Shown here piece by piece: positions 1-64,000 of a DNA stretch of 64,000 nt; the first letter of the stretch is position 1; each line of letters opens with the position of its first letter. The notes beneath the pieces were generated by a model, which saw only the letters and a program-made list of their open reading frames with translations, was not told where the DNA came from and searched no databases. Source of the stretch: Hungatella hathewayi WAL-18680. Lineage in GTDB: Bacteria > Bacillota > Clostridia > Lachnospirales > Lachnospiraceae. Where the stretch lies: positions 1,279,759-1,343,758 of the forward strand of contig NZ_JH379027.1 of NCBI RefSeq assembly GCF_000235505.1, written 5' to 3'. Position numbers and translations under genes: made by a program.

Positions 1-134
1 AGGAGCCGTAGGCGTGGACGTCTTTCAAGTGGCAGAGGCTGGGAATTTTGATTCCGGCCTGGGACTGCCGCTTCCATAATGGTAGTGTTTTCGGGGACCT
101 CTACCGGTTTTCCATTGATTGTAATATGTACCAT
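1..134 (-). pseudogene. 5' end of NuoG/HydA-like iron-sulfur subunit, frameshifted and cut by window edge
   Basis: Reading left from an ATG at 134, the protein begins MVHITINGKPVEVPENTT, the usual start of the [2Fe-2S] ferredoxin domain of NuoG, HydA and FdhA-type subunits. Homologues continue with an alanine-rich helix and then GIKIPSLCHLKD. That second part is present (QAGIKIPSLCHLKDVHAYGS) but in another frame: the run GGG at 61-63 has one base too many. The SD sequence AGGAGG is formed by the last two codons of the upstream gene, and only 5 bp separate that gene's stop from this ATG, so the two are translationally coupled. The gene should encode the third subunit of the complex. Whether it is a hydrogenase, a formate dehydrogenase partner or a transhydrogenase subunit cannot be told, because the rest lies outside. 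The frameshift may be a sequencing error. Confidence 0.6.
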
Positions 135-139
135 ATTCC

Positions 140-3100
140 TTACCTCCTGTCACAGTGGAGACATCTGAGCGCCTCAGCCATCGCATCCAGCTTGTGGAAC
201 CCACATGCCACTTCTTTGAAATTGTCTTTCCGCTCTTCTGGAGAGAGGGTTCTTACCGGGAACCGTTTGTGGGGCTCGGTGACCTCGGAGCCTTCCACAT
301 CGGGAATCTCAATGGTCTGGCCACGGTTTAACTCGCCGCTTCCGCCCAAATACCGGTCAATGTTGGAGGCCGCCCGCTTGCCGTCGGCAATGGCGGTGAT
401 GACCACATTTCTTCCCCACGGATTGACGTCGCCGCCGGCGAAGACGCCGTCCTTGGAGGTGGCGGTGGTAAACTGGTTGATGCCCACCCGGCCCCGGTTG
501 TCGAAGTCAATGTTGGCGGTGCGGTAGAACAGATGGTCCACATCCTGGTTGACAGCGGTGACAATGCCGTCGCATTCCAGATTGAAGTCGGAACCTTCGA
601 TATGGCGGCTCATCCGTCTGCCGTCTCTGCCGTAGTCTGCCAGCTCTCTTCTCACCAGATGGATAGCCGTCACTTTGCCGTCTTCTCCCAGGAACTCTCT
701 CGGGGAGGCCATGGTGATAATGTTGACGCCTTCCTCTCTGGCTTCCGCAATCTCCTCGGCTCCTGCCGGCATTTCCTTCTCGGTCCGGCGGTAGACGATG
801 GTGACTTCCTCGGAGCCCAGACGGATGGCGGTTCTCGCCACGTCCATGGCGGTGCTTCCGCCGCCGATGACTACCAGCCGTTTCGGCACGCTCATGTCAC
901 GTTTCAGGCCGATGCGTTTCAGGAAGACAAGTCCGCTCTCCACGCCCTTCAAATCCTCGCCGGGCACATCCAGCAGTCTGGATTCCTGGGTTCCGGTTGC
1001 CACGTAGATGGCGTCGGAATCGGTTCGCAGCTGCTCGAAGGAGATATCGTCTCCGATGCGGGTGTTCAGGTGTATGTTGACGCCAGCCATCTCGATGGCT
1101 TTCACCTCTTTGGCCAGAACTTCCTTAGGCAGCCGGTATTCCGGAATGCCCCAGTAGAGAACGCCGCCGGCCACAGGTTCGGAGTTGTATACGTCGACCT
1201 GATGCCCTAAGTTCGCCAGATAGTAGGCGCAGGTCAGACCGGACGGTCCGGCGCCGATGATGGATACCTTCCTGCCGGTTGCCGGCTGTGGCTGAATCCG
1301 CGGAATGGTGTAATCATCCCGGAGGGCATAGTCGCCGATAAACCGCTTCAGGGAGCAGATGGAAATGGGCTCGTCAACCTGGCTGCGGCGGCAGTGGTCC
1401 TCGCACGGATGGGTGCAGACACGGCCGCAGACGGACGGGAACGGGTTATCCTGGCGGATTAACTGGTACGCCTCGTCGATTCTGCCCGCCGACAGCAGGG
1501 AAATGTAGCCAGGCACGTGTACGTGGGCCGGACAGGCGTTGCGGCACGGGGATTCCTGAAGCTCCGCGCAGACGCCGGCCTCGCAGTGTTTGTCATAGAT
1601 ATGGGTCTCATACTCCCGCCGGAAATATTTTAACGTGGAGAGCACCGGGTTGGGGGCCGTCTGTCCTAAGCCGCACATGGCCGTCTGTTTGATAGTCTCC
1701 GCCAGTTCTTCGAGCAGCTCCAAATCGCCTTCTTTTCCCTTGCCCTCGGTGATGCGCTCCAGAATCTCCAGCATCCGCTTGGTGCCGTTGCGGCAGGGGA
1801 GACATTTTCCACAGGATTCATCCCGGATAAAGTCCATGAAATACCGGGCCGTATCCACCATACAGGTGTCCTCGTTCATGACTACCAGACCGCCGGAGCC
1901 CATGATGGCGCCCAGCTCAGCCAGGGACTCGTAGTCCACCTTGGTGTTTAAATGCTCACAGGTAAGACAGCCGCCGGAGGGACCGCCGGACTGGATGGCT
2001 TTGAATTTCTTGCCGTCCTTGATGCCGCCGCCGATTTTGTAAATGATATCGCCCAGCAGAATGCCCATGGGCACCTCGATAATGCCGGAGTTTTCGATAT
2101 CCCCGGCCAGGGCAAACACCTTGGTTCCGGTGCTTTTCTCCGTGCCGAACTGGCGGTACCAGTCGGCTCCGTGGAGGATAATCGGCGCAATATTGGCCAG
2201 TGTCTCTACATTATTAATGATAGTCGGCTCATTAAACAGTCCGCTCTCAAAGGGGAACGGCGGTTTCTGGCGGGGCTCGCCTCTGCGTCCTTCAACGGAG
2301 GAGAGAAGAGAGGTCTCCTCACCACAGACGAAGGCGCCGGCTCCGATACGGATTTCCAAATCGAAGGAAAAACCGGTTCCCAGGATATCGCTGCCCAGGA
2401 GTCCGGCTTCCCTTGCCTGGGCGATGGCATTGGACAGACGCTCCACGGCCAGAGGATATTCGGCCCGGACATAGACGAAGCCCTTGGAGGCGCCGATGGC
2501 GTAACCGCCTATCATCATGCCCTCGATAATGCTGTGGGGGTCGCCTTCCAGAAGACTGCGGTCCATGAACGCGCCGGGGTCGCCCTCATCGGCGTTGCAG
2601 ACCATGTATTTGATGCCGTTTTTGGAAATGGCTTTCATGCCGGCATCCCACTTGACGCCGGTGGGGAATCCGGCTCCGCCCCGTCCCCGGAGGCCGGAGG
2701 CTTTTATCTGCTCCACCACGTCGGCCTGGCTCATGGTGAGAAGGGCCTTGCTGATGGACTGATAGCCGTCTCTTGCGATGTACGCCTCCATGGAGGCAAA
2801 TTCCATGCGCCCGCAGTTGCGCAGGGCGATGCGGACCTGGCGTTTGAAGAAGTCAATGTCGTCCAGTTTGGGAATGCGTATCTCCTTGTAGGAGTCGTAG
2901 AAGGTGTACTCCTCGCAGATTTCCCCATTTACCAGATGGCGGGCCACCATGTCGGCAGTTTTCTCCGGTGTCATGGACGTGTAGAAAATGCCGCCGGGTT
3001 CCACCAGAAGGACAGGCCCCGCGGCGCAGGTTCCCATACATCCGGTGACAATCACGTGGACGGTGTCCTCCAGGCCGTTGGCTTTCAGGGACTCCTTTAA

Positions 3101-3247
3101 GGCGTCCTGGACTTCCTGGCAGTGGGAGGAGATACAGCCGGCTCCTCCGCAGACCAGCACTTGGTGTTTCCAGCGTTTTTGACTGTTTATGTAGTCTTCT
3201 TTGATTTGCAGCAAATCATCAGAAGTTTTGATTCGTCCCATCTCCAT
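140..3247 (-). CDS. NuoF/HydB-like flavoprotein fused to a GltD-type NAD(P)H oxidoreductase
   Basis: A 1035-residue cytoplasmic redox subunit. Order of domains: thioredoxin-like [2Fe-2S] ferredoxin (CGGAGCISSHC near residue 33 and CMGTCAAGP near 70); NuoF core with the FMN/NADH motif GLRGRGGAGFPTG near 185 and ADEGDPGAF near 220; SLBB region; 4Fe-4S motif ESCGKCLPCRNGT near 480. It continues into a GltD-like half with two cysteine clusters (CGRVCTHPCEDHC), a Rossmann motif GAGPSGL near 662 and a second nucleotide site GGGSTAMDVA near 795, ending CLHCDRR. NuoF proteins usually stop near 600 residues, so the last 430 are a fused module. In known enzymes NuoF/HydB is the NADH site of bifurcating hydrogenases, and GltD-like domains bind FAD and NADPH. 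The likely role is electron transfer between NADH, NADPH and ferredoxin (inference). It starts 3 bp after the NuoE-like gene. Confidence 0.9.
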   Translation of the reverse strand: MEMGRIKTSDDLLQIKEDYINSQKRWKHQVLVCGGAGCISSHCQEVQDALKESLKANGLEDTVHVIVTGCMGTCAAGPVLLVEPGGIFYTSMTPEKTADMVARHLVNGEICEEYTFYDSYKEIRIPKLDDIDFFKRQVRIALRNCGRMEFASMEAYIARDGYQSISKALLTMSQADVVEQIKASGLRGRGGAGFPTGVKWDAGMKAISKNGIKYMVCNADEGDPGAFMDRSLLEGDPHSIIEGMMIGGYAIGASKGFVYVRAEYPLAVERLSNAIAQAREAGLLGSDILGTGFSFDLEIRIGAGAFVCGEETSLLSSVEGRRGEPRQKPPFPFESGLFNEPTIINNVETLANIAPIILHGADWYRQFGTEKSTGTKVFALAGDIENSGIIEVPMGILLGDIIYKIGGGIKDGKKFKAIQSGGPSGGCLTCEHLNTKVDYESLAELGAIMGSGGLVVMNEDTCMVDTARYFMDFIRDESCGKCLPCRNGTKRMLEILERITEGKGKEGDLELLEELAETIKQTAMCGLGQTAPNPVLSTLKYFRREYETHIYDKHCEAGVCAELQESPCRNACPAHVHVPGYISLLSAGRIDEAYQLIRQDNPFPSVCGRVCTHPCEDHCRRSQVDEPISICSLKRFIGDYALRDDYTIPRIQPQPATGRKVSIIGAGPSGLTCAYYLANLGHQVDVYNSEPVAGGVLYWGIPEYRLPKEVLAKEVKAIEMAGVNIHLNTRIGDDISFEQLRTDSDAIYVATGTQESRLLDVPGEDLKGVESGLVFLKRIGLKRDMSVPKRLVVIGGGSTAMDVARTAIRLGSEEVTIVYRRTEKEMPAGAEEIAEAREEGVNIITMASPREFLGEDGKVTAIHLVRRELADYGRDGRRMSRHIEGSDFNLECDGIVTAVNQDVDHLFYRTANIDFDNRGRVGINQFTTATSKDGVFAGGDVNPWGRNVVITAIADGKRAASNIDRYLGGSGELNRGQTIEIPDVEGSEVTEPHKRFPVRTLSPEERKDNFKEVACGFHKLDAMAEALRCLHCDRR

Positions 3248-3250
3248 AAC

Positions 3251-3772
3251 TTACTCCTCCTCCTTCTCATAATATCTGGCCAGTATCTGCTCCAGTTTGT
3301 CGGGATTGACCTGTTTGTATACCTGGTCGTCGATGGACATGGCGGGCGCCAGTCCGCAGGCGCCGATACAGCGGGCCACCTCGAAGGTGAATTTCCGGTC
3401 GGCGGTGGTGTCACCGATTTCCACATCTAAAAGCTCTTTCAAGCGCTCCACGATTTTCTTGCCGCCCCGGACATAGCAGGCGGTACCCAGGCAGACCCGG
3501 ATGGTGTGCTCGCCCCGCGGCTGGGTGGAGAAAAAGGAATAGAAGGTGACGACGCCGGACACCTCGGAAAGGGGAATGTCAAGCTCTCTTGCAATGACTT
3601 CCTGTACCTCCAGAGGCAGGTATCCGTAGATGCCCTGCGCCATATGAAGGACCTGAATCAGACTTCCCTCCCGGCCTTTGTACTCTGCCGCCAGTTCTGC
3701 AATCCGTTCCAGCAGCTCCTGCTCATTCTGCGAACATCCGCAGCAGCAGGTGGTTGTTGTCTCATGACCCAT
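3251..3772 (-). CDS. NuoE/HydC-like [2Fe-2S] subunit
   Basis: A 173-residue protein of the 24-kDa NADH dehydrogenase/HydC family. The four cluster cysteines are visible as CLGTACYVRGG and ARCIGACGLAP, spaced as in the family. The N-terminal helical domain (LLERIAELAAEYKGREGSLI, then HMAQGIYGYLP) is normal; the very N-terminus carries an odd cysteine run, CCCGC. The start ATG has AAGGAGGG 8 bp upstream. It is the first gene of the operon and passes electrons between the NuoF-like flavin site and other clusters of the complex. It is preceded by a leader ORF, a terminator-like hairpin and a Rex-like site, so control by attenuation or by the NADH/NAD ratio is plausible. Confidence 0.9.
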   Translation of the reverse strand: MGHETTTTCCCGCSQNEQELLERIAELAAEYKGREGSLIQVLHMAQGIYGYLPLEVQEVIARELDIPLSEVSGVVTFYSFFSTQPRGEHTIRVCLGTACYVRGGKKIVERLKELLDVEIGDTTADRKFTFEVARCIGACGLAPAMSIDDQVYKQVNPDKLEQILARYYEKEEE

Positions 3773-3797
3773 AAATGTAACCCTCCTTGTTTTTTGT

Positions 3798-3815
3798 TTG
3801 TGAAAATTTATACAA
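3798..3815 (-). promoter_or_regulatory. Rex-like operator upstream of the redox operon
   Basis: TTGTGAAAATTTATACAA matches the clostridial Rex pattern TTGTNAA-N4-TTNACAA in spacing (7-4-7) and in both outer TTGT/ACAA arms, with two mismatches in the right half. It lies 25 bp upstream of the NuoE-like start, between the leader terminator and the SD sequence. Rex senses the NADH/NAD ratio, which suits the operon. By-eye match only. Confidence 0.4.
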
Positions 3816-3819
3816 AGTC

Positions 3820-3849
3820 AAAAAAAGAACAGCCTGATACAGCTGTTCT
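3820..3849 (-). terminator. Intrinsic terminator in the operon leader
   Basis: On the minus strand an 8-bp perfect stem (AGAACAGC / GCTGTTCT, 8-nt loop) is followed at once by a run of T. No minus-strand gene ends upstream, so it stands inside the leader of the redox operon and looks like an attenuator. The stop codon of the leader ORF overlaps its first arm. Confidence 0.65.
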
Positions 3850-3913
3850 ATGTTATGAGCAGTATATAATTTTCACAGAATCGTTGTCGATGCCTTACCT
3901 GGTAATTATACAT
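3848..3913 (-). CDS. Putative 21-residue leader peptide
   Basis: A short ORF with a good SD (CCGGAGGTAG, 3919-3928) begins MYNYQVRHRQ and ends ILLIT. It includes AGG and CGA arginine codons close together. Its TAG stop overlaps the first base pairs of the terminator at 3820-3849, the arrangement expected when translation of a leader decides whether a hairpin forms. No homologue is recognised; it could be fortuitous. Confidence 0.4.
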   Translation of the reverse strand: MYNYQVRHRQRFCENYILLIT

Positions 3914-3971
3914 GAAACTACCTCCGGAATCTAAAAAATATTTAGACAAACTAAATAATTTTGATAATTCA

Positions 3972-4000
3972 ATCATACCATGAGACGGGGGAGAAGTCAA
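3972..4000 (-). promoter_or_regulatory. Sigma-A promoter of the redox operon
   Basis: Minus strand: TTGACT (4000-3995), 17 bp, TATGAT (3977-3972). It lies about 60 bp upstream of the leader ORF. The divergent degV promoter starts about 70 bp away. Confidence 0.7.
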
Positions 4001-4070
4001 TATGGATTGTATTTATTTTTGTACAATGTTTGTGGAATCCCGTTATCTTTGTGTAAATGAGCGGAAACCA

Positions 4071-4099
4071 TTGACTTTCTAAGGTATTCTGACTATAAT
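4071..4099 (+). promoter_or_regulatory. Sigma-A promoter of the degV-like gene
   Basis: TTGACT (4071-4076), 17-bp spacer, TATAAT (4094-4099). The transcript would start near 4106 and contains a 7-bp hairpin, GTGATTT/AAATCAC (4130-4147), before the gene. Confidence 0.75.
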
Positions 4100-4186
4100 C
4101 ATATATAGTAATGAAAACTACGTATGATGGTGATTTGATGAAATCACTGCACTGGTTAGGTGCTGCGTGTTTTAAGGAGGAAAATC

Positions 4187-5026
4187 ATGAGCTATAAGAT
4201 TATTGGGGACAGCTGTCTGGATTTAACAGAAGAATTAAAGAAAGATCCGCACTTTCAGATGATACCCCTGACTCTGCAGGTGGATGACGTGCAGGTGATA
4301 GATGACGAGACATTTGACCAGAAGAAGTTTCTGGCTATGGTGAAGGCAAGTCCCAACTGTCCGAAGACGGCGTGCCCGTCGCCGGAGATGTTTAAGGAAG
4401 CCTACGAGTGTGACGCGGAGAACATTTTTGTGATTACACTGTCCAGCAATTTGAGCGGCACTTACAATAGCGCGGTGCTGGCGAAGGGGCTTTATGAGGA
4501 GGAACACGGGAAGAAGAATATCGCGGTGATTGATTCCTGGTCGGCGTCCTCCGGGGAGCTGAATATCGGGCTTATGATTCGTGATTTGTGCGAGCAGGGG
4601 ATGCCGTTTGAGGAAGTGGTGGAGAAGGCCATGCAGTATACCCAGCATGAGATGAAGACGTATTTTGTGCTGGAATCTCTGGATACCCTGAGAAAGAACG
4701 GGCGGTTGTCCGGGCTTCAGGCATTTTTTGCAACGACGCTGAATATCAAGCCGGTGATGGGAGCGGACAAGGGCAACATCATCAAGCTGGACCAGGCGAG
4801 AGGGATTAACAAGGCTCTCGTGAGAATGTGCGAGCTGGCGGTGAAGGAGGCGAAGAATCCGGAGACTTTGCGGGTGATTGTGGCTCACTGCAACAATGAG
4901 GCGCGGGCGCAGCTGGTGAAGGAGGAACTGTCCAAGCGGGCTCCGTTTAAGGAGATTATCGTGACGGAGACGGCCGGGGTGGCTACGGTGTACGCCAATG
5001 ACGGCGGGATTATCCTCGCTTTATAG
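4187..5026 (+). CDS. DegV family fatty-acid-binding protein
   Basis: A 279-residue cytoplasmic protein of the DegV/FakB family, which binds a single fatty acid and can present it to the FakA kinase for phospholipid synthesis. Visible family features are the start YKIIGDSCLDL, the motif ITLSSNLSGTYNSA, DSWSASSGE, and the late segment ETLRVIVAHCNNEA. Length is normal. The ATG at 4187 is chosen because AAGGAGG lies 7 bp upstream; a GTG at 4160 is in frame but has no SD. It is a single-gene transcript, with its own promoter upstream and a strong terminator downstream. No fakA is in the window, so the lipid role is by family only. Confidence 0.88.
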   Translation: MSYKIIGDSCLDLTEELKKDPHFQMIPLTLQVDDVQVIDDETFDQKKFLAMVKASPNCPKTACPSPEMFKEAYECDAENIFVITLSSNLSGTYNSAVLAKGLYEEEHGKKNIAVIDSWSASSGELNIGLMIRDLCEQGMPFEEVVEKAMQYTQHEMKTYFVLESLDTLRKNGRLSGLQAFFATTLNIKPVMGADKGNIIKLDQARGINKALVRMCELAVKEAKNPETLRVIVAHCNNEARAQLVKEELSKRAPFKEIIVTETAGVATVYANDGGIILAL

Positions 5027-5077
5027 GGATTTGACCGGATTTGGTGGTGTTTAGAGTAAAAATTTTCGTGGATATTC

Positions 5078-5118
5078 GGCCATTACGCAACTTAGCGGTT
5101 GTGTAATGGCCTTTTTTT
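5078..5118 (+). terminator. Terminator after the degV-like gene
   Basis: A 14-bp stem with one G-U pair (GGCCATTACGCAAC / GTTGTGTAATGGCC), 6-nt loop, then seven T. Confidence 0.85.
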
Positions 5119-5150
5119 GTGTACAATATGTAGTAGTATGGAGGTCGTGT

Positions 5151-6392
5151 ATGAAGCGAAAGGACATGTGGTTGAAAGTGCTGGTTCTCTTTTTGGCCCT
5201 GGTGGTGGCGGCCCTGCTTGGCTGGGTGGCGCTGGGACTGGCCCAGGTGGAGAAGAACGGCGGTTATCAGATAATGACAGTGCCGGATTCCTATGCCCAT
5301 TCGGAGGAGAGTGAGGCGGAGAAACGGCTGGTACTTCTGGAGGACGGCAGACTGGTTTCCGAGTCGGAAGCGGCGAGACTGGAGGCCGGTGTGCCGGAGA
5401 CCACCGCGCCCCAGAAGAAGCCGGTGATAAAACTGGAAAATGAGAAACGGCCGGTGACGCTGTTGTTTGCCGGAGATGTGCTGTTGTCCGACCATGTGCT
5501 GAACGCCTATGACAAGGCGGGAGGCATCCAGGGAGTGCTGGACGAGGGCATCCGGAAACAGATTCGTGGCGCCGACATTTTCATGGTGAACCAGGAATTT
5601 CCGTTCAGCAGCAGGGGAGCGGCTGTGGCGGACAAGCAGTATACGTTCCGGCTGCCGCCGTCCCGGGTGAATCTCTTGAAAGAGATGGGGATTGACGTGG
5701 TGACGCTGGCCAACAACCACATTCTTGACTTTGGGACGGACCCGCTTATTGACAGCGGAACGACGCTGGATGTGGCGGGAATTGACTACGTGGGCGCCGG
5801 GGAGAACCTGGAGCGGGCGAAAAAGCTGCTGCTCCGCCGGGTGAATGGAACCACCATCGGCTATCTGGGCGCGTCCCGGGTGTATATGGATGCATCCTGG
5901 GCGGCGACGGCCGGGCGGCCGGGTGTATTTTCCACCTATGACCCGAGAGATTTGGTGGCGGAGATTGAGGCGGCGAGAGAGGTCTGCGATTATCTGGTGG
6001 TGTATGTCCACTGGGGGATTGAGCGGGACACGAAGCCCCAGGAGTACCAGCGGACGCTGGCGATGAATTATATCGACGCGGGAGCGGACCTGGTGGTGGG
6101 AAGCCATCCCCATGTGCTTCAGGGGGTGGAGTATTATAATGGAAAGCCTATTCTGTACAGTCTGGGGAATTTCGTGTTCGGAAGCAGTATTCCGTCCACG
6201 GCGCTGCTGAAGGTGGAACTGTCGGAGGAGCGCCATGGAGGCAGCACCATTTCCCTGATTCCCTGTACGTCGTCAGCGGGATATACCAGTCTGGTGACGG
6301 AGGAGGATAAGGTGAAGCAGTTTTACCAGAGGATGGAAGAGCTGTCCTTTGGTGTGAGCGTGGGGGATAATGGAGTGGTGACGCCGAAGTAA
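5151..6392 (+). CDS. CapA family metallophosphatase-like protein, membrane-anchored
   Basis: A 413-residue protein with an N-terminal membrane segment (residues 6-28, VLVLFLALVVAALLGW) and an extracellular CapA domain, related to the poly-gamma-glutamate synthesis protein PgsA/CapA. Motifs in order: LLFAGDVLLSDHVL, MVNQEFPFS, TLANNHILDFG, YVHWGIE, GSHPHVLQGVEYY and YSLGNFVFGS. These carry the Asp, Asn and His residues of a calcineurin-like metal site. The ATG at 5151 has GGAGG 6 bp upstream; the ATG at 5106 lies inside the preceding terminator. No capB or capC genes are nearby, so a capsule role is not supported by context. Standalone CapA proteins are common in clostridia and their substrate is mostly unknown. 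Confidence 0.85.
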   Translation: MKRKDMWLKVLVLFLALVVAALLGWVALGLAQVEKNGGYQIMTVPDSYAHSEESEAEKRLVLLEDGRLVSESEAARLEAGVPETTAPQKKPVIKLENEKRPVTLLFAGDVLLSDHVLNAYDKAGGIQGVLDEGIRKQIRGADIFMVNQEFPFSSRGAAVADKQYTFRLPPSRVNLLKEMGIDVVTLANNHILDFGTDPLIDSGTTLDVAGIDYVGAGENLERAKKLLLRRVNGTTIGYLGASRVYMDASWAATAGRPGVFSTYDPRDLVAEIEAAREVCDYLVVYVHWGIERDTKPQEYQRTLAMNYIDAGADLVVGSHPHVLQGVEYYNGKPILYSLGNFVFGSSIPSTALLKVELSEERHGGSTISLIPCTSSAGYTSLVTEEDKVKQFYQRMEELSFGVSVGDNGVVTPK

Positions 6393-6423
6393 GCAGATGA
6401 TAGGAGCATAGGAGGGGATTGTG

Positions 6424-6801
6424 ATGGGAATCAATAATAATAAAAATTATCTGTCTCGCATGATAGTCTCGTTCAGTATGCTCCTTTTTGCGGCGTGCTT
6501 AACGATGAATGTGTTCTTTTGCAGCGCTTATATTCTTCGTGAAGGATTAAATGAAGGATTCAATAAGACGACTTCAATTGAGACGGAGGCTGTTACAGAG
6601 CGTATCGCTGCCGATGATGACGGGGATAGTACTGTCTATTTTGAGAAAATAAGCCCCATACTCTCGATTCCGGCTATTGTAAATGGAATCAGTCTGATAC
6701 TTTTTCTTGTCACTGTTTTTCTTTTTTTCTTTGTGAACTCATTTCGATTATTGCCTGATAGATGGACATTAATTAATCAGAAGGTACGTCTGGACAATTA
6801 A
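6424..6801 (+). CDS. Small membrane protein of unknown function
   Basis: A 125-residue protein not recognised. It has two hydrophobic segments, about residues 13-35 (FSMLLFAACLTMNVFFCSAY) and 80-103 (SIPAIVNGISLILFLVTV), with an acidic stretch between that would face outside. GGAGGGG lies 7 bp before the ATG; GTG at 6421 is an alternative start. It follows the CapA-like gene by 31 bp and may be cotranscribed. Confidence 0.6.
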   Translation: MGINNNKNYLSRMIVSFSMLLFAACLTMNVFFCSAYILREGLNEGFNKTTSIETEAVTERIAADDDGDSTVYFEKISPILSIPAIVNGISLILFLVTVFLFFFVNSFRLLPDRWTLINQKVRLDN

Positions 6802-6925
6802 ATCAATTCCTTTTTAAATCAATGCTCAAATGAATACAAGTATATACCAGTGTTATAAGTCATGTTTGGAATGAAACGATGGCTTGTTTTTGGTATGCAA
6901 AGGCGATTGAATTGGAGGAATTTGA

Positions 6926-7147
6926 ATGAAAGAAAAGATGTATAAATTATTTCTCACCTTAATGGTGAGTCTGTCTCTGGGCTCAGGTCCCCTGGCGCAA
7001 AATGAGATTCGCAAGCTGCTTGAGGCATTTTCAGGAACGGGTGATGCGCAGGTACAGGTACTTGATGAAGTAGAAAGAGAAAAAGAGTTAGAAGAGATCA
7101 GGAAGAAGAAATTTCCAAATTTTTTTCGGGATATTCATAATTCATAA
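6926..7147 (+). CDS. Small secreted or anchored protein of unknown function
   Basis: A 73-residue ORF with GGAGG upstream. Residues 4-25 form a weak signal-like segment (YKLFLTLMVSLSLGSG), followed by a charged helix-prone tail rich in Glu, Lys and Arg (VEREKELEEIRKKKF). No family recognised. It lies between the small membrane protein and galK and may be real but dispensable. Confidence 0.45.
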   Translation: MKEKMYKLFLTLMVSLSLGSGPLAQNEIRKLLEAFSGTGDAQVQVLDEVEREKELEEIRKKKFPNFFRDIHNS

Positions 7148-7156
7148 AAATTTATA

Positions 7157-7185
7157 TTGTTATGTATTTTATGTTCTGATATACT
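7157..7185 (+). promoter_or_regulatory. Sigma-A promoter of galK
   Basis: TTGTTA (7157-7162), 17 bp, TATACT (7180-7185), about 65 bp before the galK start. Confidence 0.6.
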
Positions 7186-7251
7186 TGGGGCAATTGGATA
7201 TTTTTTAACGATACATAATATCTAAAATGATAGGTAAAGGAGAATGGTGGC

Positions 7252-8544
7252 ATGAAGGTTCAGGACACATTGCAGTTGTTGGAGGGTGATGGAGCCAAGA
7301 CTCTTTTTGGCAGGCTGTATGGGGAGAACGCCGTGGCGTTGAACGTGGCGAGATACCAGGATGTAGTGAGGAAATTTGAGAAGGAATTTGGCGACAGGGA
7401 AGTGTTGTTATTTTCCTCACCGGGGCGGACGGAAATCAGCGGAAACCATACGGACCACAACCATGGGAAGGTGCTGGCGGGAAGCATTAATCTGGACTGT
7501 GTCGGAGTGGCGGCGAAGAACCAGTCGGACAAGGTGAATATCATCAGCGAGACCTTTAACCAGAGATTTACCGTGGATTTAAATTACTTAGAGCCCAGCG
7601 AGAAGAAGGCGGGGACCCTGGACCTGGTTCGGGGACTGCTGAAGGGGTTTCTGGAGTCAGGGTATGAGATTGGCGGATTTGACGCTTATATTACCAGTAA
7701 TGTGATCAGCGCGGCGGGGGTCAGTTCTTCCGCGGCCTTTGAGATGCTGCTGTGCTCCATGTTAAATACCTTTTTCAATGAAGGGCGGATGGATACGGTG
7801 GCTTACGCCCATATCGGGAAGTTTGCTGAGAATAAATACTGGAACAAGGCGTCAGGACTGTTGGACCAGATGGCCTGCGCGGTGGGCGGGCTGATTACCA
7901 TCGATTTCTTTGAGCCGCAGACGCCGGTGGTGGAGAAGATTGCATTTGATTTCAGCTCCCAGAACCACAGCCTGATTATCGTCAACACGGGGAAGGGGCA
8001 TGCGGATTTGAGCGCGGATTACTCTTCGGTGCCTTATGAGATGAAGAAGATTGCGGAGTATTTCGGCAAGGAGTTCTGCTCGGAGATAACGGAGCAGGAT
8101 GTGATAGATAACCTGGCGAAGGTGCGGGAGTATGCGGGAGACCGCTCGGTGATGAGAGCCCTTCATTTCTTTGAGGAGAATAAGAGGGTGGAGGCCGAGG
8201 TGGCGGCGTTGAAGGAAGGCCGGTTCGAGGATTTCCTGTCCAATATCACAGCGTCCGGCAACTCCTCCTGGAAATGGCTTCAGAACTGCTACACCACCAG
8301 TGATGTGCAGGAGCAGGGCATCAGCATTGCGCTGGCGCTGACGGAGCTGTTCATCGCCGACAAGCAGAGAGGCGCCTGCAGAATCCACGGCGGCGGCTTC
8401 GCCGGCGTCATCATGGCCATGCTGCCCAATGAATTGGTGGATGAGTATGTGGCGTACATAGAAAAGGCGCTGGGCGAGGGAAATGCTTACCGGATGAGTA
8501 TCAGGCCTTATGGGGCGATTTGTGTGAATGAGGTTATGGGGTAA
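7252..8544 (+). CDS. galK: Galactokinase
   Basis: A 430-residue GHMP kinase that phosphorylates galactose to galactose 1-phosphate, the first Leloir step. The galactokinase signature appears as PGRTEISGNHTDHNHG (about residues 59-74), the ATP loop as AAGVSSSAAFEM near 154, and the third GHMP motif as CRIHGGGFAGVI near 374. The length is a little above the usual 390. The ATG has AAAGGAG at 7236-7242. It is monocistronic, with a promoter and a terminator of its own; galT and galE are not nearby. The LacZ at 47609 could supply its substrate. Confidence 0.93.
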   Translation: MKVQDTLQLLEGDGAKTLFGRLYGENAVALNVARYQDVVRKFEKEFGDREVLLFSSPGRTEISGNHTDHNHGKVLAGSINLDCVGVAAKNQSDKVNIISETFNQRFTVDLNYLEPSEKKAGTLDLVRGLLKGFLESGYEIGGFDAYITSNVISAAGVSSSAAFEMLLCSMLNTFFNEGRMDTVAYAHIGKFAENKYWNKASGLLDQMACAVGGLITIDFFEPQTPVVEKIAFDFSSQNHSLIIVNTGKGHADLSADYSSVPYEMKKIAEYFGKEFCSEITEQDVIDNLAKVREYAGDRSVMRALHFFEENKRVEAEVAALKEGRFEDFLSNITASGNSSWKWLQNCYTTSDVQEQGISIALALTELFIADKQRGACRIHGGGFAGVIMAMLPNELVDEYVAYIEKALGEGNAYRMSIRPYGAICVNEVMG

Positions 8545-8606
8545 GAGGAAGGAAAGGTAAAGATAAAGGAATCTTTGGACAGCAAGGAGTAACAGGTATA
8601 AAAGGT

Positions 8607-8645
8607 GGGCAGAGCTATGGTGTGGAGATAGTTCTGCCCTTTTTT
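8607..8645 (+). terminator. Terminator after galK
   Basis: A 12-bp stem (GGGCAGAGCTAT / ATAGTTCTGCCC, one G-U) and six T. Confidence 0.85.
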
Positions 8646-8704
8646 GTGCGGGTATCTATGGTTTTGGATGGAAAAAATTACCATGAAGGTGAAACTGGAA
8701 TATG

Positions 8705-8733
8705 TTGAAAAAAATAGCTGGATTGTATAAGAT
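8705..8733 (+). promoter_or_regulatory. Promoter of the recombinase gene
   Basis: TTGAAA (8705-8710), 17 bp, TAAGAT (8728-8733), about 45 bp before the recombinase start. Confidence 0.45.
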
Positions 8734-8776
8734 ATAGATAAGTGATAGAATACAGATGAAAAGGGGGATTTTTTTT

Positions 8777-9646
8777 ATGATGAATGTACGCAAAAATATG
8801 GGATTCTTGACGGAGGAACTGCTGGGGCAGTATGAGCGGTACTTGAAGGAGGAGGAGAGAAGCCGTGCTACGGTGGAGAAATATCTTCGGGATGTGAGAA
8901 AATTTAGGGATTATCTGGGGGCAGAGGGGGGAACGGAGTTTGATAAAGAGATGGTGCTGGAATATAAGCAGTATCTCAAGGAGCGTTATAGAACGACAAG
9001 CGCCAACTCTATGCTGGCAGCGGTGAACAGTTTTCTGGAGTACATAGGGCGTGGGGATTGTAAGGTGAAGCTGTTTAAAATCCAGCGGGCGCAGTTCAGT
9101 GAGAAAGAGAGGGAGCTGACAGAGAAGGATTATGAGAAACTGGTGCGGGCGGCACAGAGGAAGGGAGATATCCGGATGAGCATGCTGCTGCAAACCATTG
9201 GGAGTACGGGAATCCGAATCAGTGAGCTTCAGTTTGTCACCGTGGAAGCACTGAAGACGGGCCGGGCGGATATTTATAACAAGGGGAAATCCAGGATTGC
9301 GCTGCTGCCAGTGGAATTGGTGAGAGTGTTGAAGAAGTACTGCGGGAAAATGGGAATCAGAAGCGGAAGCATTTTCATCACAAGGAACGGGAAGCTGATG
9401 GACAGAAGCAATATCAATAAGAGGATGAAGCAGCTTGGAAGAGAGGCCGGGGTGGATGCGTCGAAGGTATTTCCCCATAATTTCCGCCACCTGTTTGCAA
9501 GAATTTTTTACAGCATCGAGAAAGACGTGGTGCGGTTGATGGATTTGCTGGGGCATTCCAGTATCAGTACGACCAGGATTTACACGATGGGCACGGAGGA
9601 ACAGCCAAGGAGGCAGATGTCGCGGATGCGGATGGTATTCGGTTAA
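8777..9646 (+). CDS. Tyrosine recombinase, likely DNA invertase of the adjacent switch
   Basis: A 289-residue phage-integrase-family protein: an N-terminal SAM-like core-binding domain (about residues 10-95) and a C-terminal catalytic domain with all key residues. These are Arg in GSTGIRISEL (near 146), Lys in NKGKSRI, His and Arg in HNFRHLF (near 233), His in LLGHSSIS and Tyr in TTRIYTMG (near 268). The ATG at 7777+1000, that is 8777, is favoured because AAGGGGG lies just upstream; ATG 8756 and 8780 are alternatives. It ends only 19 bp before a 21-bp inverted repeat whose partner lies 347 bp further on. No phage structural genes are near, so it is best read as the invertase for that segment, like other small phase-variation recombinases of gut Firmicutes. 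Confidence 0.88.
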   Translation: MMNVRKNMGFLTEELLGQYERYLKEEERSRATVEKYLRDVRKFRDYLGAEGGTEFDKEMVLEYKQYLKERYRTTSANSMLAAVNSFLEYIGRGDCKVKLFKIQRAQFSEKERELTEKDYEKLVRAAQRKGDIRMSMLLQTIGSTGIRISELQFVTVEALKTGRADIYNKGKSRIALLPVELVRVLKKYCGKMGIRSGSIFITRNGKLMDRSNINKRMKQLGREAGVDASKVFPHNFRHLFARIFYSIEKDVVRLMDLLGHSSISTTRIYTMGTEEQPRRQMSRMRMVFG

Positions 9647-9665
9647 CTTCCGGCAAATAAAAAAT

Positions 9666-9686
9666 ACCCCATAATAGGAATTATGT
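9666..9686 (+). repeat. Left inverted repeat of invertible segment
   Basis: A 21-bp sequence repeated perfectly in inverse orientation at 10034-10054. It has inner symmetry CATAAT-AGGA-ATTATG, and extended arms ACCCCATAAT and ATTATGTGGT that match 9 of 10, as expected for two recombinase monomers around a short asymmetric core. Confidence 0.9.
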
Positions 9687-10033
9687 GGTATCTATAACAA
9701 TCGTTTGAGGGATTTCTCCTTCATGATATAGTCTATTATACCCACTTTCGTAAAAATTGCAAGGATTGAACTGGAAAAAATTGCAAAATTTCACGAAGAG
9801 TTCGCAGAAATGTGAACTGAAAGGGTACGGATCCGGTGATTGGGCTTTTCGGGCTGAAATCGCCTGTTTGCCATGCGATAATCTTTTCGGGCAGGTTCCT
9901 GCATTCAAAAACAGTATTCCAAATAAGAAAAAATCATTCGAAAATATCGAAATATTCTTCATCCCCGGCTGAAAAACAGCCGGATTGTGCTCCGATAACC
10001 AGGCGGCCGGTTGCCGAAAACCGTTCCATCACT
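9687..10033. mobile_element. Invertible promoter segment (347 bp)
   Basis: The DNA between the two inverted repeats holds no convincing gene. It carries a leftward sigma-A promoter near its left end and a 7-bp hairpin (CCGGCTG/CAGCCGG, 9965-9983) near its right end. Inversion would bring the promoter next to the right repeat, reading into the surface operon at 10080. In this sequence the operon therefore seems to be OFF. The inversion is predicted, not shown. Confidence 0.8.
9735..9762 (-). promoter_or_regulatory. Outward promoter inside the invertible segment
   Basis: Minus strand: TTGCAA (9762-9757), 16-bp spacer, TATAAT (9740-9735). It now points left towards the 3' end of the recombinase gene. 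No rightward promoter of similar quality was seen in the segment. Confidence 0.65.
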
Positions 10034-10054
10034 ACATAATTCCTATTATGGGGT
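10034..10054 (-). repeat. Right inverted repeat of invertible segment
   Basis: Perfect 21-bp inverse copy of 9666-9686. It lies 25 bp upstream of the signal peptidase start codon. Confidence 0.9.
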
Positions 10055-10079
10055 CAATGCGAAAGAGAGGTGCCAATCC

Positions 10080-10883
10080 GTGGAAACGGCTGTGTTCAGA
10101 GGGAAATCCCGCAGACAGAAGCGGAAAGGGCAGGGGAAACGTGACAGAAAGATATCCCATTTCCGGACGGTGTGCTTTGGCGGTTTCGACGAAGCGCAGA
10201 TTATCTGCTGTCTGTGGGATATTGTGAAAGCCCTGGAGACGGGTCGGGAAGTGGAAAAAGAACCGGACACCGGACGGGCCACAGATACAGGGCAAAGCCG
10301 TGATGCAAAGAGGGAGCAGACCTCCGGCCTGGAAAAACAGCTGCGCAGGCAGATACGGGTGGAGATGCGGCGGTACTTTGTGCGAAAGAAGCGCAGAAAT
10401 GTGAGACTGCTGCTGGGCACGGCGCTGTGCGTGCTGTGTGCCGTTGGTCTCTTTGGCTTCCTCATAGGAATCGACCGGGTGTCCGGCAATTCCATGTATC
10501 CATATCTGAATCACGGGGACTGGATTGTGTACAGCCGGACAGGCGGTAGCTTTCAGCGGGATGAAGTTGTGGTATTTGAAAAAAACGGGGAAAACCTGGT
10601 GAAACGAATCGCCGGACTTCCCGGTGATACGGTGGAAATCAGTCCGTCCGGCGGCCGCGTGGTGGTAAATGGAATTCAGATTCGGGAAAACTATGTGACA
10701 TTGACGGACCAGACGGAAAAAGAGGACAGGATGGGGGCGCCGCAGACAGTGCTGGATGGGCAGTATCTGGTGCTGGGGGATAACCGGAGCGTGTCCATAG
10801 ACAGCCGTGACAGCGGCATGGGTACGGTGCCAGCCGCCAGCATACTCGGCAGGGTCGTCCTGATAGTCAGAACAAAGAATTGA
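10080..10883 (+). CDS. Signal peptidase I, first gene of the surface operon
   Basis: A 267-residue membrane protease of the S26 family with Ser-Lys chemistry. The catalytic Ser is in SGNSMYPYL and the Lys in NLVKRIAGLPGD; the C-terminal box is LGDNRSVSIDSRD. One membrane segment (LLGTALCVLCAVGLFGFLIG) precedes the Ser. The N-terminal cytoplasmic part, about 120 residues and rich in Arg and Lys, is much longer than in housekeeping enzymes. The frame is open back through the inverted repeat to TTG 10011, but flipping the segment would close it with a TAG just outside the repeat. GTG 10080, with AGAGAGG upstream, is therefore the most likely start. It probably matures the exported proteins encoded downstream. 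It is not the Ser-His SipW type. Confidence 0.85.
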   Translation: METAVFRGKSRRQKRKGQGKRDRKISHFRTVCFGGFDEAQIICCLWDIVKALETGREVEKEPDTGRATDTGQSRDAKREQTSGLEKQLRRQIRVEMRRYFVRKKRRNVRLLLGTALCVLCAVGLFGFLIGIDRVSGNSMYPYLNHGDWIVYSRTGGSFQRDEVVVFEKNGENLVKRIAGLPGDTVEISPSGGRVVVNGIQIRENYVTLTDQTEKEDRMGAPQTVLDGQYLVLGDNRSVSIDSRDSGMGTVPAASILGRVVLIVRTKN

Positions 10884-10915
10884 GATGAGAGATAAAGCGT
10901 GGGAGGTACTTGGAA

Positions 10916-13900
10916 ATGAGCCGTTTTATATTACATACAAAGACGAAGGGAAAGCAGAACTATCTGCTGCTGGGAATAGTCTGCATGCTGGTGGTAGCTG
11001 CGGCCGGCTACGGGCTGCACAGCATCGGGACAGCCCGTGCCAAAAGCCGGGAGGTGGTGCCCATTTACACACAGGAGGAACTGGAGCAGTATCTGCTGGA
11101 CCGGGAGAGCGAGGAGTACAACCTGAATGGGAAATACTGTCTGGAGGAAGATTTGGATATGAGCTGGCTGTACCAGTCCATAGGGACGAATCTGGAGCCG
11201 TTTACGGGCACCTTCGATGGAAACGGTCATGTGATGAGCGGCTTGAACAGACCGCTGTTCGGCGTGGTGGAGCGAGCTGAAATCAGAAATGTATTTCTGG
11301 GGGACGCGGTGATTGTGCACCCGTTTACTTATTCCGATGGGGAACATTATGTGGATGGGTACGGAGCGCTGGCGGCCTATGCGGTGAATGCATCCATGGA
11401 AAACTGCGGCATGAGCGGTGAGATTGCCATCGCCAGTCCATCCGAAGCAGAGTACCAAATGGCCAAGGCCAGCCCGGCGGATGAGGAGGAGAGAAAAGGG
11501 CCTGGGGAGATGGAAGCCGGGGAAATGCCGGTGGAGGGCGATAGTTCGTCAGAAGAGACAGAACAGGAGATTGGCCCTGGAATCGGGGAAAATGCCGATA
11601 GCTCCGTGGAATCGGGAGAAGTGGAGAGCGGCGCAGTGCAGGCAACGGAGACGGAGCAGGAGGAAACAGGAGAGAAAGGGACGGAGAACGGCGTGACCGG
11701 TGAAGAGTCCACCGGCGAAACCAGCGATTCCGGGATAAAGGAATCAAGTGCGGAAACGGAGAAGGAGACATCCGAAAATGTTGACGAGCCGAGTAAGCCA
11801 GTGGATTCCAGCCAGGAAACCAAAGCTCCAACTGATAATGAGACATCCGCAGATGCACCAGCCGACAGCACCGGCGGAGCAGGAAACAGTGATGCAGATA
11901 ACAGTGATGCAGGAAACAGTGACGCAGATAACAGTGTGAATGACACGGTGACTAATAATAGCGGAACAGGTAACAACACGGCGGGCAGTGGCGAACCAGA
12001 AGCAGATATCCCGGAGACGGTAGGTTACCGGGCCGCGCAGCGGCAGTATCTGATGATGAAGGTACCGGCCGTGGTGGATGCTGACATGGAATCAGCAGTG
12101 GTGGCAAGTCCTTCCGATGCTGATTTGGAAATAGATGGCCCGGGACAGGTGGGAGATAGCATGGACCAAGTAACGGGCAGCAGCGTGGCAGATGACACTG
12201 ACAATACGTACAGCCACGATTCCACCAACCATACAGCTTCCCAGGAAACAGGGAACATCGAAGAGACAGAAGAATACATAGGAAACCCGGATGGAGACAT
12301 CTACATACTGATCACGGCAGAGCGGATCACAGCGGGAGGTCTATCCGCTGAAATAGCCGGAGACACGCTTTTGACGGACTGCTTTGCCCTGGTGACCATC
12401 AGTTCCACCCAGGAAGAGATTGATACCTATACCGGAGGAATGACAGGAATCGTCGGGGGCGATTGCCGCATAGAGAACAGCTACGCCGCAGGGCTGGCAG
12501 ATACCTTTGGAGTAACCGGTGGATTTGCGGCGCTCCATGAAGGAATAATCCAAAACAGCTATTCCACCGTAACCATCGGTGAAAATGCCACAGCCTGTGG
12601 AGCTTTCACGGCGTCCGGCGGCGGAATTCTGACCGGCTGTGTCTATGACCGCCAGATATCCTGCACCCAGGAGACGGAAGAAACGGATACGACAGTGCCA
12701 AGTGAGGAAGCCCCTGGGGCCTCAGCGGATTTTGCACTGAAGGGCTTAAACACCACCCAAATGACAGGCCCCGAAGCCAGCATTCCCGGAACCTGGTACA
12801 AGGCGGAGCACGCCTATCCCCAGATTCCATATTTCGCCCAGAGTGAGCAGGAGCTGCTCTCCTCCAGTTCCAAAATATCGGCGGTTGCCCTGATACTTCC
12901 CGGCGGTTATACCCTGGCGGATGTCCTGCAAGCCGGTGATATCGTACTCCCGGCAGAGATAGACGGGCAGGAAATCTGGTGGGAGGCCCAGGGAGACATT
13001 GCAGTCAATGAATTTAACCAGGTAATCATAGGAGGGCAGGCAGAAACCGCCACCCCATCCATAGCCCAATATGAAGCGCCAAGAGTCCAAAGCGCATTAC
13101 AAGAAGTGGCCGAAACAGAGGTTATCAATTCCGGAAGCAATGCAGATTTCGACGATGATTCCAAAACGGCCACGGACACGGGTTTAGAGACAACCACCAC
13201 CAACCGCTTAAAAGCCTCCATAGGAAATACCAGCAGAAGTTTCGCCCTCCAGGCCATTGCTTCCGGAAATGGAGTCTATACCAGCTGGCTGGATGTAGGC
13301 GCGGCAGTCTCCGCCGGAACGTTGACGGACATAACAGCCCCACAGCTGGCAAATGGATGCTACGAAATAAATAATGCCGAGCAGCTGGCCTGGTTCGCCT
13401 ATCAGGTGAACCGGGGAACAGATACCTCCATACGGGAGGCCAATATCAAACTGACGGCTGACATTAACCTGGACGGAGCTGACCGCTACGGCGGAAGTAA
13501 AACTACCCCCCTCCCATGGATTCCCATAGGCACGGCTGACGGAAGCATTTACTTCAAGGGAACCTTCGATGGAAATGGTCATACCATTGATTACATGAAG
13601 GTATCCGGCCAGAATGGCCACTCCGGTTTCTTTGCGGCAGTAGGCGGCGGTGCTGTCATAAGAAGGCTTGGAATCGGCCCCCACAGTTCCGTGACAGCCA
13701 AAACGAATGGCAGCGCCTCCACAGGGGGAAATGCAGACGGAACCACAGATGGAACCGCGGCCCTGGCTGGGGGCATTATATCAGAATCTGGCAAAGACCA
13801 GGTCGTAATAGAAGGCTGTTACAACCGTGCTGCCGTAGCAGGAAAAAGCATCCATACAGGAGCCTTTATCGGAAACGGCAGCGTTTCCAACCCTGGAAAT

Positions 13901-16900
13901 CAGAGAATAACGAACTGCTACAATGCCGGACCCATCAGCATTGCGGAGGGAGGAACCGGAACGGCCAGTGGGATTGCGGGAACATTTTCCAACGATGTGG
14001 GCGCAGGCGGAGGGGGAATCAGGAACTGCTACTGGGTAGACAGTATCGACGGGATAGCCATCACCAGCGCTGCTTCCACCTCGGAAACGGAGGCCACCAT
14101 AGAAAAATCTAAAGCTGTCCCAGAGATGGAGATGAAAAAAGGAACCATGGTGGCTCTGCTCAACGAATCCGGCCCGGAGAACTTCTGGCGCTACTGCCCG
14201 TGGGAAAATGACAACGACGGCTACCCTCTCTTTTTCAGCGAGATATCCACCTACGATGACACCTGCACAGATTGGGGGATGGTTGGTGAGAAAATGGCGT
14301 TGGCCGGGATGACTTTGAATGGGGAAGGGACCGCAGACAGCCCCTATGAGCTTGGAACGGAGGAGGAACTGGCGTTATTTGCCTACCGTGTCAATCAGGG
14401 GGAGGTCAGTATCCATGCGAAGATGACGGCGAATCTGGATTTGTTTGGCTCCGGCTACACCAACAACATTTTCAATGAGGCATCGCCTAACATTGATGAG
14501 GCGCTTCCGTGGGCTCCAATTGGTAATGGGGTCGAATATACGGGAGTTTTTGATGGTGGCGGGTGTGTTGTTTCGAATTTAAAAATAGATGAATTAAATG
14601 TCGGAGACAGAGGATTTATAGGAGTCGTAGGTGCAAATGCAGTCGTAAAGAATATTGGAGTGGCATCCGGGATTGTACGTGGTGCTGCGCATACAGGAGG
14701 GGTTGTGGGATATGTAAATGCTGGAAATGTAAAAATCATTAACTGCTGGAATAATGCAGATATCTATTCAGAAGCGCAAAATATAGGAGGAGTAGTAGGC
14801 TGTAGTAACTACGCTGGCGGATTGTTAATTGAGTGGTGTTATAATCTGGGAAATGTAAGGCAGGCAAAGTTGGACAGCGCCGGAGGAATTATAGGAAAAC
14901 CACATTCAGGTGCGCAAACTATTAGAAATTGCTATAACGCAGGGACAATATATAGCCCTAAATATTCCGGTGGAATTGTAGGAGACAGACAAAATAACGC
15001 AAGTGTTTCCATCATAAATTGCTATAATCGCGGAGAGGTGACCGGGAGTGGGAAAAGTATCATGGGAAGTGGGAATTCCTGTACCGTGAGAAACTGTTAT
15101 TACGGCGGCGCCGCCTCCCAAAGTCAGGGCGGCTATGGGACTTACCTGCCGGACAGCGCCATGAAATCCTGGGCGCTGGCATTTGCCCTGAATGAAGAAA
15201 ATATGACAGCGGTAACGACCACCGTGGAAGGGGCCTCCTGGACAAACACAGCCCCCGGAACATCTTACCCTGCCTTTGGCCCTCTGCCATCGGCAAAAAC
15301 CTGGGATGTGGTGGGGCAGGGAGTGCTGGACGGATTGATTACAGGCCGTTTGACTGGCAGCGGCATTTCCGGCAGCCCCTATGAAATCGGAACGGATGCC
15401 CAACTGGCGGCATTTGCCCAGACCGTAAATGGTGGAACGAAAAAAGATGCGGAGGCCATCCTTAACAGCAGCTTGAACCTGCTTGGCGAGAAATACGGAG
15501 GAAGTGCGACAGCGCCTCTTCTGTGGAAACCCATCGGAACCACCGATAACGTCTATCAGGGAAATTTCGATGGAAACCAGAAAACAATCAGCCAGATGAA
15601 GGTAGAGCAGGAGGGGTACGCCGGCCTGTTCGGCTGTGCCGGAAGCGGGGCTTCCATAAAAAATCTGGGCCTGGACAACACATGCAGCATCGTTTCCACG
15701 GGAACCACAGGCGGGGATGGGACGGCCGCCTTTGTGGGAGTGGTAAAGAGCGATAACAATGCTTCCGTCAACCAGCTCACCGTCACCGGCTGTTACAACC
15801 GGGCGTCAGTCAGGGGAAATACAGGGAGCAGAACAGGTGCATTTGTGGGAGCCTATGAAGGAAATGACGGTGTAGGCGGCCAGAGAATTTCCAACTGCTA
15901 CACCACCGGCCCTCTCACGGCGGCAAGCGGAAAACCGGGAGCCATCGCCGGTTCCTTTACCAACAATACATCTGTGGCGACAGGCGGAATCCACTACTGC
16001 TACTGGGATGCGGCCACAAGCAGTGCCTCCGGAGTGACCCTGGCTGCGGTTTCCGGAAGCAATCCTGTGACAGTGGGAAGCACAACAAAAGCAATGTCCA
16101 CCTCTGATATGTCCACTGCAGCCGCGGAAACCGCAGGCGGACTGATTGAACAGTTGAATACAGATATGAGTTCGCCGGTGTGGACAAGAAAGAGCAGCCA
16201 TAATGACGGATATCCCATCTATACCAACAGCTTGTTCAGCGACAGCTGGGAGGAAATAGGTGCAGCTACAACGGCGCCATCCTATAAGAATACGGGCTCC
16301 GCGTCAACCGCAGGTACGAAGGACAATCCGTACTACATCCGGACTCCGGAGCAGCTGGCCTGGTTTGCTTATCAGGTGAATCAGAATAACAAAACCGGTC
16401 TGTGTGGGGAACTGAAAGCAGACATCAATCTGTTTGGTGGGTTATATACGGGAAATGCCTATCAGACGGGAACGGCGGAGCAGCTGTCCAAATCCCTCCC
16501 CTGGGTCCCCATTGGAAGCGGAGCGAAGCAGTATACGGGAACCTTCCAGGGCAACGCACATATTATTTCCAGAATGTTTGCAAAAGATGGAGAGAAGCTG
16601 GGGCTGTTCGGAACTCTGGGGGCCAGTGCCAGTATCTCGGACATTGCCATTTCGGATTCCCGTCTTGACGGTTCCGGCGCCGGATATCTGGGCGGTATCG
16701 CCGGATTTGCCGGTGGAAACAATGTCACCATCAATTTCTGCCGGAATGTAGGACTGCTTACCGGAAATGGAGAAAATTTCGGAGGCATATTAGGCGGAAG
16801 CGAAACGGCCAGCGGACTGGTACTGGAAGGCTGCTACAATGCGAAGGGCGCGGAGGTCACCGCCGATACCGGCACCGGCAGTGCGGTGGGAGGCATTCTT

Positions 16901-19189
16901 GGAAAGGGTTCCTCATCCCAGGAGGTAACCATCAGAAACTGTTACAACCAGGGAAAGGTCACCGGCGGCAGCAGCACCGGGGGAATCGCCGGAAATGCAA
17001 TTCCCGGCAAGACCAAGATTGCCGGCTGCTACAACGCGGGACCTGTGACTGCCGGCAACAGCGGACACGCAGGCTCTATCGCCGGCTCCGGGGACGTGGC
17101 TGGGGCTCTGATCAGCGGCTGTCTGATTGAGGATACTTACAGCTATGGCAGTGTCAACGGAGTCACGATAAAACAGGAGATATTCAAGACCTGGGGAGCC
17201 GCCTTCCGGCTGAACGGCAGCCAGTTAAACCAGTCCACCGGGCTGTCCTGGATCAATGTGGACGATGCTGCCGGCGCCATTTACCCGGTGCTGACCGATG
17301 GCGCTCTGGCGGCCGCAGAAAACTGGGAGACTCCGGCGAAAGCGGTGGAGGACGGTGTAATCGGGGAGAAACCGACAGGAACGCCGTATCAGATAAGCAC
17401 GGCGGAGCAGCTGGCCTGGTTTGCGAAGCAAATCAATGACGGAGCATTACCGGCCAATACGGGAGCTGTCTTGACGGACAACCTCGATCTTGCCGGAAGC
17501 AGCTATGTGGCCAGCGGAAAACTGGCCTGGGTGCCGATTGGAAAGGAGGCTTCCCGTGCTTATAAGGGGAAATTCCAGTCCAGTACCGGGAACTCAAAAC
17601 TGTATCAGATCCAAAACCTGTACGTGAATACCACCGGGGAAGCGGGGCTGTTCGGCGTCCTGGATACCGGGGCGGGCATCTCGGAAATTGGAATCGCAGG
17701 GGCATCGGTAACCGGGGAAACCGCCGGCGGCGTGGCCGGGCTTTTGAAGGGGAGCGCGGAGATATCCCGGTGTTATAACCGCGAAAACAGCGCCATAACC
17801 GGTACGGCCTGCGCGGGAGGAATCGCCGGCCAGCTGACGAACAGTGGGGCGGTCAAAGACTGCTACAACATGGAAACGATAATCAAATCCACCGGCTCGT
17901 CCTCCTATGCCGGAGGTATTGCCGGAAACGGAGGCGCTGGCTCCATTCGGAACTGTTACAATGCATGCCGTACAGGCGGGAGTATCGCCTCATCCGGTAC
18001 GGCGGCTTGTTCCATCGCCGGGGGCGGCTCAGGCAGCAGGGTGGTACAGTGCTTTAGTGATAAAACTCTGGCGGACAGCAGCTACGTGAAGGCGCTGGAC
18101 TGCTCCACTGACGCAAAGCTCCAGACGCAGACAGACAGCCTGAACACGGTGGACGAAACGGAGAAGAAGGGTACGGACCGAGCCTGGTTTACCAGTCTCA
18201 CCGCGGAAGCTGCCCACGGCCTGCCAACACTGGAAGCGCCCGTGATGCTGACCGTGACGCTGGACCCGTCGGCAGTGACAGAGGCAGGCGGAGTTTTGAC
18301 CGGAGCACAGGGAGTCTGGAGCGGCGGAACAACACCGCCGTCCAATCTGAAATTCCGGGGCATCCATCAGGAAAATGGAGGATCATCCCAGCCGGGACTT
18401 ACTCCGACAAAACTGTCGGATGTGGCCAGCGGTTATCGCATCTATGGAACAGACAATGCCCATGAGAAGCTGGCGCTGGAGGCAGGAGGAACTGATTTGT
18501 CTACGATTACCACGCCGTCGCTGACTGCTCCGGGGATAACACTGAGTAATGTGACTCCGTTAAAGTTGTACAACGGTGCTGCCTATACTTACCCGGATAA
18601 ACGGGTGGTTCTCATAGACCTGGCGGACACGTCGGGGGATACCGTCACCAGATATGAAATCAGGGCGGAGATAGCCGGCGTGACAAGAAATACGCTGGAT
18701 GTGACATTGCCCATAAAATCGGGAATCACGTTGAAGCCGGGAGTGGTGCCGGCAAAAGCGTATTCAGACGTGCCGCTGGAGATTGTCAACCGCGATTCCT
18801 GCCCGGTGGAGTTTGGCATCACCGAGGTGAAAGCACAGGATGTGTCGGCGGATATTGATGTGAAGCTGACTCCGGTTGCCAAGGAATTTACGATTCATGA
18901 TACCGTACCGATTACGGATGCGGCACAGGGAGTGAAGCTGGGCGTCAAGGGAACATTTCTGGCGGAAAACGGAAGTACATCGGAGCGGGAGATCTATTAT
19001 ACTCCCGGAAATACGCCATGGCTGTCCTGTAAGCTGGGATATGGGCAGACGCTTCACTTTGAATATTTCATGGAATACAGTCTTCTCCATGTGGGGCCGG
19101 AGCAGAAATTCGGATTTGATATCATTTACCGCTTCGGTATTCCAAAAGAGGATACGGGAAATGTAGTGGAGCAGGTGAGTGGAAGCTGA
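10916..19189 (+). CDS. Giant GLUG-repeat surface protein
   Basis: A 2757-residue exported protein. Residues 15-33 are hydrophobic (YLLLGIVCMLVVAAAGYG) and SIGTARA|K near 42 is a good signal peptidase I site. Residues about 180-450 are an acidic Ser/Thr/Asn-rich low-complexity stalk with NSDADNSDAGNSD repeats. At least five modules of 320-350 residues then follow, beginning near 817, 1145, 1490, 1806 and 2160. Each opens with a phrase like IxTAEQLAWFAYQVN, passes through LPWxPIG and GTFDGNGHTI, and carries many GLUG motifs (GGIAG..xIxNCYNxG). The end (about 2430-2757) looks Ig-like. There is no LPXTG motif and no C-terminal membrane segment, so attachment must be non-covalent or through the small partners. 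The ATG at 10916 has GGGAGG 9 bp upstream. GLUG proteins are mostly adhesin-like; the ligand is unknown. Confidence 0.85.
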   Translation: MSRFILHTKTKGKQNYLLLGIVCMLVVAAAGYGLHSIGTARAKSREVVPIYTQEELEQYLLDRESEEYNLNGKYCLEEDLDMSWLYQSIGTNLEPFTGTFDGNGHVMSGLNRPLFGVVERAEIRNVFLGDAVIVHPFTYSDGEHYVDGYGALAAYAVNASMENCGMSGEIAIASPSEAEYQMAKASPADEEERKGPGEMEAGEMPVEGDSSSEETEQEIGPGIGENADSSVESGEVESGAVQATETEQEETGEKGTENGVTGEESTGETSDSGIKESSAETEKETSENVDEPSKPVDSSQETKAPTDNETSADAPADSTGGAGNSDADNSDAGNSDADNSVNDTVTNNSGTGNNTAGSGEPEADIPETVGYRAAQRQYLMMKVPAVVDADMESAVVASPSDADLEIDGPGQVGDSMDQVTGSSVADDTDNTYSHDSTNHTASQETGNIEETEEYIGNPDGDIYILITAERITAGGLSAEIAGDTLLTDCFALVTISSTQEEIDTYTGGMTGIVGGDCRIENSYAAGLADTFGVTGGFAALHEGIIQNSYSTVTIGENATACGAFTASGGGILTGCVYDRQISCTQETEETDTTVPSEEAPGASADFALKGLNTTQMTGPEASIPGTWYKAEHAYPQIPYFAQSEQELLSSSSKISAVALILPGGYTLADVLQAGDIVLPAEIDGQEIWWEAQGDIAVNEFNQVIIGGQAETATPSIAQYEAPRVQSALQEVAETEVINSGSNADFDDDSKTATDTGLETTTTNRLKASIGNTSRSFALQAIASGNGVYTSWLDVGAAVSAGTLTDITAPQLANGCYEINNAEQLAWFAYQVNRGTDTSIREANIKLTADINLDGADRYGGSKTTPLPWIPIGTADGSIYFKGTFDGNGHTIDYMKVSGQNGHSGFFAAVGGGAVIRRLGIGPHSSVTAKTNGSASTGGNADGTTDGTAALAGGIISESGKDQVVIEGCYNRAAVAGKSIHTGAFIGNGSVSNPGNQRITNCYNAGPISIAEGGTGTASGIAGTFSNDVGAGGGGIRNCYWVDSIDGIAITSAASTSETEATIEKSKAVPEMEMKKGTMVALLNESGPENFWRYCPWENDNDGYPLFFSEISTYDDTCTDWGMVGEKMALAGMTLNGEGTADSPYELGTEEELALFAYRVNQGEVSIHAKMTANLDLFGSGYTNNIFNEASPNIDEALPWAPIGNGVEYTGVFDGGGCVVSNLKIDELNVGDRGFIGVVGANAVVKNIGVASGIVRGAAHTGGVVGYVNAGNVKIINCWNNADIYSEAQNIGGVVGCSNYAGGLLIEWCYNLGNVRQAKLDSAGGIIGKPHSGAQTIRNCYNAGTIYSPKYSGGIVGDRQNNASVSIINCYNRGEVTGSGKSIMGSGNSCTVRNCYYGGAASQSQGGYGTYLPDSAMKSWALAFALNEENMTAVTTTVEGASWTNTAPGTSYPAFGPLPSAKTWDVVGQGVLDGLITGRLTGSGISGSPYEIGTDAQLAAFAQTVNGGTKKDAEAILNSSLNLLGEKYGGSATAPLLWKPIGTTDNVYQGNFDGNQKTISQMKVEQEGYAGLFGCAGSGASIKNLGLDNTCSIVSTGTTGGDGTAAFVGVVKSDNNASVNQLTVTGCYNRASVRGNTGSRTGAFVGAYEGNDGVGGQRISNCYTTGPLTAASGKPGAIAGSFTNNTSVATGGIHYCYWDAATSSASGVTLAAVSGSNPVTVGSTTKAMSTSDMSTAAAETAGGLIEQLNTDMSSPVWTRKSSHNDGYPIYTNSLFSDSWEEIGAATTAPSYKNTGSASTAGTKDNPYYIRTPEQLAWFAYQVNQNNKTGLCGELKADINLFGGLYTGNAYQTGTAEQLSKSLPWVPIGSGAKQYTGTFQGNAHIISRMFAKDGEKLGLFGTLGASASISDIAISDSRLDGSGAGYLGGIAGFAGGNNVTINFCRNVGLLTGNGENFGGILGGSETASGLVLEGCYNAKGAEVTADTGTGSAVGGILGKGSSSQEVTIRNCYNQGKVTGGSSTGGIAGNAIPGKTKIAGCYNAGPVTAGNSGHAGSIAGSGDVAGALISGCLIEDTYSYGSVNGVTIKQEIFKTWGAAFRLNGSQLNQSTGLSWINVDDAAGAIYPVLTDGALAAAENWETPAKAVEDGVIGEKPTGTPYQISTAEQLAWFAKQINDGALPANTGAVLTDNLDLAGSSYVASGKLAWVPIGKEASRAYKGKFQSSTGNSKLYQIQNLYVNTTGEAGLFGVLDTGAGISEIGIAGASVTGETAGGVAGLLKGSAEISRCYNRENSAITGTACAGGIAGQLTNSGAVKDCYNMETIIKSTGSSSYAGGIAGNGGAGSIRNCYNACRTGGSIASSGTAACSIAGGGSGSRVVQCFSDKTLADSSYVKALDCSTDAKLQTQTDSLNTVDETEKKGTDRAWFTSLTAEAAHGLPTLEAPVMLTVTLDPSAVTEAGGVLTGAQGVWSGGTTPPSNLKFRGIHQENGGSSQPGLTPTKLSDVASGYRIYGTDNAHEKLALEAGGTDLSTITTPSLTAPGITLSNVTPLKLYNGAAYTYPDKRVVLIDLADTSGDTVTRYEIRAEIAGVTRNTLDVTLPIKSGITLKPGVVPAKAYSDVPLEIVNRDSCPVEFGITEVKAQDVSADIDVKLTPVAKEFTIHDTVPITDAAQGVKLGVKGTFLAENGSTSEREIYYTPGNTPWLSCKLGYGQTLHFEYFMEYSLLHVGPEQKFGFDIIYRFGIPKEDTGNVVEQVSGS

Positions 19190-19278
19190 GTGGAAATCCG
19201 GCCGGAGCCTGATTGAGGTATAGATGAAAAGCAGGCAGGGTAACAGATGGAGAGAACAGAGGGGAGACGGACAGACTG

Positions 19279-19878
19279 ATGGCAGGCGGACCCAAAACGG
19301 AGAGACCAATGGAAGACAGAGCAATCACAGAGAAAACCAATATGGAAAATTCCATACCGGAAAAGCAGGTGAAGGGGCGCCGGAAAAAAAGACAGAGATG
19401 GCCATTTTCCAACGGCGCGGCGGCAGTTATTCTGTGCCTGGGCGTGATCCTTCTGGGCTGTCTGGCCTATCTTTGCCTGGCAGACCCCATCCAGGCCAGG
19501 ATAGATATTCTACCGGATAAAAATGCCATGGATGGGCGGCTTCACGTCGACAGCCGGCCAGTGGAAGCCGGACAGTACCGGGTGGTATTGAACCAGCTGC
19601 CCACCATAAAATCAGGGAGCCGTGAGTGCAATATCGAGTTTGAAAACCCGGAGGGAAACCAATACAATTCCCGGATAAACCTCTATTTAACATCGGACGG
19701 AAAGCGGATTGGCGGCACCAGAAGGGTGGATACGGGAAAATATGTGGAAACCATCAAATTAAACCGCACCCTGGAACCTGGCGAGCATCAGGCGCTGGCA
19801 AAGATAGAACTGTTTATCGGAACAGAGCCTGCCGGCGAAATGATACTGGAAATCACATTGAGAGTTGTGGAAAAATAA
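19279..19878 (+). CDS. Membrane-anchored small surface subunit A
   Basis: A 199-residue protein with a basic cytoplasmic N-terminus, a membrane segment (about residues 46-68, GAAAVILCLGVILLGCLAYL) and a beta-rich outer domain of about 130 residues. The domain shows SRECNIEFENPEGN and LEPGEHQALAKI, echoing the IENP and PGxY motifs of the next two genes, so the three look like paralogues. Starts at 19279, 19309 (better SD, GGAGAG) and 19342 are all possible. It follows the giant protein gene by 89 bp. No family is recognised with certainty; it could be an anchor or subunit of the surface structure. Confidence 0.65.
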   Translation: MAGGPKTERPMEDRAITEKTNMENSIPEKQVKGRRKKRQRWPFSNGAAAVILCLGVILLGCLAYLCLADPIQARIDILPDKNAMDGRLHVDSRPVEAGQYRVVLNQLPTIKSGSRECNIEFENPEGNQYNSRINLYLTSDGKRIGGTRRVDTGKYVETIKLNRTLEPGEHQALAKIELFIGTEPAGEMILEITLRVVEK

Positions 19879-19932
19879 GGCGCAGAAATCAGCATAAGAG
19901 CGGCGATAAGAGAATCATAGGAGACGGGAAGG

Positions 19933-20457
19933 ATGCGGAGAAAAAGAAACTATGTGAATGCGGCAGTTGTAATCCTTGCCCTTGCATTTTGTGGGGTGGT
20001 ACTGGCGTGTGCGGGATACATTGTCCACACCCACAGCCAGCCGGTGGTGCAGTATCCCCAGCTGGAGCCGGAAGCCTATGTCCAGAGCGGGACTTTGAAC
20101 GACCCGGCAGGGAGACAGGCGGCGCTGGATGCGCTGGTGGCGGAGGGAATGCTGACTTTTTCCATCAATGCCACCCCGAGCATGGAAAACGGTAGCGGAA
20201 TGGCAAATCTGTTGATAGAAAATCCACCGGAGAACGGAAACCGTTTTACCGTGACCATTCTCCGGGAGGACACGGGAGAAACACTTTTCCAGTCCGGCTA
20301 TCTGGACCCGGAACAGTACATCGGGGAAGCTCCGCTGGATGTGGAACTGACGGCAGGAGTGTATGCCTGCGTGGCAAATTTTGACGCATACCGCATCAGT
20401 GACAACGCCTACATCGGAAGAGGGGCGGCGCGCATCACGCTGTATGTGAGAAACTGA
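19933..20457 (+). CDS. Membrane-anchored small surface subunit B
   Basis: A 174-residue protein with an N-terminal membrane segment (residues 8-30) and an outer domain. Distinctive phrases are EGMLTFSINATPSMENG, LLIENPPENGNRFTV, REDTGE, YLDPEQYI and ELTAGVYACVANFDAYR, with a final ITLYV strand. Almost every phrase recurs in the next protein, so a recent duplication is likely. The ATG at 19933 has GGGAAGG close upstream. Function unknown; position in the operon suggests a surface role. Confidence 0.7.
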   Translation: MRRKRNYVNAAVVILALAFCGVVLACAGYIVHTHSQPVVQYPQLEPEAYVQSGTLNDPAGRQAALDALVAEGMLTFSINATPSMENGSGMANLLIENPPENGNRFTVTILREDTGETLFQSGYLDPEQYIGEAPLDVELTAGVYACVANFDAYRISDNAYIGRGAARITLYVRN

Positions 20458-20498
20458 CGGGAAAACCGATATGAGGACAAAAGAAAGGGACAGGAAAC

Positions 20499-21140
20499 AT
20501 GAGCCGGGAGGAGAGGAAAGGAAAACAGGCGGTGTACAGGGAGAGCGGACGGGGGCGTGACAGGCCGGAGAGAGAGCCGACGGGAAATACCCGCCCAGGC
20601 AGAAAACAAGGCAGTGGGAGTGACAGAAGCAAAGGACTGCTGCTGGTGCTCAGCATTCTGTTTCTGGCCGCTTTGGTGGCGGCCATCTATTTCTACCGCC
20701 AGGGAAGGCAGAACACGCCGGAGCAGGCGGGACTGGTGTATGAGGCCAATATCATAGAGGGAGACATTCCTGGAAAATCCAGGGAGGACATCCAGCGGGA
20801 GCTGGACGAAATCGTGGAGGAGGGAATGCTGGCCATGTCCATCAACGCCACTCCGTCAGGGAAAACCACGGGGGAGAACAGAAACGTGAACTGGCTGATT
20901 GAAAACCCATCCAACCAGGGAAAATTAATCCGGGTGGAGGTCTTTAGGGATGACACAGGGGAGAAAATCTATGAAACCGGGGCCATTCCACCGGGTAACT
21001 ATGTGGAAGCCGCCCCGCTGAAGGTGGAACTGCCGCCGGGTCAATACACCTGTACGGCCAGGTTCCACGCCTACAAAGTAGAAGATGAAAGCTACATCGG
21101 CCAGGCTGCGGCCCAGATACGCCTGACCCTGTATGAGTGA
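20499..21140 (+). CDS. Membrane-anchored small surface subunit C
   Basis: A 213-residue paralogue of subunit B with a longer basic N-terminal tail (about 45 residues, many Arg and Gly), then a membrane segment (GLLLVLSILFLAALVAAIYF). The outer domain repeats the B pattern: EGMLAMSINATPSG, WLIENPSNQG, FRDDTGEKIYETGAIPPGNY, PPGQYTCTARFHAYK and YIGQAAAQIRLTLY. The SD is AGGAAAC before ATG 20499. The gene ends just before the next start region, so translation is probably coupled. Confidence 0.7.
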   Translation: MSREERKGKQAVYRESGRGRDRPEREPTGNTRPGRKQGSGSDRSKGLLLVLSILFLAALVAAIYFYRQGRQNTPEQAGLVYEANIIEGDIPGKSREDIQRELDEIVEEGMLAMSINATPSGKTTGENRNVNWLIENPSNQGKLIRVEVFRDDTGEKIYETGAIPPGNYVEAAPLKVELPPGQYTCTARFHAYKVEDESYIGQAAAQIRLTLYE

Positions 21141-21156
21141 GAGGAGGAAAACGGTC

Positions 21157-21864
21157 TTGAAAAAACGAACAGCAACATCAAAGGCGGCCGTTTTCCTGGC
21201 GGCCCTGGTGCTGATAGGGGGGCTGCAGCCACCGGGACAGGTCTTCGGCGCAGGAAGCGTGGGCGGAGAACGCCTGGAGGATGCCGAAGAGACGAGGGCG
21301 GAATTTCCCAGGGAGCAGGGAACTCAGGCGGTTCGGACAGAGCTGACGGGAAATATTGAGGTGTCGCTGATATCCGCAGCGCTGCCATCTGACGGATTTG
21401 AATTTCAGGTCAACCCGGCCTCACCCTTTGACGCGGTGGATAATCCCGGAGGACAGATTGTGTGTCCGGGACCGGAGAGCTTGAAGGTGACCAACCTTTC
21501 CGTGGTGTCTGTCCGGCTGGAGATTGCGTCTGTGGAGCAGATGAGAGAGGGAGATGTGACATTTGCGGAGCAATTCCCAGGAGGGCCAAAGCAGAGCTTT
21601 CAGCTGGTGGACCGGGTGTCGAAAGTAAATGGATTTGGAACGGCCCTTCTGGTGCTGGGAAGAGCGGACAAGCGGTATATCAGTGAGGCGGATTTTGAGC
21701 AGTATGCGCTGTACCCCGGAAGAACGGGGATTCCCATAACGGAGCTGGCGGCAGGCGAGAGTGTCGGCTTGCAGCTCTATGGAACAGCGGAAGCCGATTT
21801 TTATGGAGAATACCAGTTTACGGTGAGGCCAATCTTAAAAATCAGCGCAGTACGCGCCAAATAG
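21157..21864 (+). CDS. Secreted surface subunit D
   Basis: A 235-residue secreted protein with a cleavable signal peptide (AVFLAALVLIGGLQ..VFGAG) and a mature domain. The mature part resembles the next gene product: TELTGNIEVSLISAALPSDG against TELVGTIEITSLSVSLP, then a central SVVSVRLEI strand, and the ending YQFTVRPILKISAV against KFSVAPTFMVSTV. TTG at 21157 is preferred because AGGAGG lies 9 bp upstream; ATG 21133 overlaps the previous stop and has no SD. Together with subunit E it may form the main fibre or sheath subunit. No family name is certain. Confidence 0.68.
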   Translation: MKKRTATSKAAVFLAALVLIGGLQPPGQVFGAGSVGGERLEDAEETRAEFPREQGTQAVRTELTGNIEVSLISAALPSDGFEFQVNPASPFDAVDNPGGQIVCPGPESLKVTNLSVVSVRLEIASVEQMREGDVTFAEQFPGGPKQSFQLVDRVSKVNGFGTALLVLGRADKRYISEADFEQYALYPGRTGIPITELAAGESVGLQLYGTAEADFYGEYQFTVRPILKISAVRAK

Positions 21865-21913
21865 CGCGGCTGATTTAAATAAGAAGTAAGTAAAAAGGAT
21901 GGAGGAAAGAAAC

Positions 21914-22612
21914 ATGAGGAAGAGAGTAAGACAGACAGCCGCCCTAGCTCTGGCGCTGGGAATGGCAGTGACAGGAAGCATGGCAGGTTATGCGGCGGTG
22001 GACCCGGCGGCGGTGGAGACAGATACCGTATCCAGCGTAGGAGGAACGAAGACGGAGCTAGTGGGAACGATTGAGATTACCAGCTTGAGTGTCAGCCTTC
22101 CGTTAAAGGCCGGGTTTAACATTGACCCCAGTAAATATGATGGCAAAAGTATTGATGTACAGATTGGAAGCAACCAGTCGGCGAATTATAAGATTATCAA
22201 TAATTCGGCGGTGCCGGTGTATGTGTATATTTCGGACATCGAGGCCAATAAGGACCATACGGGCAGCAAGCCGGCCGGTGTGAAGGACATTTCCCTGATA
22301 AGCAAAACCGATAATATTTCAACACTGAACAGTGTCATGCTCGCCATCAAAGATGCTTCCATGACAACAGCTGACGGCCTGCCGGCAAATGCAGACGCGG
22401 ACGAGTCGTTCTGGCTGACTACAGCAAATATGACAACAAACAGTAACAAGTACTATTTGAACAATGCGAAGGGAAAAATGGAGGCAAAGACCGGAAGTAC
22501 CGGCACGGAACTGAATCTGAAGATATACGGCCTGACCCAGAACGGCTGGGCCCCGGCAGATAAATTTTCAGTGGCGCCCACCTTTATGGTATCAACCGTA
22601 GAGCCTTCATAG
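21914..22612 (+). CDS. Secreted surface subunit E, possible major subunit
   Basis: A 232-residue protein with a clear signal peptide (TAALALALGMAVTGSMAGYAA) and a Ser/Thr/Asn-rich beta-type mature domain. It starts at ATG 21914 with GGAGGAAAG upstream, the strongest SD among the small genes, which fits high output. It is a paralogue of subunit D. The composition (few aromatics, many Asn and Thr) is like that of pilin or S-layer-type subunits, but no sortase motif or pilin motif is seen. Function inferred from position only. Confidence 0.68.
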   Translation: MRKRVRQTAALALALGMAVTGSMAGYAAVDPAAVETDTVSSVGGTKTELVGTIEITSLSVSLPLKAGFNIDPSKYDGKSIDVQIGSNQSANYKIINNSAVPVYVYISDIEANKDHTGSKPAGVKDISLISKTDNISTLNSVMLAIKDASMTTADGLPANADADESFWLTTANMTTNSNKYYLNNAKGKMEAKTGSTGTELNLKIYGLTQNGWAPADKFSVAPTFMVSTVEPS

Positions 22613-22684
22613 AACTGAAAACGCGACAGAAGCAGCGTCACAGCCACCCAGTGAAATTCTGAAAAGAGACAGGAGGAAATACAT

Positions 22685-22879
22685 ATGGCAACAAGAATCC
22701 CATGCACCCCCTTTGGCAAAAAGATGAAAATCGCAATGGTAGAACAGGACATCCCCCAGCAGGAACTGGCCAAACGCCTCGGCATCGCCAATTCCACCGT
22801 CAGCGATATTATATATGGACGGAACCAGTGTGAGCGGACGAAGGAACGGATTGCGGAGACGCTGGGAATTAAAGGGTGA
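22685..22879 (+). CDS. Small Cro/C1-type HTH protein at operon end
   Basis: A 64-residue helix-turn-helix protein: GKKMKIAMVEQDIPQQELAK, then RLGIANSTVSDIIYGRN as the recognition region. It consists of almost nothing but the DNA-binding fold. CAGGAGG is 8 bp before the ATG. It is the last gene before the operon terminator and could be a feedback regulator of the surface operon or of the recombinase. Confidence 0.75.
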   Translation: MATRIPCTPFGKKMKIAMVEQDIPQQELAKRLGIANSTVSDIIYGRNQCERTKERIAETLGIKG

Positions 22880-22926
22880 TTTGATAAACGGGCTGTTGGA
22901 ATGACAGACTGTTAAAAAACAAGTTT

Positions 22927-22979
22927 ATCCAATAGAGTTTCTGTAAAAATTGTTTATGGAAATTCTATTGGATATTTTT
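22927..22979 (+). terminator. Terminator of the surface operon
   Basis: A 10-bp stem (ATCCAATAGA / TCTATTGGAT), which can be extended inwards, then ATTTTT. Confidence 0.75.
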
Positions 22980-22991
22980 ATGATTTTGGAA

Positions 22992-23020
22992 TTGCATCTT
23001 ATAAGGCGATGTGTTATACT
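22992..23020 (+). promoter_or_regulatory. Promoter of the Rpn-like gene
   Basis: TTGCAT (22992-22997), 17 bp, TATACT (23015-23020). Confidence 0.6.
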
Positions 23021-23218
23021 GAATCTATTCCTAGATATACAAAATATGATTTAAGTTTCCTGCGGATTTCTTTCCGCAGAAAATTCATTGCCGTTAACGC
23101 GGCGCCTACGGTGAACATCACTGTAATGACCGATTCGGTCGAGTATTCAGAAAGAAGAAATTCATTCAGAGCTATTGAAGTTAGGTCGTTTTTTTATTAT
23201 ACTGAAGGGAGAAAATGA
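23021..23218 (+). other. Structured 5' leader of the Rpn-like gene
   Basis: About 200 nt of non-coding leader with small hairpins: CTGCGGA/TCCGCAG (23060-23079), GCCG/CGGC, and GACCG/CGGTC. A 69-codon frame crosses it (from 23009, upstream of the expected transcript start) but has no SD. No known riboswitch is recognised. Confidence 0.35.
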
Positions 23219-24130
23219 ATGAAGAGAAGGACATTGCAGTGGCACCCGGCGTTTCAGGCGGCACTGCAGGTAGAACTGATGGAAGACCGGGAATTTCTGG
23301 TCTTTCAAGAGGAACATAATCTCAGCAAAAAACCGCTGCAGATGGATACACTGATCATCAAGCAGAGGAAGGATCATGTTGTCAGAAAAAGTATAGGTAA
23401 GTTATTCCGCCAGTACAATATCGTAGAGTACAAAAGTCCGGAGGATTACATCAGTGTCAATGATTTTTACAAGGTGACGGGATATGCCTGTGTCTATCAG
23501 TCAGATACTAGAAAAGTTCTGGAGATACCACCGGAGGAGTTGACCATAACCCTGGTATGCAGCCATTATCCGAGGGAACTGGTGGCGCATTTAAAAGAGA
23601 GGTATCAAGCGGCCGTATGGGAGGAATTTCAGGGAATCTATTATGTGAAGGGCCTGATGTTCCCGATGCAGATACTGTTGACAAACCGTTTATCAAAGGA
23701 AGAATATATCTGGCTGGGGCGTCTGCGTGGCGGACTGGAAATAACAGAAATCGAGCCACTGGCCAGAGAATATAAAAGTAACCAGGAGGACCCATTGTAT
23801 CAGGCTGTGATGGATTTGATTGTCCGGGCGAATGCGGAGCAGTATGAGGAGGTAAGAAAAATGTGTGATGCATTGAGAGAATTGTTTGCCGATGAGTTGG
23901 AGAAGAGGGAAGAACGCGGAATAGAACGTGGAATAGAGCAGGGGAGAGAGCAAGGAGTTTTGCTGAATCTTGTTTATCAGGTTCGAAGGAAAAAGAACAA
24001 GGGAATGGCAGTAGAGGAGATAGCAGAGATTTTGGAAGCAGATGAACAACTGGTGCAGAAGATGTATCAGGCGCTGGCGCTGCATCCGGAAAATACGGAT
24101 ACAGAGATTGTTGAACTTTTAAAGATGTGA
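23219..24130 (+). CDS. Rpn/YhgA-like PD-(D/E)XK nuclease family protein
   Basis: A 303-residue protein of a kind common in Lachnospiraceae and often listed as Rpn family or putative transposase. The N-terminal half has the nuclease-like pattern MDTLIIKQ ... NIVEYKSPEDY ... DFYKVTGYACVYQ, in which the Glu and Lys of EYK fit the PD-(D/E)XK core. The C-terminal part has a charged repeat (ERGIERGIEQGREQG) and a short helical tail. The SD is GAAGGGAG. Rpn proteins promote recombination by cutting DNA; some act in phage defence. It sits alone, between its own promoter and a terminator. Confidence 0.7.
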   Translation: MKRRTLQWHPAFQAALQVELMEDREFLVFQEEHNLSKKPLQMDTLIIKQRKDHVVRKSIGKLFRQYNIVEYKSPEDYISVNDFYKVTGYACVYQSDTRKVLEIPPEELTITLVCSHYPRELVAHLKERYQAAVWEEFQGIYYVKGLMFPMQILLTNRLSKEEYIWLGRLRGGLEITEIEPLAREYKSNQEDPLYQAVMDLIVRANAEQYEEVRKMCDALRELFADELEKREERGIERGIEQGREQGVLLNLVYQVRRKKNKGMAVEEIAEILEADEQLVQKMYQALALHPENTDTEIVELLKM

Positions 24131-24176
24131 TTGCAGGTATCGTTTACGTTAGGAAAAACATACGGATAACATGTAG

Positions 24177-24219
24177 GAGAGCGAAGTCACCGGGAGTGGT
24201 TGGGGGCTTCGCTCTCTTT
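24177..24219 (+). terminator. Terminator after the Rpn-like gene
   Basis: A 10-bp stem GAGAGCGAAG / CTTCGCTCTC followed by TTTGTG. Confidence 0.65.
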
Positions 24220-24322
24220 GTGTTATCCGGTAAAGTTGCGGGGGCGGGTACATTTACAAGAAGTGAGGAGTATGTTAGAATAGCAAAGACAATGATGAGA
24301 GAGCGAAAGGTACATAGAAGTG

Positions 24323-25195
24323 ATGATGGATAAGAAGCTGAAGGGGCATTTGGCGGCGTTTTTTTGTGCGATTGTGTGGGGGACCACGTTTATTTCTACG
24401 AAGGTGTTGCTGCGGGAGTTTCCGCCGCTGGATATTCTGTTTTATCGGTTTCTGCTGGGGTATGTGATGCTGTGGCTGGCGCGTCCCAAGTGGTTTAAAC
24501 CGGCGAAACTAGCTCATGAGCTCTATTTTCTGGCGGCTGGGGCCAGCGGGGTGACAATCTATTATCTGTTGGAAAATGTGGCGCTGACTTACTCTTTGAC
24601 AGCCAATGTAAGCATTATTATATCAGTAGCACCATTTCTTACTGCGTTGATTGCGCATTTTGTGTTGAAAGATGAGAAGATGAAGAAGAACTTTTTCATC
24701 GGGTTTGTGGTGGCGATACTGGGTGTGGCGCTGGTGACATTTAATGGAAGGGCGGTTTTAAAGCTGAACCCATTGGGAGATATGCTGGCTGTGGGAGCGG
24801 CGGTGGTCTGGGCTTCCTACTCCATCATTATCAGGAAGATGGGAAAATATGAGTATCCGGTTATTTTTACGACGAGAAGGATATTCTTTTATGGATTATT
24901 GCTGATGATTCCGCTGTTAAAGCCTATGGGCTTTGCTTGGAATCCGGCGGCGGTGACACAGCCGGTGTATCTGTTTAATTTCCTGTTTCTGGGGATTTGC
25001 GCCTGCGCGCTGTGTTTCTCGGTGTGGAGTTATGCGGTGGATACGCTGGGGGCTGTTATCAGCAGCAACTATATTTATGCGGTGCCGGTGATTACGGTGG
25101 TGACGTCGGCGATTGTGCTGAAGGAGCCGATTACACCTATGGGGGTGGCCGGCATGGTACTGACAATTGTGGGACTGGTGATATCGGCCAGATAG
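24323..25195 (+). CDS. EamA/DMT family transporter
   Basis: A 290-residue inner-membrane protein with about ten membrane segments and two EamA halves, starting FFCAIVWGTTFISTKVLLREFPPL. The second half ends with AVPVITVVTSAIVLKEPITPMG. Members export small metabolites or amino acids. It is closely similar to the protein at 53359 (same GTTFISTKVLLR segment), so the window holds two paralogues. The start is one of two adjacent ATGs; the SD is weak. The metallophosphoesterase gene begins 12 bp after its stop, so the two form a transcript. Confidence 0.88.
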   Translation: MMDKKLKGHLAAFFCAIVWGTTFISTKVLLREFPPLDILFYRFLLGYVMLWLARPKWFKPAKLAHELYFLAAGASGVTIYYLLENVALTYSLTANVSIIISVAPFLTALIAHFVLKDEKMKKNFFIGFVVAILGVALVTFNGRAVLKLNPLGDMLAVGAAVVWASYSIIIRKMGKYEYPVIFTTRRIFFYGLLLMIPLLKPMGFAWNPAAVTQPVYLFNFLFLGICACALCFSVWSYAVDTLGAVISSNYIYAVPVITVVTSAIVLKEPITPMGVAGMVLTIVGLVISAR

Positions 25196-25207
25196 GATGA
25201 CATAATA

Positions 25208-26947
25208 TTGAAGAGACAGATTAGGATTATAATAGCGGGCCTGGTGCTGATTGCAGCGTGCATCGGTCTGTTTTGGATAATAAAATTGGGAACGGGCGAT
25301 AGAACGTCCGATGGCGGAAAAGAGACTACGGAGTGGAGCGAACCTTCGTCTGAAAATGGAGAGGAATCCGGGGATGTGGCGACACCGGCAGACGTGGAGT
25401 CTGAGGCGGATGATGATGTGGAGTCGGAAACGGCTGTGGAAGCGGGAGCCGATGTGGAACGGGAGACGAATACCGCACTGCCTTCCTGTCGAACTAGATG
25501 GAAGAAGAGCGGGGATACGGAGCCGGTGGAAGAGGTGAAAGGGCCTCCGAAAATCATAATTGCCTCGGACCTCCATGTGTTGGCGAAGGGGCTGACGGAT
25601 GGGGGAGCGGTCTTCACGAAGAAGATGGATGACGGGAAGACGACTCTTTACAGCGGCGAAATCGTGGAGGCATTTCTGGACGAGGTGCTGGTGGAGCGGC
25701 CGGACGCGCTGGTCCTCAGTGGAGATTTGACCTTTGAGGGAGAGCGGCTGAGCCATCTGGAACTGGCCGGAATGCTGAAAAAGGTGCAGGACGCCGGCAT
25801 CCAGGTACTGGCGATACCGGGAAACCATGATATCAATAATCCAAGGGCGTCAGCGTACTTTGATGCCGATGATATGACGGATGATACGGCTGGGTACCGG
25901 GTGGAGAAAAGCGGTGGTTCGGATAAAGCGACTGGTAAGGAGATGATGGACGGGGAGGCGGAAAAGAAGGCTGGCGAGCCGGGGATGGCAGACCGTGTGA
26001 TAGAAACGGGAACCGGCGGAGCAGAAACAGAGGACAGCAGGTTAGAATCATCAGCGAACCAGGAGCAGACCGGCGAAGCATCGGAAAAGGCCCCTGACGA
26101 ATCCATCACCGCGGCAGAGTTCGCAGAGATATACGGAGAATACGGCTATGAGCAGGCCGTCAGCCGGGATGAGAACTCCTTAAGTTACATCTATCCACTG
26201 CGGGACGACGTCTGGATGATGATGCTGGACACCAATCAATATGACCCGGTGAATTTGGTAGATGGCGATATCCGGCCGGAAACCTACCAATGGATGATAC
26301 AGGAGCTGGACAAAGCAGATGAGGCTGGAATCATGGTAGTCCCCATAGGGCACCACAACATCCTGTCAGTCAGCCGTCTCTATACCAGGGAGTGCATGAT
26401 ATGGAGCAGGGCCTCCGCCATCTGGCTGTTTGGCGAACACAACCTGCCTCTGTATCTGAGCGGCCATCTCCATGTACAGCGGATGAAAAAATACAAGACA
26501 GAGCCAGGTGTCCCCAAAGAAGCCTACGGCGTTCATGAAATCGTGACCAGCTCCCTGGGAATGACACCCCACCAGTACGGCATCCTGACATGGGATGATA
26601 ATTACCAGCTGGAATATCAGGCCAGACGCGTAGACGTAGAGAACTGGGCCAGACGCACCGGAAGCCAGGATGAAAACCTGCTGAATTTCAACCAGTACAG
26701 CAAAGACTGGTATTACCATGTAGTAGAGAAAAAAATATTGAAAAACCTTCACGATTACCCGGAAGACATCAAGCAGGACATGGCCCACCTCTACGCCGAT
26801 GTCTTATACCACTACGGCGCCGGAGAAACGATGAATCAAAAAGACGTGGAAACCACCCGCGGCTACCGCATGTGGGAGCGCCTCCTGCCGAATGATAAAA
26901 AGTTTGGGGATATTAAGATGATGCTGAAGGATATGAAAGAGAGCTAA
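25208..26947 (+). CDS. Secreted or anchored calcineurin-like metallophosphoesterase
   Basis: A 579-residue protein. Residues 5-24 form a membrane or signal segment (IIIAGLVLIAACIGLFWI), followed by an acidic linker (residues about 35-105). The phosphoesterase domain shows IIASDLHVL, VLSGDLTFEGE, IPGNHDIN, GHHNIL and LSGHLHVQ, which hold the usual Asp, His and Asn metal ligands. A low-complexity insertion of about 75 residues rich in Glu, Lys and Gly splits the domain after GNHD. The start is TTG 25208 with AGGATGA upstream; no ATG fits. The substrate (nucleotide, lipid or teichoic acid part) is not determined. It lies in one transcript with the EamA transporter. Confidence 0.82.
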   Translation: MKRQIRIIIAGLVLIAACIGLFWIIKLGTGDRTSDGGKETTEWSEPSSENGEESGDVATPADVESEADDDVESETAVEAGADVERETNTALPSCRTRWKKSGDTEPVEEVKGPPKIIIASDLHVLAKGLTDGGAVFTKKMDDGKTTLYSGEIVEAFLDEVLVERPDALVLSGDLTFEGERLSHLELAGMLKKVQDAGIQVLAIPGNHDINNPRASAYFDADDMTDDTAGYRVEKSGGSDKATGKEMMDGEAEKKAGEPGMADRVIETGTGGAETEDSRLESSANQEQTGEASEKAPDESITAAEFAEIYGEYGYEQAVSRDENSLSYIYPLRDDVWMMMLDTNQYDPVNLVDGDIRPETYQWMIQELDKADEAGIMVVPIGHHNILSVSRLYTRECMIWSRASAIWLFGEHNLPLYLSGHLHVQRMKKYKTEPGVPKEAYGVHEIVTSSLGMTPHQYGILTWDDNYQLEYQARRVDVENWARRTGSQDENLLNFNQYSKDWYYHVVEKKILKNLHDYPEDIKQDMAHLYADVLYHYGAGETMNQKDVETTRGYRMWERLLPNDKKFGDIKMMLKDMKES

Positions 26948-26990
26948 AGAGTCATTAATTGTAGGATTTATGATAGAGGGAAAGATAAAC

Positions 26991-27032
26991 AAGGTGCAGT
27001 GATACGACAAAATGTCATATCTGCTGCACCTT
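26991..27032. terminator. Bidirectional terminator
   Basis: A 9-bp stem AAGGTGCAG / CTGCACCTT between the convergent metallophosphoesterase and heparinase genes, with ATTTTATTT on the plus side. Confidence 0.65.
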
Positions 27033-27047
27033 ATTTTATTTACAGGT

Positions 27048-28862
27048 TTATTTTATTTTTAACACCAACTGATTCCCATCCATCGTCACCAATGTCCTGT
27101 ACACATCGTGCTTCCATGCCAGTTTGAGGCGGGCGTCGGTGATGGGGATGATTTCGGTCTGGATGGCGGAAGCGCCTTCTATCTGGCAGGTGCCAAGGGC
27201 GCCGATTTGGAGGGTGCTGCCCTGGAGGGTGGGCTCCTCGTAGGTCATCAGGGACAGAACGACTGGGCGGGTGTCGCCGTCGTAGGTGTCGGTGATGGTG
27301 ATGCATCCGTCGGACATGCCCGTTTCTCCCTTATCCAGACGGGCCAGGCGGCGGTAGGAGCGGATGTTTTCATCCGGGTAGGCCGCGGCGATGTCCATGG
27401 AGATTTGACCAAAAGTGTTATTTAGCTCGTAGGAGACATCGTCAGCCCGGTATTCGGGGCCGTTTAACTGGGTGACATCTCCGAAGGTGGGCAGGTTGTG
27501 GTAGCGGGACTGCATGGTCCAGATGGTGTAGCGCTCCGGGGAGAAGGTCTTCTTGGAATAAGTCTCTACCCCGATATCAATGAAGAGCGGTCTGCCATTT
27601 TTGTAAATGGTAAAGCTGCCGGTATCATTGTGGTTGTGGCTGTCGTCATTGTCCCCCGCCTTGACAGCCAGATAAAGGTTATCGTCCCGGGTGATGAACA
27701 GACCGGCGCTGGGGTAGAACATATCCGGGTGGGATAGAACTACCTGCCTGTCGCAGTTCATCATCTCTTGATGGGTAAATATCGTCTGAAGACGGTAGAA
27801 CAGACTGTGCTCCTCCGGCAGCAGCGGCGATTCGGACGCCTGGTAATCGGCGGCCGCAAAGGCCATCAGCTCCTGGTTGCCGGTCCGTTTCCCAAAGAGG
27901 AACTCTCTTGCATTGCAGCGGCCCGCCACCGGGGAGCAGTCTGCAAAGTTTACATAATATTCCCCATCCACATGGGCATTCAAAATATAGGACGCGATAT
28001 TGCGCACCTTCTCCTGCCGGTAGACAGAGACAAAGGCGTCGCCCGTGATACCGTTCAAAACTTCCAGCGCATTAAACAGCGTAAGTCCCGCGTGCCGGTA
28101 ATACTGGGCTCCCTCGTCGCAGCACCCGTCCACCCCATACTCATCCAGAAAATAATCCAGACTCTTACAGGCCTTCTCAAACATTTCCCGCTCCCGCTCA
28201 TGAGGCGTCTCCCTGGTAAATGCAGCCAGCAGCACATTCTGCGTGCACCAGGAGGTCCAGTTGTTCATATGACTCTCCCCGTCGCCCATCCACCAGAAAT
28301 GCTCCTCCAGATAAGGCCGGAAAATGCGTTTCTCCAAATTCTCATTGACGACAGTCGAGACCGCCGGACTGATATCTGCAAATGCATCCCGAAGCAGATA
28401 CTCCGCCACTCCCAGAACCGCCCCCGTCTCCGCCGCGAACAAATCCACCACCGGCCTCGTCACATCCGGCAGGATAAACTGCGGCGTATCCCGGATATAG
28501 GAGTTGTGGGCCGGAAGCTGCCAGGCACTCTCCCCGCAGATGAGGAACACGTAATTGATGATATCATCCAGAAACCGTCCCTCCCCCTCCACACATTCCG
28601 CCAGAATCAAATCATTCAGCGTCGTCCGCCGCTCAAACAAAAGCGTCTGATAACGCTCCCGGTCTCCCGTCCTGCAAAAATCCATAAAATCCGTCGCCAG
28701 TATCACCGGAGGCCGCCGCCCAAGATGGGCCTCCCCGTTTTCCACCAGCTGGGAAGCTATCTCCCGCGGCACATTTCCCCACGCCTTTCTGTCCGTACTG
28801 GGCGGACATGGAAGAAATCGCGTCAATGGCATTGTAATCGTCTTGGAAATCTCACTAATCAT
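27048..28862 (-). CDS. Heparinase II/III family polysaccharide lyase-like protein
   Basis: A 604-residue protein without a signal peptide. It has an alpha-barrel N-terminal half and a beta-sandwich C-terminal half carrying the heparinase II/III signature HNHNDTGSFTIYKNGRPLFI near the middle, then VETYSKKTF and WTMQSRYHNLPTFGD. Such enzymes cut uronic-acid polysaccharides or oligosaccharides by beta-elimination and leave unsaturated uronic acids, the substrate of the GH88 enzyme at 36429. ATG 28862 is chosen because GGGAGGAAC lies 8 bp upstream. That SD is part of a 15-bp stem (28869-28926). It is the last gene of the leftward half of the locus. The exact substrate is unknown. Confidence 0.85.
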   Translation of the reverse strand: MISEISKTITMPLTRFLPCPPSTDRKAWGNVPREIASQLVENGEAHLGRRPPVILATDFMDFCRTGDRERYQTLLFERRTTLNDLILAECVEGEGRFLDDIINYVFLICGESAWQLPAHNSYIRDTPQFILPDVTRPVVDLFAAETGAVLGVAEYLLRDAFADISPAVSTVVNENLEKRIFRPYLEEHFWWMGDGESHMNNWTSWCTQNVLLAAFTRETPHEREREMFEKACKSLDYFLDEYGVDGCCDEGAQYYRHAGLTLFNALEVLNGITGDAFVSVYRQEKVRNIASYILNAHVDGEYYVNFADCSPVAGRCNAREFLFGKRTGNQELMAFAAADYQASESPLLPEEHSLFYRLQTIFTHQEMMNCDRQVVLSHPDMFYPSAGLFITRDDNLYLAVKAGDNDDSHNHNDTGSFTIYKNGRPLFIDIGVETYSKKTFSPERYTIWTMQSRYHNLPTFGDVTQLNGPEYRADDVSYELNNTFGQISMDIAAAYPDENIRSYRRLARLDKGETGMSDGCITITDTYDGDTRPVVLSLMTYEEPTLQGSTLQIGALGTCQIEGASAIQTEIIPITDARLKLAWKHDVYRTLVTMDGNQLVLKIK

Positions 28863-28926
28863 AAAAAAGTTCCTCCCTGTTATCAAATACGAATCATCTC
28901 ATCCGTCTATCATAACAGGGAAGAAC
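28863..28926 (-). promoter_or_regulatory. Terminator hairpin overlapping the heparinase ribosome site
   Basis: On the minus strand a 15-bp stem (28926-28912 with 28883-28869, one G-U pair, 28-nt loop) is followed by six T and then directly by the ATG at 28862. The 3' arm contains the SD AGGGAGGAAC. One structure can thus end transcription from the upstream regulator genes and hide the ribosome site. Confidence 0.65.
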
Positions 28927-28968
28927 TTAGAAGAAAATGTGTTTTTTTATGGAATAAATATACTATCT

Positions 28969-30573
28969 TTACGAGTTGGTTTTCTGCTGTACATACTCCC
29001 TCGGTGAAATCCCCTCCACCTTCTTAAACACCTTGCTGAAATAAAACGCGCTCTCAAATCCCAGCTCATTTGCCACCTCATAAATCTTCATATCCTGCTC
29101 CAGCAGCAGGGTTTTGGCCTTGCTGATTTTCATCTGGGTAATGTACTCGGAGAAGCCGATATCACAGGTCTTTTTAAACAGCACGCTGAGATAGTTGGGG
29201 CTCAGTCCGAAAATGCCGGCCACATCGTTGAGAGTCAGCCGTTCCTCGATATGGCTCTGGATATATTTCTTCACGTTGGTGATGACGTGCTCCTTGTAGG
29301 TCACCTTCTTGGATTTCAGCGTCTCGCACAGCCCATCCCGCAGGGTTTTCATCCAATCCAGCACCTGCTCCACATTGCCCAGGCGGTAGATGGAGCGGTA
29401 GCCGTCAGAGTAATCCGCAAAGATTTCCGACAGCGTCGTCTCCCCCTCCGGCAGCAGGGAAATCGCCAGGTACAGGATATTGCAGGCCCCGTCGATGGCC
29501 TGGAGATAGCGCATGGGATTGGAGGCAAAGACATCCATAATCTGTGTCAGCGTATCATACAGCACATCCGTGTCAAACTCCTCAAACGCCTGGGTGATAT
29601 CATTTTTGAACACCGAGATGTTAAAGGAATTCTTGTGGGCTTCCGGCGTCGCCTGGTTGCAGTTGACAATCGGGTGTTCCCGGTCCGCCATGGCGAAGGC
29701 CATTCTGGCGTCCTGGAAGGACTCGCATATCTTGAGCGGCGCATCCACCGCGGAACCAATCCCCATGGACAGCCACACGTTGAAATAATTGTGTGCCATG
29801 GAGGAGGCATTGGTCAGCGCCTCCATCATTTTCCCCAAATCCATGTCCTCTGTGGTGGGGAAATGAAACAGCACCACAAAGTGCTTCATATCCAGCGATA
29901 TCACATGGCAGGGCAGATGCTTGTTTAAAATGTCCCCGGCCATCTGAATCGTGCTGTTGTACAGGTTGAGCAGCTTCTCATGCTCCATCCCCGCCGCCTG
30001 GGATTCCTCGTGAATCTCACACTGAACCACCACATAACACCGGTCAGAGAAGTCCAGGGACAAATCCCGCACCTGAAGCTCAAACTGTTCCTCGCTGTCA
30101 AACAGATTGTGAAGCAGCCGCAGGAAGAATTTGTCGTGGTAAATCTGCAGCAGGGGCTTGCCGGTGGAACGGATTTCCTCCGTCGCCTTCAGCTCTTTCA
30201 GCCGCTCCAACGCCCGCCCCACGGATTCGCCCAGGGTATTGGCGTCCAACTCCAGCTTCACCAGATAATCCACCACCTGGTAGGACAATGCCTCCTTCAC
30301 CAGTTGGAATTCCTCATAGCTGGTCAGGATAATAAACAGCGGTATCTTCCCGTAAGTCTCCTGACAGGTCTTGGCCAGCTCCAGCCCGTTCATAATGGGC
30401 ATGCGGATGTCGGTGATGACAAGCTCCGGCGAGTACTCCTCAATCAGTTCCAGGGCATTGGCCCCGTTGACGGCCGTGCCGCACACCTCAATCCCGTAGT
30501 CCGCCCAGTTCAGCATGGATTTGATGCCAATCTGAACCAGCGGTTCATCGTCCACAATCAACAGTTTAATCAT
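28969..30573 (-). CDS. AraC-type response regulator (YesN-like)
   Basis: A 534-residue cytoplasmic regulator. The receiver domain (1-120) has LIVDDEPLVQIGI, the phosphoacceptor Asp in VITDIRMPIMNG and the KL of the last strand. The middle 300 residues form the variable YesN linker, and the last 100 hold two HTH motifs (LTLNDVAGIFGLSPNYLSVL and MKIYEVANELGFESAFYFSK). Its ATG overlaps the kinase stop as ATGA, so the pair is translationally coupled. It should activate the divergent transporter genes from 32794 on, when phosphorylated by the neighbouring kinase. Confidence 0.92.
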   Translation of the reverse strand: MIKLLIVDDEPLVQIGIKSMLNWADYGIEVCGTAVNGANALELIEEYSPELVITDIRMPIMNGLELAKTCQETYGKIPLFIILTSYEEFQLVKEALSYQVVDYLVKLELDANTLGESVGRALERLKELKATEEIRSTGKPLLQIYHDKFFLRLLHNLFDSEEQFELQVRDLSLDFSDRCYVVVQCEIHEESQAAGMEHEKLLNLYNSTIQMAGDILNKHLPCHVISLDMKHFVVLFHFPTTEDMDLGKMMEALTNASSMAHNYFNVWLSMGIGSAVDAPLKICESFQDARMAFAMADREHPIVNCNQATPEAHKNSFNISVFKNDITQAFEEFDTDVLYDTLTQIMDVFASNPMRYLQAIDGACNILYLAISLLPEGETTLSEIFADYSDGYRSIYRLGNVEQVLDWMKTLRDGLCETLKSKKVTYKEHVITNVKKYIQSHIEERLTLNDVAGIFGLSPNYLSVLFKKTCDIGFSEYITQMKISKAKTLLLEQDMKIYEVANELGFESAFYFSKVFKKVEGISPREYVQQKTNS

Positions 30574-32465
30574 AACTTTTTCTCCCCTTCATCTAACGGA
30601 TTCTCCGGTATGGAAATGTCCTCGTCCCCCGGTATCACACAGGGAATCAGAATCCGCATTGTCGTATATTCTCCGGGCACGCTCTCGATGGTAATGCCGT
30701 ACTCCGGTCCAAAATCATATTTGATTCTCTGGTTCACATTGTGGATGCCCACCTGCTTGAAGAAATCCGCCTTGGTCTTACCCTCATCGTCATTTGACAG
30801 CACCCGTTCAATCACATCCGGCGTCATACCGATGCCGTTGTCCGTGATGGAAATGTCAAGCAGTCCGTCGGTCCGCTTCACATCCACCACAATCTTCCCG
30901 GCCGTCCCCTTGGGTTCAATGCCGTGGAAGAGAGCATTTTCAATAATCGGCTGTAAAGAGAACCGGTGTATCCTGCACTGATACAACTCCTCCGATTCAA
31001 TGTGATATTCGATGGAAATGCTTCCGCCATACCGGTACTGCTGAATCAGAAAATAATCCTTCACCAAATCCAGCTCCTCACGGAGTGTGACAAGGGAGCC
31101 GGTCCCCTTGGCGATGCTCTTCATCAGCCGGGCCAGGGCGGTGGTCATCTCCGCAATGCCGCTGGCGCCCTGAATCGTGGCCATCCATTTGATGGAATTC
31201 AGCGTATTATACAGGAAATGCGGGTTAATCTGGCTTTGCAGAATCTGATACTGTAAATCCTTCTTCTGCTGTTCGTCGGCCACCCGCTTGTCCATCAGCG
31301 TCACCACGCTCCTCGACAAGTCATTAATGCCCTTCCCGATATCCCCAATCTCATGGTCCCACTCAATGCTCTCATCCCGGGAGAAATCGCCAGCGGAGAT
31401 AGCGTCGATTTTCTTCTTCACCAGGGCGACCGGCTGGCTGATGGTCCGATTGAGAAGATACATCAGCGCCCCGCCCAGGGACAGAATCACCAGGCAGATG
31501 GCAAACATCAATAATATGTAGAACCTCCGCTGTGCCTGAAGCTGCTGCTCCGAGAGAATCTGGTACAGACACCAGCCCTCCGGCTCCAGCGCTCTCGACA
31601 CCAGGGTTCGGTGGGAGCCGTCGGCCATGCGGACCGTCTGGGCCCTGGTACCGGAGTCCAGCACATTCTGGCTGATATCCGTTTCCACCGTGAAATCCGG
31701 GGACATTTCCACAACATGGTCCCCATCAATCCGGTAGAATTTGCCGCCCATGGAAAAGTACAGGGCGCTGTCGTCCGCCAGTGGATAGGATTTCAAATAA
31801 TCTGTCACGATATTGGAGGAGATGGACAGGTAGGTCCACCCGATAATATCGGAATTGTAGCTCTTGTAGACTGGACGCACGAGAGGAATGATGGGATTGT
31901 TCCCGCTGATATTGAAAAACGGGTCATCCACAAATCCAATCCACTGATAGTCCGGGCTGTTATATAAATAGGAATAAAAATCTGCACTCAAAAGTCTTTG
32001 TACGTTATGAGGCGAACTTTCGCCAGACAAGTAAATGAACTGGAGCAGATTGTTGGCGTTATCGGAGGAGATAATAAGCCGGGTCATGTACTTTTGGGTA
32101 CTGGATGCCATATACTCTTCCTTCACCCTGTCGAAGGTGGCAAGAGCGATGGTCCTAAGCCCTTTATCCTCCCTGGAAGCGTAGGTCATCCGTTCCTTCC
32201 CCTTGAAACTCTCCAGATAGCTCAACACCTGATTGTTGGCCAGCAGCCAGTCGTTAAAATAAAGGATATCTTCCATATCGGAATTGACGCTGTTGGCCAC
32301 CAGCTGAAGATTGAACTCAGCGGTCTGAATCTGGTTCCGATGGAGAAAGGACTGGAAGACGGAGAAGCAGACAGCCACGGTGATAAAGGTAATAATCAGG
32401 GTAATGCCCGCCGTCATGGCAATGATTCTGCCCCGGATGGTTTTTGCAAAAAATGATTTCTTCAT
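30570..32465 (-). CDS. Membrane sensor histidine kinase (YesM-like)
   Basis: A 631-residue kinase. It has membrane segments near residues 15-38 and 311-335 (LLMFAICLVILSLGGALMYL) with a large outer Cache-like sensor between them. HAMP follows, then the His box QINPHFLYNTLNSIKWMA with the phosphoacceptor His, and an ATPase domain with ENALFHGIEPKG and ITDNGIGMTPD. Family YesM kinases sense sugars or binding-protein states and signal to YesN. The leader contains a run of eight G (on the plus strand) and a promoter at 32526-32554. The start ATG has AGAAGGAA upstream. Confidence 0.92.
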   Translation of the reverse strand: MKKSFFAKTIRGRIIAMTAGITLIITFITVAVCFSVFQSFLHRNQIQTAEFNLQLVANSVNSDMEDILYFNDWLLANNQVLSYLESFKGKERMTYASREDKGLRTIALATFDRVKEEYMASSTQKYMTRLIISSDNANNLLQFIYLSGESSPHNVQRLLSADFYSYLYNSPDYQWIGFVDDPFFNISGNNPIIPLVRPVYKSYNSDIIGWTYLSISSNIVTDYLKSYPLADDSALYFSMGGKFYRIDGDHVVEMSPDFTVETDISQNVLDSGTRAQTVRMADGSHRTLVSRALEPEGWCLYQILSEQQLQAQRRFYILLMFAICLVILSLGGALMYLLNRTISQPVALVKKKIDAISAGDFSRDESIEWDHEIGDIGKGINDLSRSVVTLMDKRVADEQQKKDLQYQILQSQINPHFLYNTLNSIKWMATIQGASGIAEMTTALARLMKSIAKGTGSLVTLREELDLVKDYFLIQQYRYGGSISIEYHIESEELYQCRIHRFSLQPIIENALFHGIEPKGTAGKIVVDVKRTDGLLDISITDNGIGMTPDVIERVLSNDDEGKTKADFFKQVGIHNVNQRIKYDFGPEYGITIESVPGEYTTMRILIPCVIPGDEDISIPENPLDEGEKKL

Positions 32466-32495
32466 ATTGTGCCATTCCTTCTTATGTAAATACTT

Positions 32496-32503
32496 GGGGG
32501 GGG
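32496..32503 (-). repeat. Homopolymer tract (G8, plus strand) in the kinase leader
   Basis: Eight G on the plus strand, flanked by AAATAC and GTATTT that can pair. It lies between the promoter and the start of the sensor kinase. Confidence 0.6.
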
Positions 32504-32525
32504 TATTTGTAAATTCTTTAAGAAA

Positions 32526-32554
32526 AGTATGATATATAAATTGTTAAATGTCAA
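32526..32554 (-). promoter_or_regulatory. Promoter of the YesMN pair
   Basis: Minus strand: TTGACA (32554-32549), 17 bp, CATACT (32531-32526). Confidence 0.6.
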
Positions 32555-32710
32555 TAAAAACATAGGGAGAAAGCCGTGCTGTACAATGCAAAATGTATAC
32601 AAAGATAAAAAAATACTGTAAAATCATAAAATATTACATGTTTTGGAAATGGTGAAAACCGCCGGATGTAATTGTGAACAAATCATGAATAAATAGTGAA
32701 TCTTTTACAA

Positions 32711-32750
32711 GAGAATTTCCATTCTCCGGGGCGGCTATTTCCGCTATACT
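32711..32750 (+). promoter_or_regulatory. Activator-type promoter of the first ABC transporter operon
   Basis: TATACT (32745-32750) has no good -35 at 17 bp. Instead an inverted repeat GAGAAT-TTCC-ATTCTC (32711-32726) covers that place, with GTGAA/TGAAT repeats just upstream (32677-32702). This suits activation by the divergent AraC-type regulator. Confidence 0.45.
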
Positions 32751-32793
32751 GTGTACATAGCAATTACATATATCTAACGAGGAGGAAGTAAAC

Positions 32794-34149
32794 ATGAAGA
32801 AAAGAGTATTGGGTCTGACACTGGCCTTATCCATGGCAGCGGCAAGTCTGGCTGGCTGTGGCGGCGGTGGCACCACAGAGACCACAACCGCGGCGGCAGG
32901 TGATACGACAACGGCGGCAGCAGCCGAGACTACAACCGCAGCGGCGGCAGCAGGCGATACCGTTTTAAAATGGGCGGTATGGGATATTAACCTGACCACG
33001 TATTATCAGCCATTGATTGACGAGTTTGAGGCGGCCAATCCAGGCGTGAAGATTGAGATGGTAGACTTAGGTTCCGCGGATTACCAGACCGTACTGGCTA
33101 CCGAGCTGACAGGAAGCGGTTCCAACTTTGATGTGGTAACCATCAAGGATGTTCCGGGATATGCAACTCTGGTAAACAAGGGCGTTTTGGAGCCACTGGA
33201 TGACTATATCGCAAAAGACAATGTGGACTTATCCGCTTACGGCGGCGTGACCGACCAGGTGGTGATGAATGACAAATTATATGAGCTTCCATTCCGCAGC
33301 GATTTCTGGGTGGTATTCTACAACAAAGACGTATTTGACAACGCTGGCGTGGCTTACCCGACCAACGATATGACCTTTGAGCAGTACGATGAACTGGCAA
33401 GAAGCGTGACCAACACCACACCAGGTCAGGAAGTGTACGGCGCTCACTATCACACATGGCGTTCCGCAGTTCAGCTGTTCGGTATTCTGGATGGCAAGAA
33501 CTCCATCGTTGACGGAACCTATGATTTCTTAAAGCCTTACTATGAGATGGTTCTTGCGGAGCAGAATGACGGCGTATGCCAGGATTATGCTACCTTAAAG
33601 ACATCCAGCTTACATTATTCAGGAGCATTTGCACAGGGTAACATCGCTATGATGAACATGGGTGCATGGTATGTTCCAACTCTGATTGATAAGTTAAAAT
33701 CCGGTGAGTACGGTCCGGAAGTTGCCAACTGGGGCATTGTAAAATATCCTCACGCTGAGGGTGTGGAGCCAGGTACCACTCTTTCCGCTATCGCTTCTCT
33801 GGCAATTCCGACTTCCGCGCCGAACAAAGATTTGGCATGGGAATTCTTGAAATATGTCTGCGGTCCTGATGGAGCGGAGACGATTGCCAAGACAGGTACT
33901 TTCCCGGCTATCCAGACAGATGCCGTAGTTGAGGCTATTTCCAGCCTGGAAGGATTCCCGGAGGATGAGGGAAGCGCTGAGGCTCTCAAGACAGCCAAGA
34001 CTTATCTGGAAATGCCAGTTCATCCAAAGAGCGCTGAGATTGAAATCGTGTTGAACGAAGCTCATGACGCTATCATGACAGAGGGCAGCACCATCGACGA
34101 GGGTATCGCTCAGATGAACGAGCAGGTAGGAGCAATCTTAGCCCAGTAA
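32794..34149 (+). CDS. Sugar ABC transporter substrate-binding lipoprotein
   Basis: A 451-residue family-1 extracellular solute-binding protein. The lipobox is LAGC at residues 21-24, followed by a Thr/Ala-rich linker (TTTAAAGDTTTAAAAETTTA). The binding domain starts VLKWAVWDINLTTYYQPLID and includes the late GAWYVP and LAWEFLKYVCG segments usual for the family. The SD is GAGGAGG. It delivers an oligosaccharide, probably containing uronic acid in view of the neighbours, to the two permeases that follow. A hairpin after the gene may favour its own mRNA over the permease part. The ATPase is not encoded here; such systems often share an MsmX-type ATPase. Confidence 0.92.
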   Translation: MKKRVLGLTLALSMAAASLAGCGGGGTTETTTAAAGDTTTAAAAETTTAAAAAGDTVLKWAVWDINLTTYYQPLIDEFEAANPGVKIEMVDLGSADYQTVLATELTGSGSNFDVVTIKDVPGYATLVNKGVLEPLDDYIAKDNVDLSAYGGVTDQVVMNDKLYELPFRSDFWVVFYNKDVFDNAGVAYPTNDMTFEQYDELARSVTNTTPGQEVYGAHYHTWRSAVQLFGILDGKNSIVDGTYDFLKPYYEMVLAEQNDGVCQDYATLKTSSLHYSGAFAQGNIAMMNMGAWYVPTLIDKLKSGEYGPEVANWGIVKYPHAEGVEPGTTLSAIASLAIPTSAPNKDLAWEFLKYVCGPDGAETIAKTGTFPAIQTDAVVEAISSLEGFPEDEGSAEALKTAKTYLEMPVHPKSAEIEIVLNEAHDAIMTEGSTIDEGIAQMNEQVGAILAQ

Positions 34150-34184
34150 TTCGTTAGAACAGGAATCAAAAACAGTGACAGTTG

Positions 34185-34211
34185 TGAGGCGGGCTTAAAA
34201 AACCCGCCTCA
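34185..34211 (+). other. mRNA hairpin between binding protein and permeases
   Basis: A perfect 9-bp GC-rich stem, TGAGGCGGG / CCCGCCTCA, without a T run. It is likely to stabilise the upstream message or to cause partial termination. Confidence 0.5.
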
Positions 34212-34349
34212 TATTGAGAGAAGGTGCTTAAGGCGTTCAGCGAAGGAAACGGATGAATGCCTGCCGGCTTCGATGGATGCCTTAGGCACTTTGGAAAACA
34301 TAAAAAGGGAAAAGGAGGATAAGCCGGTAACGAGTGGCTTGACAGAGGG

Positions 34350-35426
34350 ATGGAAAAAAAGGCGAAACAAATTGACCAGGCAAAAGTAAAGGAAAAGCTG
34401 GCAAAACTGGAGCCGCAGCTGGCTGAACTGCAGCGGCAGCTGGCGGAGACGACAGACAAGAGAAAACAGGGGAAGCTGGTAGAGAAAATCGAGTATACCC
34501 AGGGGAAAATCAAACAGGTGAAAACCGGACAGCGGATGAGCCGCCAGGAGAAGCGGGATTTGATTGCCTACTCGTTTATAGCGCCCAACTTCATCGGGTT
34601 TGCGGTATTTACGCTGGTACCCATTATCTTTGCGTTCGTGCTGGCATTTGCCAAGTGGGACGGGAACAATGCCATGGAGTTTGTGGGACTGAGTAACTTC
34701 TTTAGGGCATTTACCAACGACAGGTTTATCGCTTCTTTTAAGAACACGATTCTCTACTGTATCGGGACAGTTCCGCTGACACTGGCGGCGGCTCTGGGAC
34801 TGGCGATTATTCTGAATCAGAAGGTGAAAGGAAGAAACTTCTTCCGTACCGTCAGTTTCTTCCCCTACGTGGCATCCCTGGTTGCGGTGGCGGCGGTTTG
34901 GAATATGCTGTTCAGCCCGCAGAAGAGTGGTCCGGTCAATATGCTGTTATACAATTTAGGCGTGGCGGCCAACCATCTGCCAAAATGGTCCGCGGATAAG
35001 GACTGGGTCATGTTCACGGTTGTCCTGTTCAGTGTGTGGAAGAACATGGGTTACTATATGGTTATCTATCTGGCGGGACTTCAGGGAATCAATGCGGAGC
35101 TCTATGAGGCGGCCAGTCTGGACGGGGCCAACACGTGGCAGAGATTCCGCTATATTACCTGGCCCCAGCTTCGGCCGACTACATTTTTTGTCACCATCAT
35201 TTTGACAATCAACTGCTTTAAGGTGTATGACATCGTCTACATGCTGGCGGGCGGTTCCAACGGAATCCTGAACAAGTCGGCGATTGTCCTTGTTTACCAC
35301 ATTTATGAGGAAGCGTTTAGAAACTGGGATTTGGGCTATGCAAGCGCGGTGGCTATGGTGCTGTTCCTGCTTGTCCTTGCCGTGACTCTGATTCAGTTCA
35401 GAGGCGAGAAAAAATATGCGAATTAG
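34350..35426 (+). CDS. Sugar ABC transporter permease (MalF type)
   Basis: A 358-residue membrane protein with six membrane segments and the EAA loop (ELYEAASLDGANTWQRFRYI) that docks on the ATPase. The first 65 residues are an unusual charged coiled-coil tail (AKVKEKLAKLEPQLAELQRQ), longer than in most MalF-like permeases. ATG 34350 is the only start codon downstream of an in-frame stop; its SD is poor (AGAGGG touching the ATG). It pairs with the next gene to form the channel. Confidence 0.9.
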   Translation: MEKKAKQIDQAKVKEKLAKLEPQLAELQRQLAETTDKRKQGKLVEKIEYTQGKIKQVKTGQRMSRQEKRDLIAYSFIAPNFIGFAVFTLVPIIFAFVLAFAKWDGNNAMEFVGLSNFFRAFTNDRFIASFKNTILYCIGTVPLTLAAALGLAIILNQKVKGRNFFRTVSFFPYVASLVAVAAVWNMLFSPQKSGPVNMLLYNLGVAANHLPKWSADKDWVMFTVVLFSVWKNMGYYMVIYLAGLQGINAELYEAASLDGANTWQRFRYITWPQLRPTTFFVTIILTINCFKVYDIVYMLAGGSNGILNKSAIVLVYHIYEEAFRNWDLGYASAVAMVLFLLVLAVTLIQFRGEKKYAN

Positions 35427-35440
35427 GAGGATGATGTGAG

Positions 35441-36277
35441 ATGAAAGTACAGAGTACCAGTTATAAAATCAGCCGTGTCGTCCTCTATGTAGTGTTAATT
35501 GCACTGGCGGTGTTGATGCTGATTCCTTTTGCATGGATGCTGTCGGCTTCCCTGAAGCTGGATAAGGACGTGTTTTTATTCCCAATCAAGTGGATTCCTG
35601 AGAATCCCAGATGGGCCAACTATGTGGATATCTGGACGAAGATTCCGCTGGCGAAGTTTGTGTTAAATACCACGAAGCTGACCATTATCGTGACGATTTT
35701 GCAGCTGTTTACCAGCAGCTTCGCGGCGTATGCATTTGCCAAATTGAAATTTAAACATAGGGATTTACTGTTTTTAGCTTACGTATCCACCATCGCTATG
35801 CCGTGGCAGGTGTACATGGTGCCCCAGTTTATCATGATGAGGTCCATGGGGATGAATGACTCCCATATGGCGATTATCTGTCTCCAGGCGTTCTCGGCCT
35901 TCGGTGTGTTTATGATGAGACAGTTCTACCAGGGGATTCCCGATGAGCTGTGTGAGGCGGCCAGAATTGACGGAATGAATGAGTACCAGATTTGGTATAA
36001 GATTATGCTGCCGCTGTCGAAGCCGGCGCTGTCGACCCTGACAATCTTTACCTTTGTGAGCACCTGGAACGATTTCCTGGGGCCGATGATTTACTTGAAG
36101 ACCGAGGCGAAGAAAACCTTGCAGATTGGACTGAGAATGTTTATCAGCCAGTATTCCTCCGAGTATGGACTGATTATGGCGGCATCGGTGCTGTCGCTGA
36201 TTCCGGTGCTGGTGGTGTTCCTGTCTCTCCAGAAATATTTTGTGGAAGGGATTGCGGCAACCGGCGTGAAAGGGTAA
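35441..36277 (+). CDS. Sugar ABC transporter permease (MalG type)
   Basis: A 278-residue membrane protein with six segments and the EAA loop (ELCEAARIDGMNEYQIWYKI). The family ending LQKYFVEGIAATGVKG is present. It starts 14 bp after the first permease with GGAGGATG upstream. The two permeases form the membrane channel for the oligosaccharide bound by the lipoprotein at 32794. Confidence 0.92.
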   Translation: MKVQSTSYKISRVVLYVVLIALAVLMLIPFAWMLSASLKLDKDVFLFPIKWIPENPRWANYVDIWTKIPLAKFVLNTTKLTIIVTILQLFTSSFAAYAFAKLKFKHRDLLFLAYVSTIAMPWQVYMVPQFIMMRSMGMNDSHMAIICLQAFSAFGVFMMRQFYQGIPDELCEAARIDGMNEYQIWYKIMLPLSKPALSTLTIFTFVSTWNDFLGPMIYLKTEAKKTLQIGLRMFISQYSSEYGLIMAASVLSLIPVLVVFLSLQKYFVEGIAATGVKG

Positions 36278-36305
36278 GATAGGGTCAGAAAGAAACATGG
36301 GAGTG

Positions 36306-36334
36306 AACCGGTGGCAGGTGTGCCGCCGGTTTTC
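36306..36334 (+). other. Hairpin between permease and GH88 genes
   Basis: AACCGGTGGCA / TGCCGCCGGTT (one G-U) followed by TTTCC. A weak terminator or processing site inside the operon. Confidence 0.4.
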
Positions 36335-36428
36335 CTGGCATCCGGATACAGGGCAGTGTCTGACAAAGAGGAGATGGAGCAGCCTGGCGGGCCGGATAGC
36401 AATATGGCGAAGAGGAGAGTAAGAGAAG

Positions 36429-37631
36429 ATGAATGAGAGGACAGAAGCCCTTCTGGCAGGGAAATCTGAGATTGAGGAGAGAGACGTGGCCACGGCCATG
36501 GATTTTGCGCTGGAGCAGGTGAAGAGCAACCTGGCGGAGTTTACGTATCAGTTTAAGAAGGCATACAGCGAGGAGGGGATGTATCACCCTACGGAAAATG
36601 TGAACTGGACCACCGGATTCTGGACCGGGCAGGTGTGGCTGGCCTATGAGTGGGCGAAGCGGATTGGCGATGAGGCCGGAGCGGAAGCCTTAAAGGCGGC
36701 CGGGGAAATCCAGATTGAGAATTTCCTGGAGCGGATTGAGAAGAAGATCGAGGTGGACCACCACGATATGGGATTTCTCTATTCCCCGTCCTGCGTGGCG
36801 GGATTTAAGCTGGTGGGAAGTGAGAAGGGGAAGGAGGCGGCCGTCAAGGCGGCGGACCAGCTCATTTCCAGATTCCATCCGGTAGGGGAGTTTATCCAGG
36901 CGTGGGGGCCTATGGATCAGCCGGAAAATTACCGGTTTATCATTGACTGTCTGCTGAATCTGCCGCTGTTATACTGGGCGTCGGAGGAGACCGGGGATGA
37001 GAAATACCGGGAGATTGCGGGGAAACATCTGCGCACAGCGGCCGCCAATGTAATCCGGGAGGATTACTCCACCTGGCATACGTTCTTTATGAATATGGAG
37101 ACGGGGGCGCCGGACCATGGGGCCACCTGTCAGGGATACCGGGACGGCTCCGCCTGGGCCAGAGGCCAGGCATGGGGCGTGTACGGCATGGCGCTGGCTT
37201 ACCGGTATACCGGCCGGAAGGAGTATATTGAGGATTTCAAACATGTGACGGGATATTTCCTGGAGCATCTGCCGGAGGATTTGGTGCCTTACTGGGATTT
37301 GGAGTTTGGCGACGGCTCCGGGGAGCCGAGAGATTCCTCCTCCGCGTCCATTGCGGCCTGTGGAATGCTGGAGATGGCGAAATATCTGGAGGGGGACGAC
37401 GCGGCTTACTACACAGGAATTGCGAAGAAGCTGATGAAATCGGTGGTGGATTCCTATGCGGTGAAGGATCAGGCAGAGTCCAACGGACTGGTGTTGCACA
37501 GCACTTACTCCAAAAAATCGCCCTATAACACCTGTACGCCGGAAGGGGTGGACGAGTGCAATATCTGGGGAGATTATTTCTATATGGAAGCATTGATGAG
37601 ACTTGCAGGTGACTGGAATCCCTACTGGTAA
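36429..37631 (+). CDS. GH88 unsaturated glucuronyl hydrolase
   Basis: A 400-residue cytoplasmic (alpha/alpha)6-barrel enzyme. It removes the unsaturated uronic acid left at the end of oligosaccharides by polysaccharide lyases. Family motifs: NWTTGFWTGQVWLAYEWA; Asp in HHDMGF; the second key Asp in FIIDCLLNLPLLYWA; and QGYRDGSAWARGQAWGVYG. Length is normal for the family. It follows the transporter genes and completes the route import, then opening of the unsaturated end. With the heparinase-like lyase it points to a glycosaminoglycan or similar uronate glycan as substrate. Confidence 0.9.
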   Translation: MNERTEALLAGKSEIEERDVATAMDFALEQVKSNLAEFTYQFKKAYSEEGMYHPTENVNWTTGFWTGQVWLAYEWAKRIGDEAGAEALKAAGEIQIENFLERIEKKIEVDHHDMGFLYSPSCVAGFKLVGSEKGKEAAVKAADQLISRFHPVGEFIQAWGPMDQPENYRFIIDCLLNLPLLYWASEETGDEKYREIAGKHLRTAAANVIREDYSTWHTFFMNMETGAPDHGATCQGYRDGSAWARGQAWGVYGMALAYRYTGRKEYIEDFKHVTGYFLEHLPEDLVPYWDLEFGDGSGEPRDSSSASIAACGMLEMAKYLEGDDAAYYTGIAKKLMKSVVDSYAVKDQAESNGLVLHSTYSKKSPYNTCTPEGVDECNIWGDYFYMEALMRLAGDWNPYW

Positions 37632-37661
37632 TTGGAAGGCAGGGTAAAAAGGAGAGCTAAG

Positions 37662-39533
37662 ATGAGATTACATACAAAACAGGATTTCCGGGATTGGATG
37701 TTTCAGGTGTTGAATCCGCTGAAACCGCTTTATAGCGAGGGAGGCGCGAGACTGCATCTGGGGGATACAGGAGTGACTTATCCCCAGGTGAGCATAGAGA
37801 TGGAAGCATTTTCCCGCCCGCTCTGGGCGCTGGTGCCCTACTGGCTGGGCGGTGGTGCGGAGAGGAGAGACGGGAAGGCAGGAGCCGCAGGTAATGGCCG
37901 GGCGGAGAGGAAAGCTGGGGAAGCAGGAGCTGCAGACCAGTTGGCCGGAGTGGAATATGCAGCCGGAAAAGGCAGGGTGACAGGGACGAAAAATGCCTGT
38001 GAACATACCGCGGACATCACCTTCGAGGAATTATACCGGAAGGGGCTGGCGAACGGCACCAACCCGGACCACCCGGAATACTGGGGCGGATTTAACGATT
38101 ATGACCAGCGGTTTGTGGAGATGGCGGCCATCGCCTCCGGGATTATCTTTGCGCCGGAGAAGGTGTGGGAGCCGCTCAATGAGACGGAGAAAGCCAACCT
38201 GGCAGCGTGGCTGTACGGGATTAATGAGTATGTGATTCCCGACTGCAACTGGCAGTTTTTCATGATTCTTGTCAATGTGGCACTGAGAGAGCAGGGCTGC
38301 AAGTATAGCGCTGAAAAGCTGGAGTCGGGACTTGATAAGATTGAGAGCTATTATTTGGGGGACGGCTGGTACCGGGATGGCGCGTCCAGCCAGAAGGATT
38401 ACTATATCTCCTTTGCCATGCATTATTATGGACTGCTGTATGCCGTGGCCATGGAGGACAGCCGGGAGGAAGAAGAGCGGGAGCGGTGCCGCCGGTTCAA
38501 GGAGCGGGCGGAGATGTTTGCCGAAGATTTCCTCTACTGGTTTGATGAGAACGGGGCGGCCCTGCCCTTTGGGCGGAGTCTTTCTTACCGGTTCGGGGAG
38601 GCGGCCTTCTGGTCGGCCTATGTGTTCGCCGGGCTGGATGGCGTGCCGGTGGCGGTGGTGAAGGGAATTCTGGCCCGCCATTTAAACTGGTGGATGGAGC
38701 AGAAGATGTTTGACCGGGACGGTGTGCTGACCATTGGCTACGCCTATCCCAACCTGGTCATGGCGGAGCGGTACAATGCGCCAGGTTCCCCCTACTGGGG
38801 CATGAAGACCCTGCTCTGTCTCGGTCTGCCGGACGACCATCCATTCTGGAGCGTGGAGGCGGCGCCGATGCCGAAGCTGAAGGCGGTGAAGCCGCTGTAT
38901 CAGGCGGATATGCTGATGCACCGCCACGACGGCGATGTGGTGGCCTATGCGGCCGGCGTGTGTGAGAAATACGGCCACGGCCATGTGCCGGAGAAGTATT
39001 CCAAGTTCGCCTACTCCACACGGTTCGGATTCTCCGTGGCAAAGAGCCAGATTGTGCTTCACGAGAACGCGCCGGACTCCGCGCTGGCATTTGTCATCGA
39101 CGGGGACGACTATGTGTTTGTCCGCAAGGTGAGTCTGGACAGCGAAGTGCAGCAGGACCGCGTAATAAGCATCTGGCAGCCCTTCCCCGGAATCCGGGTG
39201 TCTTCCACGGTGATACCGACAGAGCATGGACATAAGAGGATACATAAGATAGAGAGTGATTACAACTGCACCGCTTACGACTGCGGATTCGCCGTGGAGA
39301 AATTTACGGACGGATATGAGGAACATGCGGCGGAAAACACGGCCACGGTGAAGTATGCAAGACAGGGCTGCACGGTCACCGGCCGCGGCCCTAAGGCCGC
39401 CGGTCTCGTCATCGGTGCGGACCCCAACACCAACGTACTGTATCCAAACGCGTCGATTCCGGCGGTGTCCTATCGGATTGAGAAGGACGCTGCCGTGCGG
39501 ATTGAGACGGAGATTGAGACATTTTATGAATAG
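37662..39533 (+). CDS. DUF2264 family protein in the uronate locus
   Basis: A 623-residue cytoplasmic protein with the DUF2264 layout: an N-terminal helical barrel half (DFRDWMFQVLNPLKPLYSEG; NPDHPEYWGGFNDYDQRFVE; DGASSQKDYYISFAMHYYGL) and a C-terminal beta half. ATG 37662 has AAAGGAG; TTG 37632 is in frame but has no SD. DUF2264 genes are often found beside lyases and GH88 or GH105 enzymes in uronate loci; the activity is not established, though a glycoside hydrolase or lyase role is likely from the fold. A variable Ala/Gly/Glu-rich loop (about 75-110) is an insertion. Confidence 0.82.
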   Translation: MRLHTKQDFRDWMFQVLNPLKPLYSEGGARLHLGDTGVTYPQVSIEMEAFSRPLWALVPYWLGGGAERRDGKAGAAGNGRAERKAGEAGAADQLAGVEYAAGKGRVTGTKNACEHTADITFEELYRKGLANGTNPDHPEYWGGFNDYDQRFVEMAAIASGIIFAPEKVWEPLNETEKANLAAWLYGINEYVIPDCNWQFFMILVNVALREQGCKYSAEKLESGLDKIESYYLGDGWYRDGASSQKDYYISFAMHYYGLLYAVAMEDSREEEERERCRRFKERAEMFAEDFLYWFDENGAALPFGRSLSYRFGEAAFWSAYVFAGLDGVPVAVVKGILARHLNWWMEQKMFDRDGVLTIGYAYPNLVMAERYNAPGSPYWGMKTLLCLGLPDDHPFWSVEAAPMPKLKAVKPLYQADMLMHRHDGDVVAYAAGVCEKYGHGHVPEKYSKFAYSTRFGFSVAKSQIVLHENAPDSALAFVIDGDDYVFVRKVSLDSEVQQDRVISIWQPFPGIRVSSTVIPTEHGHKRIHKIESDYNCTAYDCGFAVEKFTDGYEEHAAENTATVKYARQGCTVTGRGPKAAGLVIGADPNTNVLYPNASIPAVSYRIEKDAAVRIETEIETFYE

Positions 39534-39560
39534 AGTTTCATATAGAGATTTACAGAAAAA

Positions 39561-39596
39561 GAGCAGGTGGGAATCGACCCCGCCTGCTCTTTTTTA
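39561..39596 (+). terminator. Terminator of the uronate operon
   Basis: An 11-bp stem (GAGCAGGTGGG / CCCGCCTGCTC, one G-U) and seven T, with an A run on the other side. Confidence 0.85.
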
Positions 39597-39681
39597 TATC
39601 ATAGGAAAGTGCTCTATGATACAAAAACGCTCCGCTATGGATGCGCACTCCGCGCTAAGGAAGTATGGCCGCTAAAGCGAC

Positions 39682-39717
39682 CGCGCTCCGGCGCGAGAGT
39701 CTGACTCGGCAGACTCT
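39682..39717. other. Two adjacent hairpins after nudC
   Basis: CGCGC/GCGCG (39682-39695) and AGAGTCTG/CAGACTCT (39696-39717) abut the nudC stop codon. Possibly the 3' end of the nudC message, though without a T run on that strand. Confidence 0.35.
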
Positions 39718-40557
39718 TTATTCGATCTCATGGTCTCTGAAATACCGTATCATATTCCAGGTCAAACTGTTCTGGGAGCCGTCATCCGGGATATCTTCCC
39801 GCTCAAACCATTCCGCCAGCGCCAGCTCCTCCTCGTCCAGCGTAATCTCGTCCGGGCTTTCCAAATCGCAGAAAAAACCCATCAGAAGCGTGCCGGAGAA
39901 GGACCAGGGCTGGCTGGCATAGTAGCGGATATTGGTTACTTTCAGACCGACTTCCTCCATGACTTCCCGCTTCACCGTCTCCTCCGCGGTCTCCCCAATC
40001 TCCACAAACCCGGCCAGCAGCGCGTATTTCTGATAGGTCCGCCCCGCATATTTAGAGAGCAGCAGCCGGTTTCCATCGGTCAGTCCGATGATAACAGCCG
40101 GTGATATCTTCGGGTACTCGACCGTATGGCAGGTTTCACACCGGAGCATCCGTTCCTTCTCATCTGGCTTCATCAGCCCGCCGCACCGCCCGCAGAAATG
40201 GTGGTCCCGGTACCAGCCGTAGAGCTGCCAGCCCGTGATGCCCGCAAAGGCGAGGTGCTGGGGAACGCATTTCCCAAACACTTCCGTGTTCTCCATGGAA
40301 AAGCAGGAGGGGGCCGGAATATTCACATGTTCCAGCAGGTAAAAGCCCTGTCCGTCAATGGAAAACAGGTAAGTATAATGCTCATAAATATCCGGGTTCC
40401 TCTCCTCCAAATCCCGGAACCGGGGATAGTCAATCTCCCCCTCCCGGCGGCAGGCCAGCACGTCATGCTCCTCATAGTAGAGGGCGTAGCTGTCAGGAAC
40501 CGGAGGCTTGGGCCGGTAGGCGTTGTCAAATTGGTGTGGGGCGATATCTTGTATCAT
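39718..40557 (-). CDS. nudC: NAD(+) diphosphatase / Nudix hydrolase NudC
   Basis: A 279-residue cytoplasmic Nudix enzyme that splits NAD(H) to NMN and AMP, and in some bacteria removes NAD caps from RNA. The four zinc cysteines are seen in CGRCGG and CETCHTVEYPK-like context, the Nudix box in GFVEIGETAEETVKREVMEE followed by VG, and the NudC marker SQPWSFSGTLLMGF just after it. Length is normal. The SD is AAGGAGA. It lies alone between the two sugar loci on the minus strand. Confidence 0.93.
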   Translation of the reverse strand: MIQDIAPHQFDNAYRPKPPVPDSYALYYEEHDVLACRREGEIDYPRFRDLEERNPDIYEHYTYLFSIDGQGFYLLEHVNIPAPSCFSMENTEVFGKCVPQHLAFAGITGWQLYGWYRDHHFCGRCGGLMKPDEKERMLRCETCHTVEYPKISPAVIIGLTDGNRLLLSKYAGRTYQKYALLAGFVEIGETAEETVKREVMEEVGLKVTNIRYYASQPWSFSGTLLMGFFCDLESPDEITLDEEELALAEWFEREDIPDDGSQNSLTWNMIRYFRDHEIE

Positions 40558-40666
40558 GATTTTTTCTCCTTGGTGTTTAGTCGTTCTAATTGTTTTCAGT
40601 ATAGTACCATCGGGGACATTTTACAAGATGCTTCGGGATTAGGGGAGTGTCCTCTGTTTTTTTACG

Positions 40667-40695
40667 TTGGAAGTAGGAAAGATGTGTGATAAAAT
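40667..40695 (+). promoter_or_regulatory. Promoter of the second YesMN pair
   Basis: TTGGAA (40667-40672), 17 bp, TAAAAT (40690-40695), 34 bp before the kinase. Confidence 0.5.
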
Positions 40696-40728
40696 ATAGA
40701 AAAATATGGAAATGGCAGGGAGAGCGGG

Positions 40729-42501
40729 ATGTGGGTAGATAAACGGAAAGAGTTGAAATCATCATATTACAGAAGTTTTCTTGCGCTGATTGTGGTTCCC
40801 ATCCTGGTGGTCATTCTGGTGTCCATTGGCATCATAAGAACGATGATGAAGGATGCGGCCGTTGAGAATATCAAGAGGGCCCAGGATAATATTGTCTCCA
40901 CGTTAAACAGCGAGGTGAAGGACGTGTCACTCCGCCTCTCCCATTTTGTGTACGTGAATGACAACGAGATTATGAAGGTGGCAGCGAGGACGGATACTGA
41001 CGATATTGGGGACAGGCATACCTACACAACGATGCTGACGGAGGCATTTAACTATTCCATGGTTCCGGTTCAGGACATCTTATCCGCGGCCTTCTATATG
41101 AAGGATGGAAAAATCACCTACATGAAGGACGATGTGCTGTTTCGGGATGAGGAGGTGAAAGCCTCCGACTGGTATCAGGCCGCACTGGCGGACAAGAATA
41201 TGGTGAAAATCGGCTATTACAACACCAGGGTCACGGTTTCCAGCTCCGGCAGCAACGCTTTCACACTGGTAGCCGGTCTGGCGCCAGGGATTGATGTGGA
41301 CAGGGACGAACATGTGGAAATGGTGGCGCTGTACGTGACATCCCAGGTGGGAAATCTGATTCGGGATTACGACCGGGAAGGAAATCTTGGCACAACGGTG
41401 ATTCTTGACAAGGATGGAAATGTGCTGTTTGACAGGATGGATACGGCCGGTCTTCTGCCGGAGGAGATATCTGCAGATGGGGCGGCGGTGACCCACTACC
41501 GGGTGAAGGGACGGGAGTATGTCTGCGCGGTGTCCGTGGAGCCGATGACCGGCTGCCGGATCGCCAGTGTGGTGGAATCGGAGACATTGACCAGGGATTT
41601 CAACCGGATAGCGGCGGTGATTGTCTGTGTGATGGTGGGGTTATTTGTCCTGTTCTACTTCTTTTCCAGCTATTTCCTTCGCAATATTATCGAACCGATT
41701 CACAATACCGTGGAGGGAATGCAGAAGGTGGAGGAGGGCAGTCTCACCGTACATATCGAGCCGGCCGGACAGGCGGAGCTGCGGACGATGATACATTCCT
41801 TCAACCGGATGACCCGGCGGTTAAAACAGTTGATTGAGGATAATGAGGAGCAGCAGAAGAAGAAACATGAGGCGGAGATACGGGCGCTCCAGTCCCAGAT
41901 CAACCCGCATTTTCTGGTGAACTCCCTAAGCTCTATCAAGTTCATCGCCCAGGTGTCCAAGTTTGATTCCATCGCGAAGATGGCGGAGGCGCTGATTAAA
42001 ATTCTTTCCTGTTCATTCCGGAGCAGCGCCGGCTATTATTCCCTGAAAGAGGAGCTGGATGTGCTGGACAGCTTTATCTACCTGATGAAAATCCGGTATT
42101 CCGACGGATTTGACATCCGGTATGAGGTGGAGGAATCCTGTATGGACTGTCTTGTTCCCCGGCTGATTCTCCAGCCCATTGTGGAAAATTCCATTGTACA
42201 CGGGTTTGACGAGATGGAGGAGGATATCGGTCAGATTGTGGTGGCGGCCAGCAAGCAGGACGATTTTCTGGTGATTCAGATTAGAGATAACGGAAAAGGG
42301 ATGACGAAGGAGGAGATGGAAGCCCTGCTTTCGGGAAAAGAGACGGGAGAGAAGGACCATTCCAGCATCGGGATATCCAATGTCAACGCGAGACTGGTGC
42401 TCAATTACGGGAAGGACTGTGAACTTAAGATGGAAAGCGAAACCGGTGTCTATACCATGACGGTTCTGCGTCTTCCAATTCGAAGAAGGGAGGAGAAGTG
42501 A
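40729..42501 (+). CDS. Membrane sensor histidine kinase (YesM-like)
   Basis: A 590-residue kinase. Membrane segments are near residues 15-38 (FLALIVVPILVVILVSIGI) and 290-312 (VIVCVMVGLFVLFYFFSSYF), with an outer Cache-like sensor between. Then come HAMP, the His box SQINPHFLVNSLSSIKF, and the ATPase motifs ENSIVHGFDE and IRDNGKGMTKE. It overlaps the regulator by one base (TGATG). It should report a galactoside-type sugar, given the lacZ-linked transporter that follows; the ligand is inferred from context. Confidence 0.92.
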   Translation: MWVDKRKELKSSYYRSFLALIVVPILVVILVSIGIIRTMMKDAAVENIKRAQDNIVSTLNSEVKDVSLRLSHFVYVNDNEIMKVAARTDTDDIGDRHTYTTMLTEAFNYSMVPVQDILSAAFYMKDGKITYMKDDVLFRDEEVKASDWYQAALADKNMVKIGYYNTRVTVSSSGSNAFTLVAGLAPGIDVDRDEHVEMVALYVTSQVGNLIRDYDREGNLGTTVILDKDGNVLFDRMDTAGLLPEEISADGAAVTHYRVKGREYVCAVSVEPMTGCRIASVVESETLTRDFNRIAAVIVCVMVGLFVLFYFFSSYFLRNIIEPIHNTVEGMQKVEEGSLTVHIEPAGQAELRTMIHSFNRMTRRLKQLIEDNEEQQKKKHEAEIRALQSQINPHFLVNSLSSIKFIAQVSKFDSIAKMAEALIKILSCSFRSSAGYYSLKEELDVLDSFIYLMKIRYSDGFDIRYEVEESCMDCLVPRLILQPIVENSIVHGFDEMEEDIGQIVVAASKQDDFLVIQIRDNGKGMTKEEMEALLSGKETGEKDHSSIGISNVNARLVLNYGKDCELKMESETGVYTMTVLRLPIRRREEK

Positions 42502-44135
42502 TGAGGCAGGTATTGATTGTGGATGATGACACCATTGTCCGGATTACACTCCACTCGCTGGTGGACTGGGAAGCGCTGGGGTATCAGGTTGTGGCGGACG
42601 CGATTCACGGCGAGCAGGCGCTGGTCCGGTTGAGGGAACATCCGGTGGATTTGGTGATTACGGATATGAAAATGCCGGTGATGGACGGAATTGGACTGCT
42701 CACGCAGATGAACCGCATGGTGTCAAACCGCGAACTGCCGGTGATGCCAAAGGTTCTTGTGCTCAGCGGCTATGACGATTTTAATCTGGTGAGAGAGTCG
42801 TTCCGATTGGGAGCGGGCGACTATCTGTTGAAGGCGGATTTAAATGAAACCATGCTGGAGACGGTGCTGAAACGGCTGAATGACGAGTGGCAGGACAGTG
42901 AGGACAGGCAGGGCAGTGAGGCAGGGCAGAACAGTGCTGGCAGTGGGGCCAGGCAGAACGGTGCCGGCAGCGATGGACAGCAGGAGGGAACACACGTGCC
43001 GGAGGTGGAAAAAGGACAGCTTCTGGCGGACATGGCCATGGGAAAGCGGGATATCCGGCCGGAATTCTTTTCTGGGGATTATATCGTCATCCAATTCGAG
43101 ATAGAAGATTTTATCCGTCATTCCAGCCGGTTTGACGGTGACATGAGGGAGAGTCTGGTGAAGCCGGTGCTGGAGTTTGCAGGCCAGATACCGAGAGTGG
43201 TCTCCAAATGTGTGCTGGGAAGCATTTCCCCGTCCCGGTATGTGATGCTGTATCAGGTGGGAGACAGGAATACGTATCAGGATACGGTGCTGTCCACCTG
43301 CCGCCAGCTGTGCAGTGTCTGGAATAATTACATGAATCTGCCGGTGTCCTGTGGAGTCAGTTCCGTGGGAAATGGGGCGGAGGAATTTGCACATCGGTTT
43401 ACGGAGGCGGGGAACCAGCTGGCCCTTCATTGCCTGAAAGGCAAGGCCCAGGTGTGTTTCCCCTGGGAAAAAGGATGTGTCCGGTATGAGGATGTGGTGA
43501 AAACCGGAGAGGAATATGAAAAGCTGTTGAAGGGGCTGCTGGTGGGGGATGAGCTGGCCGTGGATGAGGAGAAGACGCGGCTGTTTGCTGCCTGCTATCA
43601 GGAAGGGCCTGAGAAGGCCAGGCTGTGGTGTCTGCACTTAATCTGTCAGCTGGCGTGGCGGCTCTTAGAAAACCATGATGACATCGGCGCGCTGTTTGCC
43701 GACGAGGTGAATTATTACAAGAAGCTGGGGCGGCTTGACGATGTCAGGAGCCTGGAGGTCTGGATGAACAATTATTTCCGCTGGGTGACCGACTATATGC
43801 AGCATCACTATGACAGAAAGCAGGCGGACATGATGATTCGGGCCAAGCGGTTTATCATGGATAACTATGCCAACCCGGAGTTGACGCTGGGAAGTGTGGC
43901 CGGGTATATCGGTCTCAATGAAAAATATTTCAGCTCCCGGTTTACCAAGGAGGAGGGGATGACATTTTCCAATTATCTGACGGAGGTGCGCATCCGCAAG
44001 GCCAAGGAACTGATGGAGCAGACGGACTTAAAAATCTATGAGATCAGCCAGAGCGTGGGCTATAACAGCGTGGAGCATTTCACCAGGGTGTTTAAAAAGC
44101 TCTGCCATGTCAGCCCCGGCGGATATCGGAAATGA
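42501..44135 (+). CDS. AraC-type response regulator (YesN-like)
   Basis: A 544-residue regulator with a receiver domain (LIVDDDTIVRITLHS; phospho-Asp in VITDMKMPVMDG) and a long linker. Between the receiver and the linker it has a low-complexity insertion of Gly/Ser/Gln/Asn (about residues 135-165, GSEAGQNSAGSGARQNGAG), likely a tandem repeat. The C-terminal HTH pair is LTLGSVAGYIGLNEKYFSSR and LKIYEISQSVGYNSVEHFTR. ATG 42501 is preferred to GTG 42498 because of GGGAGG spacing. It probably controls the transporter and lacZ genes. Confidence 0.92.
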   Translation: MRQVLIVDDDTIVRITLHSLVDWEALGYQVVADAIHGEQALVRLREHPVDLVITDMKMPVMDGIGLLTQMNRMVSNRELPVMPKVLVLSGYDDFNLVRESFRLGAGDYLLKADLNETMLETVLKRLNDEWQDSEDRQGSEAGQNSAGSGARQNGAGSDGQQEGTHVPEVEKGQLLADMAMGKRDIRPEFFSGDYIVIQFEIEDFIRHSSRFDGDMRESLVKPVLEFAGQIPRVVSKCVLGSISPSRYVMLYQVGDRNTYQDTVLSTCRQLCSVWNNYMNLPVSCGVSSVGNGAEEFAHRFTEAGNQLALHCLKGKAQVCFPWEKGCVRYEDVVKTGEEYEKLLKGLLVGDELAVDEEKTRLFAACYQEGPEKARLWCLHLICQLAWRLLENHDDIGALFADEVNYYKKLGRLDDVRSLEVWMNNYFRWVTDYMQHHYDRKQADMMIRAKRFIMDNYANPELTLGSVAGYIGLNEKYFSSRFTKEEGMTFSNYLTEVRIRKAKELMEQTDLKIYEISQSVGYNSVEHFTRVFKKLCHVSPGGYRK

Positions 44136-44235
44136 TGTCAAATCTAACGATATATCAAGAAATCCAACGTATCTTCATGGAGATGAAAACGCCAACATGG
44201 TATGCTTAGTGCATCAAAACAAGGGAGGTTACATC

Positions 44236-45618
44236 ATGAGAAAGAAAGCATTAGCATTGGGACTCTGCGCGGCGATGACAGTCGGCACACTGGCGGGCTG
44301 TTCCTCAAAAACAGCTACGGATGCCACAACGGCGGTTCCGGCGGGCACCACGGCAGCAGGGGAGGCGTCAACGGAAGCCAAGACAGAGGCTCCGGCATCA
44401 AACGAGGACCTGGAGGGAACGCTGGTATTTGCAATCTGGGACAACAACCTGATGGATTATATTGATGAAAATGACATGGTAGGCAAGTTCCAGGAGAAAT
44501 ATCCAAACGCCGAAGTGGAAGTTGAGAAAATGAAGGACGATTCCGAGTACTGGAACGCCATGAAGATGCGTACATCGGCCAATCAGTTGCCGGATGTGAT
44601 GTTTAACAAACCGTTTACATTATCCAGATTTAAAGATTATCTGCTGGATTTATCGGACTTGGAGGCGGCAAAGAATAATGAGCTGGCGGCAGGATATGCC
44701 ATCGACGGCAAGATTCTGGGCGTTCCGATGACGGCAGGTTATGAATATGTGTACTACTGGAAAGATATGTTTAAAGAGGCCGGCGTTGAGGTGCCGACGA
44801 CCTGGGAAGAGCTGGAGACAGCGGCACAGACCCTTCAGGATCATTTTGGCAAGGACAACCCGGATTTCATGGCGATTGCACTGGGAGCCAAGGATGAATG
44901 GCCGGATTACCCATACATGGAATTTATGCCGGCGCTTGAGGGCGGCAACGGCCAGAACTGGAATGACATGGCCAAGACCGACGCCCCGTTTGCGGACGGA
45001 ACGGATATCAACAAGGCTTACACCAAGGTAAACCATTTGTTCAACATGAATGTGTTTGGCAAGGACCCGCTGGGGATGAGCAAAGACCAGGTGACGACAT
45101 TGTTTGCACAGAAGCAGGCGGCCATCACGGCTCTGGGAGACTGGGGCTTACAGGATATCCAGAGCGGCGCCGATGACATTGCGGAGCTTGGAACCTTCTA
45201 CCTGCCGGTGAGAGATACCAAGGATGACCCGTTCCGCGTGATTGTACAGGGCGACTCCTTCATGGGCGTGACGACCCACAGCAAGAATCCGGAACTGGCG
45301 AAGGCATTTGTGGAGTGGTTTTACAGTGAAGACTGGTATCCGGGATACATTAACTACGTGACCAGCGCTTCCTCCATGACCAACTTCCCGAAGGAGAAGG
45401 ACCCGATTCTGGCAGAGGCGGATGCATTGCAGCCAGATATGGAGATGGTGATGTACGATGGCGGCGGAGATGACTTCCAGGCCATTCAGAATGAAATCGC
45501 ATTTGATTACAAGAAACTGGGCGCGCAGATGTTTACCGACGGGTTTGATTTGACGACGGAGTTGAAGGCCCTTGATGAGAAATGGGCTGGCGCGAGAGCA
45601 AAGCTGGGAATCAAATAG
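44236..45618 (+). CDS. Sugar ABC transporter substrate-binding lipoprotein
   Basis: A 460-residue family-1 binding lipoprotein with lipobox LAGC (residues 19-22), a Thr/Ala linker, and the domain start LEGTLVFAIWDNNLMDYID. The SD is AAGGGAGG before ATG 44236. It follows the response regulator by about 100 bp and probably has its own regulated promoter there. A hairpin after it likely raises its level over the permeases. The substrate is likely a beta-galactoside, in view of LacZ. Confidence 0.9.
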   Translation: MRKKALALGLCAAMTVGTLAGCSSKTATDATTAVPAGTTAAGEASTEAKTEAPASNEDLEGTLVFAIWDNNLMDYIDENDMVGKFQEKYPNAEVEVEKMKDDSEYWNAMKMRTSANQLPDVMFNKPFTLSRFKDYLLDLSDLEAAKNNELAAGYAIDGKILGVPMTAGYEYVYYWKDMFKEAGVEVPTTWEELETAAQTLQDHFGKDNPDFMAIALGAKDEWPDYPYMEFMPALEGGNGQNWNDMAKTDAPFADGTDINKAYTKVNHLFNMNVFGKDPLGMSKDQVTTLFAQKQAAITALGDWGLQDIQSGADDIAELGTFYLPVRDTKDDPFRVIVQGDSFMGVTTHSKNPELAKAFVEWFYSEDWYPGYINYVTSASSMTNFPKEKDPILAEADALQPDMEMVMYDGGGDDFQAIQNEIAFDYKKLGAQMFTDGFDLTTELKALDEKWAGARAKLGIK

Positions 45619-45634
45619 AATTTTTTATAAAATG

Positions 45635-45670
45635 GGATAGGGCTTTATCCATATGCCCTATCCTCTTTTT
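45635..45670 (+). terminator. Partial terminator between binding protein and permeases
   Basis: A 9-bp stem GGATAGGGC / GCCCTATCC followed by TCTTTTT. It probably lets a fraction of transcripts continue. Confidence 0.6.
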
Positions 45671-45709
45671 GTGGAAAAACAGGATGGATTTTGGAAGGTG
45701 GAGGTAGTT

Positions 45710-46603
45710 ATGAATTCTCTGGAGAGAAAAAAACGGACATTTATTGTGTGTTCCCTGGTCATTCCCATGGTGCTGCTCATCGGGCTTGTGGTGATTCCGG
45801 CCATTGATTTATTTCGAATGAGCTTTACGAACTGGGATGGATATTCGGCCGGTTATGACTGGATTAAACTTGATAATTATATCGCCATGCTGAAGAATAA
45901 GGATTTGTGGATGTCGCTGAAGAATAACGCGGTGTATTTTGTGGGACATCTGCTGTTTATTCCGGTGGAGCTGGCATTTGCGGTGTTGCTGACTTCCAAG
46001 CTGCGGGCGGCGAAATTTTATAAGACCATGGTGTTTATGCCATATATCATCAACGGCGTGGCGATTGCCTATGCGTTTTCCTACTTCTTTTCACCGGTGA
46101 ACGGGGCATTTGACGCGATTTTAAGTCTGTTTCATCTGGATGGCCTGATTCGGAACTGGCTGTCCGACACCAAAATTGTCAATTATGTGCTGACCAGTGT
46201 TTCCCTGTGGAGGTTCTCCGGGTACCATGTGGTTCTTTTTATGGCGGCGCTTCAGTCTCTGTCACAGGATGTGCAGGAAGCGGCCGAGGTGGACGGGGCC
46301 AACGCCTGGCAGCTGTTTCGATATATTCAGATACCGTCGATTATGCTGATGGTGGATTTTGTGCTGTTTGACAATATCCGCGGTGCGCTCCAGGTGTTTG
46401 ATATCCCTTACGTGATGACCAGCGGCGGACCGGGGTACGCTTCCTCGACCTTTACGCTGTACACCATTGACACGGCATTTAAATACAGCAACTTTGGGCT
46501 GGCTTCCACCATGGCGGTGGCCATCATGCTGATGATTGTGGTGATTTATCTGATTCAGAATAAGATTATACACGGAATCGTGCTGAAAGGAGTGGAGAAG
46601 TAA
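45710..46603 (+). CDS. Sugar ABC transporter permease (MalF type)
   Basis: A 297-residue protein with six membrane segments and the EAA loop (DVQEAAEVDGANAWQLFRYI). ATG 45710 has GGAGG 5 bp upstream; the longer frame from 45653 runs through the terminator hairpin and is not used. The family ending NKIIHGIVLKGVEK is present. It pairs with the MalG-type gene 1 bp downstream of its stop. Confidence 0.9.
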   Translation: MNSLERKKRTFIVCSLVIPMVLLIGLVVIPAIDLFRMSFTNWDGYSAGYDWIKLDNYIAMLKNKDLWMSLKNNAVYFVGHLLFIPVELAFAVLLTSKLRAAKFYKTMVFMPYIINGVAIAYAFSYFFSPVNGAFDAILSLFHLDGLIRNWLSDTKIVNYVLTSVSLWRFSGYHVVLFMAALQSLSQDVQEAAEVDGANAWQLFRYIQIPSIMLMVDFVLFDNIRGALQVFDIPYVMTSGGPGYASSTFTLYTIDTAFKYSNFGLASTMAVAIMLMIVVIYLIQNKIIHGIVLKGVEK

Positions 46604-46604
46604 G

Positions 46605-47438
46605 ATGAAGAAACGTACATTGCTTCAGATACTGAAACAGCTGATTTGTATCGGTATGGTTCTGATTGTGCTGGCTCCCATTGTCCTGACGCTGTTTGCG
46701 GCATTTAAGACCAAGGGAGATATGGTGAAAACGTCACCGCTTCTGCTTCCACCGGCGGCGCGGATTACATTTGACAACTTTAAGAAGGTGCTGGGGGATA
46801 AATACCTGGTGATTGGATTTAAGAATACGGGGATAATTCTAGTGGTCAGTATCTTCTTTAACGTGATGTTTGGAACGATTACGGCGTTTATCCTGGAGCG
46901 TTTTCAGTTCCGGTTTAAAGGGGTCATCATGGCGCTGTTTTTCCTGGGGATGCTGATTCCAAGTTTTGTTACGGAGATTGCAAGGTTCAAGATCATCAAT
47001 GGGATTGGCCTTTACAATACGCTGGGGGCGCCGATAATCATCTATGTGGCGTCGGATTTGATGCAGCTTTATATTTACCGGCAGTTTATCTCCACGCTTC
47101 CGGTGTCGTTAGACGAGAGCGCGCTGCTGGACGGCTGTTCTTACTTCGGGCTGTTTCGGAGGATTATCCTGCCGCTTCTGGCGCCGGCTACGGCTACGGT
47201 GGTGATTATCAAGGCGATTACCATTATCAATGACATGTATGTTCCCTATCTGTACATGCCGAAGAATAAACTGCGGACGCTGACCACCTTCCTGATGAAT
47301 TATGCCAATGCGCAGAAGGGCTCCTGGCAGCAGCTGGCGGCCGGTATCATTATCATCATGCTGCCGACGGTTTTGATTTATATATTCTTCCAGAAATATA
47401 TTCTGGCGGGGGTTGCGGCCGGAGCGGTGAAGGAGTAA
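46605..47438 (+). CDS. Sugar ABC transporter permease (MalG type)
   Basis: A 277-residue membrane protein with six segments and a slightly divergent EAA loop (SLDESALLDGCSYFGLFRRI). It ends FFQKYILAGVAAGAVKE, the usual end of this family. It begins one base after the previous stop. With the preceding permease it forms the channel of the lacZ-linked importer. Confidence 0.9.
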   Translation: MKKRTLLQILKQLICIGMVLIVLAPIVLTLFAAFKTKGDMVKTSPLLLPPAARITFDNFKKVLGDKYLVIGFKNTGIILVVSIFFNVMFGTITAFILERFQFRFKGVIMALFFLGMLIPSFVTEIARFKIINGIGLYNTLGAPIIIYVASDLMQLYIYRQFISTLPVSLDESALLDGCSYFGLFRRIILPLLAPATATVVIIKAITIINDMYVPYLYMPKNKLRTLTTFLMNYANAQKGSWQQLAAGIIIIMLPTVLIYIFFQKYILAGVAAGAVKE

Positions 47439-47546
47439 AAACAGGCTGGATGGAAAAAGGAATGGGAAGATACAGGAAATCATAAAAATTTGCATGGATT
47501 TTCTTGGAGATTGGATTTATAATCAAGAGAGTGAAAATGTAATCGA

Positions 47547-47579
47547 GGGACGGAAGCGTGACAGTTGCCGTCCCTTTTT
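47547..47579 (+). terminator. Terminator between the transporter operon and lacZ
   Basis: A 7-bp stem GGGACGG / CCGTCCC and five T. TATAAT at 47518-47523 could be a lacZ promoter, in which case the hairpin would lie in the lacZ leader. Confidence 0.6.
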
Positions 47580-47581
47580 AA

Positions 47582-50698
<3,117 letters not shown>

Positions 50699-50742
50699 AG
50701 AGTTGAATGGAGGAGTTGGGCGGGGAGAAATAGAGTTGTGGG

Positions 50743-50790
50743 GGCGGTGCCTTGGAGGGGAGTTGAGACCTCGGAGGCGCCGCCTTTTTT
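50743..50790 (+). terminator. Terminator after lacZ
   Basis: A 10-bp stem GGCGGTGCCT / AGGCGCCGCC (one G-U) and six T. Confidence 0.8.
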
Positions 50791-50850
50791 AGAGAAATTT
50801 CTTGACTTTCTCCGATAAGTTTTATAAGATAGAATTACGTTCAAGTTATG

Positions 50851-50960
50851 ACAGTCTATTTTCTACAATCTTACCATCTTGCGTATTTCGCAAATTATTT
50901 CAGTTTTTTGATGGGAGCCAGGCAGCAAAAAAATAATTTTGAAAATAGCAAATTTGATAT
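50851..50960 (+). repeat. Left direct repeat flanking the toxin-antitoxin island
   Basis: About 110 bp that align with 52280-52391. Shared blocks: ACAGTCTAT, CAATCTTACCATCTTGCG, TTCGCAAAT, TTTTTTGAT, and CAAATTTGATAT at the end. Both copies keep a small hairpin TTGCG/CGCAA followed by T6 or T7. Confidence 0.7.
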
Positions 50961-50987
50961 TGCAAAATATATAAAATTTGCTATAAT
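50946..50987 (+). promoter_or_regulatory. Promoter and operator of the first toxin-antitoxin pair
   Basis: TTGCAA (50960-50965), 16 bp, TATAAT (50982-50987). A perfect 10-bp inverted repeat, TAGCAAATTT / AAATTTGCTA (50946-50955 and 50974-50983), brackets it and suits repression by the antitoxin. Confidence 0.65.
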
Positions 50988-50998
50988 GAAAGGAGAAC

Positions 50999-51361
50999 AT
51001 GTATAATATCATTTTTTACGAAGGAAAAGACGGAAGTAGTGGTGTTGCTGATTTATTGAAGGAATTGAGAGAAAAAGCGGATACCTCGAAGGATGCGAAG
51101 ATTAATTTTTGTAAGATAGTCGCGTATCTTGATTTGTTATCAGAGAGAGGGACCGCTATGGGAGAGCCGGTTTTAAAGTATTTGGGAGATGGCATCTGGG
51201 AATTGAGACCGCTTCGGAACAGGATTCTGTTTGCGTCTTACCAGGAGGACGGTTTTATTATTCTGCATCATTTTATAAAAAAGACGCAGAAGACACCGGC
51301 CAGGGAGATTCGAAGAGCCAAGGCAAATTTAAGAGATTTTGAGAAGAGGAATGGAGGATAG
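50999..51361 (+). CDS. higB: HigB/RelE-type toxin (phage Gp49-like)
   Basis: A 120-residue mRNA-interferase-like toxin. The Gp49/HigB signature is clear: YLGDGIWELRPLRNRILFAS and FIILHHFIKKTQKTPAREI, then a helical end. AAAGGAG lies 3 bp before the ATG. Such toxins cut mRNA at the ribosome and are neutralised by the cognate antitoxin encoded just downstream. The toxin-first order is typical for HigBA. Confidence 0.88.
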   Translation: MYNIIFYEGKDGSSGVADLLKELREKADTSKDAKINFCKIVAYLDLLSERGTAMGEPVLKYLGDGIWELRPLRNRILFASYQEDGFIILHHFIKKTQKTPAREIRRAKANLRDFEKRNGG

Positions 51362-51363
51362 AG

Positions 51364-51639
51364 ATGGCTAAGAATTGGATAGAGTTGAGGAAAGAACTGG
51401 ATATCACTCCGGAAGAGGAGGCTGTCATTGAGATGGAGAAGGAATTGATTGAAACGCTGGTGAAGATTCGGGAGGAAGAGGGACTCACCCAGGCGGAGCT
51501 TGCCAGGAAATGCCATGTGAAGCAGCCGGTGATCGCGCGGCTGGAAAATGGAGTCCATTCTCCTCAGGTGAACAGTCTGTTAAAGATACTGGTCCCGCTG
51601 GGATATACGCTGCGGGTGACGCCGATGGAGAAGCGGTGA
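51364..51639 (+). CDS. higA: HigA-type XRE antitoxin
   Basis: A 91-residue antitoxin with an N-terminal toxin-binding helix (ITPEEEAVIEMEKELIETLV) and a C-terminal Cro/C1 HTH (LTQAELARKCHVKQPVIARL). It begins 2 bp after the toxin stop with GGAGG in the toxin's last codons, so translation is coupled. It should bind the inverted repeat at 50946-50983. Confidence 0.88.
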   Translation: MAKNWIELRKELDITPEEEAVIEMEKELIETLVKIREEEGLTQAELARKCHVKQPVIARLENGVHSPQVNSLLKILVPLGYTLRVTPMEKR

Positions 51640-51699
51640 GTGGGTTTTTATGTGGGAGGCTGGAGCTGTTTTTTAATATGAGAGTTAGAGTAAAATTTG

Positions 51700-51728
51700 T
51701 TGTTGCAGAGAGTGGTTTGTGTTAAACT
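51700..51728 (+). promoter_or_regulatory. Promoter of the second toxin-antitoxin pair
   Basis: TTGTTG (51700-51705), 17 bp, TAAACT (51723-51728). Confidence 0.45.
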
Positions 51729-51784
51729 GTGAGTAGGAGCAGAGAAAATACGTAAACTGTATTAAGAAAGGAGGCGTGGTAGAT

Positions 51785-51955
51785 ATGGCATGGATTAGGA
51801 GAGATGAGTATGCAAAAGAAAATGAGCAGAATCAGTTCTTTGAGATGCTGGACAGAGGGATTGATGACATGGAAGCAGGGCGTGAACTGCCAGTGCAGGA
51901 AGCATTTCAAAAGATAAATGAATTGAGGACGGTTAGGAGAAATGCAAGAGTATAA
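51785..51955 (+). CDS. Small antitoxin of the second pair
   Basis: A 56-residue acidic protein: MAWIRRDEYAKENEQNQFFE at the start, a helical middle with EAGRELPVQEAFQKI, and a basic tail. The GxxxPxxEAFxxI segment is typical of the C-terminal part of ParD/RelB-like antitoxins. AAGGAGG is 9 bp upstream. It overlaps the toxin gene by 14 bp in another frame, as in many such pairs. Confidence 0.7.
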   Translation: MAWIRRDEYAKENEQNQFFEMLDRGIDDMEAGRELPVQEAFQKINELRTVRRNARV

Positions 51956-52280
51956 AGTGATATTGACTTGGGAGGCTGTCTATGATATTACACAGATTGC
52001 CGAATATATTGAGACCAAGTTTGGCAGGGAGCGGGCAGATCAGTTTCAATATGATATCCAGCAGGAAATTGAAAAATTAGGATATCAGACAGAGAGATTT
52101 CTGAAAACACAGTTGTTTTATCGAAACTATGCCATACATAAAAAGCCGTTTTCTCCATCTATTATTTTCTATGTTAAGATAGAGTTCACTGATGAGATTC
52201 ATGTATTGAGAGTATTACGGGAAGAACGAAACTGGGAAAAAATGCTGGAGAAGCAACAAAAGTATACATATCCTGAGTAA
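51942..52280 (+). CDS. RelE/ParE superfamily toxin
   Basis: A 112-residue toxin of the RelE/ParE fold: KVILTWEAVYDITQIAEYIE at the start, a central ERADQFQYDIQQEIEKL helix, and the final strand IHVLRVLREERNWEKML. It is coupled to the upstream antitoxin by overlap. Target (ribosome or gyrase) cannot be told. Its stop codon coincides with the first bases of the right direct repeat. Confidence 0.82.
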   Translation: MQEYKVILTWEAVYDITQIAEYIETKFGRERADQFQYDIQQEIEKLGYQTERFLKTQLFYRNYAIHKKPFSPSIIFYVKIEFTDEIHVLRVLREERNWEKMLEKQQKYTYPE

Positions 52281-52391
52281 CAGTCTATGATTAACAATCT
52301 TACCATCTTGCGCAGTTCGCAAATGATTCCGTTTTTTTGATAGAAGCACCAATGACAAAAAAGTTATTTTTGTATATAACAAATTTGATAT
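52280..52391 (+). repeat. Right direct repeat flanking the toxin-antitoxin island
   Basis: Diverged copy of 50851-50960 (about 75-80% by eye), beginning at the last base of the toxin stop codon. The half-operator CAAATTTGATAT is kept but its partner arm is lost. Confidence 0.7.
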
Positions 52392-52419
52392 ATGAAGTGT
52401 CATATCATTCAAGAAATAT

Positions 52420-52448
52420 TTGACCGGTCGTGTTAGAATGGTAATTAT
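52420..52448 (+). promoter_or_regulatory. Promoter of the AraC regulator gene
   Basis: TTGACC (52420-52425), 17 bp, AATTAT (52443-52448). The palindrome GACCGGTC (52422-52429) overlaps the -35. Confidence 0.4.
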
Positions 52449-52472
52449 TAGGCTGAAAAGGGGATTGGAACC

Positions 52473-53366
52473 ATGGTGGATGAGAGGGAGCAGAGACGGA
52501 TATATTATGACAGGGACTTGGGGATTGAGGCGTATAATCTGAGCGGGATTGTGCAGAAGTTTCCCAATCATTTTCATGAGTATTATGTGATAGGATTTGT
52601 GGAGGGCGGGAGACGTCATCTGTGCTGTAAGGGACAGGAATATGATGTGGAAATGGGGGATTTGCTGTTGTTTAATCCCAGGGATAACCATTTCTGCGGG
52701 CCGATTAACGGGGAGATTCTGGATTACCGGGCGGTGAATGTGCCGGTGGACGTGATGAATCGGGCCGTCCTTGAGATTATGGGGGAGGAGTTTACACCGC
52801 ATTTTACGCAGAACGTGGTGAGACAGAGCGAGATTGCCCAGTCGGTGGGCGTGCTGTACGATGCCATTCTTGACAATGAACCGAAGCTGAAGCGGGAGGA
52901 GGCGTTCTTCTTTCTGCTGGAGCAGGTGTTGCGGGAGTATGCGACGCCTTTTGAGGATGCGGCTGTCACCTCGCCGGATGAGCAGATTCAGATGCTGTGC
53001 GATTACATGGAAGAACATTATGCGGAAAATATTTCCCTGGATGAACTGCTGTCCATGACCAGTTTCGGGAAATCGTATCTGCTTCGGGTGTTTACAAAAC
53101 AGGTTGGCGTATCGCCCTACCGCTATCTGCAGAACGTAAGGCTGGACCGGGCGAAGAAGCTGTTGGAGCAGGGCGTGGCGCCGGTGGATGCCGCGGTGAC
53201 GACAGGATTTTCGGACCAGAGTCATTTCTCCAACTTTTTTAAGGAATTTATCGGGCTTACGCCGAAGCAGTATCAGCGGATTTTTGAGGAGGATGCGGAA
53301 GCGGACAGGAAGGGACCCGGAGAAGCTATGGAAGACAGGATGGATGGGGAGGCAGAGCATGAATAA
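52473..53366 (+). CDS. AraC family transcriptional regulator
   Basis: A 297-residue regulator with an N-terminal cupin sensor (FPNHFHEYYVIGFVEGGRRH; MGDLLLFNPRDNH) and a C-terminal double HTH (ISLDELLSMTSFGKSYLLRV and VDAAVTTGFSDQSHFSNFFK, then GLTPKQY). The SD is AAAAGGGG. It overlaps the transporter gene by 8 bp (ATGAATAA), so it most likely controls that exporter in response to a small molecule bound by the cupin part. Confidence 0.92.
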   Translation: MVDEREQRRIYYDRDLGIEAYNLSGIVQKFPNHFHEYYVIGFVEGGRRHLCCKGQEYDVEMGDLLLFNPRDNHFCGPINGEILDYRAVNVPVDVMNRAVLEIMGEEFTPHFTQNVVRQSEIAQSVGVLYDAILDNEPKLKREEAFFFLLEQVLREYATPFEDAAVTSPDEQIQMLCDYMEEHYAENISLDELLSMTSFGKSYLLRVFTKQVGVSPYRYLQNVRLDRAKKLLEQGVAPVDAAVTTGFSDQSHFSNFFKEFIGLTPKQYQRIFEEDAEADRKGPGEAMEDRMDGEAEHE

Positions 53367-54306
53367 ATCGGTTGTGGGACATGGGGCGGCTTTCGTCACC
53401 ATATTGATTTGGGGCACCACGTTCATTTCCACGAAGGTGCTGCTGCGGGTGTTTTCACCGATTGAGATTCTGTTTATCCGGTTTCTCATCGGGTATCTGG
53501 CGCTGTGGCTGGCATTTCCCCATCGGTTACAGGTGAAGGAGAAGCGGCAGGAACTGTATTTTGTGGCGGCAGGGCTGTGCGGGGTGACACTGTATTACCT
53601 GTTTGAAAATATTGCGCTGACCTACACGCTGGCGTCCAACGTTGGGGTGATTATCTCGGCGGCGCCATTTTTTACGGTGATTTGTTCCTGCCTGTTTCTG
53701 CATGAAAAGCGGCCAGGGAAACGGTTTTTTGTGGGATTTTTGATTGCCATGGCGGGGATTGGGCTTATCAGTTTTGGCAGTGACGCGTCGTTGCAGCTGA
53801 ATCCGCTGGGGGATATTCTGGCGCTGGTGGCAGCGGTGATCTGGGCGGTGTATTCTACCATTACGAAGAAAATCAGTGAGTTTGGATATGGGACGATTCA
53901 GACCACGCGGAGAACATTTTTCTATGGGCTTCTGTTTATGATTCCGGTGCTGTTTGCGATGAATTTCCAGGTCAGCCCGGAGATGTTTTATGACAGGACG
54001 ATGGTGCTGAATCTGCTGTTTCTGGGGCTGGGGGCCTCGGCCATCTGTTTTGTGACATGGAATTTTGCGGTGAAGGTACTCGGAGCGGTGAAAACGACCG
54101 TCTATATCTATATGGTGCCGGTGATTACCACGGTGACGTCGGTGTTAATTCTGCATGAGCGGATAAGCTGGCCGGTGGTCTGTGGAATTGTGCTGACGCT
54201 GACGGGATTGTTTTTGTCGGAGAATAGGAAGCAGGAGGATGTAGCGGCTGAAGATGGGGTGAATGGCAGCGGCAGTGCGGAAGTTTCGGAGGTCCCAGGG
54301 ATTTGA
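53359..54306 (+). CDS. EamA/DMT family transporter, paired with the AraC regulator
   Basis: A 315-residue membrane protein with about ten segments and two EamA halves. The start HGAAFVTILIWGTTFISTKV and the YLFENIALTYTLASN segment are close to those of the transporter at 24323, so the two are paralogues. ATG 53359 has GGGGAGG upstream. The C-terminal 25 residues are a charged tail (KQEDVAAEDGVNGSGSAE). Regulator-exporter coupling suggests inducible export of an amino acid or a toxic metabolite. Confidence 0.9.
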   Translation: MNKSVVGHGAAFVTILIWGTTFISTKVLLRVFSPIEILFIRFLIGYLALWLAFPHRLQVKEKRQELYFVAAGLCGVTLYYLFENIALTYTLASNVGVIISAAPFFTVICSCLFLHEKRPGKRFFVGFLIAMAGIGLISFGSDASLQLNPLGDILALVAAVIWAVYSTITKKISEFGYGTIQTTRRTFFYGLLFMIPVLFAMNFQVSPEMFYDRTMVLNLLFLGLGASAICFVTWNFAVKVLGAVKTTVYIYMVPVITTVTSVLILHERISWPVVCGIVLTLTGLFLSENRKQEDVAAEDGVNGSGSAEVSEVPGI

Positions 54307-54314
54307 GGGAATGA

Positions 54315-54343
54315 TTGAATTTGTGGTGTCCGGATGATATAAT
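54315..54343 (+). promoter_or_regulatory. Promoter of the structured leader
   Basis: TTGAAT (54315-54320), 17 bp, TATAAT (54338-54343). Confidence 0.65.
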
Positions 54344-54417
54344 AAAGGTGTTGCTGGAAACTGGTGATAGGAAAGTAGTGATAACATGTGTGTGAATAAG
54401 AAAAAGAGGAACAAAGT

Positions 54418-54475
54418 TTGGCTCCATGCAAAGCCAGTAGACAGCGATAGTTGCATGGAGTAGTTTTCATCGCTG
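54418..54475 (+). ncRNA. Candidate structured leader RNA (pseudoknot-like)
   Basis: A perfect 10-bp stem, CTCCATGCAA / TTGCATGGAG (54422-54431 and 54451-54460). Its loop carries CAGCGAT, which is complementary to ATCGCTG at 54469-54475. A third pairing, TGGCT/AGCCA, competes with the first. It lies between a good promoter and the Mor-like HTH gene. No known riboswitch class is recognised. Confidence 0.4.
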
Positions 54476-54533
54476 GTTTGATGCTGGTTTTGCTGCTTGA
54501 GAAATGATGATCATGATCAAGGAGGGAGCCCGC

Positions 54534-54797
54534 ATGAAATATATAAACGCAGAAACGCTGCTTCCCGATGGGCTGGTGAAAGAATTGCAGCAGTATATCC
54601 AGGGCGGTTATCTGTATGTGCCGGCAAATGCGGCAGAGCGCAGGCACTGGGGAGAATTGTCCGGTTACCGGACGGAATTGCAGCAGAGAAACCGGGAAAT
54701 CATTGGGGAATACCGGAATGGTGTTTCCGTTGAGAGTCTGGCGGAACGGTATCATTTGTCCGTGTACGGGATTCGAAAAATTATATATCGGAAGTAA
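54534..54797 (+). CDS. CD3324/Mor-like small HTH protein
   Basis: An 87-residue protein like the clostridial CD3324 family, related to the Mor activator fold. It opens MKYINAETLLPDGLVKELQQ and YIQGGYLYVP, followed by a helix and the HTH VESLAERYHLSVYGIRKIIY. ATG 54534 has GGAGGGAG upstream; longer frames start in the leader and lack an SD. It follows a structured leader of about 190 nt and ends at a strong terminator, so it is a single-gene unit. Confidence 0.8.
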   Translation: MKYINAETLLPDGLVKELQQYIQGGYLYVPANAAERRHWGELSGYRTELQQRNREIIGEYRNGVSVESLAERYHLSVYGIRKIIYRK

Positions 54798-54800
54798 GTG

Positions 54801-54839
54801 ACAGGGCAGTGCCGGTAACATGGCATCTGCCCTGTTTTG
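54801..54839 (+). terminator. Terminator after the Mor-like gene
   Basis: ACAGGGCAG / CTGCCCTGT with an inner TGCC/GGCA pairing, then TTTTG. Confidence 0.75.
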
Positions 54840-54941
54840 ATACAAAACACTGCTGGATTATCCGGTATATTGAAGTGGGCCTGGGGATGGCATAAAATGA
54901 AAGGGTGATTGGGAAGATGAGATGACAGGGAGGAAATAAGG

Positions 54942-55652
54942 ATGTGTACGAGGTTTGTTTATCATGGAAATGATATCATTACAGGGTTTAATTTTGATAT
55001 TGACCTTGCGGTGTGGAAGCATAAGGTTATCCAGGAGCGGGAGCGTTTTTATATTGGGATAATGAGGCCGGACGGGCGTTATCACTCCTACCATGGAGTG
55101 AACAGGAATGGAAATGCGGGCACGCTGCTGTATGTTCATGGGAACCCGGCGGGCAGTTATGTGGAGGGGGATGGACGCGTCACGATTGCAGATTTGACGG
55201 AGCAGTTTATCAAAAATGAGATATCGTTTGACGATGCATTGGGGATAGCCAGAACGGGAGCGGTGGTCTATGCGTCTGACAGTACCATGCAGGCAATGTT
55301 GTCGGATAAGGACGGGAGAGTGTTGGTATTGGAGCCGGGGATTGGGTACCGGGAGGAGAGAAAACGGTACTCGCTGATAACCAATTATTCGGTGCTGGAA
55401 CCGGAGTCGACGAGGGAGTTTGTTGTGCCTGGGGATGACAGGTATGAGCGGGCGGAGGCGCTTTTGCGTGGTCAGGGAGAGAAGTTCTCCGTGGCGGATG
55501 CATTTTCCATATTGAGGGAAGTGAGGCAGGAGGGAATGTGGGCGACGAGAGTGTCATTTGTGTACTCGTGGCTGGAAAAGAAAGTATATTATGTGGTAAA
55601 TAATGAGTTCGGGAATGTGATGGAGTATTGCTTTCCGGATGGAGAGGAATGA
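54942..55652 (+). CDS. Ntn-hydrolase of the choloylglycine/linear-amide hydrolase type
   Basis: A 236-residue cytoplasmic protein. It opens [20 protein letters not shown], so removal of Met would free Cys2, the nucleophile of choloylglycine hydrolases and penicillin V acylases. The strand pattern [20 protein letters not shown] fits that superfamily, but the protein is shorter than the 320-residue bile salt hydrolases and lacks their later motifs. The substrate is therefore open: an N-acyl amide, a quorum signal or a peptide. The SD is AGGAGG-like (GGGAGG). Its stop is 11 bp before the Vat-type gene, so the two are cotranscribed. Confidence 0.68.
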
Positions 55653-55663
55653 GGGAGTTTGTG

Positions 55664-56293
55664 ATGAGTCAGTTAATGGATAAGATTTATCCCCGCACGG
55701 GGGATTTGGAAACGGTTTATCTGCGGGAGATTATCTCGAAGCCCGGCATTGAGGTGGGGGAGTATACCATGTACAATGATTTTGTCAATGACCCGGTGGA
55801 GTTTGAGAAGAATAATGTGTTGTATCAGTATCCGATTAATCATGACAGGCTGGTGATTGGGAAGTTCTGCTCGATAGCTTGTGGGGCGAAATTTATATTT
55901 AACAGCGCGAATCATACGCTGTCCTCCCTTTCGACCTATCCGTTTCCACTCTTTTTTGAAGAGTGGGGGCTGGAGAAGAAGGACGTGGCCAGGGCATGGG
56001 ATAACAAAGGGGATATCGTTGTGGGGAATGACGTGTGGATTGGGTATGAGGCGGTGATTATGGCGGGAGTTACGATTGGAGACGGCGCGGTGATTGGGGC
56101 GCGGGCCGTTGTGACGAAGGATGTGCCGCCGTATACGATTGTGGGCGGGGTGCCGGCGAAGGAGATTCGGAAGCGTTTTCCGGAAGAAACGGTGGCGGCG
56201 CTGCTCGAAATGAAGTGGTGGGACTGGCCGAGAGAGCGAATTGCTGAGAAAATTGGGGCAATTCAGGCGGGAAATTTGGAACAATTGAGATAA
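55664..56293 (+). CDS. Vat-type xenobiotic O-acetyltransferase
   Basis: A 209-residue left-handed beta-helix acyltransferase (hexapeptide repeats). It resembles streptogramin A acetyltransferases: [20 protein letters not shown] near the start, the catalytic His in [16 protein letters not shown], then [20 protein letters not shown] and the end [13 protein letters not shown]. Length is that of Vat proteins. ATG 55664 has AGGGAG 6 bp upstream; ATG 55649 overlaps the preceding stop. Vat enzymes acetylate virginiamycin M-type drugs, but chromosomal relatives may act on other acceptors. Cotranscription with the Ntn hydrolase is likely. Confidence 0.85.
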
Positions 56294-56331
56294 TTCTGGC
56301 TTATTTTTCCTTTTATGATAGAGGGGAATAT

Positions 56332-56357
56332 GATATAATGTTCATAAACATTATATC
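56332..56357 (+). promoter_or_regulatory. Long palindrome at the guaA promoter
   Basis: An 11-bp perfect inverted repeat GATATAATGTT / AACATTATATC with a 4-nt centre; it contains a TATAAT -10 box (56334-56339). A shorter related palindrome with GATATAATGT recurs at 56440-56455. Probably an operator or an RNA hairpin at the start of the guaA leader. Confidence 0.5.
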
Positions 56358-56504
56358 TGCGCCGGTCCGGTGTCACGCAGAGCGGGACAAAACACGTCCC
56401 GGACCATGTGCATCCATGCGGAGCATATCGTGACCGCAGGACATGATATAATGTCATGGACATATAGCATTTTCTATAAACGAAGGAAAAAGGAGAACGC
56501 ACAG
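56358..56504 (+). other. guaA leader with alternative pairings
   Basis: The leader has CGGGAC/GTCCCG as a local hairpin (56382-56400 region) and GGTCCGG/CCGGACC as a longer pairing that shares bases with it. It does not match the purine riboswitch pattern as far as I can see. Confidence 0.35.
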
Positions 56505-57794
56505 ATGAAGCAGGATATGATTGTTATTCTGGATTTGGGAAGTACGGAAAATACGGTAATTGCGCGCCAGATTCGTGATTTGGGTGTGTACAGCGAGATA
56601 CATCCCCATGATATCACCGTGGAGGAACTGCACGCGCTGCCAAATGTAAAGGGAATTATCTTAAACGGCGGTGAGAACCGGGTAGTTGACGGGAACGCAG
56701 TGGATGTGGACCCGGCCATTTATACCTGCGGTTATCCGGTGATGGCCATTGACCATCCGACGGCACAGTGTGAGATGCTGACCGAGCTGCCGAAAGAAGA
56801 TGTTTTGAAAGAATATTTGTTTGATGTCTGCAAGGCACAGGCAAACTGGAATATGAAGAATTTTATTGCGGACCAGATTGACGCGGTGCGCAGCCAGGTT
56901 GGGGACAGAAAAGTTCTGCTGGCATTGTCCGGCGGTGTGGATTCCTCCGTGGTGGCGGCACTTTTGCTGAAAGCCATTGGCGACCAGCTGGTCTGTGTCC
57001 ATGTGAATCATGGGTTGATGAGGAAGCATGAATCGGAGAGTGTGGTGGAGGTATTTAAAAACCAGTTACACGCCAATCTGATTTATGTGGACGCCACGGA
57101 GCGTTTCCTTGGGAAACTGGAGAATGTGGCTGATCCGGAGCAGAAGCGGAAAATCATAGGCGGCGAGTTTATCCGCGTGTTTGAGGAAGAGGCGAGAAAG
57201 CTGGACGGCATTGATTTCCTGGGACAGGGAACCATTTACCCGGATATCATCGAGAGCGGAACGAAGACCGCCAAGATGGTGAAATCACACCACAATGTGG
57301 GCGGCCTGCCGGAAGATTTGCAGTTTGAGCTGGTTGAACCGCTCAAGCAGCTGTTCAAGGATGAGGTTCGCGCCTGCGGTGTGGAGCTTGGCCTTCCGGC
57401 CGACATGGTATACCGCCAGCCATTCCCAGGCCCGGGCCTGGGCGTCCGTTGCCTTGGGGCGATTACGCGCGACAGACTGGAAGCGGTGAGAGAGTCCGAT
57501 GCAATCCTGCGGGAGGAGTTCGCAAAGGCGGGGCTTGACAAGAAGGTATGGCAGTATTTCACGGTGGTGCCGGACTTCAAGTCCGTGGGAATGCGGAATC
57601 ATGCGAGATGCTTTGAGTATATGGTGATTATCCGTGCCATCAACACCATCGACGCCATGACGGCATCAATTGAGACGGTGGACTGGTCAGTGCTTCAGAA
57701 GATTACCGACAGGATATTGGCGGAGGTGGCGAATGTGAACCGCGTCTGCTACGATATGTCGCCGAAGCCGCCGGCTACGATTGAGTTTGAATAA
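56505..57794 (+). CDS. guaA: GMP synthase with degenerate glutaminase domain
   Basis: A 429-residue enzyme that aminates XMP to GMP. The ATP pyrophosphatase half is intact: PP-loop LALSGGVDSSVVAALL, then DFLGQGTIYPDIIESG and the dimerisation end RVCYDMSPKPPATIEFE. The N-terminal glutaminase half is only about 120 residues instead of 190. It keeps the early strand order (ILDLGSTENTVIARQIRDLG, IILNGGEN), but at the place of the catalytic Cys motif (GICYGMQ in typical enzymes) it has AIDHPTAQCE, and the later His-Glu pair is missing. The enzyme should therefore use free ammonia. ATG 56505 has AAAGGAG. Confidence 0.9.
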   Translation: MKQDMIVILDLGSTENTVIARQIRDLGVYSEIHPHDITVEELHALPNVKGIILNGGENRVVDGNAVDVDPAIYTCGYPVMAIDHPTAQCEMLTELPKEDVLKEYLFDVCKAQANWNMKNFIADQIDAVRSQVGDRKVLLALSGGVDSSVVAALLLKAIGDQLVCVHVNHGLMRKHESESVVEVFKNQLHANLIYVDATERFLGKLENVADPEQKRKIIGGEFIRVFEEEARKLDGIDFLGQGTIYPDIIESGTKTAKMVKSHHNVGGLPEDLQFELVEPLKQLFKDEVRACGVELGLPADMVYRQPFPGPGLGVRCLGAITRDRLEAVRESDAILREEFAKAGLDKKVWQYFTVVPDFKSVGMRNHARCFEYMVIIRAINTIDAMTASIETVDWSVLQKITDRILAEVANVNRVCYDMSPKPPATIEFE

Positions 57795-57801
57795 AAAATC
57801 A

Positions 57802-57838
57802 AGCCCGGGAATTCAGTAAAATCAAAGATTTCCGGGCT
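57802..57838. terminator. Terminator between guaA and the Septu-like genes
   Basis: An 11-bp stem AGCCCGGGAAT / ATTTCCGGGCT (one G-U). T-rich on the plus side (TCTTGTT) and on the minus side (TTGATTTTTT). Confidence 0.65.
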
Positions 57839-57877
57839 CTTGTTATGTTGGTTGAGGCAGATTGAGTACTAATTATG

Positions 57878-58534
57878 TTAATTGTAGAAATTAATTAGTT
57901 TAAGATAGCTACTAATAACAAATGAGAATTCCTTATCAGAGTCGGCTTCTTTTTTTATTTGTGAATGAAGTAATTTCTTATATGTTTCATTGGTTTCTTT
58001 TTTCCATTTATCTACCAGAGGTAATAAATTTTCAATTTTTTCTTTTCTGCGTTCAATTAAATCAGAACGATTTAAGTCTAAAATCGCAATAGATATTTCT
58101 CCTTTTCGTTCACCGGGTACTTGATAAATAAATGGGCCAAGTGCCATTAAATACTTATCTGGTTCATCTTCAATTGGATTTATTAATGGGTCGAAAGGAT
58201 TATAGTAATCATTCTTATTGATACGATTACAAACTTCACAAGATAAAGTCAAATTGGTCCATTCAACATATAGTTCTGGTCGAGCATTCTTATTTTTGGG
58301 TAAAATATGTTCGATATCCCCAAAGGCAATGTGTTTAAATTTACTTTCACAATAAGCACATTTTCCAGATGTTTCTTCTTCTAAAGCATCTTTGATTTCT
58401 GAGTTTTGATATCTATATTTTATGTGGTTAGGAACGGGATTTTTTTGTTGTAAAGCTGTTAAGTACTCAGATGTCCACTGCTGGGCGTTATCTCTTAAAA
58501 TTTGCGGTTTTGCTCTCTTCTTAATTTTAATCAT
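57878..58534 (-). CDS. ptuB: HNH endonuclease, PtuB-like (Septu defence)
   Basis: A 218-residue HNH nuclease of the type paired with ATPases in Septu and retron systems. Metal and catalytic residues are visible: CAYCESKFKHIAFGDIEHIL with the first Cys pair and the His, then NLTLSCEVCNRINKNDY with the second Cys pair and Asn. The gene is AT-rich against its neighbours. It overlaps the ATPase gene by 8 bp, so both are made together. In Septu the ATPase is thought to hold and release the nuclease during phage infection. Confidence 0.85.
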   Translation of the reverse strand: MIKIKKRAKPQILRDNAQQWTSEYLTALQQKNPVPNHIKYRYQNSEIKDALEEETSGKCAYCESKFKHIAFGDIEHILPKNKNARPELYVEWTNLTLSCEVCNRINKNDYYNPFDPLINPIEDEPDKYLMALGPFIYQVPGERKGEISIAILDLNRSDLIERRKEKIENLLPLVDKWKKETNETYKKLLHSQIKKEADSDKEFSFVISSYLKLINFYN

Positions 58535-59768
58535 TTATCTCACCTTCGAATAATTGATTAAGTGCAACAGGAATAACATTTTCAAAACCAAGATATTTTA
58601 ATTGTTCTCGGAAATCTGAAAGGCTATTTTCAGAAATACCCTTTGATATTGTTTCATTTATTAACAATTTTATTTTTGCAGATGCCCATAGAGGAAAAGT
58701 ACTTGTGATTCCGAGAACTTCTCGTAATATTTCATTTGACGAGGCTGCTTTGGTTATGTTTTCAAGTACAGAAGCTATCACTTTTTTCTTTTCATTGTAA
58801 TCTAAGACATAAATTACTGACGATTCTACAGATGAAATAATAAAAGGGTTGTGTGTGGCAACAATAAACTGCACATTTGGAAAAGCATCAAGCAAATTAG
58901 GCAAAAGAGTTTGTTGCAGTTCTGGATGTAAATGATTTTCGGGTTCATCAAATAGTACAGTAAAGGATTTTTCAGAAGTGGCATACATATATATCATCCA
59001 GGCGAGTTCAATAATAGATGCGATACCGCCAGATACAGCATCAATAGGGAACGCCCCTGATGTTGTCTCTAAAATGACTTCTGGAATTTCTATCGATAAT
59101 TTTTGAAAACCAATTTTGGGTGGTAATATTTTATTTAGTATAGATTGAAATCCTTCAAATATATTAAGTGCCTCTTGATTAGACTTTACGTAGCTATTAC
59201 CTGGGCCAAATGTAGCTAATGAAATAATAGCTTCTTTTATGTGTTTTGTAGCACCTTGTTCATTAGGATTATAATATATATCAGACAATGGTAAGGTTTT
59301 GTATTTGTGGTAGGTGCTAAAAATCTCGTCTCTTTTTAGGGCATGAGTAGGTATGGTATCCACTCTTTTGTATTGAAATAGAGAACGATGTGAATTGATA
59401 TATAAACCATCACAAGGCTGAGTATCTTTAAAGTCTATGTTGTATGTTGTTGAGACTTCTTCTGGAACTAAAATAGGGGAGGTTATAGAATTATAAGTAA
59501 TGCTTCCAATGATTGAGGAGTTGTAATTATCATCTCGTTTATCCTCCAAATTACCTAGTACACTTGAAGAATAATTAACAGAACCATTAGAAGTTTCATT
59601 AACATTGCTAACAAACTTGATGGATTCACCAAATGCCTTGGATAGAATATTTAATATAGTTGTTTTACCAGAACCATTTGTGCCTGTTAAAATTGTCAAA
59701 CGAGTATCAAAATTAATGGTAAGACTATCGAATTGTCTCCAGTCTTTTATTTGAATTTGCTCTATCAT
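58527..59768 (-). CDS. ptuA: AAA/ABC-type ATPase, PtuA-like (Septu defence)
   Basis: A 413-residue RecF/SMC-like ATPase. Walker A is LTGTNGSGKTTILNIL near 28-43, the signature region DAVSGGIASIIELAWM near 240, Walker B TVLFDEPENHLHPE near 280 and the switch His IVATHNPFIISS after it. With the HNH partner this matches the two-gene Septu layout; the related OLD-type and Gabija systems differ in the partner. The SD is AAAGAGG. Low GC and nearby gene remnants point to acquisition by transfer. Confidence 0.85.
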   Translation of the reverse strand: MIEQIQIKDWRQFDSLTINFDTRLTILTGTNGSGKTTILNILSKAFGESIKFVSNVNETSNGSVNYSSSVLGNLEDKRDDNYNSSIIGSITYNSITSPILVPEEVSTTYNIDFKDTQPCDGLYINSHRSLFQYKRVDTIPTHALKRDEIFSTYHKYKTLPLSDIYYNPNEQGATKHIKEAIISLATFGPGNSYVKSNQEALNIFEGFQSILNKILPPKIGFQKLSIEIPEVILETTSGAFPIDAVSGGIASIIELAWMIYMYATSEKSFTVLFDEPENHLHPELQQTLLPNLLDAFPNVQFIVATHNPFIISSVESSVIYVLDYNEKKKVIASVLENITKAASSNEILREVLGITSTFPLWASAKIKLLINETISKGISENSLSDFREQLKYLGFENVIPVALNQLFEGEIND

Positions 59769-60282
59769 TTTTACCTCTTTATTATAAATAATATGGATTT
59801 ACTTTAGTTGTAGTTCTCTCAGATGCATCAAGTAACATTTGCTTTTGGAACAATTCTAATTTCATTTTTCTTTTTTAACAAAGCATTAAATATTTTACGG
59901 CTATTGATATTAAGCAGAGCGTCCTATATGAACAATGTGTGCTTTTCCTCTGGCAGAATATCCGATTCCCAGATAAGAGTAGAGGAGCGGATTGAACTGG
60001 ATAGAAACCATTTTATCCATGTATTATGATGGTTACATTATATCATGCCCTAAATGTTTTATCCACAAGAAAATATAAATATTTGATGATAGCAATCTTA
60101 CTATAATAAAAGTAACGATAAAACTAGAAAAAAATATATTACAACAGATTAACTTGCAAAGTGACAAAACGTTCTATATCAAGAGCAATAGTGTTTAGCG
60201 ATTTTCTTAAATTAGAGTTACAGGTCTAGTTAATGATAAATAATTTGAGACATGTATGTGGTATTTGTAGTGCTATTCGTTT
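59769..60282. other. AT-rich intergenic region upstream of the Septu-like pair
   Basis: About 500 bp with no supported gene. A 68-codon frame on the plus strand (59823-60029) has no SD, and its complement carries another short frame. The Septu promoter must lie at its left end (TATAAT-like sequence near 59780 on the minus strand). A more GC-rich patch (59900-60030) may be a remnant. Confidence 0.4.
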
Positions 60283-60525
60283 TTGGTATTTTCTCCTTGT
60301 TTCAATATGGCAGATGCTTATGTTTCATTGACAATCAAAGTAAAGTATAAGAATCCAGACAATGCCTTTATTTTAGTTATAAACTGGATGTGCAATCATT
60401 CTACAATTTCATTCTTAGGACTATGGGAGCAGATTCCTAATCCTAAGTTTAAACCTATCGAATTCGATACGTTTAAAACAGAGTCTGGAGACAATGCGTT
60501 TAAATTTATTCCTGCAAACAGATAA
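60283..60525 (+). pseudogene. KilA-N domain remnant
   Basis: An 80-codon frame whose middle and end match the KilA-N domain: SLTIKVKYKNPDNAF, WMCNHSTISFLGLWEQIPNP and FDTFKTESGDNAFKF are close to the family pattern (KYKNP, NRNTIEFLGLWE, EFxxFxxEAGxNxF). Full proteins are two to three times longer; the start is poor and a stop follows at once. KilA-N proteins are common in phages and mobile elements. Most likely a broken gene left by a mobile element. Confidence 0.6.
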
Positions 60526-60569
60526 AGAATCTTGAAAAAGGTTATAATAAACTGTATTAGGCGAGTCTT

Positions 60570-60758
60570 ATGGACAATGGTATATTTGTGTAGGAGCGGG
60601 GGTTGGAGAAGTTTATGGAGGAGCAAAAGGAAAGGTATACTTGTCAGAAATGTGGCGGTGTTATTTCAATTCATGATAGAGAGTGCAGTGAATGTCAGCA
60701 AGATATGGATATTGAAGAAATTGCATATATGGATGAGGGGAGGGAGACACTGATTTGA
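60570..60758 (+). pseudogene. Zinc-ribbon protein remnant
   Basis: One frame from ATG 60570 is broken by TAG at 60591 and resumes. From ATG 60615 it reads MEEQKERYTCQKCGGVISIH and continues with CSECQQD and a short acidic tail (47 residues). Two CxxC pairs give a zinc ribbon like the C-terminal end of DUF3795-type proteins. It is probably the 3' remnant of a longer gene. Confidence 0.45.
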
Positions 60759-60831
60759 ACACAAATAATGACAATAGTGGTCAAATCAGTGTCGTTTTGT
60801 ATGAAAGAGATACACAGTGACAGGAGCAGAA

Positions 60832-61122
60832 TTATGAATATTCATTATCATCAATAGGAGAAGCGTATACTTCCGCCATAATTTGAGTGCCAATACGGAA
60901 ACCATCAATAAAATTTTGTTCTAATTCAAGTGGCAGTAGTTCAAGGTGAGAGTCTATCAGTTCATCAAATTCGTCCTTTAATTCTTCGGGGAGTTTTTCT
61001 AAAAATATAGAATAGGATTTAAAAGCCTCGTTTTTATTTATCTTGAATTGTTCTATCGTTGTTTGGAATTTAGAATAGGGATATAGTTCACCTTTATAAA
61101 GTTGCTCTAAGATTTTTCCCAT
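60832..61122 (-). CDS. DUF6809 family small protein
   Basis: A 96-residue all-helical acidic protein: MGKILEQLYKGELYPYSKF, then helices ending FIDGFRIGTQIMAEVY. This pattern is that of DUF6809, small proteins frequent in clostridial mobile regions. The SD is AAGGAGG. Function unknown. It closes the AT-rich patch that contains the Septu-like pair. Confidence 0.75.
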   Translation of the reverse strand: MGKILEQLYKGELYPYSKFQTTIEQFKINKNEAFKSYSIFLEKLPEELKDEFDELIDSHLELLPLELEQNFIDGFRIGTQIMAEVYASPIDDNEYS

Positions 61123-61308
61123 TTTGGAACCTCCTTGTATGATCGCTTTTGTTTCTTAATGTTACCATGGAAAATGCATATAGTTGGTTGTAAAAATGAG
61201 ACAAATGGAACGGAAAATTTTTATCATGGATAGTATGATATCATCCAAGAAATCAGTAACTCTTTTGTGTTATAATATAAAACAATAAAAAGTACGGGGA
61301 GATATTAG

Positions 61309-61764
61309 ATGAATGAGTTTGTGGGTCTACTTTTGTTTTTTGTGATAACCATCGTGTATTTTGGCGTGGCCGTGAGTGTTCAGTTGAAATGGTCGAGGCG
61401 TATGAAGGAGAGTGGGGAGAGGTTTCGTGAGGAAGCGGAGCGGGATGGACGTAAGGTAACTGCGTATTTGGATAATTACATTGATGAGTATACGGATGGG
61501 GAACATAGCTATGCCGCCGATTATTACTATACGGCGCCAAATGGGAAACGGTATAAAATGCGGGATGTTGACTGTCATTTTTCGGTTCCGCCCAGTGAGG
61601 AGCGTACCATATACCTGCATCCGAGAAATTACCGCAAGTATTATCGTGGGAATATGGATTTAGGACAGCATTCCTGCTTGTTTGTAATATTGACTTTAAT
61701 AGGCTGGATTGGTCTTTATTACATAATGATGAGGTTTCTGTTTGCGCCGATTCTTCTGCATTAG
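61309..61764 (+). CDS. Two-segment membrane protein, DUF3592-like
   Basis: A 151-residue protein with membrane segments at residues 5-27 (GLLLFFVITIVYFGVAVSV) and 122-142 (LFVILTLIGWIGLYYIMM). Between them is a domain of beta strands (YAADYYYTAPNGKRYKMRDV; ERTIYLHPRNYRKYY) as in DUF3592 proteins. The SD is GGGGAG. Single-gene unit with a terminator. Function unknown. Confidence 0.65.
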   Translation: MNEFVGLLLFFVITIVYFGVAVSVQLKWSRRMKESGERFREEAERDGRKVTAYLDNYIDEYTDGEHSYAADYYYTAPNGKRYKMRDVDCHFSVPPSEERTIYLHPRNYRKYYRGNMDLGQHSCLFVILTLIGWIGLYYIMMRFLFAPILLH

Positions 61765-61772
61765 ATTTTAAT

Positions 61773-61822
61773 AATAGCGTTTCACTTCAATTTGTCAGCG
61801 AAGGAGTGATACGCTATTTTTA
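61773..61822 (+). terminator. Terminator after the DUF3592-like gene
   Basis: AATAGCGTTTCAC / GTGATACGCTATT (one mismatch) and four to five T. Confidence 0.65.
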
Positions 61823-61929
61823 TGAGTAATTATTTATCACCAACCATGTAGTGGAATCAGATGGCTATGTGATGATGATTGTGAATAAAATAATGTTAAT
61901 TAGTTATGATATAGAAAGTAGGTGAGGAG

Positions 61930-63393
61930 ATGAAATCAGCAGAAGAGGAGTATTACAGAAGTTTAATTAATAGGTTACGGAGTCTGCCTGATGAGACAGA
62001 ATGGGTGGAGTTTAAAGTGAATAATTGTGAACCGGAATTAATAGGAGAATATATCTCTGCACTATCCAATTCAGCAGCATATTGCGATAAGGAAAAGGCA
62101 TATTTGTTATGGGGAATCAATGATGGTACTCATAAGATAGAGGGTACGAAATTTGTACCTAAAAGAGCGAAAAAGGGGAATCAGGAGCTGGAGAATTGGC
62201 TTTTAGGAAACTTGAAGCCAGCAGTTGATTTTAAATTTACGGAAATTGAGACTGTTAGCGGAAATGTTGTTGTGATGGAGATTCCAGCAGCAACATCAAA
62301 ACCTACCAGTTTCCGTGACGTGGAGTATATTCGTGTGGGCACCTATAAGAAAAAACTAAGAGACCATCCAGAGAAGGAGCGTAAATTATGGCTGTCATTT
62401 GAAACAAAGCCATTTGAATTACGTATTGCAAAAGAGAACATCAGTGCATCAGAGGTTACGGAATTGCTTGATTGTGCCGCCTATTATACACTGATGAAAC
62501 TTCCGCTTCCAAGCAATCGGGAAGCTATCATCCATAATATGGTAGATGAACAATTTATTCGGGAAATGGATAATGGTAATTATGAAATCACAAACATGGG
62601 GGCAATGTTATTTGCAAAAGATTTGAAAATTTTTGACCATTTGAAAAGAAAAGCAATTCGGGTAATTCAATATAAAGGTAATGGAAGAACAACTGCAATC
62701 AGGGAACAGATATTTACGAAAGGATATGCGATTCAATTTGATGATATTACAGATTATATAATGACCTTGATTCCGCAGGAAGAAAAAATTGAAGGTGGCA
62801 GAAGGCAGGTTCATGTTATGTTTCCTAAAAAGGCGGTTCGTGAGATGCTTGGCAATATTATGATACATCAAGACCTGACAGCTCACGGTTCCGGACCTAT
62901 GATGGAAATATTTGATACAAAGGTGGAAGCATCCAGTCCGGGAAATCTTCTTGTAGATGTGAATCGTATCATTGATACTGCACCACATTCCAGAAATGAA
63001 AATATGGCTTCATTTTTAAGAATTGTTGATATATGTGAAGAGCGGGGGAGTGGTTTTGACCGGATGGAGGAAGGAATGAGTGAACTGCGGATTCCAGCAC
63101 CGAAGGTTGAGACTGCAGAGGATTTTTGTAGAACAAAATTATATTGGTATCAATCCTTGAATAGCTGGAGCAAAGAAGACAAAATACGGACATGCTATCT
63201 GGCTACTTGCTATTATTATGTGAATGAAACAGAGGTTTCGAATGCGGTGTTAAGGGAAAGATTTGGTGTGGATGCGAAAAATATGGCCATTATTTCAAGG
63301 ATTATTAAAGCCACGATAGATGCAGTTTTTATTAAACTTGCAGATAAAAATGCTGCATTAAAGAATCGACGTTATGTTCCTTATTGGGCATAA
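61930..63393 (+). CDS. Schlafen AlbA_2 domain regulator with ATPase-like C-terminus
   Basis: A 487-residue protein. The N-terminal AlbA_2/Schlafen domain (residues 15-135) has the usual ETEWVEFKVNN, ISALSNSAAYCDKEKAYLLW and GIND motifs, and the VEYIRVGTYKKKLRDHPEKE end. The middle and C-terminal part is the histidine-kinase-like ATPase fold seen in these proteins (MFPKKAVREMLGNIMIHQDL; ENMASFLRIVDICEERGSGFD), often annotated as RecG-like or transcriptional regulator. AT-rich against the flanking core genes. Role unknown; relatives occur in mobile and defence regions. Confidence 0.8.
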   Translation: MKSAEEEYYRSLINRLRSLPDETEWVEFKVNNCEPELIGEYISALSNSAAYCDKEKAYLLWGINDGTHKIEGTKFVPKRAKKGNQELENWLLGNLKPAVDFKFTEIETVSGNVVVMEIPAATSKPTSFRDVEYIRVGTYKKKLRDHPEKERKLWLSFETKPFELRIAKENISASEVTELLDCAAYYTLMKLPLPSNREAIIHNMVDEQFIREMDNGNYEITNMGAMLFAKDLKIFDHLKRKAIRVIQYKGNGRTTAIREQIFTKGYAIQFDDITDYIMTLIPQEEKIEGGRRQVHVMFPKKAVREMLGNIMIHQDLTAHGSGPMMEIFDTKVEASSPGNLLVDVNRIIDTAPHSRNENMASFLRIVDICEERGSGFDRMEEGMSELRIPAPKVETAEDFCRTKLYWYQSLNSWSKEDKIRTCYLATCYYYVNETEVSNAVLRERFGVDAKNMAIISRIIKATIDAVFIKLADKNAALKNRRYVPYWA

Positions 63394-63397
63394 TGAT

Positions 63398-63506
63398 TTA
63401 TTTGATGGGTATTTGATAAGTTGACGGTTTAGCGGAGAAATAGATATTAGAAAGCCTTATTTTATGCGGAATTTGCGAATGAAATTTATTTGATAGGTAT
63501 TTGATA
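63398..63506 (+). repeat. Pair of 21-bp direct repeats
   Basis: TTATTTGAT-G/A-GGTATTTGATA occurs at 63398-63418 and 63486-63506 with one mismatch. Each copy also contains the unit ATTTGAT twice. It lies in the 270-bp gap between the AlbA protein and the XRE gene. Confidence 0.55.
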
Positions 63507-63589
63507 GAATACATAAAATACTGTCAGTTAAAGACAGACCTTAGTGAGCAACAGTTAATTTAATATAGCAATAATTAACATCCATTCAA

Positions 63590-63618
63590 TTGTAGAAAAG
63601 CAAACTTTTTGTTATGAT
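63590..63618 (+). promoter_or_regulatory. Promoter of the XRE regulator gene
   Basis: TTGTAG (63590-63595), 17 bp, TATGAT (63613-63618). Confidence 0.6.
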
Positions 63619-63664
63619 GAAAGCATGCAGAGGCCAATGCAGTCATAGAAAGGAGCAGCTTTTC

Positions 63665-64000
63665 ATGCAGATAGGTGAGACAATTCGGAAATATAGAAAA
63701 GAGAGAAATATGACGCAGGAGGAGATGGCGCATCGGCTGGGGGTGACGGCTCCGGCGGTGAATAAGTGGGAGAATGGGAATTCTTATCCGGATATTTTGA
63801 TGCTGGCTCCGATTGCGAGGTTATTGGATATTTCATTGGATACGCTGCTGGCGTTTCGGAGTGAATTGACGGCGGAGGAGATTAAGAATATTATCCAGGA
63901 GGTTGACAGGGAATTTCGGGAGAAGACGTATGAGGAAGCGTTTTTGTCTGCGAAGAGGTGGGTGGAAAAGTATCCCAATTGTGAGCAGCTTATCTGGCAG
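63665..64000 (+). CDS. XRE family regulator, 3' end beyond the window
   Basis: The first 112 codons of a longer gene. The HTH is at the very start: MQIGETIRKYRKERNMTQEE and HRLGVTAPAVNKWENGNSYP, then DILMLAPIARLLDISLDTLL. The following part begins a helical region (TAEEIKNIIQEVDREFREKT) like that of XRE proteins with a C-terminal TPR-type domain. AAAGGAG precedes the ATG. Confidence 0.85.
   Translation, partial: MQIGETIRKYRKERNMTQEEMAHRLGVTAPAVNKWENGNSYPDILMLAPIARLLDISLDTLLAFRSELTAEEIKNIIQEVDREFREKTYEEAFLSAKRWVEKYPNCEQLIWQ

What the first reader, a model, noticed from the sequence alone, without database searches (positions are those of the whole stretch)
8777..22979. Phase-variable surface operon controlled by an invertible promoter, captured in the OFF orientation
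Directly seen: a complete tyrosine recombinase gene, then 21-bp perfect inverted repeats (9666-9686, 10034-10054) around 347 bp, a good sigma-A promoter inside (TTGCAA-16-TATAAT) that faces away from the operon, and right after the second repeat an eight-gene operon (seven structural or processing genes plus an HTH gene) ending at a terminator. Known: gut Firmicutes and Bacteroides use recombinase-linked invertible promoters to switch surface structures. Inference: inversion turns on this set of signal peptidase, 2757-residue GLUG protein and small partners as one unit. I do not know a named system with this gene set.
Basis: partly seen in the sequence, partly recalled or inferred. Interest (0 to 1): 0.92.

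Follow-up and report, generated by a model that had tools for sequence, protein, structure and literature searches.

The report
Thirty-five switchable surface-protein gene cassettes
A bacterium carries about 35 copies of one surface-protein gene cassette, nearly all with their own DNA-flipping enzyme and a promoter that can be turned toward or away from the genes, and in the sequenced genome all readable switches but one damaged copy point away.

Summary
The window holds a tyrosine recombinase, a pair of inverted sites and a promoter facing away from an eight-gene operon. The same genome holds 34 copies of the operon's signal peptidase and 35 of its HTH protein, one of them alone. Thirty-two delimited cassettes take about 7.6% of the genome.

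Thirty-five recombinase loci carry inverted site pairs. Their 4-nt centre is identical within each locus (35 of 35) but takes 21 forms between loci, the mark of site-specific recombination. The promoter faces away from the downstream gene(s) in 33 of 34 loci; the exception has a stop codon in its recombinase and drives a lone HTH gene.

New mechanistic point: in 34 of 34 switches the recombinase-side site is a hairpin followed by a T-tract, so it may terminate the OFF transcript; the operon side lacks the T-tract. The stem is A/T-rich and the terminator scan did not list it.

The product may be a secreted fibre; support is weak. The HTH is kept by purifying selection, hinting at control across cassettes. 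Inversion was not observed; no reads were available.

The parts
8777..9646 (+). tyrosine recombinase (proposed invertase of this switch)
   Evidence: PF00589 E 2.3e-25; R147, K171, H234, R237, H260, Y269 conserved in 35-37 of 37 aligned rows, the window's own gene being there twice; which residues are catalytic is recalled
9654..9665 (-). T-tract after the left recombination site, read in the direction of the OFF promoter
   Evidence: 9 T in the 12 nt after the site here; 34 of 34 loci have at least 7; 2.7% of random 12-mers do
9666..9689 (.). left recombination site AC-N4-TAAT-AGGA-ATTA-N4-GT; on the minus strand also a terminator-like hairpin
   Evidence: not listed by the terminator scan
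9690..10030 (.). invertible segment
9707..9722 (-). short hairpin in the 5' leader of the promoter's transcript, covarying between loci
   Evidence: 21 both-sides-changed cells versus shuffled mean 8.6, 0 of 500 shuffles as high; RNAalifold keeps 4 pairs at -2.1 kcal/mol
9735..9762 (-). promoter TTGCAA-16-TATAAT, facing the recombinase (OFF)
   Evidence: nearly invariant in 31 gap-free segments
9829..9875 (-). conserved imperfect dyad GGCGATTT...AATCACC upstream of the promoter
   Evidence: mixed: two of five measures do not exceed the shuffles
10031..10054 (.). right recombination site, centre TCCT, inverted relative to the left site
10080..10883 (+). signal peptidase I with a conserved ~100-aa N-terminal extension
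   Evidence: TIGR02227 E 4.1e-34; 34 strong copies in the genome
10916..19189 (+). 2757-aa protein with a hydrophobic N-terminus (by eye)
   Evidence: Peptidase_M26_N E 0.0022, below cut-off
19279..19878 (+). p4, small protein with an N-terminal hydrophobic stretch (by eye), family unknown
19933..20457 (+). p5, long N-terminal helix plus Ig-like beta-sandwich (model)
20499..21140 (+). p6, paralogue of p5
21133..21864 (+). p7, with signal-peptide-like start (by eye), related to p8
21899..22612 (+). p8, with signal-peptide-like start (by eye), fibre-subunit-like fold (weak match)
22685..22879 (+). HTH_3 regulator, nearly identical in all cassettes
22926..22983 (+). operon terminator

Best explanation
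This is one member of a family of about 35 phase-variable cassettes in one genome. A cassette's own tyrosine recombinase inverts a ~350-bp segment that carries the one conserved promoter of a secreted-protein operon, probably a fibre. The two sites of a locus share a 4-nt centre that differs from that of most other loci, so each segment flips within its own locus. In the OFF orientation the promoter fires toward the recombinase gene, but its transcript probably stops early, because the recombinase-side site folds into a hairpin followed by a T-tract. In the ON orientation the same transcript passes the other site, which has no T-tract, and enters the operon. Shown by sequence: cassettes, site pairs, matching centres, promoter direction, hairpin/T-tract asymmetry. 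Inferred: inversion in cells, termination, ON transcription, fibre assembly on the surface.
For: 46 Phage_integrase matches; 34 signal peptidases, 35 HTH copies at 89% identity or more (one of them the lone L011 copy) and 35 p7 (one partial) in the genome. Site centres identical within locus 35 of 35; 21 distinct centres; permutation mean 2.37, maximum 12 in 100,000. The N4 arm positions on either side of the core agree between left and right in only 26-86% of loci, so identity is concentrated on the crossover. Promoter near-invariant; 33 of 34 face away, 561 pairwise comparisons without conflict. All 32 places found by the promoter pattern alone lie beside a recombinase. T-tract after the left site in 34 of 34, mean 9.35 T of 12, against 0.74 after the right site. 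The OFF exit hairpin is more stable than the predicted ON exit hairpin in 32 of 34 and equal in 2, means -8.39 and -2.07 kcal/mol. Catalytic residues conserved.
Against: No locus with an operon was seen ON, and no second genome with this promoter was found (1 of 397 family genomes), so both orientations of one locus were never compared. The terminator reading is weaker than a textbook case: the stem has about three G-C pairs and usually one mismatch (9 of 10 pairs in most loci), and the scan for terminator-like sites did not list it. The paper on cwpV uses a rule of at least four G-C pairs. In the window copy and in L012 the two exit hairpins are equally stable, so only the T-tract separates ON from OFF there. 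The T-tract could also serve DNA bending or protein binding; this was not tested. Three 9-of-12 promoter-like sites face the operon now. The fibre assignment rests on a model with mean pLDDT 78 and Foldseek E 0.027 at best, and no sequence match to solved chains.
Confidence: 0.8

Rival explanations
1. The switch families are relics: the recombinases no longer act and the loci are frozen OFF.
For: 33 of 34 readable switches lie in one orientation; one recombinase has a TAG and another is split into two ORFs (L042); five p7 copies carry a TAA.
Against: Catalytic residues are intact in 35-37 of 37 rows; centres are identical within locus at 35 of 35 while differing between loci, which suggests continued exchange; the promoter is nearly invariant; 34 of 34 strong sip and 30 of 35 p7 matches hold no stop.
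Confidence: 0.08
2. The recombinase is a mobile-element integrase and the repeats are attachment sites; the cassettes spread as elements rather than switch.
For: Many dispersed copies; 46 integrase-domain matches.
Against: Sites are inverted, not direct, and lie on one side of the recombinase, 303-385 nt apart (core to core) at 31 of 35 loci, around a conserved promoter; no excision gene was among the family matches of ten window proteins.
Confidence: 0.04
3. One or a few recombinases act on many switches in trans, so the linked gene is not the specific invertase.
For: Site arms are much the same at all loci; the recombinases compared are 72% identical on average; C. difficile RecV is needed for several but not all switches (PMC5903667, passages).
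Against: All 32 promoter places found without reference to a recombinase have a recombinase gene beside them.
Confidence: 0.3

Closest known systems
Bacteroides fragilis capsule loci with invertible promoters (PMC3090145, passages)
   Same: Several surface operons in one genome, each behind an invertible promoter; a switch caught OFF in genome sequences; regulator genes at the operons.
   Different: There one invertase (FinA) drives the promoters of seven loci and the products are polysaccharides. Here about 35 loci have a linked recombinase and the products are proteins.
C. difficile cwpV switch (PMC2784873, passages)
   Same: Site-specific recombinase; a proposed intrinsic terminator at the inverted repeat in the OFF orientation only.
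   Different: The cwpV promoter lies outside the inverted DNA and the terminator silences the gene. Here the promoter inverts and the hairpin would cap it on the recombinase side.
E. coli fim switch (recalled; the fimE terminator is mentioned in PMC2784873, passages)
   Same: A promoter inside an invertible ~300-bp segment drives fibre subunit genes beside recombinase genes; a terminator depends on phase.
   Different: One locus; Rho-dependent terminator of fimE; chaperone-usher pilus of a Gram-negative.
TasA fibre operon of Bacillus (recalled; TasA fibre 8aur found)
   Same: A signal peptidase gene beside small secreted proteins, one with a weak fold match.
   Different: The signal peptidase here matches the bacterial type I model over its cut-off, not the archaeal/ER-type to which SipW belongs (recalled); no sequence match.

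Membership tests
Invertible promoter switch run by a tyrosine recombinase | Linked tyrosine recombinase with intact catalytic residues | tested here: met
Invertible promoter switch run by a tyrosine recombinase | Inverted recombination sites with identical crossover region | tested here: met
   4-nt centre 35 of 35, whole 12-nt core 31 of 35
Invertible promoter switch run by a tyrosine recombinase | Promoter inside the invertible segment that can face the operon | tested here: met
   the facing orientation was seen only at L011, before a lone HTH gene
Invertible promoter switch run by a tyrosine recombinase | Both orientations occur at the same locus | not testable with these tools
   no reads; no other genome with this promoter among 397
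cwpV-type terminator switch | OFF-specific intrinsic terminator using the inverted repeat | tested here: inconclusive
   hairpin plus T-tract in 34 of 34, but the terminator scan did not list it and it falls short of the four G-C pairs cited; termination not measured
cwpV-type terminator switch | Promoter outside the invertible DNA | tested here: not met
   the conserved promoter is inside
TasA/SipW fibre system | TasA-like donor-strand fold of the secreted subunit | tested here: inconclusive
   8aur Foldseek E 0.027; VIA Z 4.9, rmsd 6.2, 143 aligned; no match at E <= 0.001
TasA/SipW fibre system | ER-type signal peptidase SipW (recalled) | tested here: not met
   TIGR02227 bacterial type 4.1e-34, over its cut-off; TIGR02228 archaeal type 5e-5, under its cut-off
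GLUG-motif proteins | Pfam GLUG motif match | tested here: inconclusive
   no GLUG match in 3 of 3 giant proteins at E up to 10, but HMMER filters drop most weak matches of so short a motif

The most novel reading that the evidence does not exclude
The cassettes form one coordinated choice system, like antigen repertoires with a single active member. The HTH at the end of each cassette is kept almost identical by selection and acts in trans on the shared elements of all switches, so that the state of one cassette (or of the lone HTH at L011, whose switch seems locked ON) holds the others OFF. Each recombinase-side recombination site also serves as a transcription terminator that shields the recombinase gene from the OFF promoter.
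Probability: 0.22. Interest if true: 0.93.

Novelty: new variant of a known kind. Interest (0 to 1): 0.82.

Why it matters
In the B. fragilis and C. difficile examples one invertase serves several switches (passages). Here a single genome spends about 7.6% of its length (32 cassettes) on some 35 switches with their own recombinases, mostly locus-specific crossover codes and strongly diversified secreted products. That makes it a natural test bed for how many near-identical recombination sites coexist in one chromosome without rearranging it, whether recombination sites gain a second role as terminators, and whether a bacterium can choose one surface type out of dozens. None of p4-p8 in the window matches a Pfam family over its cut-off.

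Tried and rejected
Three-site loci: L010, L032, L018 and L038 seemed to carry a third recombination site; each extra copy sits across an N-run from a 98-100% identical stretch, so I take these for assembly artefacts. L015 and L016 have the same kind of gap (97% and 93%).

GLUG naming: not confirmed. Defence system: no PADLOC match at E up to 0.01 for seven of eight window proteins; the HTH matched four models, the best at 3.3e-6.

HTH operator: the dyad at 9829-9875 was considered. Three of five measures exceed all 500 shuffles; pairs with a change on both sides (4) were reached by 110 of 500, and further pair types were 6 against a shuffled mean of 8.8; the third pair is unpaired in 18 of 28 sequences. 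Its role is not assigned.

Finding the other orientation elsewhere: the genome-contig scan with the recombinase gave one distant hit, and the tool warns that the window's own records may be left out; viral-contig scans with the promoter, p7 and HTH gave none. The organism's name was not obtained.

Rows dropped: of 44 recombinase-like ORFs, four under 100 bits were left out. Of the 40 left, five were not used for site pairs: L017 (right site not readable, N-run), L018 at 1122 (copy beside a gap), L036 and L043 (no site pair), L042 at 7058 (5' part of a split gene). I picked the 35 pairs by hand from the listing. L013 was left out of the orientation count because its segment is unrelated. One search leaves out L013 and segments with N (31 rows). 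For one search, seven leaders identical to others and L015 (N-run) were left out (26 used); for, 29 distinct rows. One search used bit-score thresholds that drop the most distant copies, and dropped one of 19 HTH copies because it begins MANRI, not MATRI.

Literature: ten searches listed no paper that I recognised as describing this gene set; subscription papers and preprints are not covered. Four papers were seen as passages only.
Full report
What was checked. The recombinase gene is at 8777-9646. The inverted repeats are 21 nt perfect around 347 nt (24 nt at 96% when extended). The minus-strand promoter is TTGCAA-16-TATAAT. The eight-gene operon ends at a stem-loop with a T-run. The recombinase matches Phage_integrase and keeps the residues recalled as catalytic. 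The first operon gene is a bacterial-type signal peptidase I (TIGR02227). The 2757-aa protein gave no GLUG match; its only Pfam match is the M26 N-terminal region below the cut-off. p4 to p7 match no Pfam family at E up to 0.1 and p8 only one below its cut-off.

One of about 35. The window's genome (5.70 Mb in 17 contigs) has 46 matches to the integrase family. Fetching the surroundings showed the same gene order again and again: recombinase, switch, signal peptidase, giant protein, p4, p5, p6, p7, p8, HTH. Genome-wide there are 34 strong signal peptidase copies, 35 p7 copies (one partial) and 35 HTH copies at 89% identity or more, including a lone one at L011, plus two HTH copies at 71-75%. 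Not every cassette has all parts in view: for a second cassette on contig C3 (signal peptidase at 126732) no recombinase match was listed. Several lie in tandem.

Site anatomy. Thirty-five recombinase loci have inverted sites close to AC-N4-TAAT-NNNN-ATTA-N4-GT, with 303-385 nt between cores in 31 of 35; the others are L013 (217) and three with N-runs. The 4-nt centre agrees within the locus in 35 of 35, the whole 12-nt core in 31 of 35, and the centre takes 21 different forms across loci. Shuffling right-hand centres among loci gives a mean of 2.37 agreements and a maximum of 12 in 100,000 trials. The N4 arm positions agree in 26-86%. This is what repeated strand exchange between the two sites of a locus would leave. 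It also suggests why about 70 similar sites can coexist in one chromosome: unlike centres should not recombine (general knowledge of tyrosine recombinases). Some centres are shared by up to five loci, so the insulation is not complete.

Promoter and state. In 34 loci whose segments align, all 561 pairwise comparisons give a consistent orientation: 33 promoters face the recombinase and one, at L011, faces away from it. The promoter block is nearly invariant across 31 gap-free segments, and all 32 places found with the promoter pattern lie beside a recombinase. The signal peptidase ORF starts a median of 24 nt after the right site core in 33 loci; outliers come from longest-ORF starts upstream of the site (8) and N-gaps (3). 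L011 has a TAG in its recombinase and its promoter points at a lone HTH gene. So no operon was caught ON. The draft assembly, with N-runs in several switches, gives one state per locus and says nothing about minority states. In the window three weaker promoter-like sites face the operon now; the scan's total is not far from its shuffles.

A recombination site that may also be a terminator. Read in the direction of the OFF promoter, the left site is a hairpin (-4.8 to -9.8 kcal/mol) followed by a T-tract: 34 of 34 loci have at least 7 T in the next 12 nt (mean 9.35), where 2.7% of random 12-mers do. After the right site there are 0-2 T (mean 0.74) and a purine-rich stretch before the signal peptidase. 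Joining the half-sites in silico as inversion would, the ON exit hairpin is weaker than the OFF one in 32 of 34 and equal in two, the window copy being one of the two. Against this reading: the stem is A/T-rich, usually with one mismatch, and the terminator scan of the window did not list it. If it works, the OFF transcript ends before it runs antisense through the recombinase, while the ON transcript is not stopped. The 5' leader also holds a short hairpin with compensatory changes (21 both-sides-changed cells, shuffled mean 8.6, 0 of 500 shuffles as high), though its consensus energy is only -2.1 kcal/mol. A further dyad upstream of the promoter shows mixed evidence.

What the operon may make. 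p7 and p8 have signal-peptide-like starts (by eye) and are related to each other. The p8 model (mean pLDDT 78) has the TasA fibre as its first Foldseek match at E 0.027, and the first nine rows are fibre, pilus or filament subunits; lower rows are mixed. VIA-align gives Z 6.6 and 6.2 to archaeal filaments and 4.9 to TasA. All are below the level at which a match can be trusted alone. p5 models as a long helix plus an Ig-like domain with unspecific matches. A phase-variable fibre is therefore an inference. The SipW link is not met: the peptidase is of the bacterial type.

Selection. Mean pairwise protein identity is 0.72 for the recombinase, 0.62 and 0.61 for p5 and p6, 0.60 for the signal peptidase, 0.49 for p7, 0.48 for p4 and 0.37 for p8, while the HTH stays at 0.96 although its third codon positions agree only to 0.67 (copies inside the fetched stretches above bit-score thresholds, 18 for the HTH). 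The HTH is thus held by purifying selection and not by recent copying, which suggests a common target in all cassettes. A lone HTH behind an ON promoter at L011 fits a trans-acting role but may equally be a decayed cassette.

Distribution. The promoter pattern was found only in this genome, among 397 genomes of the family and among the 41 of an earlier search of relatives. p5-like proteins occur in 41 of 299 genomes, this one included, with 1-5 matches in the other 40 (at most ten candidates per genome scored). p7 was found in 4 of 397, this one included, the other three with one weak match each (at most seven scored). In 16 fetched stretches from relatives only two weak recombinase matches (16 and 34 bits) and one signal peptidase match were found near them. 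The cassette amplification appears specific to this lineage within what was searched.

Compared with known systems. B. fragilis uses one invertase for seven capsule promoters (PMC3090145, passages). C. difficile RecV serves several switches (PMC5903667, passages), and cwpV has an OFF-specific proposed terminator at its repeat but a fixed promoter (PMC2784873, passages). A community survey reports a median of 3 invertons for Clostridia-like genomes, with a maximum of 181 in Mitsuokella multacida (PMC11892184, passages); so large numbers of invertons are not new, but this repeated cassette with its own recombinase was not found in ten searches. I rate it a new variant of a known kind.

Noticed in passing
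L011:8663-10183: The only switch in the ON orientation: recombinase with an in-frame TAG, promoter pointing at a solitary HTH gene.
   Followed up: partly
L110:8041-10741: A 617-aa surface-like protein, a protein that looks p8-like by eye and a 75%-identical HTH stand together, with no recombinase that I recognised among the ORFs listed around them; perhaps the ancestral arrangement.
   Followed up: partly
L013:11100-11969 and the repeats beside it: A related recombinase with 29-nt perfect inverted repeats only 195 nt apart and an unrelated segment: probably a different switch.
   Followed up: partly
window:10080-10380: The signal peptidases share a conserved N-terminal extension of about 100 aa of unknown role.
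   Followed up: no
window:23219-24130: A gene with a weak, below-cut-off match to the Rpn nuclease family follows the cassette; three relatives of it were found in the fetched loci.
   Followed up: no
L042:7058-8210: Recombinase gene split into two overlapping ORFs although its switch is kept, with one base off in the right core, and faces OFF.
   Followed up: no
C2:26071-26703, C1:977310-977936, C1:993302-993925, C1:3404144-3404773 of G000: Four near-full-length p7 copies (and one partial copy at C1:3088064) carry a TAA inside.
   Followed up: no
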